Assembly (NCBI GenBank): GCA_013696315.1
Contig: JACCYU010000150.1
Coordinates: 1 to 39,193 of the forward strand
Direction: 5' to 3'
From: Gammaproteobacteria bacterium
Lineage (GTDB): Bacteria > Pseudomonadota > Gammaproteobacteria > JACCYU01
Length of the DNA stretch: 39,193 nucleotides
In this document: positions 1 to 39,193 of the stretch, piece after piece
Layout of the letters: every line of letters starts with the position of its first letter
How positions within the stretch are numbered: position 1 is the first letter of the stretch
Made by a program: the position numbers and the translations under genes
The notes under the pieces: generated by a model
Database searches by the model: none
The model's input: only the letters and a program-made list of their open reading frames with translations
Told to the model about the DNA's origin: nothing

Positions 1-804
1 GCCATCGACCGGCACCTTTTCGCCCGGACGTACGCGCAGGCGATCGCCGACCTGCACCTGCTCCAGTGGCACGTCGTGCTCACGATCGCCGTCGCTGAGT
101 TTGTGCGCGGTCGGAGGCGCCAAATCGAGCAGCGCGCGCAGGGCGCTGGAGGTACGGTCGCGTGCGCGCAGTTCCAGCATCTGACCAAGCAGCACCAACG
201 TCGTGATCACCGCCGCGGCTTCGAAATAAAGCGGCGGCTGATCCCCATGCGCTCGAAATGCCGACGGCAGCCAGTCGGGAAAAAGCAGGACCGCCACGCT
301 CGCGACGAAGGCAGTGCCCACGCCGAGCGCGATCAAGGTGAACATGTTGAGACTCCGATGCATAACCGATTGCCAGCCGCGCACGAAGAACGGCCAGCCG
401 CCCCAGAGCACCACCGGCGTCGCGAACAGCAGTTGCAGCCCCGCGGAAGTACCCGCGTCCACCCAGGCGTCGAAATGCGCGCCGGGAATCATTTCACCCA
501 TGGCGAGCAGGAACACCGGGGTGGTGAGCATGAGACTGACCCGGAAGCGCCGGGACATATCGATCAATTCCGCATTTGGCGCCTCGTCTCGGGTGATCGT
601 GCGCGGTTCGAGCGCCATCCCGCAGATCGGACAGCTACCCGGCTCGTCACGCACGATCTCGGGATGCATGGGACAGGTGTACTGACCCTTGTACTGGCTA
701 CCCGTTGGGGTCGTCGGCTTTTCCGGGGCATGGCCACCCGTAGCGCCAGTTTTCGCTGCGTGCGCGTGCTGCTCGCCAACAACCGGTACTCGACGTGGTT
801 TCAT
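1..804 (-). CDS. Copper-transporting P1B-type ATPase, N-terminal part (cut by window edge)
   Basis: An inner-membrane ATPase that would export copper from the cytoplasm. Only the first 268 codons are present and the frame is open to base 1. After a short His-containing leader, residues about 42-66 hold the small heavy-metal-binding domain with CPMHP (44-48) and CPIC (58-61), as in many bacterial CopA/CopB proteins. Hydrophobic helices follow from about residue 88, and the visible part ends at the actuator-domain stretch [10 protein letters not shown], well before the phosphorylated Asp. ATG at 804 has a weak GAGGTC upstream. It lies 58 bp after the multicopper oxidase and is probably the last of five co-transcribed genes. 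The CPx metal motif is outside the window, so Cu(I) specificity rests on the neighbours. Confidence 0.9.
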
Positions 805-862
805 AAATCGGACCTCGATCAATCGCTATCCTTACAGCGCTTCGACAATCGGGCTGGATCAG

Positions 863-2227
863 TCATGGTTGCGAGCGTGCTACCTGGATGCCGTCCCGCC
901 GCAGATCGCTGTCGCTCGCGAGGCTGGCGACCGTACCTTGCGGATACTCGTACCAGCCCGGATCGTCGTAGCTCGCTAAGTTCTCGCGTACTTTTAGAAT
1001 CGTGAACAACCCGCCCATGGTGATGTAGTCGAACGGTCCCGGCCCGCCGACCATCGGGATGCTGTTCTTCGGTACCTGCATATGGCCGCTCTGCACGTGC
1101 ATGCCGTGTTCGCCCATGCCGTCCGTGCCCATGGTCATGTAGCCGGGAAGCAGGGAACCGATCTGCTGATCGAGATCGCCCGCTTGCATGCCGATCAGGT
1201 TCGGAAAGTCATGACCCATCTGGTTCATCACGTGGTGCGTCATATGACAATGCATCGCCCAGTCGCCCGGTTCGTTGGCGGTAAACTCGAACGCGCGTGA
1301 CTGGCCGACCGCCGTGAGCACGCTCGTTTCCAGTTGCTGCGCCGATTCAGGGATTTGTCCACCATCCGTCTCGACGATCGGAAACTGATAGCCGTGCAGG
1401 TGAATGGGGTGGTGACTCATCGCGCCGAGATTGATGAGCCGGATGCGCATGCGGTCATCCAGCCTGGCAACCATAGGCGCTGTGCCAGGAAACGATCTAG
1501 CGTTGAAAGTGAAGATGTTGAAGTCGGTCATCTCGTTCGGATTGGGCCGGGACGTGCCGACATCGATGCGCCATTCATGCAACATGAACACAAAGTCGCG
1601 ATCCGGTCGCGGGCGACTAGGGTTTCGCGGGTGGATTACGAGCGGCCCCGTGGTGCCCAGCGCGATTTGCGTCATCTCGTCATGGTGCGAGTGGTACATG
1701 TGCGTGCCGTGCTGGACAAGCGTGAACTCGTACTTGAAAGTTTCGCCCGGTCGAATAATTTTCTGATTCAAACCCGCCACGCCGTCCATGCCGTTGGGCA
1801 GCAGCAGGCCGTGCCAGTGCACGCTGGTACCCGCCGGCAGTTTGTTGGTCACGTAGATGCGTACCTTATCGCCTTCGACCGCCTCGATGGTCGGCCCATG
1901 CACGCGGCCGTTGTAGCCCCAGCATTTGGCCTTGAGACCTGGTGCGAACTCGTGATCGACCGGTTCTGCGATCAGGTGATAGACCTTGACGCCATCGACG
2001 ACCTTCCAGGGCAGCGACTGGTTGTTGGGCGTGATAACCGGTGTGTAATCGCGACCCGGCTGTCCGGGCGCAAGACCTTCGTAAGCGGGCAGGCTGCGGG
2101 AGTAAGACTTATCCTGCCGCGGTACGCTCTCCGGTTTGCCCCGTGCGTCCCGCGCATTCGCCAAACCTGTCGCACCGCCTGCGAACGCGACACTGGAGGT
2201 GGTTATGAATTTACGTCGGGTAAACAT
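863..2227 (-). CDS. Periplasmic multicopper oxidase (copper-resistance type)
   Basis: A 454-residue multicopper oxidase, likely oxidising Cu(I) to the less toxic Cu(II) in the periplasm. The N-terminus TRRKFITTSS is a twin-arginine export signal, consistent with a cofactor-loaded cargo. All four copper-ligand motifs are visible: HWHG (137-140), HMYHSHH (176-182), HHPIHLHG (272-279) and HCHMTHHVMNQM (326-337), so the type 1 and trinuclear sites look intact. A Met/His-rich stretch at about 363-392 resembles the copper-collecting segments of CueO and CopA-like oxidases. ATG at 2227 has GAGGT seven bases upstream. It sits between the TolC-like gene and the copper ATPase in the same orientation. 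It is short for a three-domain oxidase, and its exact subfamily was not assigned. Confidence 0.93.
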   Translation of the reverse strand: MFTRRKFITTSSVAFAGGATGLANARDARGKPESVPRQDKSYSRSLPAYEGLAPGQPGRDYTPVITPNNQSLPWKVVDGVKVYHLIAEPVDHEFAPGLKAKCWGYNGRVHGPTIEAVEGDKVRIYVTNKLPAGTSVHWHGLLLPNGMDGVAGLNQKIIRPGETFKYEFTLVQHGTHMYHSHHDEMTQIALGTTGPLVIHPRNPSRPRPDRDFVFMLHEWRIDVGTSRPNPNEMTDFNIFTFNARSFPGTAPMVARLDDRMRIRLINLGAMSHHPIHLHGYQFPIVETDGGQIPESAQQLETSVLTAVGQSRAFEFTANEPGDWAMHCHMTHHVMNQMGHDFPNLIGMQAGDLDQQIGSLLPGYMTMGTDGMGEHGMHVQSGHMQVPKNSIPMVGGPGPFDYITMGGLFTILKVRENLASYDDPGWYEYPQGTVASLASDSDLRRDGIQVARSQP

Positions 2228-2257
2228 GATTCTTACCTCGGATCAATCGGGTCGGGT

Positions 2258-3676
2258 TCATTCAATAATCGAGATCGCAGGGAGGTCGCCCGTCGGGATC
2301 TCCGCCATCGATACGGGATCCACCTCGGCCAGGCTGCCGCTTAAGGTCTGTTCCAGCGCGACGCGGGCCAGCCAGAATTCACTCAATGTATCGATGTATC
2401 GCAGGCCCGCATTAATCTGCTGCTGCCTGGCCTGCAGCAACTGAAAAATGCCGATCTGCATTGCGTTGTACTGCAGTTGCGTATGGTTGACGATGCGCGT
2501 GTATAAAGGCAGCAGCACTTCTTGCACATGCCGAGCGCGATTACACGCGCTCAAGGCGGTGTATCTCAATGCGCGAACCGTTGCGCGAATCTCCACCGCC
2601 TGCGCCCAGTATGTTTGCTGCGCGCGCCGCAACTCCGCGCGCGCGGCGACTAGTCGGGCCTGTCCTTGATTAAAGAAGGGTAAGGGAAACGCGAGTGACG
2701 GGCCGACTTCCCATTCACCCTCTTCGCGCTCCGCGTCCACACCGGACTCCAGAATAGGGATCAGGGCGGTCGCGTCCGTGAATCCGAGACTCGCGGTGGC
2801 CGCCTCGATTTCTTTGCGCGCGGCGCCAAGCGCCAGACTGGCCTCGATTGCGCGCTGTTCCAGGTTGGCGGACTCGAAAGGCAAGTCATGCATCTCCGGC
2901 AACCGCGGGGCGATTGTCCATTGCGTGTCATTGCCCCACAATCCCATCAGCGCGTTCAGTCGCTCACGATCCTGCACAAGCCGCGTTTGCGCGGTCACCA
3001 GTGCAAGCCGCGATTCCTGGTAGAGCGCTTCTTCGCGCGCGACATCCAGGTCGGTGATGTTGCCGGCCGCATAGAGCCGTCTGGCGGCCTCTGCCGATAC
3101 GGCCGTAGTCCTGACCACCCGCCGCAGAAACTCGAGCCGCTGCGCATCTGCCTGCATGTGATAGAACTGGCCGCGCACGTCCGCCGCAAGGTCGATGACC
3201 GCCTCGGCGACGCGCAACCTGGTGGCTTCGAACTGGGCGCCAGCGATCTTTGTACGCAGCGGACGATAAAGAACGTGTAAGAACTCCTGCACGATGCTGA
3301 AGCTTAAATCCAGTGAGCCACCATCGAGGGGAAATCCCACGGCGGTGCTGAATACGGGGTTCGTTAGCAAACCCGCCTGCACCAGCCCGGCCTGCGACAG
3401 ACTTAGTTCTTCATACACACCCTGAAGCCGCCGGTTATTGAGCAGCGCGACCTGCGCGGCCGCATCCACGTTGAGCGGCTGACGCAGCATCCTCCGCACG
3501 GCGTTTTCCGCGGCTTGGTCCGCGTCTGTATCCTGATTCCATTGCACCCGTTGACCGGTACGTTCGGCCACCGTGGTTTGCACGCCTCCAAAACCGGCGT
3601 TCTCGGGAATGGAAGCGCAGCCTGTGGTCAGAATCGTTGATAACAGGACTGCCATCGCGCGCGCGTCAATGCGCAT
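2258..3676 (-). CDS. TolC/CusC-family outer-membrane efflux lipoprotein
   Basis: A 472-residue outer-membrane channel protein of the outer-membrane efflux (OEP) family. A lipobox ILTTGC places the lipidated Cys at residue 20. The rest has the alternating helical repeats of TolC-type proteins, for example the LSLSQAGLVQAGLLTNPVFS stretch near residue 93 and its counterpart near the C-terminus. In copper operons such proteins are commonly annotated as the outer-membrane part of metal efflux, but no RND pump or membrane-fusion protein is visible here, so a partner must lie elsewhere or it works with the oxidase module. ATG at 3676 overlaps the upstream lipoprotein gene by 11 bp. A second Met at codon 8 (3655) is an equally possible start, and neither has a clear Shine-Dalgarno sequence. 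Confidence 0.88.
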   Translation of the reverse strand: MRIDARAMAVLLSTILTTGCASIPENAGFGGVQTTVAERTGQRVQWNQDTDADQAAENAVRRMLRQPLNVDAAAQVALLNNRRLQGVYEELSLSQAGLVQAGLLTNPVFSTAVGFPLDGGSLDLSFSIVQEFLHVLYRPLRTKIAGAQFEATRLRVAEAVIDLAADVRGQFYHMQADAQRLEFLRRVVRTTAVSAEAARRLYAAGNITDLDVAREEALYQESRLALVTAQTRLVQDRERLNALMGLWGNDTQWTIAPRLPEMHDLPFESANLEQRAIEASLALGAARKEIEAATASLGFTDATALIPILESGVDAEREEGEWEVGPSLAFPLPFFNQGQARLVAARAELRRAQQTYWAQAVEIRATVRALRYTALSACNRARHVQEVLLPLYTRIVNHTQLQYNAMQIGIFQLLQARQQQINAGLRYIDTLSEFWLARVALEQTLSGSLAEVDPVSMAEIPTGDLPAISIIE

Positions 3677-3902
3677 GGGGCATGCCCTGCATGTCGTGAT
3701 CCATCCCTTGCATTCCTTTCATCTCGCGCATGCCTGCCTTAACCTTGTTTGCCTCAGGAACAGATGGCGGGGCCGGCAGCGGCGCGGCAGCGGCATGAGG
3801 ATTGGCCGGGTGATCAGGACTCAGCGATGGAACGGTTATACCGGCAGCGCATCCGGTTAGCGCGAACAACCCTACGGCCAGCAGAAATGATTTGACGTAC
3901 AT
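3666..3902 (-). CDS. Small Met/His-rich lipoprotein of the copper operon
   Basis: A 78-residue lipoprotein not assigned to a named family. The start is placed at ATG 3902 because it begins directly with a lipoprotein signal (MYVKSFLLAVGLFALTGC, lipidated Cys 18). The longer frame upstream has no signal character. A Pro/Ala-rich linker follows. The last ~20 residues are rich in Met, His and Asp (GMQGMDHDMQGMPHAH), a composition typical of periplasmic copper-binding tails. It lies between csoR and the TolC-like gene and overlaps the latter by 11 bp. A role in binding periplasmic copper is inferred from composition and position only. Confidence 0.75.
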   Translation of the reverse strand: MYVKSFLLAVGLFALTGCAAGITVPSLSPDHPANPHAAAAPLPAPPSVPEANKVKAGMREMKGMQGMDHDMQGMPHAH

Positions 3903-3998
3903 TGCGGTAGTTCTCGATCGATTGATGTAAGTGCTCACGCAACCTCGGATACTCGAACGCGCCAGGAAGGATTTTGCCTCGCCGCCACGGATCACCGC

Positions 3999-4304
3999 TC
4001 AGCCGCGTCTCAACAGTCGCCCGATGGCACCCATCAACTCCGCGGCGCGCTGGTCCTTGTCTCCCGCTTTGGCCTTCATCACGCAGTGATGCGCGTGATC
4101 GTCCAGCAAGCCGAGCGCAACTTTGTCCAGCGCCGCCTGCGCCGCGCTGATCTGCGTGATGACGTCGATGCAGTAACGATCCGCCTCGATCATGCCAATC
4201 AGGCCGCGCACCTGTCCTTCGACACGCTTGAGACGATCGAGCAAGTTTTTCTTGTTGTCTTTGTAGCCCTGGTCTTTGTGACCTCGGGAATCAATGTTGG
4301 TCAT
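3999..4304 (-). CDS. csoR: CsoR/RcnR-family copper-sensing repressor
   Basis: A 101-residue all-helical DUF156-family repressor, with the characteristic RLKRVEGQVRGLIGMIE segment at about 24-40. The metal ligands are C45, H70 and C74. The spacing (+25, +4) and identity match the Cys-His-Cys Cu(I) site of CsoR rather than the His-rich RcnR nickel/cobalt site. ATG 4304 is preferred over a frame opening at 4364, because the extra N-terminus would be translated through the probable promoter and operator. As first gene of the leftward copper operon it would repress its own transcription and release DNA on binding Cu(I). Confidence 0.9.
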   Translation of the reverse strand: MTNIDSRGHKDQGYKDNKKNLLDRLKRVEGQVRGLIGMIEADRYCIDVITQISAAQAALDKVALGLLDDHAHHCVMKAKAGDKDQRAAELMGAIGRLLRRG

Positions 4305-4335
4305 GGCGTTTTTTAGCTCCGTTAACCGTGAAGCT

Positions 4336-4364
4336 ACACTATACCCTGGTAGTGTATATGTCAA
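4336..4364 (-). promoter_or_regulatory. Probable csoR promoter with overlapping operator
   Basis: Reading leftward, TTGACA (4364-4359) and TATAGT (4343-4338) form a promoter with a tight 15-bp spacer. Overlapping it, ACACTA (4336-4341) and TAGTGT (4350-4355) form a perfect 6-bp inverted repeat with an 8-bp spacer. The ACTATACCC half resembles the AT-flanked C/G-tract sites of CsoR/RcnR proteins. Autorepression is inferred from overlap and family habit. Confidence 0.6.
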
Positions 4365-4428
4365 CGACCTCTTGAAAGCCGTCGTCCGCGGCCGGCGATC
4401 TGGCCGACGCGCATTTGAGAGGCAACTG

Positions 4429-4965
4429 CTAGGCGGAACTACCGGGAGATTTGCAGTAGATGATTTTGTCGTCGCCCACGGCGTAAAAATTCCTCAGACG
4501 CGCGGCCTGGAGAAAACCGGCGTGGCGATAGAATAAACGGGTGGGCCGGTATTGCGCGCGCGACGAGGTCTCCGCATACATCTGCCGCCCGCCGTGGTCG
4601 TGTATGAGTTGCTCTGTGCGCATCAGCAGACGGGTGCCAACTCCCTGGCCCTGATACGCGTTATCGACCACAATCCAGTACAGGTCGAAACTGGCCTCGG
4701 TGCACGGCACGCGACCGAAGCAGGTGTAGCCGCACATCGCGCCGTCGTGCTCGGCCAGCAGAAATGAATAACCGCTGACGGCGCCTTGGTTGAACGCGAC
4801 CTCGACCAGTTCCACCGCGACGTCAACTTCACTCACAGAGAAGAAACCGGTCGCGGCCGTCACGCTTCGCACGTCGTCGATATCCTGCTGGCGCAATTTA
4901 GTTCGAAGCATGAGCGCGCTGGCGGATCGCGCGGCCATTGCGTCCGCTGATTCAGACTTTCGCAT
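4429..4965 (-). CDS. GNAT N-acetyltransferase, last gene of the kamA operon
   Basis: A 178-residue single-domain GNAT acetyltransferase. The acetyl-CoA loop is visible as VDNAYQGQGVGTRLL (Q-x-G-x-G type), preceded by the beta-strand FDLYWIVV. The C-terminal FYRHAGF segment is typical of the fold. The gene start overlaps the end of the GNAT/deacetylase fusion gene by 14 bp, so translation is probably coupled. With kamA in the operon, the closest known pairing is AblA/AblB, where a GNAT acetylates beta-lysine to N-epsilon-acetyl-beta-lysine, but AblB proteins are longer and homology was not tested. Met 19 is an alternative start. The substrate is inferred from context. Confidence 0.85.
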   Translation of the reverse strand: MRKSESADAMAARSASALMLRTKLRQQDIDDVRSVTAATGFFSVSEVDVAVELVEVAFNQGAVSGYSFLLAEHDGAMCGYTCFGRVPCTEASFDLYWIVVDNAYQGQGVGTRLLMRTEQLIHDHGGRQMYAETSSRAQYRPTRLFYRHAGFLQAARLRNFYAVGDDKIIYCKSPGSSA

Positions 4966-6790
4966 GCGCGGCGGCGCGCGTCAGCAGCGCGGGCTGCTCG
5001 GCTTCGGCGAGTCCAAGAAAAAAATGCCGTGCGTTCACACCCAGCGATCGCGTGCGATAACCGCCCTCCTGCACCACCAGGGTAGGCAGGCGCAAACCGC
5101 CGATCATGCGTCCGTTGAGCTGGAAATCCTTTGCACGCAAAGTAAATGAACTGGTCGGGTCACCGCGCGCGGTATCCAGCCCCAGCGCCAGCACCAGATA
5201 AGCCGGATTGAATTTACGGATCCGCGCGAGCGCCTTGCTCAATGCCTCGCGGAATTTCTCGCCGTCCAGCCCTTCCGGGAGTGGAATATTGACATTGAAA
5301 CCACGGCCGACGCCTTCGCCTTTTTCGTCGTCGAAACCGCTGAAATACGGATAAGAGACCCGCGGGTGCCCGTGCACCGACACGGTCAGCACATCGGCAC
5401 GGTCGTAGAAAATGTCCTGTGTGCCGTTGCCGTGATGGTAATCCACGTCCAGCACCGCCACGCGACCGTAATGGCTCAACTGATGCGCGGCCACGGCGGA
5501 AGAATTGAAATAGCAGAAGCCGCCGAAGCTGTCGCGCTCCGCGTGGTGTCCCGGCGGTCGCACCAGTGCGTACGCCAGGGTGTACCCCTGCAGCAGACAT
5601 TCCGCGCCCGTCAGCGCGCAGTCGACGGCGCCGATTGCCGCCTTGTAAGCGTTCTGATTGAGCGGCGTAAACGTGTCGATGCAGTAGTAACCCGCGCGCA
5701 GCGGCAGATCTTCGGGCACGCGCGCATGATTGCGCAGCGGAAACACGTACGGGTACACGGACTTTCCCTCCGGCACGCGCGCGTAGGCGTTCTTTAGGTA
5801 GTCGACGTAATCCTTGTCGTGTACCGCCTTGATGTAGTCAAGCGCGAAGTGCCGCGCCGGCAGGTGCTCGAACAGCGAAGTCGCATCGATCTCCTTGATG
5901 ATGGAGTCTATGCGCACCGGCGCTTGTACGTACCCCCGCTCGCGCACGTGGTGGATCGAATGCTTGTCGTTGACGATCAGCGCAATAGGTCGGGCGCGCA
6001 CCGGTGCGCCCTGCGCGGGCCCGGCCGCGGCTTTCGGTTCGTACCGCGGCGGGCGCAGTTGCACCGGATCGTCGCGAAAGGAGTTGATCACCTTATCGAT
6101 ATATTCCGGGGGACAGATCTTGCCGTACTTGCGTTCGAGAATGGCGCGCACCACCGAGCGGGCGTATACGCGCCGCAGCGGCGCTTTGCCGCCGAGTCCG
6201 TCGAACACCAGATAAGGCGGGTCGGTCACACCTTCCCTCAGCGGGGTTTCGTACGCGGTGTTGGCGATCGGCCTCGCACCGTAGTGCTCATAGAATTTCA
6301 GCCGCGCAACTCGCGCAGCCGCGCGGCCAGAATATCGTAATGGAACTCCGCGTTGGTGAAATACCAGTGGGTCGACATTCTGAGCGCGAATCTTGTCATC
6401 GGGAGAGAGTTCCGGGTCGTCGGGCAGACACTCGAAAAAAAGTCCCTTCGCCTCCAGCGAACGCGACTCTTCGCGCACGCGCTGGTAAAGCGCGCCACCG
6501 GTGCCGCCACCAGTGCCGCCGCGCGCCGCCGAGAGGAAATCCAGGTAGCAGAAATGCAGCTCCGGATCGTGCAACACCAGCGCGAACCCCAGTACCTGAG
6601 CGCGCGCATCCTCCGCTACGAACAGGATCGCGCGAAACCGATGTTTGTGCGGGCTCTTCAACTGTTGCGGCAGTTTGACGATGTCCGCCTCGTCCAGCGC
6701 CTGAAACTGCGTACGAAGAATCGCCTGCACCTGCGCGAGCGACGCCTTGTTGACGTTTGTGTCGTCGTGGATCTTACGGATGCGAAACAT
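4952..6790 (-). CDS. GNAT domain fused to a histone-deacetylase-family amidohydrolase
   Basis: A 612-residue two-domain protein. Residues ~1-180 form a GNAT-like domain with beta strand FCYLDFLS and a Gly-rich acetyl-CoA loop (RGGTGGGTGGALYQR, ~90-104). Residues ~265-600 are an HDAC/acetylpolyamine-amidohydrolase domain with an apparently complete site: RPPGHHAE (His 415/416), zinc ligands D450 and H452 in DVDYHHGNG, D539 in LGLDTARGDP, and catalytic Tyr 578 in QEGGY. One chain could therefore both add and remove acetyl groups from a small amine substrate. It overlaps the upstream ATP-grasp gene by 17 bp and the downstream GNAT gene by 14 bp. Histone-like protein targets are unlikely in this operon; an acetylated lysine-derived metabolite is the inferred substrate. 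Confidence 0.88.
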   Translation of the reverse strand: MFRIRKIHDDTNVNKASLAQVQAILRTQFQALDEADIVKLPQQLKSPHKHRFRAILFVAEDARAQVLGFALVLHDPELHFCYLDFLSAARGGTGGGTGGALYQRVREESRSLEAKGLFFECLPDDPELSPDDKIRAQNVDPLVFHQRGVPLRYSGRAAARVARLKFYEHYGARPIANTAYETPLREGVTDPPYLVFDGLGGKAPLRRVYARSVVRAILERKYGKICPPEYIDKVINSFRDDPVQLRPPRYEPKAAAGPAQGAPVRARPIALIVNDKHSIHHVRERGYVQAPVRIDSIIKEIDATSLFEHLPARHFALDYIKAVHDKDYVDYLKNAYARVPEGKSVYPYVFPLRNHARVPEDLPLRAGYYCIDTFTPLNQNAYKAAIGAVDCALTGAECLLQGYTLAYALVRPPGHHAERDSFGGFCYFNSSAVAAHQLSHYGRVAVLDVDYHHGNGTQDIFYDRADVLTVSVHGHPRVSYPYFSGFDDEKGEGVGRGFNVNIPLPEGLDGEKFREALSKALARIRKFNPAYLVLALGLDTARGDPTSSFTLRAKDFQLNGRMIGGLRLPTLVVQEGGYRTRSLGVNARHFFLGLAEAEQPALLTRAAAHAKV

Positions 6791-7751
6791 GGTTTACGAT
6801 GCGCTCGATGACTTCATCATAGGAGAACCCGGCTCGGCGCCCCGCGGCGGCGAAGCCCGCGTCGGGCGCAAGACAGGGATTCGCGTTGACCTCCAAAACC
6901 CAGGGACGGCCCGCTTCGTCCACTCTGAAATCGACGCGCGCGTAGCCCCGGCATTCGAGCAGTGACCAACAGCGTCCTGCGATTTCACCGAGCGTCTTCA
7001 GCAATGGATAATCGTGTGCGCCGAAATTAAACGTTCGCGGCGTGTGCACGCTCTCGAATGAATCCAGCTGCCATTTCGCCGCGTAACCGACGATGCGCGG
7101 CTTGTGGCTCGGGAAATCTTTGAACTGTATTTCCGCGGGCGGCAATACTTGCGGGCCGTTCGTATTGTCGATCAGCGCGATGTTGAACTCGCGTCCATCG
7201 ACGTATTGTTCCGCGAACCATTCGCCCCCCAATCGTTCTCGTCGCGCGGCCAGCATTTCGCTCACATAACGCGTATCGACCACACTCTGGTCGTCGATGC
7301 CGATCGAGGCGTGTTCCCATACCGATTTGATTATCCAGCGGTCGCCAGCGGCAGCCTCCGACGCCGAGGTGTCCGCGCGCCAGTCCGGCGTGTCGATGTC
7401 GCAGAGGCGCAGCAGGCGCTTTGCCAACAGTTTGCTGGACGACATAAATAAAGCGGTCGACGAAGCGCCGGTATACGGCACCATCGTTTCTTCCAGCAGT
7501 GCGGCGCCGAGAGGGCAGAAACGCCCGCGCCCGTCCAGCGATTCGACCAGGTTGAATACGAACGCCGGTCGTTGCTGCTGAAGGCGTGCGCGCGCGGCGT
7601 CGAGATTCAGGCTGACGGACAACGTTGCAACGGCATAACCCAGCCGCTTCAGCGCCGAAGCCACGGCCTCGACTTCGATCAGCACATCCTGCTCGTCGGG
7701 CAGTGCATCCTCGGCGAGCGCGCCGTACAAAATGGTGACAGGTGAAATCAC
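6774..7751 (-). CDS. ATP-grasp ligase, D-Ala-D-Ala-ligase-like (second of two)
   Basis: A 325-residue ATP-grasp carboxylate-amine ligase. Visible elements are an N-terminal pre-ATP-grasp domain with FNLVESLDGRG (~66-76), SSSKLLAKRLL (~104-114), and the C-terminal Mg-binding segment ARVDFRVDEAGRPWVLEVNA with D274, E287 and N289. It has the D-Ala-D-Ala-ligase layout but is clearly different from its upstream paralogue. The start is GTG 7751, since an in-frame stop lies just upstream; no good ribosome site is seen. It follows the first ligase after a 95-bp gap and overlaps the GNAT/deacetylase gene by 17 bp. It probably joins an amino acid to an amine or amino acid using ATP. Housekeeping peptidoglycan Ddl is unlikely because no mur or fts genes are nearby. 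Confidence 0.85.
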   Translation of the reverse strand: MISPVTILYGALAEDALPDEQDVLIEVEAVASALKRLGYAVATLSVSLNLDAARARLQQQRPAFVFNLVESLDGRGRFCPLGAALLEETMVPYTGASSTALFMSSSKLLAKRLLRLCDIDTPDWRADTSASEAAAGDRWIIKSVWEHASIGIDDQSVVDTRYVSEMLAARRERLGGEWFAEQYVDGREFNIALIDNTNGPQVLPPAEIQFKDFPSHKPRIVGYAAKWQLDSFESVHTPRTFNFGAHDYPLLKTLGEIAGRCWSLLECRGYARVDFRVDEAGRPWVLEVNANPCLAPDAGFAAAGRRAGFSYDEVIERIVNHVSHP

Positions 7752-7846
7752 GTATCGTTTAGCTCAGCGCATGCTAACCGTGTCTCGCAAATCGCGAGTG
7801 GATTCGACATTCCGGTCCCCCGCATCGACCTGGAAGCTGCTTCGCG

Positions 7847-8860
7847 CTATGCCGCCTCGACGTCGGCCATGCTCAATGCGGCCGACGATTCGGTGCGTTG
7901 CAGCGCGGAGTTCACGATCATGCCGATGAGCGCCTGATAATCGATACCGTTGAGCCGGCAGAGAATTGCGAGATCGGAGATCTCGGGATTGAGTCCCGCC
8001 AGCGGGTTGACCTCGATAAAATTCGGGACGCCGTCCGCATCCAGGCGCAAGTCGATGCGCCCGCCGTCGCGGCAGCACAAGCTCCGCCAGGCGCTCAACG
8101 CCACTTGCCCAAGCGAGCGCGCGAGCTCGCCTTCGGTCAGTCGATACTCCACCCGCCCCTCGAAGCGCGCCTTGTTATTGTAACTATACGCACCGGGTTC
8201 GGCCGAGGCGCCAAGCAACACTTCCATCGCACCCAGTATCCGCGCCTCACGGCCTGTACCGATCACGCCGACCGTGAATTCGCGCCCGGGCAGATACGTT
8301 TCGACCAGCACCGGCTGGCGATAACGCACCAGCAAATCCCGGCACACGGTGTTGAGTTGTTTAGCCGAGCTGATTCTGGATACGGCGTCTATGCCTTTGC
8401 CTGTGCCTTCCGCCACCGGCTTGGCGAACAACGGATAAGGCAGATCGATCGCGGCTAGATCCGACAGTGCCTCGATCAACGCGAAGTCCGCCGTCGGCAC
8501 CCCGCAGTCGCGCACCACGCGCTTGGTCATGCCCTTGTGCAAGGCGAGCGACAGCGCCATGGGGTCGGAGAATGTGTACGGAATACGCCACGCATCCAGC
8601 AGCGCGGGAATCTGCGCCTCGCGACCGAAGCCGTAGAGTCCTTCGGCGATATTGAAAACCAGATCCCAGCGATCGCCCGCGACCAGGCGCGCGGCGAGTT
8701 GTTTAACGTTACCGATCGATTCCGGCGTGTGACCGAGTTCGCGCAGCGCGTCGGCGATCGCCCGGATGGTGTCAGGGCGATCGAACTCGGCGACCTCTTC
8801 TTCCGTAAACCCTGCGGCGAAGTATGCTTCCTTGAGGTCGAACGTAATACCTACGCGCAC
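7847..8860 (-). CDS. ATP-grasp ligase, D-Ala-D-Ala-ligase-like (first of two)
   Basis: A 337-residue ATP-grasp ligase. FNIAEGLYGFGREAQIPALL (~69-88) corresponds to the substrate-loop EG motif of D-Ala-D-Ala ligases. AKPVAEGTGKGI (~146-157) is the ATP-binding loop, VETYLPGREFTVGVIG follows, and the metal site is RIDLRLDADG..FIEVNP with D270, E283 and N285. ATG 8860 overlaps the 3' end of kamA by 10 bp, which points to coupled translation and a shared pathway. The likely reaction is ATP-dependent amide-bond formation; with KamA next door, beta-lysine or lysine is a candidate substrate. Two non-identical ligases in one operon suggest two successive condensations or different partners. Confidence 0.87.
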   Translation of the reverse strand: MRVGITFDLKEAYFAAGFTEEEVAEFDRPDTIRAIADALRELGHTPESIGNVKQLAARLVAGDRWDLVFNIAEGLYGFGREAQIPALLDAWRIPYTFSDPMALSLALHKGMTKRVVRDCGVPTADFALIEALSDLAAIDLPYPLFAKPVAEGTGKGIDAVSRISSAKQLNTVCRDLLVRYRQPVLVETYLPGREFTVGVIGTGREARILGAMEVLLGASAEPGAYSYNNKARFEGRVEYRLTEGELARSLGQVALSAWRSLCCRDGGRIDLRLDADGVPNFIEVNPLAGLNPEISDLAILCRLNGIDYQALIGMIVNSALQRTESSAALSMADVEAA

Positions 8861-10209
8861 GACGGCGACTTCACGCGGCGGTCACGGCGCCGCGGATGTT
8901 TGTCCCTGCCGAGAATGCCGTGCGGATCGGGATAGCGATAAACCTTGCCCTCGTAGTTGGTCAGCAGCAGGTCATCGCCATCGCGTCCCAGCACGTAATC
9001 CGGCAGCAGCGGAATCTTGCCGCCACCGCCGGGGCCATCGACGACGTATGACGGCACCGCATAGCCCGTGGTGTGGCCGCGCAGACCGCGGATTATCTCC
9101 AGGCCCTTGTCCACGGTGGTGCGGAAATGCGCCGAGCCGGAAATCGGATCGCACTGATAGAGATAATATGGCTTTACACGCACCTTGAGCAGACCGTGCA
9201 CCAGTTGCGTCATGGTCGCTACGTCGTCATTGACCCCTTTCAGGAGCACGGTCTGACTGCCCAGCGGAACACCGGCGTCCGCCAGACGATTGCAGGCCTC
9301 GGCGACCTCCGGCGTCAATTCATCCGGGTGCGTAAAGTGCAGACTCATCCACAGCGGATGATATTTCTTGAGGATGCCGACCAGCGCCGGCGTTACGCGC
9401 TGCGGCATCACGGCGGGCTGCTTGGTGCCGATGCGCAGGAACTCCACGTGCGGTATGGCGCGCAGCCGGCTTAAGATAAAGTCGAGACGATCGTCGTCCA
9501 GACTTAGAGGATCGCCGCCGGAGAGCAGCACATCGCGGATCGTCGGCGTGGCGGCGATGTAATCGATCGCCCGCTCGATGTCACTTTTCTTCAGGCTGAG
9601 CTCGCCGGCCGCGCCGACCAGACGCGAGCGCGTGCAGTAACGGCAGTATGTCGAACAGAAGTTCGTAACCAGGAACAGCACGCGGTCCGGATAGCGATGC
9701 ACCAGGCCCGGCACCGGGCTGTCGCCGTCCTCGCCCAGCGGATCGTCGGCCTCGCCGGGTGCGCGAATATATTCGCCGCCCGCCGGCACGACCGTACGCC
9801 GCAGCGGCTGCGCGGGATCGATCTCGTCGAGCAGGCTTGCATAATAGGGCGGAATGCCGACCGGTAACGGCCCGTTGTGGCGCGCGATCGCATCGCGCTC
9901 ATCTTCCGAGAGGATAACGATCCGTGCCAGCGCGTCGGCCGAGCGTACGCGGTTGCGGTTCTGCCAGCGCCAGTCGTTCCATTCGCTGACCGAGACGTTG
10001 GGGTAGTGACGTTTTCTAAATGCGTTGGTGCGTGCGCTGATGGTCAGGCGCGGTCCACGGCGATTCGATTTGGCTGGTTTGCGCGAGGGAATGCAGGAAC
10101 GTAGCGGCGGAAGCGGTACGGTGGCCGGTGCGCCGGCGCGGAAGTCCAGAATGGTAGAGCTACGCTCGGGGGGCTCTTCGTTATCAGAATAGAACAAATC
10201 GTTTTTCAT
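8851..10209 (-). CDS. kamA: Lysine 2,3-aminomutase (KamA-type radical SAM/PLP enzyme)
   Basis: A 452-residue radical-SAM aminomutase converting L-lysine to beta-lysine. The [4Fe-4S]/SAM motif is CSTYCRYC (C185, C189, C192). The PLP lysine is K398 in PGGGGKIP. The two Asp residues that bind the substrate epsilon-amino group in the clostridial enzyme are present as D354 and D391, with exactly its spacing (D293/D330/K337), so lysine rather than glutamate is the expected substrate. A ~60-residue basic, Pro-rich N-terminal extension is unusual. ATG 10209 is chosen because GAGGA sits seven bases upstream; an in-frame GTG at 10248 has its Shine-Dalgarno too close. EpmB of EF-P modification is related but shorter, and no epmA or efp is nearby. 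First gene of the five-gene operon. Confidence 0.93.
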   Translation of the reverse strand: MKNDLFYSDNEEPPERSSTILDFRAGAPATVPLPPLRSCIPSRKPAKSNRRGPRLTISARTNAFRKRHYPNVSVSEWNDWRWQNRNRVRSADALARIVILSEDERDAIARHNGPLPVGIPPYYASLLDEIDPAQPLRRTVVPAGGEYIRAPGEADDPLGEDGDSPVPGLVHRYPDRVLFLVTNFCSTYCRYCTRSRLVGAAGELSLKKSDIERAIDYIAATPTIRDVLLSGGDPLSLDDDRLDFILSRLRAIPHVEFLRIGTKQPAVMPQRVTPALVGILKKYHPLWMSLHFTHPDELTPEVAEACNRLADAGVPLGSQTVLLKGVNDDVATMTQLVHGLLKVRVKPYYLYQCDPISGSAHFRTTVDKGLEIIRGLRGHTTGYAVPSYVVDGPGGGGKIPLLPDYVLGRDGDDLLLTNYEGKVYRYPDPHGILGRDKHPRRRDRRVKSPSCA

Positions 10210-10634
10210 TATGGATTCCTCGTACCGTGCATTTGATAAGGAGGCCACAGACCTCCCGCGTCAGTTTATCCACCGCCGTAGACGTGTCTTAAACGCTGCC
10301 TTTCGACGCTTCCCCGCAACTGACTTACGCGCGAGTATTGCGCGCTTTTATAGACTTATCTCGCAAAAATTCAATAGGCTGAAGGTAAAATCCAAAGGTT
10401 TTTCGCGAACCGGTGACCAGCGGTAACATAGAGGTAATAAACGGCGTATCGAGCTCGTTCCACTAGCGCGACAAAGGGGATAGTTCGCGCGTTTCACCAC
10501 ACTGGCAAAAGCATGGAGTCGGCTCCATAGACCTGGGAAAACAGGAACCAGATCCGCGCCCGGCGGCGCGTTCAAGCCAATGGTTTTATTGTAGGTTTAC
10601 CGGTGGGTTTACAGGAACCACGCTCAGTCTCGCC
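10210..10634. other. Intergenic region between dsbB and the kamA operon
   Basis: About 425 bp without a convincing gene. It holds the kamA promoter candidate, an implied leader of about 130 nt, a small palindrome ATGGAG-TCGG-CTCCAT (10513-10528), and a 10-bp direct repeat ACAGGAACCA at 10541-10550 and 10611-10620, exactly 70 bp apart. No T-tract terminator for dsbB is apparent. Confidence 0.5.
10347..10374 (-). promoter_or_regulatory. Candidate sigma-70 promoter of the kamA operon
   Basis: Reading leftward, TTGAAT (10374-10369) and TATAAA (10352-10347) are separated by 16 bp, close to sigma-70 consensus. Transcription would start near 10340, leaving about 130 nt of leader before the kamA ATG. 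Confidence 0.5.
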
Positions 10635-11138
10635 TCAGCTTGCGCGCCGCGGCGTTAACAGGTTGGCGCACACGCCGACGCAGCCGAGCACCAGAAACCA
10701 CGCCAGCACCCAAGCCGGCATGCTTAATCCAAGAAACATCCAGTCCACCTCCGCGCATTCGCCCGATCCTTCGAACACCATGCGCAGCGCATCGCTTAAG
10801 GGGAAGACACCCAGAATATATTCAAGGCCCGGACCGCATTCCGGCACCCGATCGGGCGGCAACTGTTGCAGCCAAGCGTGGCGACCGGCAACGAGCGCAC
10901 CCCCCAATGCCACGATGCCAATCAACGCCGCGTAAATGCGCGCGCCCCAGATGCGGGGATGATGCGCCGCCGCCACGATAAAGGTAACGCCCAGGGCAAT
11001 CAGGGCGACACGCTGAAAAATACACAGCGGACACGGCTCCATGCCCTGGTTAAATTGCAGGTGATAGGCGTAGCCAAGCAGACCTGCGCAAATCGCACCC
11101 GCCAGTGAATTGATGCTGCGACGGTTCAACACATTCAT
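10635..11138 (-). CDS. dsbB: DsbB, quinone-linked disulfide-bond oxidoreductase
   Basis: A 167-residue inner-membrane protein with four hydrophobic helices that reoxidises DsbA and passes electrons to quinone. The first periplasmic pair is C36-P-L-C39 in EPCPLCIFQR. The second pair is C101 (PECGPGLEY) and C128 (GSGECAEVDW), so both disulfides are present. Length and order match the family. It stands alone between the kamA operon and the plus-strand membrane-protein genes and is a housekeeping function for exported Cys proteins. Confidence 0.95.
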   Translation of the reverse strand: MNVLNRRSINSLAGAICAGLLGYAYHLQFNQGMEPCPLCIFQRVALIALGVTFIVAAAHHPRIWGARIYAALIGIVALGGALVAGRHAWLQQLPPDRVPECGPGLEYILGVFPLSDALRMVFEGSGECAEVDWMFLGLSMPAWVLAWFLVLGCVGVCANLLTPRRAS

Positions 11139-11533
11139 GGTGTCATCATACGGCTACACGCGCGTCGATCAACCGCCTTGCCGTGCTGGACCGGATTCGC
11201 GGGTACTCTACAAACAATGGGCAACAAGCACTGAAGCATCGGGCTTCCGGGCCGTTTTAGCACGGGTTACGGGACCCGCATACCATATTGATGCATTGAC
11301 ACGCCGCCACCCCCACTAGCGAACAGTCAGGCATGATCGTTGCTTCATCGTATCGGTAGATGGATTCTCGGTCTCGGGAACCGCTAAGCCAAGTGACTGA
11401 GACACGCAGTACCGCGAGTGCGAACGTATCTATTTTTAGCCAGCACCGCCGGAGGCCGCCGTTGACCATCATCGAAAACGGCTCAACCTAATTCGACCGC
11501 GATGCGGACCGATATAACCAGGAGTCATTTAGA
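11139..11533. other. Intergenic region, no gene seen
   Basis: About 395 bp between the divergent dsbB and the plus-strand gene at 11534. No convincing coding frame, terminator or strong repeat was found. It must hold at least the promoter of the 11534 gene group, but no well-spaced -35/-10 pair was identified. Confidence 0.4.
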
Positions 11534-11845
11534 GTGAAAAATCTAGCGAAGACAGTCATTGCATGTGTGCTGAGTCTTGGCGTAGCCAGCCCTGCGTTCG
11601 CGTATGTCGGGCCAGGGGCGGGCTTGAGTCTGATTGGCGCACTGTGGGGCCTGCTGGCAGCAGTTGGCGCCGCGCTGGCATTTGTGCTGTTCTGGCCGAT
11701 CAAGCGCTTGATCAGATGGCGTCGTGAAAAAGCAACATCTGGCAACGCTTCCTCGGGGAACGAAGGCTCCGCGCAGGATGCCGTAACCGCCAATACGAGC
11801 GCCGATCGCACGCCGCACGCCAAAAACCCCGCTCAGCAAGTCTAG
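11534..11845 (+). CDS. Small exported membrane protein with YVGPGAGL motif, unknown function
   Basis: A 103-residue protein of unknown function. A cleavable signal peptide ends near ASPAFA (~residue 23). The mature part starts with YVGPGAGLSLIGALWGLLAA, continues in one hydrophobic helix to FVLFWPIKRLIRWRR, and ends in a hydrophilic Ser/Asn/Thr-rich tail. Its start is GTG 11534, with GGAG nine bases upstream. The Gly-rich YVGPGAG segment followed by one helix looks family-specific, but no activity is known to me. It is 21 bp from the next gene, which leads to a sulfotransferase, so it may take part in the same surface-glycan process. Confidence 0.7.
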   Translation: MKNLAKTVIACVLSLGVASPAFAYVGPGAGLSLIGALWGLLAAVGAALAFVLFWPIKRLIRWRREKATSGNASSGNEGSAQDAVTANTSADRTPHAKNPAQQV

Positions 11846-11866
11846 AGATTTTCTTTAACATCCACT

Positions 11867-12631
11867 GTGGGCATCTTCGATGTCCCCGCGCCGTTGTTCG
11901 CGTGGCTGGATAGGCACGCGAACAGCTTCGCCTCCCCGACCTTACGTATAATTCTGTGGGCGCTTGTTAGCGCCGTTATTTCTATGGGGCTCTACTGGTT
12001 GTTGTCGCCTCAACAGAGGATTGCGGACGTAAAGCGCCGGGCGCTGGAGGCGCGTCGCGCGCTGGATGCTTATGACGGTGAATTCGCGGGCGCGTGGCCG
12101 CGAATCTCGGAAATGTTGCGGCTTTCCCTGAAGCAGGTCGGTATCGTCACCATGCCCGCGGTGCTGGCGTCATTGCCGATCCTGTGCGTGCTCGTCTGGC
12201 TGAGCACCACGTACGGCCATGTTTATCCATCCGATTATGCACAGGTCGATATGCGCGCGTACCCGCAGGGGCAGGTGCAGCCCCGCTGGTCCCATACCGG
12301 AGACGCTCGAGACGAAGGAGCTCAAGGGCGTGCTTCAAATTCGAACGTCCCCATAATCGAGCTGGTGGACAATCGTCAGAATGTGCTTGACTCGATACCG
12401 CTGAAGGCGCCGGTGACGACAATTCACAAACGCCAATGGTGGAACAGCCTGTTCGGTAATCCGGCCGGCTATTTATCACCGGACGAGCGCGTCGAGGGGA
12501 TTGAGATTGATCTGCCTTCGCAGGAAGTGCTTGGATTCGGGCCGGGATGGATGAGATCATGGGAGTTTCTGTTTTTTGTCGTACTCCTGATCGCATCGAT
12601 AGCCATCAAGGTAATCTTTCGCATCAAGTAG
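11867..12631 (+). CDS. Membrane protein with EMC3/DUF106 (Oxa1-superfamily)-like topology
   Basis: A 254-residue membrane protein not firmly recognised. Its N-terminal half has TM1 (IILWALVSAVISMGLYWLL), a charged helical segment (QQRIADVKRRALEARRALD), and then a pair of helices beginning LSLKQVGIVTMPAVLASLPIL. This order of TM, coiled segment and TM pair resembles archaeal DUF106 and eukaryotic EMC3, distant YidC/Oxa1 relatives. A periplasmic domain of ~100 residues and a final TM (FLFFVVLLIASIAIKVIF) follow. The start is GTG 11867 with no clear ribosome site, which suggests coupling to the gene 21 bp upstream. The insertase-like assignment is an inference from topology. Confidence 0.65.
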   Translation: MGIFDVPAPLFAWLDRHANSFASPTLRIILWALVSAVISMGLYWLLSPQQRIADVKRRALEARRALDAYDGEFAGAWPRISEMLRLSLKQVGIVTMPAVLASLPILCVLVWLSTTYGHVYPSDYAQVDMRAYPQGQVQPRWSHTGDARDEGAQGRASNSNVPIIELVDNRQNVLDSIPLKAPVTTIHKRQWWNSLFGNPAGYLSPDERVEGIEIDLPSQEVLGFGPGWMRSWEFLFFVVLLIASIAIKVIFRIK

Positions 12632-12671
12632 GGTTTACAACGCATAAAGCCCCGCATAGGAAATCGCCGAC

Positions 12672-13823
12672 ATGCCCAGACAAAAACCCCAGGACGACAG
12701 TTTCCAGGTCTCCGGATGGGTCGACAAGCTCGGTGGCTTCATCAACCGCAACCAGGACCTGTGGATCAAGCTGGGCAACCGGGAAACGCGGCTGCTCGCC
12801 GACACCCTGGCCGACGTTGAGGTCAGGCGCCCGATTTACGTAACAGGTCTCGCACGATCGGGCAGTACGATTCTGCTCGAAATGCTCGCGGAGAGTGAGG
12901 GCGCGGTAACCCACCGCTACAAGGACTACCCGCCGGTATTCACCCCCTACTTCTGGAACTGGTTTTTAAACCGGATGCCCAAGAGCGACGCCAAACCCGC
13001 GGAACGCACCCATCGCGACGGCATCATGGTCACACCCGAAAGTCCCGAGGCATTCGAGGAGGTCTTGTGGATGGCTTTCTTTCCGGATGCGCATGACATC
13101 ACGCACAGCAACGTGTTCGGTCAAAGAACTGCGAACCCGGCTTTCGAAACCTTTTACCGCGATCACATTCGTAAACTGCTGGCGATCCGTAATGGCCATC
13201 GTTACCTTTCAAAGGGAAACTACAATGTCACCCGCCTCGAATATCTGCTGAAAATATTTCCGGATGCGCGTTTCGTCATTCCGATCCGGGAGCCGTCGTG
13301 GCACATCGCGTCGCTCATGAAGCAGCACAAGCTTCTCAGCGACGGCGAACGACGCAATCCGCGGGCGTTGGAGCATATGCGACGAGTCGGTCATTTCGAA
13401 TTCGGCCTCGATCGGCGACCGATAAATGCCGGCGATCGTGATTGCGTACAGCAGGTTGCCTCCTTGTGGGAACAGGGCAAAGATGTCGAGGGATGGGCGC
13501 GCTACTGGGGACACATCTATGGCTTCGTGGCGGATCGGCTGGCACAGAACACTCAACTTAAGGCCGCCGTACTGCTGGTCCGATTCGAGGATTTATGCCA
13601 GGAGCCAGAGACAACGATGCGCGCGCTATTTGAACACTGCGATGTGGCTTGCGACGATTCCCTAATAGCGCGCTGGGCCGAGAAAATCCACGCACCCACT
13701 TACTATCAACCGGGTTTCTCCGATGAGGAGTTCGACACGATTGATCGTTTCACGCAGCCAGTCGCGGATCAGTTTGGCTACGCGGAGCCGCGCCTCCGAC
13801 GGTTCAGAGGATGGTTGAACTAG
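12672..13823 (+). CDS. PAPS-dependent sulfotransferase
   Basis: A 383-residue sulfotransferase that would move sulfate from PAPS to a hydroxyl or amino group of a glycan or lipid. The 5'-phosphosulfate-binding loop is GLARSGSTILLEML (~59-72). The 3'-phosphate-binding strand/helix is RFVIPIREPSWHIASLMKQH. No signal peptide is present, so it acts in the cytoplasm or at the inner face of the membrane. It follows the EMC3-like gene by 40 bp on the same strand. The convergent arylsulfotransferase-like gene and the Stf0/sulfatase pair 10 kb away suggest a sulfated product. The acceptor cannot be read from sequence. Confidence 0.88.
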   Translation: MPRQKPQDDSFQVSGWVDKLGGFINRNQDLWIKLGNRETRLLADTLADVEVRRPIYVTGLARSGSTILLEMLAESEGAVTHRYKDYPPVFTPYFWNWFLNRMPKSDAKPAERTHRDGIMVTPESPEAFEEVLWMAFFPDAHDITHSNVFGQRTANPAFETFYRDHIRKLLAIRNGHRYLSKGNYNVTRLEYLLKIFPDARFVIPIREPSWHIASLMKQHKLLSDGERRNPRALEHMRRVGHFEFGLDRRPINAGDRDCVQQVASLWEQGKDVEGWARYWGHIYGFVADRLAQNTQLKAAVLLVRFEDLCQEPETTMRALFEHCDVACDDSLIARWAEKIHAPTYYQPGFSDEEFDTIDRFTQPVADQFGYAEPRLRRFRGWLN

Positions 13824-13952
13824 CTAGCTCACTCGCACACAGGCTGCCAGCTCTCGATCGCCTCACTCATATCGGCCTAGTCAGCCAACGCTTCAGAGTG
13901 TTGCCGGCGATCGGCCGCATCATTAGCGCTACATCAGGGCTCAACCGCGAAA

Positions 13953-15308
13953 TTATTTCTTGTCGCTGGCCGTGGGTGGGGTTTTCTTACTATCCGGGGC
14001 GGCGGCGTTAATCACGGCGCGGAAGCCGGCATCCAGCGAAGCCGGTTTGTAACGCTGAGCACCGAAAAACAGCACCGGTATCAGTTTGTCGTCTTTGCCA
14101 CCTCTAACGGGATTGATGAATTCCCAGACAGTTTTACCAGCCCGGTCGACTTCAAGCAATCGGCCGCCGTCCGATTCCGTAATCAACGTATTGCCATTGG
14201 GGAGTTGCCGCTGGCCTGAGCGAATACCACTCTCGAAGAAATGTTTTTTGTCACCGGCATATGTCCACACGGTCTCCAAAGTCATCGGGTCGAATTCCAG
14301 TACGCGAGAACCGCCGCCGTCCTCATAGTGTCCCCAGTTATCGAACAGCATTATGTTACCGTCCGGCAACATGTCCGCATCGTGCTGCCGGTGCCAGGAA
14401 CCTTCAACGGCCCATACAACCTCTTCCTTTTCGAGATCGAGAACGGCCACGGTGTCGATATCCCTGAGCGATAACAACACCCCACCTTCTGAGACCCCCG
14501 GAAAATTGGAAGCTGCTTCGGCCTCGATGAGATCCACGGAATTCGTATGCAGGAAGTCGGACTTGATATTCCAGGCCGGGCCGGCGCGCATCATGCGTCC
14601 GTACCGCGAACCCAGCAATGCATCCAGGATAGACACCTTCTTGAGTTGCTTGCCCTCGGGCGAGAGCACAACAACGTAGTCGTCAAGGCGCGGCGGCTTC
14701 AGATGCTCGTAGCCTTCGATCACATTGTTGTGAATTTCGTTGGTCAGCACATATATCCTGCCATCGTCGGCAACATCGAAATGATGATGCGTGTAATCCC
14801 AGTACTTCCAGATGACATTGGAATCTTTGTCCATCTTTACCAGCCCGTACCCCCAGGGCGTATCTCCCATGCCGACGTACATCGCGATCAGATCGCCATT
14901 CGGGTACATATAAACGTGTTCCCACGCAATGTAGCCGTCGGGTCGCAATTTCCGGTCTGGATTGTCCCAAATGCCGCGCAACGGCAAGGCCCACTCGTGA
15001 ACCACCTTGCCGTCCATTGCAATGAGCAAAGCCTTTTGCGCATGACTTGACGCGTACAAGGTCAGGCCGTTGTACGCCCCCGGCTCGTGCACGGTGACAC
15101 CGCGCTGGTCGGTTCTGGCCGGCCGCCAGAGATTCGTCGAATACGGGCTCTCGTAATCCGCGCTTTGATGATATACGGCCAGCATCGCTTCGTACGCGTT
15201 GTTGAAGTGGTCGTAAGGAAATACCTTGGTCAACACCACGAACGCCCCGGCGACGAAGGTCAGGAAAGCGACGCAGAGAACTAACAGCGGATAAAAAATC
15301 CTGTCCAA
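13953..15308 (-). CDS. Arylsulfotransferase (ASST)-like membrane-anchored beta-propeller protein
   Basis: A 451-residue protein with an N-terminal membrane anchor (FYPLLVLCVAFLTFVAGAFVV) and a periplasmic propeller of ASST/Arylsulfotran type. Repeated blade motifs are seen, such as VYMYPNGDLIAMY, FDVADDGRIYVL, DADMLPDGNIMLFDN and RQLPNGNTLITES. His residues in THHHFDV, DFLHTNSV and WHRQHDAD are candidates for the active-site His set, but were not aligned. ASST enzymes transfer sulfate between phenolic compounds without PAPS. The start is TTG 15308, with GAGG six bases upstream. It is convergent with the sulfotransferase gene. A non-enzymatic propeller role is also possible. Confidence 0.8.
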   Translation of the reverse strand: MDRIFYPLLVLCVAFLTFVAGAFVVLTKVFPYDHFNNAYEAMLAVYHQSADYESPYSTNLWRPARTDQRGVTVHEPGAYNGLTLYASSHAQKALLIAMDGKVVHEWALPLRGIWDNPDRKLRPDGYIAWEHVYMYPNGDLIAMYVGMGDTPWGYGLVKMDKDSNVIWKYWDYTHHHFDVADDGRIYVLTNEIHNNVIEGYEHLKPPRLDDYVVVLSPEGKQLKKVSILDALLGSRYGRMMRAGPAWNIKSDFLHTNSVDLIEAEAASNFPGVSEGGVLLSLRDIDTVAVLDLEKEEVVWAVEGSWHRQHDADMLPDGNIMLFDNWGHYEDGGGSRVLEFDPMTLETVWTYAGDKKHFFESGIRSGQRQLPNGNTLITESDGGRLLEVDRAGKTVWEFINPVRGGKDDKLIPVLFFGAQRYKPASLDAGFRAVINAAAPDSKKTPPTASDKK

Positions 15309-15343
15309 GTTTGGCCTCGATAAATAAAATTTTTAGAATGTTG

Positions 15344-15372
15344 TCATTAGAAAGCTAACGTTAGAATCTCAA
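15344..15372 (-). promoter_or_regulatory. Promoter candidate for the ASST-like gene with central palindrome
   Basis: Reading leftward, TTGAGA (15372-15367) and TAATGA (15349-15344) are 17 bp apart. The spacer contains the perfect 10-bp palindrome CTAACGTTAG (15355-15364), a possible operator. It suggests the ASST-like gene has its own promoter, 179 bp downstream of the ABC exporter gene. Confidence 0.5.
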
Positions 15373-15487
15373 CCGTACGGCATGCGCGCGCAAAAGCAAA
15401 GTTTCTCAAAATTCTTTTGTAACGAATGCACCGCTGCCAGCAATTCACCCGGGCAGTCAGCATGCACGCTACCGGCCAGCTGTGAAA

Positions 15488-17374
15488 TCAGGCTCGCTCG
15501 CGGTTCGGCGCCGCCGGTTCGCGTAGGTCGCGATCCCCGGGCAATGGCGTCGCGAGTAATGCATCATCGACGTCCAGCCCCTCGGCCTGCATGCGCCACA
15601 TTTTGTCGAACACGCCATGCCTTTGCCGGAGCTCGGCGGGATGGCCGTCTTCGACCACACGCCCCTGCACGAGGACGATGATCCGGTCGAACGAGGCTAC
15701 GGTGGAAAGCCGGTGCGCGACGGCCAGCACGGTACGTCCGCGCACCAGTTCGGTGAATGCGCGCTGGATGGCCAGTTCTGATTCGGTGTCCAGCGCGGAC
15801 GTGGCTTCATCGAGAATGACCACGGGTGCGTCTTTCAATATCGCCCGTGCGATGGCCAGGCGCTGGCGCTGACCACCCGACAGGTTCGCTCCGCGCTCAC
15901 CGACCAGCGTGTCGTAGCCGTGCGGCAATTCGCGAATGAAATCGTCGCAATACGTCGCCCTGGCGGTATCCATGACTTCCTCGTCGGTGGCGTCGGGGCG
16001 TCCATAGCGGATATTCTCAATAACGGGCCGGTGAAACAGCGAGACTTCCTGCGGCACGGTTGCGATCTTCGCGCGCAGGGAATCCTGCGTAATCTGCGCG
16101 ATATCCTGGCCGTCGAGGAGAATCCTGCCTTCGTTCACGTCGGCGAACCGCTGGACCAGATTGATAAGCGTGGACTTGCCGGCGCCCGATGGCCCCACGA
16201 TACCTACCCGCTGCCCGGCCGGAATCTTAAGGGACAGATTGTCGAACACGCGTCTGCCGTCGGCATAGCCAAACGACACATTCTGAAACTCGATGCCACC
16301 TCTGGCGTCGGCGATTACGCGCGCGCTTACCTTGTCCGCGACCTCGTGCGGCTGGCCGATCACCTGCAGGGTATCCGTAATAAAGCCGAAATGTTCGGTG
16401 AGGCCGGCGAGCGCTAGGGTCAGATCCCTAGAACCATGCAGGATCCGGAATGTGAGCGCGCTGACCACGACCACGTCGCCCGGAGAAATGGTGCCGCGGG
16501 TCCATTCATATACGGCCCAGGTCAGCATCGCGCCGGACATCAGGGTGAGGAAGATGTCGTGCAGTACCCGCGTCTTTTCAACATACATCCAGCTCTTGCG
16601 CTGCGCATCCGCCTCGACACCAAACTTGGCGCCCAGGCGCGCCCGTTCGCGCGCCCGCGCGGAGAAGATCTTGACGGTCCACGAATTCGACACGGTATCG
16701 ACCAGCTCGCCGTTGACGTAGGCGCCCTGCTCGGCGTATTGGCGATGCAGGGGCCGGCCACGCACAGCGAATAAAATCAGCCCCACGGCCAGGAATGCGA
16801 CGACCACCGCCAGCGCGACCGCCATGCGCCAGTCCACGGTGGAGAATATGACCATGGCGCCGATGAAGTCGGTGATCGGCGGCGCGACACTCCAGCTCAA
16901 AGTCGACGTAACAGCGCCGAATGCGCCCGCGAGTCCCGTGAGCCGGCTACCCAGCGCGCCGGTCAGGTGCTGGCCAAAAAAACGCTGCGAATGCCCCGAC
17001 AGATGATCGAACACGTGAACGCGAATATCCACGCCGGCCGCGACTATGGTGCGACAGCCCATCCACCCACTCAGCCGCCACAGTATGTTCTCCGCGGCGA
17101 TCAGCCCGATGAACAGCGCCAGCGCGTTCCACACTTCCTCGCGTGCCGCGGGACCGCCGGCCATGCCGTCGACCAGCAGCTTCATGCCGTATTGCACCGC
17201 TACCGCACACGCCGCGGCGATGACTACCAGACTCAGAAACCCCAGGTGCATACCCGGGCGCAGCCGTACGAAGCGCAGCAGAAATGGGATCGGTCGTGTC
17301 GGGAACGGAACATCGGATCGCGACAGGTCCGCGTGAGTCGATCCCGAAAGCAGATTAAGTATCGCTGCGAACAT
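15488..17374 (-). CDS. ABC exporter, fused membrane and ATPase domains (MsbA-like)
   Basis: A 628-residue half-transporter, probably a homodimeric inner-membrane exporter of a lipid-linked or glycan substrate. The membrane domain spans ~30-340 with six helices. The nucleotide-binding domain has Walker A GPSGAGKST (394-402), Q-loop Q442, signature LSGGQRQR (498-505), Walker B VVILDE (518-523) and switch His 554 in AHRLST, all intact. It begins 24 bp after the glycosidase gene and belongs to the leftward glycosyltransferase-mutase-glycosidase-exporter cluster. MsbA itself would normally sit with lpxK, which is absent, so a dedicated glycolipid or polymer exporter fits better. Confidence 0.9.
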   Translation of the reverse strand: MFAAILNLLSGSTHADLSRSDVPFPTRPIPFLLRFVRLRPGMHLGFLSLVVIAAACAVAVQYGMKLLVDGMAGGPAAREEVWNALALFIGLIAAENILWRLSGWMGCRTIVAAGVDIRVHVFDHLSGHSQRFFGQHLTGALGSRLTGLAGAFGAVTSTLSWSVAPPITDFIGAMVIFSTVDWRMAVALAVVVAFLAVGLILFAVRGRPLHRQYAEQGAYVNGELVDTVSNSWTVKIFSARARERARLGAKFGVEADAQRKSWMYVEKTRVLHDIFLTLMSGAMLTWAVYEWTRGTISPGDVVVVSALTFRILHGSRDLTLALAGLTEHFGFITDTLQVIGQPHEVADKVSARVIADARGGIEFQNVSFGYADGRRVFDNLSLKIPAGQRVGIVGPSGAGKSTLINLVQRFADVNEGRILLDGQDIAQITQDSLRAKIATVPQEVSLFHRPVIENIRYGRPDATDEEVMDTARATYCDDFIRELPHGYDTLVGERGANLSGGQRQRLAIARAILKDAPVVILDEATSALDTESELAIQRAFTELVRGRTVLAVAHRLSTVASFDRIIVLVQGRVVEDGHPAELRQRHGVFDKMWRMQAEGLDVDDALLATPLPGDRDLREPAAPNRERA

Positions 17375-17398
17375 AGATTTCAGTGGCAGCGCCAGATA

Positions 17399-18616
17399 TC
17401 AGTTACACAGAGCAGCCAACTCAGGACCTTCGCGTCGCTCCGACCGCTGAAACAGGTTCGCGAAGAACCTCTGCTCCCGGCTCAATGTATCCGCCACCCC
17501 TTGATCTACGCTACGGCGATTCTGTTCATCGGCCGCGCTGAGCAGGCCACATTCACAGTGGCGGTCATCCAGCCAGCCCGGATAGTGAATAATGGGATAC
17601 AGGCAGATCCCCTCCAGCGGCACCCCGCAGGCCATCGCCGAGCGAACCTCGTCGGCAACATAACGCAGCCACACCGCCTGGTCGTGACTCTCGGCGCCGG
17701 TCTCGCTGATCAACAGCGGGCGGCCGTAGCGTCCGTAGATCTCGATCAGCAGGTCACGCAAAGGATGGTAAAGCGGATTTCCCAGTTCGATAGTCTGAAT
17801 GGGGCGCGGCCCCGCCATATCCGGGTCAGACGTACGCAGACTACCTATCATCCATTGATTATCGGAATAGTAGTTCACGCCGATGATATCGAGGTGGTCG
17901 GGCTTGCCACCCAGCTCCGGATTCAAGAGACCAGCCAGCATGTCCCAGCTCTGGTACTGTGCGCACCGGTAGTTCTCGGCTTCCGTCCGGTCTTCCGGCG
18001 TGGACGCCCACGGAGATGAAGTAACGCTGATCAACGGGTCGGGCTGCACGAAGCGGGCGCGCGGCTCGACGTCGCGTACGGCCTCGATCGCGGCGATCGA
18101 GGCGCGCACGAGCTGACTCTTGAGCTCCGTGCCGCGATCCTTGCCCAGTGGGTGGAAGCGCGCGATATCGCCACCCGCCCATGAAAAATATGAGATTTCG
18201 TTGATCGGACAGAAAAAAGGCACCACGCCTGTTTCATCCCGCACGACGCGTGACACAGCGGCGGCGAAGCGCGCGAAACGCTCCACGAATTGCGGTTTCC
18301 AGATATCGAGATCGTCGGGCCAGCCGTAATGGCACAGATCCCAGATCACCTGCACATCGAGATCGCGCGCCGCGCGCAACATGGGGAGAAAGCTCGTCCA
18401 GTCGTAACGCCCAGGCGAAGGTTCGACGAGATGCCAGCGAATCCCGTCGCGCACCGCGGAGATGCCATGGTCAGCGAGCTGCCGGTAATCCTTGGCCACC
18501 AGCAGATCGTGTTTGGTGGACGCCAGCAGATCAAGACGCCGGTCATCGTGGCGCCGGTGCGTCGAGCACTCGAAACCGCCGAGAAAAAAGCTGTTGAATA
18601 TCTTTGGAGAATCCAT
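17399..18616 (-). CDS. Family GH1-like glycosidase of the surface-glycan cluster
   Basis: A 405-residue (beta/alpha)8-barrel protein of the beta-glucosidase/clan GH-A type. It opens with FFLGGFECSTHRR (~10-22). The presumed acid/base is E140 in CPINEISYF and the nucleophile is E305 in LLISETGAES, spaced as in GH-A enzymes. No signal peptide is seen, so it seems cytoplasmic. ATG 18616 is used; the longer frame to 18685 only adds a basic unstructured leader. It lies 232 bp after the glycosyltransferase-mutase gene and 24 bp before the exporter gene. In such clusters it may trim or remodel a glycan intermediate rather than digest food sugars. Confidence 0.8.
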   Translation of the reverse strand: MDSPKIFNSFFLGGFECSTHRRHDDRRLDLLASTKHDLLVAKDYRQLADHGISAVRDGIRWHLVEPSPGRYDWTSFLPMLRAARDLDVQVIWDLCHYGWPDDLDIWKPQFVERFARFAAAVSRVVRDETGVVPFFCPINEISYFSWAGGDIARFHPLGKDRGTELKSQLVRASIAAIEAVRDVEPRARFVQPDPLISVTSSPWASTPEDRTEAENYRCAQYQSWDMLAGLLNPELGGKPDHLDIIGVNYYSDNQWMIGSLRTSDPDMAGPRPIQTIELGNPLYHPLRDLLIEIYGRYGRPLLISETGAESHDQAVWLRYVADEVRSAMACGVPLEGICLYPIIHYPGWLDDRHCECGLLSAADEQNRRSVDQGVADTLSREQRFFANLFQRSERREGPELAALCN

Positions 18617-18717
18617 TTTATTTTTTGACTTTAGACCTCGCCGCTCGCACCTGCGCTTTGAGAGAGCGAGCGCGCGACGTTGCATAGTGGGGGCGACAAG
18701 CCGCGTTTACACCAAAT

Positions 18718-18749
18718 GCCGGTGTTCACTTTGCAAGCTGAACACCGGC
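18718..18749. other. Strong hairpin between the mutase and glycosidase genes
   Basis: GCCGGTGTTCA (18718-18728) and TGAACACCGGC (18739-18749) form a perfect 11-bp stem with a 10-base loop. On the minus-strand transcript only ATTT follows, so it is a poor intrinsic terminator. It may be an mRNA-stability or attenuation element between the two genes. Confidence 0.6.
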
Positions 18750-18848
18750 TGCCTTCGCTTATAGTTAGTGACCGTAAATTATTCTACTTTATTCCGAAGC
18801 GCCCTGTGTCAGCGTCACAATTAGGCGCGTTCGCGGCCGGCGAGCCTG

Positions 18849-21380
18849 TCAAACATAATCGCGCACGCCTGCACGGTCATGGCCGTTGGCTCGATCATGC
18901 CCGCTAACCCTGCCGCTGTGGCCAGTGGCTCGGCGCTCCTGCGCGCCGATTCGCTGCTCAAGTCCCTGAGCAGCTCGATCGTGCGCTTGGCCATTGGCGG
19001 CGGCGGCCACACCTGAGCGCTTGCGCCAGCCGTTCAGCTTGTCATAAGTCGCCAGCGCCTGCGCCACCACCTGGTCCATGTTGTAATACCGATACGTGGC
19101 CAGCCGGCCGACGAATTCCACGTTGGGCGTCTGTTTCGCCAGCGCCAGATAGCGCCGGTACAACGCCTGATTCTCGGCCTTTGGCACCGGATAGTACGGG
19201 TCGCCGTCATCGCAGGGGTATTCATACGAAATGCTGGTCCTGTGGTGCTTCTGGCCGGTAAGATGCTTGTACTCCGTGATGCAGGTGTACGGCACGTCCT
19301 CGGCGGGATAATTCACCACGCCAACCGACTGAAAAGACTCCTGGTCCAGGGTTTCGTGCCTGAAGCCCAGAGAGCGGTACGGCAGCTTGCCGTAGCGATA
19401 GTCGAAATATTCATCGACCGGCCCCGTAAAGATCAGCTTGTCGTAGCGAACATCGGCTTCGATCTCACGGAAATCCGTGTTGATCATGATCTTGATGTTC
19501 GGGTGATCGAGCATGTTTTCGAACATTCTCGTGTAACCATTCTGCGGCATCATCTGGAAACTGTCGTTGAAATACCGATCGTCATCGCAGGTACGCGTCG
19601 GTACGCGCGAGGTCACCGACCGGTCCAGCTCGGAAGGGTCGACACCCCACTGCTTGCGGGTATAACCGCGGAAAAAGCGCTCGTAAAGCTCACGACCGAC
19701 CTTGCTGACAACCACGTCTTCCGAAGTACGCACCACATCCACATGCTCGGCTCGCGCCGCCATGAACGCCTCGACCTCGTTCGAGCTGAGGTTAAGATTG
19801 TACAGGCGATTGATGGTCGTACGGTTGATGGGAATGGGCACCAGCAAGCCATCGGTGTGCGCCAGCACGCGATGCTCGTAAGGCCGCCAGCCGGTGAACC
19901 GTGAAAGGTAGTCCGCGATTTGCTGCGCATTGGTGTGAAAGATGTGTGGTCCGTAAAGGTGCACCAGCACTCCCGCGTCGTTGTAGTAATCGTAGGCATT
20001 GCCGCCGATATGCGGACGCCGATCGACGATCAGCACCCGCTTGCCGGCGTCGGCCGCCAGACGTTCCGCGAGCACGCTGCCGGCGAATCCGGCGCCGACG
20101 ATCAGGTAATCGAATCCGTCCCGTTGCTTGACGCGGGGGCGATGTAAACGTCGCACATGCGATCCGTTCATTGATTCTCCGTTCATGGATACCTCAAGTT
20201 TTTTTTTAGCGTTGGCCGCCGTTACGGCGGCAATGAGATCCGTCATCTGCTGCCAGGTCGAATCCCACGACGTGTTTGCCAGCAGTCGGTCGGCCGCCTC
20301 CAGCCACGCGCCGGGCTTGCGGTTATCTCTAAGCGCGGCGTCGATTTCGGCAACGAATTCTTCCGGCGTCCCGGCAATGCGTACTGCCTCGATATCGCCG
20401 TAGTGCCGGATCACGTCGGTAATCGGCGTTGACACCACAGGCTTGCCGCCAGCCAGATATTCCGGGGTCTTGGTGGGACTGATGAACCGGGTGGATTCAT
20501 TCATGGCGAACGGCATGAGCGCAACGTCCCAGCCCGCCAGATAAGCCGGCAGCTCCGCATATTGCTTGCCGCCCAGAAAATGAATGTTGGGCCGCTCGGG
20601 CAGATCCGCCGGATTGATCTTGACGACCGGCCCGATCATGACCAGATGCCAGGCGGGGCGCGCATCGGCAATCGCGACCAGCAGATCCACGTCCATGCGC
20701 TCGTCGATTACGCCGAAGAAACCGAGCCTTGTATGCGGGATGGCGACCTGATCCGATGGATCGTCCGTCACGTTGCGCGCGGTGGCGAAGTGCGCCGTAT
20801 CCACGCTGCTTGGGAACGGATGCACGCGAGGATGTTGCGTGCGTTTCGATTCGTACAGACTGAAGCCGCCCGTGAACACGAGGTCCGCGCGGCGCAGCAG
20901 CGCCTGCTCCTGCTCGCGCAACGCCGGCGGCGCGAATCTGAAAGCCGACAGCTCATCCATGCAGTCATAAATCAGCGCTGACGCATGCAGATGCTTGGAG
21001 AACGCCAGCGACATCGGCGTGTAATACCACAGGATCGGGTCACGTAAGCCGTGCTCCAGACACCATTCATCGAGCAGCAGGCGTTGCGCGGAAATCGTCG
21101 CAGCATCGTCCAGCCCGCCGGGCAAATGCGGCGTAAGCACCGTTACGCCGCTCGATGTCTTCCGACTTTCGAGATGCGGCTTGACGCTCTCGTCGATAAC
21201 GGGTTCCTCGAAGTAATACACCGGCGTCAGGCGGGCAAAACGCGCCATCAGGTGCTGTGGCCGCTGATAGACAAAATCCCACCGCAGATGCGAAAAGCAG
21301 ATCATCGACGTCGTAGTACTGTGCTCATTACCACCGTTTACGATGAACTGATTGGTCGGATTTGTCGTTTGCTGCTGCAT
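18849..21380 (-). CDS. Glycosyltransferase joined to UDP-galactopyranose mutase
   Basis: As read, an 843-residue fusion. Residues 1-~398 form a GT4-like glycosyltransferase starting SMICFSHLRWDFVYQRPQHLM, with a donor-site region near FISPTKTPEYLAGGKPVV. Residues ~420-795 are a UDP-galactopyranose mutase that makes UDP-galactofuranose: FAD loop IVGAGFAGSVLAERL, then GGNAYDYYNDAGVLVHLYGPHIFHT-type segments. The last ~48 residues are a Gly/His/Asp/Arg-rich tail with repeated GHDRA. ATG 21380 has a perfect AGGAGG. The joint is suspicious: an A9 run is followed by a Shine-Dalgarno and an internal ATG at 20186, and a one-base-shorter run would end the first gene in an ATGA overlap. The usual form may be two coupled genes. 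Confidence 0.85.
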   Translation of the reverse strand: MQQQTTNPTNQFIVNGGNEHSTTTSMICFSHLRWDFVYQRPQHLMARFARLTPVYYFEEPVIDESVKPHLESRKTSSGVTVLTPHLPGGLDDAATISAQRLLLDEWCLEHGLRDPILWYYTPMSLAFSKHLHASALIYDCMDELSAFRFAPPALREQEQALLRRADLVFTGGFSLYESKRTQHPRVHPFPSSVDTAHFATARNVTDDPSDQVAIPHTRLGFFGVIDERMDVDLLVAIADARPAWHLVMIGPVVKINPADLPERPNIHFLGGKQYAELPAYLAGWDVALMPFAMNESTRFISPTKTPEYLAGGKPVVSTPITDVIRHYGDIEAVRIAGTPEEFVAEIDAALRDNRKPGAWLEAADRLLANTSWDSTWQQMTDLIAAVTAANAKKKLEVSMNGESMNGSHVRRLHRPRVKQRDGFDYLIVGAGFAGSVLAERLAADAGKRVLIVDRRPHIGGNAYDYYNDAGVLVHLYGPHIFHTNAQQIADYLSRFTGWRPYEHRVLAHTDGLLVPIPINRTTINRLYNLNLSSNEVEAFMAARAEHVDVVRTSEDVVVSKVGRELYERFFRGYTRKQWGVDPSELDRSVTSRVPTRTCDDDRYFNDSFQMMPQNGYTRMFENMLDHPNIKIMINTDFREIEADVRYDKLIFTGPVDEYFDYRYGKLPYRSLGFRHETLDQESFQSVGVVNYPAEDVPYTCITEYKHLTGQKHHRTSISYEYPCDDGDPYYPVPKAENQALYRRYLALAKQTPNVEFVGRLATYRYYNMDQVVAQALATYDKLNGWRKRSGVAAAANGQAHDRAAQGLEQRIGAQERRATGHSGRVSGHDRANGHDRAGVRDYV
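20199..20207 (-). other. A9 run at the glycosyltransferase/mutase junction
   Basis: Nine consecutive A on the coding strand encode Lys-Lys-Lys just before TTGAGG and ATG 20186. With eight A the upstream frame stops at TGA (20185-20183), overlapping the mutase ATG as ATGA. With ten A it stops at the TGA of ACT-TGA. It is a classic transcriptional-slippage or homopolymer-error site. Confidence 0.7.
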
Positions 21381-22009
21381 TTTTCCTCCTAAGTTACCTG
21401 TACCACGGTCAGGAATGCCTTGCACACGCCGCTTGGATTTACTGGATAGCGATCTGTACAAAATTAATGCTTGCCCGCGGAACCCCGAATCTTTACGCCT
21501 GTTAATGGTTCGGGCCACCTGTGCCGGCGCGCTATCCTTTCAGAGGCGGATGAATGCAAGCCTCACGCCAATCCCCAAAACGAGAGACGTCTGCGTGTAA
21601 GCGCAGCCTGGAATCTGTGAGCTACGAGGCAATCAAGGGGTGATGCTGGGTGACTGTCCCGCGCACAAGGGACGCAGAGGATGCGAGCGGCAGGGTCCGC
21701 TCAACGGATTTCTGGCTTATTCGCGCTGGCCGGACGCCTTATGGCGTTCTTTCATTACACCAGCGATATGCAGCGGCGCCTCGTAAGACACGACGCACAT
21801 TTACTCGCTGTTTTTGTCACCGGCAGACGACATGGCTCGCCGAGACGCGGAGCAGCAAAATGGCCGACGGACGGTTACTTTGAGCGTCGCGAAGGCTACC
21901 CCCGTCGCGTTTCAGAGACATGCAAAGCAGTCTGAAGAGGGTAGCGACTGACTTGCCCGCGCGAAAAGTTACCTGCGCCCCGCAGGGCGCGTTGGCAGTA
22001 CCGAATACG
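21381..22009. other. Intergenic region upstream of the glycosyltransferase
   Basis: About 630 bp with no frame that looks like a protein. It must contain the start of the leftward glycan transcription unit, but no well-spaced promoter was identified. Short open frames here have no motif or ribosome-site support. Confidence 0.4.
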
Positions 22010-22477
22010 TTAGTGGTGACGCCAGGCTTCCGCATTCTGCGTGAGCTTGTCTACCGCGCCCGGCAAAACGCCTTTCACCAGATCGTCAAGTGTCACGCGC
22101 TCCAGTACCGCGCGCAGGTTAGCGCGCACGGCGATCCAGACACCTTGCAGCAATTTGGCGGCGCCCTCATACGCTACATCTTCTGGCCACTCGCCGCGCA
22201 CATTGGCGAGCGGACCTTCAACCGCACGGATGATGTCCGCCAGGGTGACCTGCTTAGGCGCTCTGGCCAACTGATAGCCGCCCTTGGCGCCACGACGCGC
22301 CTTGATAAACCCGGCCCGCCGCAAGTCAAACAGGATGTTTTCCAGAAACTTCTTGGGGATATCCTGGTTTTCGGATATCTCAACACCCCGCAGCGAGATG
22401 GATTTATCTTCGCGCCACGCCGCCGCCAGCTCCGTCATGGCGCGCAACGCGTAGTCAACTCTGGCTGAAACCTGCAT
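22010..22477 (-). CDS. Rrf2-family transcriptional regulator without cysteines
   Basis: A 155-residue Rrf2-family winged-helix regulator. MQVSARVDYALRAMTELA is the typical opening. The recognition region is DIPKKFLENILFDLRRAGFIKARRG, followed by the wing GAKGGYQLAR and the dimerisation segment ITLADIIRAVEG-like (VTLADIIRAVEG). The chain has no Cys, so it cannot be an IscR/NsrR-type Fe-S sensor and is closer in logic to CymR, which controls sulfur metabolism through a partner enzyme. It is divergent from the TauE-like exporter gene, which it probably regulates along with itself. Confidence 0.88.
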   Translation of the reverse strand: MQVSARVDYALRAMTELAAAWREDKSISLRGVEISENQDIPKKFLENILFDLRRAGFIKARRGAKGGYQLARAPKQVTLADIIRAVEGPLANVRGEWPEDVAYEGAAKLLQGVWIAVRANLRAVLERVTLDDLVKGVLPGAVDKLTQNAEAWRHH

Positions 22478-22582
22478 GGCCGTACCTCTTTCTATACCTG
22501 TTCTACAAACAATATCACTATCTGTGGTTCGCGGCTATTGCCGCAGTCGATCACAAAACCAGGGAATTCTCCCCAGGACGCA

Positions 22583-22636
22583 TTGACGCAACTCTTCAAA
22601 GGCTATAGAGTCGCTTTTATCTACCATGTGGGTAGA
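22583..22636 (+). promoter_or_regulatory. Promoter and candidate Rrf2 operator of the TauE-like gene
   Basis: TTGACG (22583-22588) and TATAGA (22604-22609) form a promoter with a short 15-bp spacer. TCTACC (22620-22625) and GGTAGA (22631-22636) make a perfect inverted repeat with a 5-bp centre at the expected transcription start, a natural repressor position. The link to the divergent Rrf2 protein is inferred. Confidence 0.5.
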
Positions 22637-22663
22637 CATTACGGGCATAAGGGACTTTAAACC

Positions 22664-23602
22664 ATGCAAAACTTCATCTTGCTTTTATTAGCGGGTACTG
22701 TGGCCCAGCTTGTGGACGGATCTCTGGGCATGGCGTTCGGCGTAACCTCAACCACGCTGTTGCTGCTGATCGGCATCGCGCCCGTGCTGGCTTCCACCAG
22801 CGTACATCTCGCCGAGGTCGGAACGTGCCTCGCGTCCGGCATCGCTCACTGGAAATTCGGCAACGTCGACAAGTCCATGATTCTGTGGATGGGCATTCCG
22901 GGCGGCATCGGCGCATTCGTCGGCGCCGTGTTTCTTACCTCGCTCTCGGCCGACACCGCCAAACCCGTCGTGGCCGTCATCCTGTTCAGCCTCGGCGTAT
23001 ACATCCTGATCCGTTTCGCCTTCACGCGAGGACGCAAAGCCATCATCAAACGCCCGATACCCAAGGCGCTACTGATCCCGCTCGGACTCGTGGGCGGCAC
23101 TATCGACGCAATAGGGGGTGGCGGCTGGGGTCCGGTGGGAACCACCACGCTGCTGTCTTCGGGACGTATGGAGCCCCGCATGGTGGTCGGCACCGTTGAT
23201 ACCAGCGAGTTCATCGTCGCAGTGTGCGCCAGCATCGGCTTCCTGCTGGGACTGAGCATGGCGCAGATTCCGTGGCATATCGTCGGTGCACTGCTTATCG
23301 GTGGCGTCATCGCCGCGCCCATCGCCGCCTGGATCGTGCGTCATCTCGACGCGCGGATTTTAGGCACTGCGGTCGGCGGCTGGGTCGTGCTCACCAATGC
23401 GCACACGTTCCTGGAGGCGGTCGGCCACAGTGGTGATATAGGTGTACCGGTCTACGCCGCCGCTACGATTCTGTGGCTCACCGGCTTGTACTTCGCCATC
23501 TCGGCAGCACGCCGTGAACCCACGCAGGTGTTTACCGCGCCTGAGCAGGATTTCGGCGGCCGCGGCGTGGTCAGCGGGATAGCCGTTTCCGAAGTTAGTT
23601 AG
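22664..23602 (+). CDS. TauE/SafE-family sulfite or sulfonate-sulfur exporter
   Basis: A 312-residue inner-membrane protein of the TauE/SafE (DUF81) family, with 8-9 hydrophobic helices. The internal duplication shows in the two Gly-rich hairpins VDGSLGMAFGVTSTTLLL (~18-35) and IDAIGGGGWGPVGTTTLL (~147-164), typical of the family. Characterised members export sulfite, sulfoacetate or related anions. ATG 22664 has AAGGGA upstream. The divergent cysteine-free Rrf2 gene, an operator-like repeat and a strong terminator frame it as a single regulated unit. Nearby sulfotransferase and sulfatase genes suggest sulfur-oxyanion handling; the substrate is not decided by sequence. Confidence 0.9.
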   Translation: MQNFILLLLAGTVAQLVDGSLGMAFGVTSTTLLLLIGIAPVLASTSVHLAEVGTCLASGIAHWKFGNVDKSMILWMGIPGGIGAFVGAVFLTSLSADTAKPVVAVILFSLGVYILIRFAFTRGRKAIIKRPIPKALLIPLGLVGGTIDAIGGGGWGPVGTTTLLSSGRMEPRMVVGTVDTSEFIVAVCASIGFLLGLSMAQIPWHIVGALLIGGVIAAPIAAWIVRHLDARILGTAVGGWVVLTNAHTFLEAVGHSGDIGVPVYAAATILWLTGLYFAISAARREPTQVFTAPEQDFGGRGVVSGIAVSEVS

Positions 23603-23615
23603 CCTCGTTTCCTCC

Positions 23616-23640
23616 GGGCGCGCTGTACGACGGCGCGCCC
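23616..23640 (+). other. GC-rich hairpin just after the TauE-like gene
   Basis: GGGCGCGC (23616-23623) and GCGCGCCC (23633-23640) form a perfect 8-bp stem with a 9-base loop, immediately ahead of the terminator. It may protect the transcript end or help pausing. Confidence 0.5.
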
Positions 23641-23648
23641 TGCCTGAA

Positions 23649-23679
23649 GCATCCCTCCGTCCGGAGGGATGCTTTTTTT
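23649..23679 (+). terminator. Rho-independent terminator of the TauE-like gene
   Basis: GCATCCCTCC (23649-23658), loop GTCC, and GGAGGGATGC (23663-23672) form a perfect 10-bp stem followed by seven T (23673-23679). It insulates the downstream sulfotransferase gene. Confidence 0.92.
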
Positions 23680-23754
23680 GGTGGCAGGTAACGCAGCTGA
23701 CGCTTGATCGTGACATCAAGCTCGCCAGACCCGGCCACGACTAGAGGATCAGCC

Positions 23755-24649
23755 ATGACAATCAGCAAGCCAGAGCTCTCCTATTTGATTTGCAAGCGCG
23801 ACGCCCAGGACCGGAAGCACGCTGCTGTGCGAAACGCTAGCGAATACCGGTATCGCCGGTCGACCCGCGGAACACTTCGAAGTGCTTCTGGAGACCGGTC
23901 GGCCGCGCCGGCCGCGCGACTATTTCCAGCGCTCGAACGATCCAGACGTATGGGCGTTTCTGGACGATCCCGAATTTCAGGCCGTGCTCGGCGAACAGGG
24001 CGGGTGGTACGGGGACAGCCTGTCCGAAACCGAGTTCGGGACAACCCCGGATTTCGGGCAACTCCGGCGCAACGCATTCGACACTGGAACCGCGGAAAAT
24101 GGCGTGTTCGGAACCAAAATCATGTGGGCTTACTTCCGGGACTTCGTCCGCCTCGCGCGCCGTGACGGCCGACAGCACATCGCGCCACGAGACATTCCGG
24201 CAGCCGTTTTTCCGAACCTTACCGCATTCGTCTGGATGCGCCGCAGAGACACGGTCAGACAGGCCATTTCGCTGTGGAAGGCGCTTCAGACGGGGGAGTG
24301 GAAACAGGACGGCGATACACAGGCGGCGAAACCGGAATTGAGGCTCAGCTATGCGGCGGTCGATCATCTGAAACTCCGCATCGATGAGCACAACGACGCA
24401 TGGAAACAGTTTTTCGGCGGTTACGGACTCAAGCCCATCGAGATCGTATATGAAGACTTTATCAGAGATCACCACGCGGCGATCGTGAACTTGCTCGACC
24501 GGATCGGCATCTCGACGCCGGCGAATTTCAACGTCGCGGCAGCGAGAATGAAGCGGCAGGCCGACTCGCTATCGGAAGAATGGGTACGAGAATATCTGCA
24601 GGGCAGGCATGATCGCTCGCTCACTGACGACAATGTCCGCGTGGCATAG
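23755..24649 (+). pseudogene. Stf0-type sulfotransferase interrupted by a +1 frameshift
   Basis: A PAPS-dependent sulfotransferase of the Stf0 (trehalose/glycolipid 2-sulfotransferase-like) family. ATG 23755, with GAGGA six bases upstream, starts MTISKPELSYLICK. The frame is then lost at about 23797; dropping one C restores ATPRTGSTLLCE, the PAPS-binding loop, followed by GRPAEHFEVLL in the second frame. The rest runs open to 24649 and keeps family motifs FGTKIMWAYF and MRRRDTVRQAISLWKA. Without the shift it would be about 297 residues. It lies 66 bp upstream of a sulfatase gene. It could be a pseudogene, a sequencing indel or, less likely, a recoding site. A shorter product could start at 23882, but it would lack the PAPS loop. 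Confidence 0.85.
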
Positions 24650-24715
24650 ACTCGGGCGTTTGCCGCACGTAAGCTGAAACCAATATCGAATTCACGCGCT
24701 GACAAAGGAGATTGC

Positions 24716-26020
24716 TTGGCGGATCTACCCAATATCCTCTATATACACTCACACGATACGGGCCGGTGCGTGCAGCCATACGGTCACTCGGTGAGAACCC
24801 CGAACATCCAGCGACTCGCCGAAGAGGGCGTCATTTTCCGCCAGGCATTCTGCGCCGCGCCGACGTGTTCCGGCAGCCGCGCCTGCCTGCTCACCGGTCA
24901 GTACGCGCACTCGAACGGTATGGTCGGCCTCGCTCACCGCGGGTTCTCGCTCAACGATTACAGTCAGCACATCGTCCACGCGCTAAAACGGCACGGATAC
25001 TGGTCGGCGCTTATCGGCGAGCAGCACATCAGCAAACACCCCGACATCATCGGCTACGACGAGGTCTTCAAGATTCCGACCAACCAGACCGACCACGTGG
25101 TTCCCGTTACGCTCAGGCTGCTGGCACGCGAACACGACCGCCCGTTTTTTCTTTCGGTTGGATTCTTCGAAACGCACCGCGAATGGTTCGAGCCCAGGTC
25201 GCCGCGGGACGCGAACTACGTCGCGCCGCCGCCGAATCTTCCCGACGTCCCGCGGACGCGCGCCGACATGGCCGCCTTCGAGGACAGCGCGCGCGCGCTG
25301 GATGGTGGCATGGGCACGGTTCTGAATGCGCTCGAAGCGAACGGGCTGGCGGACAATACGCTGGTCATCTGCACCACCGATCACGGCCTGCCCTTCCCCG
25401 GCGCGAAGGCCACTCTTTACGACCGGGGTCTGGGCGTGATGTTGATCATGCGTGGGCCGGGCGGAATCAATGGTGGCGTGGCGATCGATGCGCTCGTGTC
25501 GCACATCGACGTCTTCCCGACGATCATGGATCTCATTGGCGCCGAAAGGCCGGATTATCTGCAGGGTGAGTCGCTGTTACCGCTGGTCATCGGCGAACAG
25601 GACGAGGTGCGGGAGACGATCTTCGGGGAGAAGACCTATCACGTCGCCTATGAACCCGAACGCAGCGCGCGCACGCACCGCTACAAGTACATCCGACGCT
25701 TCGACAAGAGCCATCCCAACCCCGTGTTGGCCAACATCGACGACGGCCCCAGCAAGGACGTGATACTGGAGAACGGCTGGGCGGATCATGCGATACCCGA
25801 GGAGCGACTGTTCGACCTACTGCATGACCCGCAGGAAATGCACAACGTTGCGTGCGAACCCGATCACGCCGACGCCATCGCGGACATGCGAGATAGATTG
25901 CGCCGCTGGATGGCCGAGACGCGGGACCCGCTCCTGAAAGGTCCGGTGCCCGCGCCTAAAGGCGCGGTGCTGAACACGCCCGATCAGACGTCTCCGAGAG
26001 AACCAACCATTACTGTCTGA
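24716..26020 (+). CDS. Sulfatase (alkaline-phosphatase superfamily, type I)
   Basis: A 434-residue sulfatase that hydrolyses sulfate esters or sulfamates. Metal-site segments are NILYIHSHDTG at the N-terminus and ICTTDHGLPF in the middle. The formylglycine motif is APTCSGSRACLLTG, with C51 as the modified Cys and R55. The usual C-x-P/A-x-R pattern has Gly at the third place, which is uncommon. No signal peptide is visible, so a cytoplasmic enzyme is indicated. The start is TTG 24716, supported by AAAGGAG five bases upstream. Together with the Stf0 gene it would form an add/remove-sulfate pair. No formylglycine-generating enzyme or anaerobic maturase is seen in the window. Confidence 0.9.
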   Translation: MADLPNILYIHSHDTGRCVQPYGHSVRTPNIQRLAEEGVIFRQAFCAAPTCSGSRACLLTGQYAHSNGMVGLAHRGFSLNDYSQHIVHALKRHGYWSALIGEQHISKHPDIIGYDEVFKIPTNQTDHVVPVTLRLLAREHDRPFFLSVGFFETHREWFEPRSPRDANYVAPPPNLPDVPRTRADMAAFEDSARALDGGMGTVLNALEANGLADNTLVICTTDHGLPFPGAKATLYDRGLGVMLIMRGPGGINGGVAIDALVSHIDVFPTIMDLIGAERPDYLQGESLLPLVIGEQDEVRETIFGEKTYHVAYEPERSARTHRYKYIRRFDKSHPNPVLANIDDGPSKDVILENGWADHAIPEERLFDLLHDPQEMHNVACEPDHADAIADMRDRLRRWMAETRDPLLKGPVPAPKGAVLNTPDQTSPREPTITV

Positions 26021-26119
26021 ATTGCGCCGGGCTCAGCTCGCGACAGCGATCCCGGAACTGGCACGTGTGCCCAGGGCGCTTATTTCACCCGGCTTGTATC
26101 ACGCCAGTTCTCAGCCCGC

Positions 26120-28705
<2,586 letters not shown>

Positions 28706-28740
28706 GGTGCTGACTCTCGGTCTCGTCGTATGTCAACTAA

Positions 28741-28767
28741 CCTATGGGCTTTGCGGGTGTATTCTAA
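28741..28767 (-). promoter_or_regulatory. Possible heat-shock (sigma-32-like) promoter of clpB
   Basis: Reading leftward, TTAGAA (28767-28762) and CCCATAGG (28748-28741) are 13 bp apart, resembling CTTGAA and CCCCATnT. The start would lie about 30 bp upstream of the clpB ATG. The match is partial. Confidence 0.4.
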
Positions 28768-28912
28768 TGCGCTCTTCGCCGAAAATCGCTCCTAAGCATC
28801 TTTCCCGGGAAGCTTCACAGCGGGGCGAGGCCCGCGAAATCCCGCCCGCGCGCTCACGCGCTACCCGCTTTGCGATAGGGGTGCGCTTCTCCCCTTTTCG
28901 CAGAGGGGGATT

Positions 28913-29659
28913 TCAACGCGCCAGCCAGATCAGATTCGCCATGCGGCCGGTACACTTGTCGCGCCGGTACGAAAAGAAACGCGCGGGATCGCTATAGGTG
29001 CATAACCCGCCGCCGAAAACGGCTGTAACGCCCATGGCGGCGAGGCGAAGCCGCGCGAGCTGGCAAATATCCGCCAGCCAGCGACCAGCTGGAGAAGGCG
29101 CGAACGCAGCGGCGCTTCCCGCGTGATGCGCGACGAACGCGTTTCGCACTTCCGGTCCGACCTCGAAAGCCGTCGGGCCGATCGCCGGGCCAAACCAGGC
29201 CATGAGCTCGGCGGGCCGGGCGGCGAGCGCTTCGACTGTAACTTCCAGCACGCCGGCCAGAAGTCCGCGCCAGCCGACATGCGCGGCGGCTACTCGCAAG
29301 CCGGCGCGGTCGCACAACAGCACCGGCAGACAATCGGCCGTCAACACCGCGCAAACGACGCCGGATTGAAAAGCGACCGAGGCGTCCGCCTTGACGCCGT
29401 CACAGTCTGTGCTCGCATCGACAACCCGCGAACCATGCACCTGCGAGAGCCAGGCCGGTTCGCGTGGCAATGCCAGACGACGCATCAAGCGTGCCCTGTT
29501 GATCCTCACATGGTCCGGATCGTCACCCACATGCAATGCCAGGTTGAGCGTGTGGCGCGGCGCGCGGCTGACACCGCCTTGCCGGCTGGTGGAGCAGGCG
29601 TGGACGCAGGCGGGCGCGGGCCAGTGCGCCCGCAGCCAGGAATGGGGAATCTCATTCAT
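28913..29659 (-). CDS. pgeF: PgeF/YfiH laccase-domain protein
   Basis: A 248-residue protein of the YfiH/DUF152 (laccase-domain) family. Members act on purine nucleosides, and the E. coli protein was linked to editing of peptidoglycan precursors. The metal/active-site residues are present as H75 (LSQVHGSR), C110 (VLTADCLPVLLCD) and H127 (AAAHVGWRG). The start overlaps the 3' end of rluD by 8 bp, so it is translationally coupled to it, the standard rluD-pgeF pair. It is cytosolic, with no signal peptide. Older names as polyphenol oxidase are less well supported. Confidence 0.94.
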   Translation of the reverse strand: MNEIPHSWLRAHWPAPACVHACSTSRQGGVSRAPRHTLNLALHVGDDPDHVRINRARLMRRLALPREPAWLSQVHGSRVVDASTDCDGVKADASVAFQSGVVCAVLTADCLPVLLCDRAGLRVAAAHVGWRGLLAGVLEVTVEALAARPAELMAWFGPAIGPTAFEVGPEVRNAFVAHHAGSAAAFAPSPAGRWLADICQLARLRLAAMGVTAVFGGGLCTYSDPARFFSYRRDKCTGRMANLIWLAR

Positions 29660-30611
29660 GCGACGCCGCGTCGTCGCGCAGGACGTCGATCAGCGCCTGC
29701 ATGTCCGCGGGCAGCGGCGCGGTCCAGCTCACGGCCGCTCCGCTACCGGGATGGACAAGCTCCAGACGCGCCGCGTGCAGCGCCTGACGTCTAAATTTGC
29801 GAAGTGCGTCTACGAGCGATTCGCTGGCGCCCGCCGGCAGCATCAGGCGCCCGCCATAAACGGGATCGCCCGCGACGGGATGGCGAATGTGCGCCATGTG
29901 CACACGAATCTGATGGGTGCGACCGGTATCCAGTCGCACCCGCAGTAGGGTATGCGTGCGATATCGCGTTTCGATACGGTAATGCGTCCGCGCCGGTTTG
30001 CCTGTGTCTGTCACCGCCATGCGCTTGCGGTCGACGGGATGACGACCGATCGCCTTTTCCACCATGCCGCCGGAGATCAGACGCCCGCCCACCAACGCGA
30101 GATATTCCCGCTTTACGGTCCGCGCTTTGAGCTGATCGACCAGTCGTTTATGCGCGGGAAGTGATTTCGCCACCACCAGCAGGCCGCTGGTGTCCTTGTC
30201 CAGCCGGTGTACGATGCCGGCGCGCGGAACGCTTTCCTGCTGTGGCGCGTGATGCAGCAGCGCATTGAGCAACGTGCCTCCCCAGTTGCCCGCGGCAGGA
30301 TGCGCGACCAGGCCTGCCGGCTTGTCGATCACCAGGAGATGATCGTCTTCGTAAACGACGTCCAGCGCGATCGCCTGCGCCTCGAAACCAGTTTGCGGCG
30401 CGATCCGTGCGAGAATAACCACCTGCTCGCCGCCGCGCACGGGATCGCGTACGCGTGGCTGCAAACCATTTATCCGCACGTAACCCAGTCTGATCCACTG
30501 CTGCAGACGGGCGCGCGAATAATCAGGAAACAGCTTGGCAAGCGCCTGGTCCGTGCGCTCGCCGGAGTTGCCAGCGGGAATTATGCCAGTTAACCTCAGT
30601 TCTTCAGACAT
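29652..30611 (-). CDS. rluD: 23S rRNA pseudouridine synthase RluD
   Basis: A 319-residue RluA-family pseudouridine synthase. It has an N-terminal S4 RNA-binding domain (RLQQWIRLGYVRINGLQ) and a catalytic domain with D138 in HRLDKDTSGLLVVAK, matching the catalytic Asp of E. coli RluD (D139). It modifies uridines in helix 69 of 23S rRNA and supports ribosome assembly. It is divergent from bamD across a 192-bp region and followed by pgeF, which identifies it as RluD rather than RluA or RluC. Confidence 0.96.
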   Translation of the reverse strand: MSEELRLTGIIPAGNSGERTDQALAKLFPDYSRARLQQWIRLGYVRINGLQPRVRDPVRGGEQVVILARIAPQTGFEAQAIALDVVYEDDHLLVIDKPAGLVAHPAAGNWGGTLLNALLHHAPQQESVPRAGIVHRLDKDTSGLLVVAKSLPAHKRLVDQLKARTVKREYLALVGGRLISGGMVEKAIGRHPVDRKRMAVTDTGKPARTHYRIETRYRTHTLLRVRLDTGRTHQIRVHMAHIRHPVAGDPVYGGRLMLPAGASESLVDALRKFRRQALHAARLELVHPGSGAAVSWTAPLPADMQALIDVLRDDAASHE

Positions 30612-30688
30612 GCGAAGTGCGCGCCGGCATCACTGGCGGACAATAACAGCGGATTCGACACCCGACGCGTGGCAGATTCCTCACGGAG

Positions 30689-30742
30689 TTCGGAGTGACA
30701 ACTATACGTTCCGAATGACAACCACACTTTCGGAATGACAAC
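30689..30742 (+). repeat. Three 14-bp direct repeats with exact 20-bp period upstream of bamD
   Basis: TTCGGAGTGACAAC (30689-30702), TTCCGAATGACAAC (30709-30722) and TTCGGAATGACAAC (30729-30742) are spaced exactly 20 bp apart. The repeats lie in the rluD/bamD divergent region. Regular spacing near two helical turns suggests cooperative protein binding, but no regulator is known to me for this motif. Confidence 0.75.
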
Positions 30743-30803
30743 CGCTGCTAATCTGTCTGTTGCAGGCCCAATTGTATCCGCTCAACCAGATTTCCTGAGT
30801 ACC

Positions 30804-31568
30804 ATGAACACATACAAGCTAATGACCATTACCTGCGCCATGGCGCTGCTCGGAGCCTGCGCCACCATCGAAGATGACCAGACCGAGGACTGGTCGGCCG
30901 CCAAATTGTACGAGGAAGCCAAAGCCGCCCTGGATCGCGGCTATTACCAGACCGCCATCGATTACTACGAAACGCTGGAAGCCCGCTATCCGTTCGGCCG
31001 CTATGCGCAACAGGCGCAAATCGAGGGCGCCTACGCGTATTACAAATACAATGAGCTCGATTCCGCCATCGCCGCGGCCGACCGCTTCATCAAACTGCAC
31101 CCCCTGGATGAGCACGCGGATTACGCCTGGTACCTCAAGGGTCTCGCCAATTTTGACCGCACCCGCGACTATTTCGATTTCATCATGGACAGCAATCCGT
31201 CGGAGAATGATCCGACCCCGATGATCCGCGCATTCGACGATTTCGGGTACCTGCTCAGAAACTATCCCGATTCCCGCTACGTGGAGGACGCACGCCAGCG
31301 CATGGTGTATCTGCGCAACGAACTGGCTGAATACGAACTGGGCGTCGCGGACTATTACATACGGCGCGGCGCGTGGGTTGCGGCGGCCAATCGCGCCAAG
31401 TATGTCGTGGAGCATTACGAGGGCGCGGAATCCATGCCGACCGCGCTGGGCGTGATGATTACCGCATATCGCAGGCTGGGGCTAAATGATCTCGCCGTTG
31501 ACGCCACGCGCGTATTGCGTCTGAATTTTCCCGAGCGCGCCTCGGAGTTGCTCGCCGCGCGCGATTGA
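30804..31568 (+). CDS. bamD: BamD outer-membrane assembly lipoprotein
   Basis: A 254-residue lipoprotein of the BAM complex, which inserts beta-barrel proteins in the outer membrane. ATG 30804 starts a lipoprotein signal with lipobox LLGAC and lipidated Cys 19; the longer upstream frame lacks signal character and crosses the repeat region. Five TPR-like helical pairs follow, with family segments LYEEAKAALDRGYYQTAIDYY, RYPFGRYAQQAQIE and RNYPDSRYVEDA. Length and motifs match BamD (E. coli 245). It is divergent from rluD, as in most gammaproteobacteria. Confidence 0.96.
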   Translation: MNTYKLMTITCAMALLGACATIEDDQTEDWSAAKLYEEAKAALDRGYYQTAIDYYETLEARYPFGRYAQQAQIEGAYAYYKYNELDSAIAAADRFIKLHPLDEHADYAWYLKGLANFDRTRDYFDFIMDSNPSENDPTPMIRAFDDFGYLLRNYPDSRYVEDARQRMVYLRNELAEYELGVADYYIRRGAWVAAANRAKYVVEHYEGAESMPTALGVMITAYRRLGLNDLAVDATRVLRLNFPERASELLAARD

Positions 31569-31644
31569 CCGCCCCAGCCAGCCGGCATTCAATTCACCAC
31601 GTCTCGGCTCATTCAGGTTCCAGCCTTGGCCCCGCACGCGACGC

Positions 31645-32511
31645 TCAAATTAACGCCTTCATCTTCGCGCCCATTTCGGCCGGTGAGCGGGCGATGCTCA
31701 CGCCGGCCGCCGCCAGCGCCTCGAATTTCTGGTCGGCGGTGCCCTGACCGCCGCTGACGATAGCGCCGGCATGGCCCATGCGCTTGCCGGGCGGCGCGGT
31801 AACGCCGGCGATATACGCCACCACCGGCTTGCTTACGTGTGACTGAATGTATGTGGCCGCCTGCTCTTCGGCGGTGCCGCCGATTTCCCCCACGAGGATG
31901 ATGCCCTCGGTGTGCGGGTCCTGCTCGAACAGCGCCAGGCAATCGACGAAATTCATGCCCTGTATCGGATCGCCGCCGATGCCGATGCAGGTGCTCTGGC
32001 CCAGACCGTTCTGGCTGGTCTGATACACCGCCTCGTAGGTCAGGGTGCCGGAGCGCGAGATGATGCCGATGCCGCCCGGGGTGTGGATCGCGCCGGGCAT
32101 GATGCCCAGTTTGCACGCGCCGGGCGTGATGATGCCGGGGCAATTGGGCCCGATCAGGTACGTGTCAACATTCACCAGCGCGGCCTTGACTCGCAGCATG
32201 TCCAGCACCGGAATCCCTTCGGTGATGCACACGATCACCCGCAGGCCGGCGTCGGCCGCTTCCAGAATCGCGTCCGCGGCGAAGTCGGCGGCGACGTAGA
32301 TCATGGTCGCCTGCGCGCCCGTCGTGGGCACCGCCTCGGCGACGGTATCGAACACCGGCCGCTCCAGATGCGTCATCCCGCCGCGGCCTGGTGTCACCCC
32401 GCCCACCAGGCAGGTGCCGTATTCGATGGCTTGCTCGCTGTGAAAACTGCCCTGCTTGCCCGTAAAGCCCTGACAAATGACCTTCGTGTTGCTGTCGACG
32501 AGTATGCTCAT
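31645..32511 (-). CDS. sucD: Succinyl-CoA synthetase alpha subunit
   Basis: A 288-residue alpha subunit of the TCA-cycle enzyme converting succinyl-CoA to succinate with ATP or GTP formation. It has the CoA-binding N-domain ([16 protein letters not shown]), the GPNCPGII loop and the phosphorylated His 247 in [14 protein letters not shown] (E. coli H246). ATG 32511 overlaps the sucC stop by 4 bp (ATGA); a longer frame upstream is an antisense-like extension into sucC. It is convergent with bamD, with a 76-bp gap. Confidence 0.97.
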
Positions 32512-33668
32512 GACGCCGCCTTCACCGCCTTGTCCGCAGCGTCGCTCAGGCCCTCGGCGGCGATGATGTTGAGGCCGCTGGCGGCGAGCATCTCGCGGCC
32601 GCGCTGTTCGTTGGTGCCTGCCAGACGCACCACCACCGGCACGCGCACATGCACGTCGCGCACGGCTTCGATGATGCCTTCGGCGATCAGATCGCAACGC
32701 ACGATGCCGCCGAAGATGTTGACCAGCACCGCGTCAACGCTCCCGTCCGAGAGCAACAGCTTGAACGCCTGCGTCACGCGGTGCACGGTGGCGTTGCCGC
32801 CCACGTCCAGGAAATTGGCGGGGAATCCGCCGTGCAGCTTGATCAGGTCCATGGTCGCCATGGCCAGACCGGCGCCGTTTACCATGCAGCCGATGCTGCC
32901 GTTCAGCTTGATGTAATTGAGGTCCAGCTGGCTGGCGCGCGCCTCGCGTTCGTTCTCCTGCGACGGATCACGCAAATCGACCAGCTCGGGATGCCGGTAC
33001 AAGGCATTGTCGTCCAGGGTAATTTTGGCGTCCAGCGCAAGCAGCTCGCCACCTTTGGTCAGCACCAGCGGATTGACCTCCACCAGGCTTGCGTCGTGCC
33101 GCACAAACAGCGTGTACAGTTTTGCAAGCAGCGCGCTGAACTGGCCGACCTGATCCTTGTTCAGCCCCAGTGCAAACCCCAGGCGACGTCCCTGGTACGG
33201 CAGCAGACCGCTGGCGGGATGAATGGCCGCGGTCAGGATCAACTCCGGTGTCTCGGCGGCCACCGTCTCGATGTTCATGCCACCCGCGGAAGAGGCCATG
33301 ACCGTGATACGCTCACGCGCACGGTCCACCAGCAGGCTCAAGTAATATTCGGTCTGGATGTCGGTCACGGCCTCCACCAGCAGCGCACTGACCGGCAGGC
33401 CTTCCGCATCCGTCTGCGGCGTGATCAGCTGGCTGCCGAGCAGAGCCGATACGGCGGCGGCAAGCTCGCTGCGGGTGTGCACGATGCGTACTCCGCCGCC
33501 CTTGCCGCGGCCGCCGGCGTGCACCTGCGCCTTCACGGCCCAGGAGATGTCGTCAAGGCGGGCGTAAACCTCGCGCAAATCGCCCAGCTTGCGGACGACC
33601 ACGCCGGGCGGCACCGGAATGCCGGCTTGCTTGAATAGCGCTTTGGCCTGGTATTCGTGAAGATTCAT
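32508..33668 (-). CDS. sucC: Succinyl-CoA synthetase beta subunit
   Basis: A 386-residue beta subunit with an N-terminal ATP-grasp domain ([20 protein letters not shown] at the start, [15 protein letters not shown] for nucleotide binding) and a C-terminal CoA-ligase domain ([17 protein letters not shown]). Length matches the family. ATG 33668 is chosen because MNLHEYQAK is the conserved N-terminus; an in-frame ATG 13 codons earlier adds non-conserved residues. No strong ribosome site is visible. It is coupled to sucD by an ATGA overlap. Confidence 0.97.
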
Positions 33669-33896
33669 GGATAGCGATCGAAGCAGTACGTCCCCCCGGA
33701 ATTTCATGCGACGCTATGCGACAGCGAGCTTGCCCCCTCCCCGCGGGCGCAGGCGTTGCCCCGCCGCAAGCGCGAGACTATCGATATTATTCGCCGGCGG
33801 CAACCGTCCACCCATCGGCGTTGCAAGATAGCTCCGTCGGCATGCGTGACCGCCTGGCGGCTTGCAGATGCGGCCTGTCCCCCACACACTAGCGGC

Positions 33897-34136
33897 ATGT
33901 CACGCCTGTTACTTATTCTGGTGATCGTTTTTATCGTGATCGTGCTGTGGAAAAGCATGCTTCGGAAGATCGAGGCCGGCAACCGGAATGACCAAAGAAA
34001 AACCATCGCGCGCAACATGGTCCGCTGCGATTACTGCGGATTGCATGTGTCGGAAGACACCGTGGTGCGGCTGGGCAGCCGCCGCTACTGCTCGGACGAG
34101 CACCGGGCGCTGCATAACGAGCCACGCGACAAGTAA
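33897..34136 (+). CDS. PP0621-family small membrane protein with zinc ribbon
   Basis: A 79-residue protein with one N-terminal hydrophobic helix (LLLILVIVFIVIVLW) and a small zinc ribbon MVRCDYCGLH...RRYCSDEHR, with C44, C47, C65 and H69 as likely ligands. The start is ATG 33897; a longer upstream frame has no membrane signal and no conserved features. Proteins of this type are often encoded directly before pilS, as here (69-bp gap). Its function is unknown; a role linked to type IV pili or the membrane kinase is only suggested by position. Confidence 0.85.
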   Translation: MSRLLLILVIVFIVIVLWKSMLRKIEAGNRNDQRKTIARNMVRCDYCGLHVSEDTVVRLGSRRYCSDEHRALHNEPRDK

Positions 34137-34205
34137 GCTTCAACTTCTCAGAACAGGCAGCCAAGCGACAACCAGCGCCAGACTCCGTCGCGGGTATCCG
34201 CATTC

Positions 34206-35926
34206 ATGCTGAGTCCGTCGGGCGACACCGCCAATCTCAACGCTTCGCCGTGGAAGACACTGCGACTGCTCAACGTGTACCGGCTGGCGCTGGCGGTGCT
34301 GTTCATGGCGGTCATTGTTATCTCCGGGCCCAACGTTCTCGGCCAGCACAACGCATTTCTGTTCATCGCGATCAATGCGCTTTATATTCTTTTTCTGCTG
34401 TCGTCTGGCGTATCCGGTCGTTATCGCTGGCCGGCGCTGAAACTTCAGGTCTACGCGCAGGCGCTGATCGATATAGTCGCGATCACTTTGCTGATGCACG
34501 CCAGCGGCGGCATCGGCAGCGGTCTCGGCGTGCTGATGATCGCCGCGGTCGCCGCGGCAAGCGTGCTGGCGCCTGGCCGCGCTGCGCTGGTCGTGGCCGC
34601 GCTGGCCTCGCTATCGCTGCTTGGCGCCGAAGTGCACGCGGACCTGTTTGGCGGCTACCGCGCAACCTCGTATACGCAAACAGGCTTGCTCGGCGCGTCG
34701 CTGTTCGCAACCGCCTGGCTCACCGTCGCGCTGTCGCGCCGCGCGCACACGAGCGAGGCGCTGGCCGTACGCCGCGGCATCGATCTCGCCAACCTCGCCG
34801 AACTCAACGGCCTGATCGTCAATCGCATGCAGTCCGGCATCATCGTGGTGGACGACACGGCCGAAATCCGCCTGATGAACAGCGCGGCCCGCGCGTTGCT
34901 GAATTGCGCGGATGAGAATCCGCGCGGACTGAAAGAATTGTCGTATCCGCTGTATCGGCTGTTCCTCGAGTGGCTGCCGGGGCGGGAGACCAACGCGCCG
35001 CCGCAAAAGTTGGAACACGATCGTGCGACGACCCTGCAGGCGCGGTTCGCGCGGGTGGGCGCACGCCGCGAGGATCGCGGCGTGGTGATTAACGTGGACG
35101 ATACCGCAGAAATTAATCGCCAGATTCAGGAAACCAAGCTGGCCTCTTTAAGCCGCCTTACCGCCAGCATCGCGCACGAAATCCGCAATCCGCTGGGCGC
35201 TATCAGTCACGCCGCGCAATTGCTGGGCGAGTCACCCGGAATGGATCGCGCGGATCGGCGCATGGTGGACATGATCCGCGAGCAGAGCAAACGCATGAAT
35301 GCGGTCATCCACGACGTGCTGCGACTGTACCGCAAGGATCAGCCGAACGCGGAAGTCATCGTACTCCAGACCTGGCTGGAGGCTTTCAACGCGCAGTTCA
35401 GCCGCGACCACGGGCTCGCGCCGAAGTGGGCCGCGATTAGCATCACGCCCCCTGATACGGCCATCAAAATGGACGCCAATCATATTTGCATCAGGTGCTC
35501 TGGAATCTGTACGAAAACGCCCTCAAATACGGTTGCGACGAACACAAGCGCCCGTCGCTGGCGCTCACCGGCGGCCGTGCGCCCGGCGGCGCCACCGCGC
35601 ACCTGGACATAACGGATCAGGGACCCGGCATCGAGCCCGAACTGCGGGCGCAATTGTTCGAGCCGTTCGTCACTTCCAGCACCCAGGGCACGGGGCTGGG
35701 GTTATTCATGGCGCGCGAGTTGTGTCACGCGGACGGCGGCGAGCTGAGTTACAGTCTTGGGGCGGGCGGCGGCGGCAGTTTTCGCATTCAGTTCCCGCTG
35801 AGCATGCCCAAACCGACGCCAGGCACGGGCGACGGCGCGCCCGCCGGAACTCACGGCCGGACGGTCGCGGACAAAGACGCGGCGCGACCGATGTACATCG
35901 CGCGCGCAACGTCCGCACCCTCGTAA
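34206..35926 (+). pseudogene. pilS: PilS sensor histidine kinase disrupted by a 2-base frameshift
   Basis: The membrane sensor kinase that pairs with PilR to control type IV pilin expression. The first frame (34206-35480) encodes six TM helices, a PAS-like region (MQSGIIVVDDTAEIRLMN) and the phospho-acceptor H324 in SIAHEIRNPLGAI. At about 35484 an extra AT shifts the frame: removing it gives MDANH-LHQVLWNLYENALKYG in the other frame, which then carries the N-box, DITDQGPGIEPEL (G1) and GTGLGLFMAREL (G2) to a stop at 35926. The intact protein would be about 572 residues. As read, the first frame ends at 35612 without an ATP-binding domain. A sequencing or assembly indel is a real alternative, since pilR is intact. 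Confidence 0.88.
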
Positions 35927-35951
35927 CGACAAGACCTCGGGGAGATTGCGT

Positions 35952-37295
35952 GTGCAACGCGCATTGATCGTTGACGACGAAGCGGATATCCGCGAGCTGC
36001 TGGAGATCACGCTCAATCGCATGAAGCTCGATACGCAGGCGGCAGCCAGCGTACAGCATGCCAAAGCGCTGCTGCATGAACGTCGCTTCGACCTGTGCCT
36101 TACCGATCTACGCCTGCCGGACGGCGACGGCATCGAGCTGGTCAGCTACATCCAGGCGCATCACGCCAGCACGCCGGTCGCCGTCATCACCGCGTACGGG
36201 AGTATGGAGACCGCGATCAGGGCACTGAAGGCCGGCGCGTTCGATTTCGTCTCCAAGCCCATCGAACTTGCGATGCTGCGCGACCTGGTGAACAGCGCGC
36301 TGAAACTGTCGCAACCCGGTGGCGCGAAAGCCGCCGCGCGCGAAGATCCGCTGCTGGGAACGTCGCCCGCGATGGCGCACCTCAAGGCCACCATGAGCAA
36401 ACTCGCGCGCAGTCAGGCGCCGGTGTATCTGCTGGGCGAGTCGGGCGCCGGCAAGGAACTGGTGGCGCGCCAGATTCACGATCTCGGGCCGCGCGCCGAA
36501 CGGCCGTTCGTGCCGGTGAACTGCGGCGCGATTCCAACGGAGCTGATGGAGAGCGAGTTCTTCGGTCACCTCAAGGGCAGTTTTACCGGCGCGGTGGCGG
36601 ATAAACAGGGGTTGTTTCAGGCCGCCAACGGCGGTTCGCTGTTTCTGGATGAAGTCGCCGAGCTGCCGCTGCACATGCAGGTTAAGCTGCTGCGCGCGAT
36701 ACAGGAGCGCGCCGTAAAACCGATCGGCGCGCAGCAGGAAGCGTCGGTGGATGTGCGGATTTTAAGCGCCACCCACAAGAATTTGAGCGACCAGATCGCG
36801 CTGGGCCGTTTTCGCCAGGATCTCTACTACCGCATCAACGTGATCGAGCTGCGCGTACCGCCCCTGCGCGAGCGGTTGCCTGATCTGCCGTTGCTTGCCG
36901 AACACATTCTCAAACGTTTCGCGACGCAGGGGCGCGCGCCGATATTACGGCTGTCGGCCCAGGCGCTGGAAAAGCTCGAAGCGTATCGGTTCCCCGGCAA
37001 TGTGCGTGAGCTGGAGAATATTCTGGAGCGCGCCGCGACCCTGTGCGAGGGTCAGAGCATCCAGGCGCGCGACTTGCGCTTGCCGGAATCGGAAACTCAG
37101 CCTGGCGCCCCGCCGACCGCGGTGTCGGCGATGGCCGCGCCCAGCCACCTCGAGGACTATCTCGAAGACAAGGAAAAAACCGCCATCATGTCCGCGCTGG
37201 AAAAAACCCGCTGGAACCGCACCGCCGCCGCCAGGCTTTTAGGCATCAGCTTCCGGCAGTTACGCTATCGGTTGAAGAAGTTAAATCTGGACTGA
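35952..37295 (+). CDS. pilR: PilR sigma-54-dependent response regulator
   Basis: A 447-residue NtrC-class activator. The receiver domain has VDDE (7-10), phospho-acceptor D52 and AVITAYG/VSKP. The AAA+ domain has GESGAGKELVARQIH (Walker A), GHLKGSFTGAV (the GAFTGA loop with Ser in place of Ala, as in PilR proteins) and FLDEVAELPL. The C-terminal Fis-type helix-turn-helix is RTAAARLLGISFRQLRYRLKKL. GTG 35952 is chosen because GGGGAG lies seven bases upstream; TTG 35946 would be too close. It follows pilS by 25 bp and is expected to activate sigma-54 promoters such as that of pilA. Confidence 0.95.
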   Translation: MQRALIVDDEADIRELLEITLNRMKLDTQAAASVQHAKALLHERRFDLCLTDLRLPDGDGIELVSYIQAHHASTPVAVITAYGSMETAIRALKAGAFDFVSKPIELAMLRDLVNSALKLSQPGGAKAAAREDPLLGTSPAMAHLKATMSKLARSQAPVYLLGESGAGKELVARQIHDLGPRAERPFVPVNCGAIPTELMESEFFGHLKGSFTGAVADKQGLFQAANGGSLFLDEVAELPLHMQVKLLRAIQERAVKPIGAQQEASVDVRILSATHKNLSDQIALGRFRQDLYYRINVIELRVPPLRERLPDLPLLAEHILKRFATQGRAPILRLSAQALEKLEAYRFPGNVRELENILERAATLCEGQSIQARDLRLPESETQPGAPPTAVSAMAAPSHLEDYLEDKEKTAIMSALEKTRWNRTAAARLLGISFRQLRYRLKKLNLD

Positions 37296-37450
37296 ACAGC
37301 AGGAATAACCACGCGGCGCGCGCGACGCGGAGCTCAACACAGCGATTAGCGTCAACGTTTACTTCTGGCGCCGCGCCGCATCCCATGCCCACAAGTGCGA
37401 ATGCAACTGCAACTGCAACGAGCAAATGGTTGACAGTATCTCCATAGCCA
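37296..37450. other. Region after pilR with a possible broken small-protein gene
   Basis: On the minus strand, ATG 37445 has AGAGGAG eight bases upstream and opens MEILSTIC, but this frame ends at 37359 after 28 residues. A neighbouring frame reads LLVAVAVAFALVGMGCGAAPEV, which looks like a hydrophobic or lipoprotein signal. One indel near 37427 would join them. Support is weak because the repeated GCAGTT bases may produce this by chance. Confidence 0.25.
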
Positions 37451-37673
37451 AAGCTCCTCTAACGCTTCGATGGAACTCTGGATCCGGCGGTGTAACTTGA
37501 AGCCCGCAAGCGTAAGTGCGCGGCCGCGATCAATCCGCCGATCATCTTGTGTGCTGGAACCGACCCAGAGTTCGAAATTTGCCAACCGACCAGGCTAATG
37601 TCCGTAACGACTATATTTCCAAGCCAGAGCTTAAGAAATGCGATCTTTCTTTCGCGAGATCGAGCTTGGACAT
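37451..37673 (-). pseudogene. Two-TM small membrane protein broken by two frameshifts
   Basis: Starting at ATG 37673, the frame reads MSKLDLAKE. Adding one A in the following A-rich run joins it to KIAFLKLWLGNIVVTDISLV, a first hydrophobic helix, then GWQISNSGSVPAHKMIGGLIAA. Dropping a GC dinucleotide near 37513 joins that to ALTLAGFKLHRRIQSSIEALEEL. The repaired product (~75 residues) would have two TM helices and a basic/acidic helical tail, like small proteobacterial two-TM proteins of unknown function. Three frames each holding one consecutive part make chance unlikely. No complete product can be made as read. Confidence 0.6.
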
Positions 37674-37821
37674 AACGGCGCGACCATTCCACTTACCCAA
37701 AGCCCAGCAGAATTGGCCTCGTAGGCTGGAACAAGCCCGCGAATCCCGTCTCGGCAAGAACGGCCCGCGATGCCGGTTTAGTCGTAGCTCAACGTCGCCT
37801 GTGAGCGTTATGTCGCGCCTG

Positions 37822-38013
37822 TCAAACCGCGCCGCCTGGTAACCGTTGCTGCCGGCCGGCCAGTTCGACCAGCGTCTCCATCCGGACCAGTCGTCTATCG
37901 ATGTTACGCACGTCGTCGTCGAGCCGTTCGACTCTTTTAGCCAGTTCCATAACGCGCTCGTTGAGCACGAACCCGGTGCGCAACGCCTCGACCACCTTGT
38001 CACGCCAGGTCAC
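37822..38013 (-). CDS. Small coiled-coil protein paired with the RHH gene
   Basis: A 63-residue soluble, charged helical protein with heptad-like VMELAKRVERLDDDVRNIDRRLVRMETLVELA and no membrane segment. It is of a type often annotated as hypothetical; no catalytic motif is visible. GTG 38013 overlaps the stop of the upstream ribbon-helix-helix gene by 4 bp (GTGA), so the two are co-translated. A toxin-antitoxin or DNA-binding complex role is possible from the pairing, but not shown by the sequence. Confidence 0.7.
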   Translation of the reverse strand: MTWRDKVVEALRTGFVLNERVMELAKRVERLDDDVRNIDRRLVRMETLVELAGRQQRLPGGAV

Positions 38014-38318
38014 GGCTTGCGCGCCGCGAGTTCGGCGTGCGTCTTGTCGAGCCGGCTGTTTACCTTGTCCACGTAAGCAATGGCTGCTTCGTTCGATTGG
38101 ATCAGCGCCTCGGCAAGCTGTACTAGCGTCGCGTCGTTATCGTCCTTTTCCGCCGCCGGGTCATAGCTTCGCAAGGAGCGCCGCACGATTTCCGCGAAAG
38201 TCACTTGCGCGTCGCTGGCCATGGCCTCGGCCCGGCGGATCAGTGCGCGCGGCATCAGAATATGCTTGCGCTCCATGCGCCCGTCATGATGAAGCAGGTC
38301 ATCCGCGGCTCTGGCCAT
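38010..38318 (-). CDS. Ribbon-helix-helix (CopG/MetJ-like) DNA-binding protein
   Basis: A 102-residue protein with an N-terminal ribbon-helix-helix: HILMPRALIRRAEAMASDAQVTFAEIVRRSLRSYDP, where the beta strand is followed by two helices. A charged helical C-terminal region, ~45 residues, may bind a partner. The start is set at ATG 38318, with AAGG upstream; ATG 38276 is an alternative, and a frame from 38366 would begin inside the repeat pair thought to be the operator. It is coupled to the coiled-coil gene. Such proteins often repress their own operon and act as antitoxins. Confidence 0.72.
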   Translation of the reverse strand: MARAADDLLHHDGRMERKHILMPRALIRRAEAMASDAQVTFAEIVRRSLRSYDPAAEKDDNDATLVQLAEALIQSNEAAIAYVDKVNSRLDKTHAELAARKP

Positions 38319-38357
38319 CTCGATACCTTGTGTAGTCTGACGAGCATCGAAAGCTAG

Positions 38358-38377
38358 CACATGCACATCACATGCAC
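38358..38377 (-). promoter_or_regulatory. Tandem CACATGCAC repeats, candidate RHH operator
   Basis: CACATGCAC occurs at 38358-38366 and 38369-38377, an exact 11-bp period. It lies 40 bp upstream of the RHH start. Ribbon-helix-helix repressors typically bind such one-turn-spaced tandem sites. No convincing -35/-10 pair was picked. Confidence 0.5.
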
Positions 38378-38663
38378 AATATTGGGTGGCAAGCCCGCGC
38401 GGGCCAACCCACCGCGGTCGGTGAATACACCCGCAAAGCTTGCCCTGAGATTGCCGAACGGGGCGCGGGATTCATCCACCCTGCATCGCTGTATGCGCTT
38501 CAAAAAGAACGGCGTCATTTCCAGTAGCGCGAGAAATCCTGCTCCGCCTTATTGAGCCGTCGCGCTAAAGTTTGGTGGACACACACGCAATGCCTGACCT
38601 GCGCTTGTCAAACGGGGCGGCGGCTTTATCGGCCCCGCGCCGCTACGTAACCGCAATAAGATG

Positions 38664-38977
38664 TCAGCCCGCCACTTCTTTCACCGTGCTCGGCTTCGCC
38701 ATCTCCAGCGCCTCACGAAGCGCGGGAACCAGCGGCAGGAGATCTGGCGGCCGATTGGTCTCCGTACGAAGGACGATAAGCCCGAAGGACCGACCGCTGA
38801 GATGCTGTTGGTTAGCAATGCCCTTGTCGCCAGTGACCAAGACATCGAACTGCTCTGTCATCGCGTCGAGGAGATTGTCCAGGTCCGCCCAACCCATTTC
38901 GGAGCCGTAGATACTTCATGCCCGGGCAGGCTCTCGCGCAGTCCTCTCGGCACACATGCGTCGAGCAGGATTCGCAT
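38664..38977 (-). pseudogene. PIN-like (DUF5615-type) toxin gene with a 1-base deletion
   Basis: ATG 38977 opens MRILLDACVPRGLRESLPGHEVSTAP, the usual N-terminus of DUF5615-type PIN-like proteins with acidic D6. At about 38899 the frame is lost; one added base (restoring a Glu codon before ATG 38897) joins it to MGWADLDNLLDAM, VLVTGDKGIANQQ and FGLIVLRTETNRP in the second frame, ending at 38664. The repaired length is ~104 residues, normal for the family. Such proteins are putative RNase toxins of toxin-antitoxin pairs. As read, it should be inactive. An open frame upstream may be the remnant of its antitoxin. Confidence 0.72.
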
Positions 38978-38991
38978 CTGGTCAGCGCGAG

Positions 38992-39071
38992 TTATGCGGC
39001 GACTGCCTGGGAGAGCAGTGCCGACTTCGCCAACTCCAGGACCGCGATTGCGTGATGACGAGAAACACTAG
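38992..39071 (-). pseudogene. Possible C-terminal remnant of an antitoxin cut by the insertion sequence
   Basis: A frame ending at 38992, 14 bp before the PIN-like gene, reads SVSRHHAIAVLELAKSALLS and then QAVAA-stop, helical and antitoxin-like in position. No start is visible before the likely IS end at 39072, which would have removed the N-terminus. The family is unknown. Confidence 0.3.
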
Positions 39072-39193
39072 CAGCCTGTCGGACTTTCGCAGGTTTATCC
39101 GACGTGGATTTGTACGAAGATAGCGGAGCCACAGTAGCGAGGGGAAGCGATGACACGATTTATCACGATTGACCGCGATACGGCGTATCTGCT
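39072..39193 (+). mobile_element. Left end of an IS1182-like insertion sequence (continues past window)
   Basis: The sequence from CAGCCTGTCGGACTTTCGCA (39072) onward looks like a terminal inverted repeat and leader of an IS1182-type element. It directly follows CTAG (39068-39071), a common short palindromic target for such elements. The transposase start follows at 39150. The far end and target duplication are outside the window, so the boundary is provisional. Confidence 0.55.
39150..39193 (+). CDS. IS1182-type transposase, first 14 codons only
   Basis: ATG 39150 is preceded by GAGGGGAAG, a good ribosome site. The visible residues MTRFITIDRDTAYL match the conserved start of IS1182-group DDE transposases, where an RDT-x-Y/F-LLPPS segment follows. 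Only the first 14 codons are in the window, so the call rests on this short match and the flanking repeat-like end. Confidence 0.65.
   Translation, partial: MTRFITIDRDTAYL

Follow-up and report, generated by a model that had tools for sequence, protein, structure and literature searches.

In the window, i.e. the whole stretch of 39,193 nucleotides analysed here, one gene encodes a 612-residue protein in which a GNAT acetyltransferase domain is joined to a zinc-containing deacylase domain of the HDAC/acetylpolyamine amidohydrolase (APAH) type. Relatives of this fusion protein retain the active sites of both halves, and their genes mostly lie beside those of a putative beta-lysine peptide pathway, while the window copy carries a short gyrB-derived insert in its GNAT half. 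We give about an even chance to the explanation that the fusion is a bifunctional enzyme, performing the opposing acetylation and deacetylation of a small amine on one chain.

Domain architecture and the deacylase half

The fusion gene occupies 4952..6790 on the minus strand as one open reading frame, with its ATG at 6790. Residues 1 to about 200 (6190..6790, minus strand) form the GNAT domain, which is followed by a helical linker reaching to about residue 260 and then by the deacylase (residues ~266-595), whose HDAC/APAH domain as delimited by Pfam covers residues 289-591 (5018..5926, minus strand). The model of the full window chain reached a pTM of 0.61. The first-pass annotation of this DNA had placed GNAT and HDAC-type domains in a single chain, and both proved to be real. 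Chance or a frame artefact as the origin of the fusion is ruled out by the relatives encoded in at least 452 stretches of DNA from GTDB species genomes.

The deacylase half matches the PF00850 HDAC domain with E=4.2e-73. The zinc site predicted in the first pass (D450, H452, D539 and Y578) lies exactly there and is invariant in the family: the His dyad H415/H416 and the zinc ligands D450/H452/D539 are found in 94 of 94 homologues, and Y578 in 93 of them, the remaining sequence being truncated. The closest solved structures, by sequence and by fold, are bacterial acetylpolyamine amidohydrolases (6phr, E=1.7e-75), and APAHs were the top PDB matches of the deacylase fold, with target TM-scores of 0.82-0.89.

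The acetyltransferase half

The N-domain follows the GNAT order of secondary structure elements (beta1-alpha1-alpha2-beta2-4-alpha3-beta5-alpha4-beta6-7). Its glycine loop, previously put at about residues 90-104, is motif A and spans residues 89-103 (ARGGTGGGTGGALYQ); where GNATs usually begin this motif with R/Q, most members of the fusion family have Thr. Both motif A glycines and the motif B tyrosine are present throughout (G96, G98 and Y167 in 94/94 homologues), as is R163, and E120 occurs in 93/94.

In the window copy the N-domain scores below the Pfam curated cut-off (PF00583, 15.1 bits versus 20.7, E=0.028). That it might for this reason not be a GNAT at all is ruled out by a family-wide scan and a fold search. 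When 30 members of the fusion family were scanned singly, 27 matched PF00583 (E<=0.01; best 1.7e-8). In the AF2 model of the N-domain from the sister species (pLDDT 88.5), strands and helices succeed one another as in GNATs. The best PDB matches of this model were GNATs, including GCN5, SpeG, RimI and AAC(6'), at target TM-scores mostly of 0.5-0.77. The check proposed in the first pass, i.e. structure prediction and alignment of the N-domain to GNATs, thus found a GNAT fold, and together with the family-wide PF00583 matches it means that the original GNAT call was right. The dual-activity idea was to fail if the N-domain lacked a usable acetyl-CoA site. Such a lack was not found for the family, but it is conceivable for the window copy, with its insert in helix 4.

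A gyrB-derived insert in the window copy

The insert is 66 bp long and in frame (6308..6373, minus strand), and it encodes residues 140-161 (22 residues) within GNAT helix alpha4. It is nearly identical to a segment of the genome's own gyrB, located on another contig (G000:C52:2623-2688; 66/67 identical), from which it differs by one extra T, and it is because of this T that the reading frame is kept. Residues 140-161 are absent from 80 of 80 aligned relatives, the insert being unique to the window genome. The sister species (G001), about 95% identical, has an empty site: its sequence reads AATATC followed directly by GCGCGGCTG, and that of the window reads AATGTC, the 66 bp and then GCGCGGCTG. 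The insert has a strong predicted fold (z -3.9). An origin as a palindromic mobile element was considered and rejected, as the sole near-identical copy lies inside gyrB.

In the model of the sister protein alpha4 is unbroken (residues 132-146), and in the window model it is broken, with the confidence falling below 50 at residues 138-158. The weak Pfam score of the window copy is largely due to the insert. As the insert lies in alpha4 and is absent from the sister species, the acetyltransferase half of the window copy may be impaired; since it keeps every invariant GNAT residue, this would be a weakening and not a loss of the domain.

A stronger version of this reading holds that the insert has killed the GNAT half and that the window protein is a deacetylase only. 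The splitting of alpha4 between N138 and R163/Y167, the low model confidence over the insert, the insert-free sister species and the failure of Pfam to recognise the domain all point in this direction. However, the insert is in frame and has no stop codon, every invariant GNAT residue is still present, and the domain may fold with a long loop. Moreover, the genome is a draft and the insert may be an assembly error, although the preserved frame and the one-base difference from gyrB would argue somewhat against a plain chimera. We therefore treat a dead GNAT half in this copy as a real possibility, though not the one we favour; it is compatible with a bifunctional enzyme as the best explanation for the family.

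Distribution and co-conservation of the two domains

The fusion is old and widespread. According to the record titles, the best 80 of at least 452 loci come from Gamma-, Alpha- and Deltaproteobacteria, Chloroflexi, Calditrichaeota, Acidobacteria, Planctomycetes, Nitrospiraceae, Bacillota, Ignavibacteria and KSB1. They belong mainly to metagenome bins, the isolates including Desulfofustis glycolicus and Desulfacinum infernum. A search of plasmids returned matches to the deacylase domain only, and no full-length fusion. One genome (G098) has two fusion paralogues at separate places (L114, L115), neither of them beside pathway genes.

Among 276 gammaproteobacterial genomes the full fusion was found in 14, and the GNAT domain in exactly the same 14, never without the deacylase. 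Distances within the GNAT domain correlate with those within the deacylase domain (r=0.76, 4278 pairs). Invariant sites, co-occurrence and correlated distances are what would be expected of two domains that are both in use and co-evolve. It had been proposed that one of the domains could be a binding module only; the invariance of both active sites in 94 homologues argues against this for the family.

Gene neighbourhood

Five genes of the window lie on one strand in the order KamA-ATPgrasp1-ATPgrasp2-fusion-GNAT2, and the pairs KamA/ATP-grasp 1, ATP-grasp 2/fusion and fusion/GNAT2 overlap. The first gene (8851..10248, minus strand) encodes a radical SAM aminomutase of the KamA family, which most resembles lysine 2,3-aminomutase but scores below the TIGR03820 equivalog cut-off (475.7 vs 525.4 bits). 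Its CxxxCxxC cluster site (C198/C202/C205) is invariant in 14 sequences, as are D367 and D404, which we take to be equivalent to the lysine-binding Asp pair. Both ligases contain the Dala_Dala_lig_C domain: ATP-grasp 1 (337 aa; 7847..8860, minus strand), with K109, K147, E187, D270, E283 and N285 invariant in 12 sequences, and ATP-grasp 2 (325 aa; 6774..7751, minus strand; 17 bp overlap with the fusion gene), with K107, K142, E181, D274, E287 and N289 invariant in 11. The second, free-standing GNAT noticed in the first pass is also real (GNAT2, 178 aa; 4429..4965, minus strand; 14 bp overlap with the fusion gene; PF13508, 1e-11). In four loci (L029, L077, L078 and L126) the fusion protein is extended C-terminally by GNAT2, which gives a GNAT-deacylase-GNAT2 chain of 751-777 residues.

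The operon partners (the aminomutase, the two ATP-grasps and the second GNAT) are conserved neighbours of the fusion. At least one of them lies near it in 53 of the best 80 of at least 452 loci, and in 52 of these 53 all partner genes are on the same strand. Within the same set of 80, the exact gene order of the window recurs in 20 loci and GNAT2 precedes the fusion in 13. In 26 genomes the fusion stands apart in its locus; 22 of them have a strong match to ATP-grasp 1 elsewhere (E<1e-80), usually in tandem with a second ATP-grasp. In another locus (L124:4177-6120, genome G036) a protein composed of a methyltransferase and a Dala_Dala_lig_C ATP-grasp is encoded divergently, about 90 bp from the fusion gene.

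Link to the beta-lysine pathway

With a presence threshold of E<=1e-60, ATP-grasp 1 was found in 11 of the 276 gammaproteobacterial genomes, in five of them together with the fusion and in six without it. The five co-occurrences compare with 0.56 expected (hypergeometric P=6e-5, uncorrected for kinship). In the other nine of the 14 fusion-bearing genomes ATP-grasp 1 was not found at this threshold, nor was a lysine-type aminomutase, only KamA relatives of EpmB level; their ATP-grasp matches were of Ddl level or lay within an unrelated two-gene arrangement. The latter accounts for the strong ATP-grasp matches in three of these genomes, which were rejected as evidence of the pathway: they are ATP-grasp 2 relatives (L131, L132, L133), and the other gene of their conserved two-gene arrangement encodes a protein of ~345 residues. 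We looked for recurrent conserved partners of the stand-alone fusion and found none. As the fusion is present in genomes without the beta-lysine pathway, it must have a role outside this pathway.

These data bear on the role put forward in the first pass, summarised as 'acetylate, ligate, deacetylate'. According to this proposal, the GNAT domain would acetylate one amino group of beta-lysine as a protecting group, the ATP-grasps would carry out the ligation at its other end, and deprotection by the deacylase would follow, so that a single peptide isomer is channelled. The conserved operon, the overlapping genes in the window, the linkage across many phyla, the lysine-type Asp pair retained by KamA and the conserved residues retained by both ATP-grasps are all in line with it. 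On the other hand, nine of the 14 fusion genomes have no ATP-grasp 1 match at E<=1e-60 and only EpmB-level aminomutases. Six genomes have ATP-grasp 1 but no fusion, among them at least three in which the only GNAT that accompanies the pathway genes, as a neighbour or as a fused part, is of the GNAT2 type. As a general role the proposal is thus unsupported, and it describes at most part of what the fusion does; we consider it unlikely.

Two further observations concern ATP-grasp genes. In a relative without the acetyltransferase-deacylase fusion (L128:5259-7271) an ATP-grasp and a GNAT form one protein, whose gene adjoins KamA, and in genome G150 (C3:19201-20124) a 651-residue frame matches the ATP-grasp 2 profile. 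The AblA/AblB osmolyte pathway was rejected as an interpretation of the window operon, as no match to AblB (TIGR03827) was found in the window genome, while control genomes do match.

Substrate pocket of the deacylase

The fusion deacylase shares its fold with the bacterial APAHs, 'cluster 4' of a survey of bacterial deacylases (PMC11532494), such as those of Mycoplana ramosa (3q9b) and Marinobacter subterrani (msAPAH, 6phr) and Pseudomonas PsApaH (9gkz). It also has in common with them the His dyad, the zinc ligands and the RPPGHH and EGGY motifs, at about 35-40% identity in structural alignments. Unlike these enzymes, it is joined to a GNAT domain, is encoded in an operon of the kind described above and differs in the pocket. 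In APAH, E117 binds N4 of the polyamine (PMC5454378). This residue aligns with F374, which is invariant in 94 members, and E106 of the M. ramosa enzyme aligns with a Pro. The PIS motif, which the survey gives as a feature of bacterial polyamine deacetylases (PMC11532494), is PT in the fusion family, with T546 in 94/94; R353 is invariant as well. With E117 replaced by Phe and PIS by PT, the enzyme probably acts on something other than an ordinary polyamine. Judged from sequence, some other acetylated amine of small size seems a likelier substrate than an ordinary acetylpolyamine, and beta-lysine or its peptides would fit in the linked loci.

Proposed function

The analysis shows the folds, the fusion, the invariant active sites, the gene linkage and the insert, while both activities, a common substrate and the identity of this substrate are inferred. 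We propose that the GNAT domain would use acetyl-CoA to modify a small basic metabolite at an amino group, with acetyl or a short acyl group of similar kind, and that the APAH-type zinc domain would remove that group, the balance of the two activities setting the charge or availability of the metabolite. For the majority of the linked loci, this metabolite would be part of a beta-lysine peptide pathway with an aminomutase, two ATP-grasps and the second GNAT; in other genomes the fusion must act on a different amine or on a more general one. In the window genome the insert in helix 4 may have weakened or inactivated the GNAT half, in which case mainly the deacetylase would be left. A more specific form of this proposal, which we advance tentatively, is a self-contained switch, set by the acetyl-CoA level, in which one and the same small amine, a beta-lysine peptide or other, both receives the acetyl group and is freed of it.

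GNATs as a group use a wide variety of acceptors and acyl donors, and the terms 'acetyl' and 'same substrate' are therefore assumptions. The same variety, together with a deacylase pocket that differs from those of characterised polyamine deacetylases, speaks for a reading in which the two domains act sequentially on different bonds or acyl groups, or on a diacetylated intermediate, and are not truly opposing. We think this improbable; the bifunctional enzyme, with both activities presumably directed at one small amine, is the reading we prefer. No biochemistry of the fusion family was found in the literature searched. Sequence alone does not separate the bifunctional enzyme from the protecting-group route, from unrelated acyl reactions or from the modification of a protein discussed below.

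Relation to known systems

The same opposing activities, encoded together, are known from acuA/acuC of Bacillus, in which a GNAT and an HDAC-type deacetylase act on acetyl-CoA synthetase. In contrast to the fusion, AcuA and AcuC are two separate proteins, and we know of no ATP-grasp or aminomutase genes adjoining acuA/acuC. As a bifunctional enzyme the fusion would work like AcuA and AcuC joined into a single protein. By analogy, the fusion might acetylate and deacetylate a protein lysine. The resemblance of the opposing pair to acuA/acuC favours this idea, which would also account for the pathway-free genomes, and some APAH-type enzymes deacetylate lysine peptides too (PMC11532494). However, the genes that recur beside the fusion encode ligases of small molecules and no protein target, and we regard a protein switch as quite unlikely.

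The ablA/ablB system, which synthesises the osmolyte N-epsilon-acetyl-beta-lysine, likewise combines lysine 2,3-aminomutase with a GNAT. The window differs from it in having no AblB match and in the addition of two ATP-grasp ligases and the deacylase fusion. A forward and a reverse reaction are combined on one polypeptide as a switch, as we propose here for the fusion, in two-way enzymes of the kinase/phosphatase and synthetase/hydrolase kinds, such as PFK-2/FBPase-2, Rel/SpoT and GlnE. In the literature searched we found no example of a fused acetyltransferase/deacetylase switch comparable to PFK-2/FBPase-2. Nor was a description of the fusion or its operon found in the searchable literature; an earlier mention is possible, e.g. 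in a survey of ATP-grasps (Iyer and colleagues, 2009). The available text of the bacterial deacylase survey (PMC11532494) yielded no GNAT fusion under the terms GNAT, fusion and domain architecture. Both domain types are already known; what is new is the fused, doubly conserved opposing pair, for which priority is not established.

As the fused opposing domains are intact across many phyla, a two-way acetylation switch, and the amine on which it acts, become directly testable. A beta-lysine peptide that has yet to be described is suggested by the linked aminomutase and ligases, and the fusion constitutes a ready marker for locating both the acetylation switch and the peptide.
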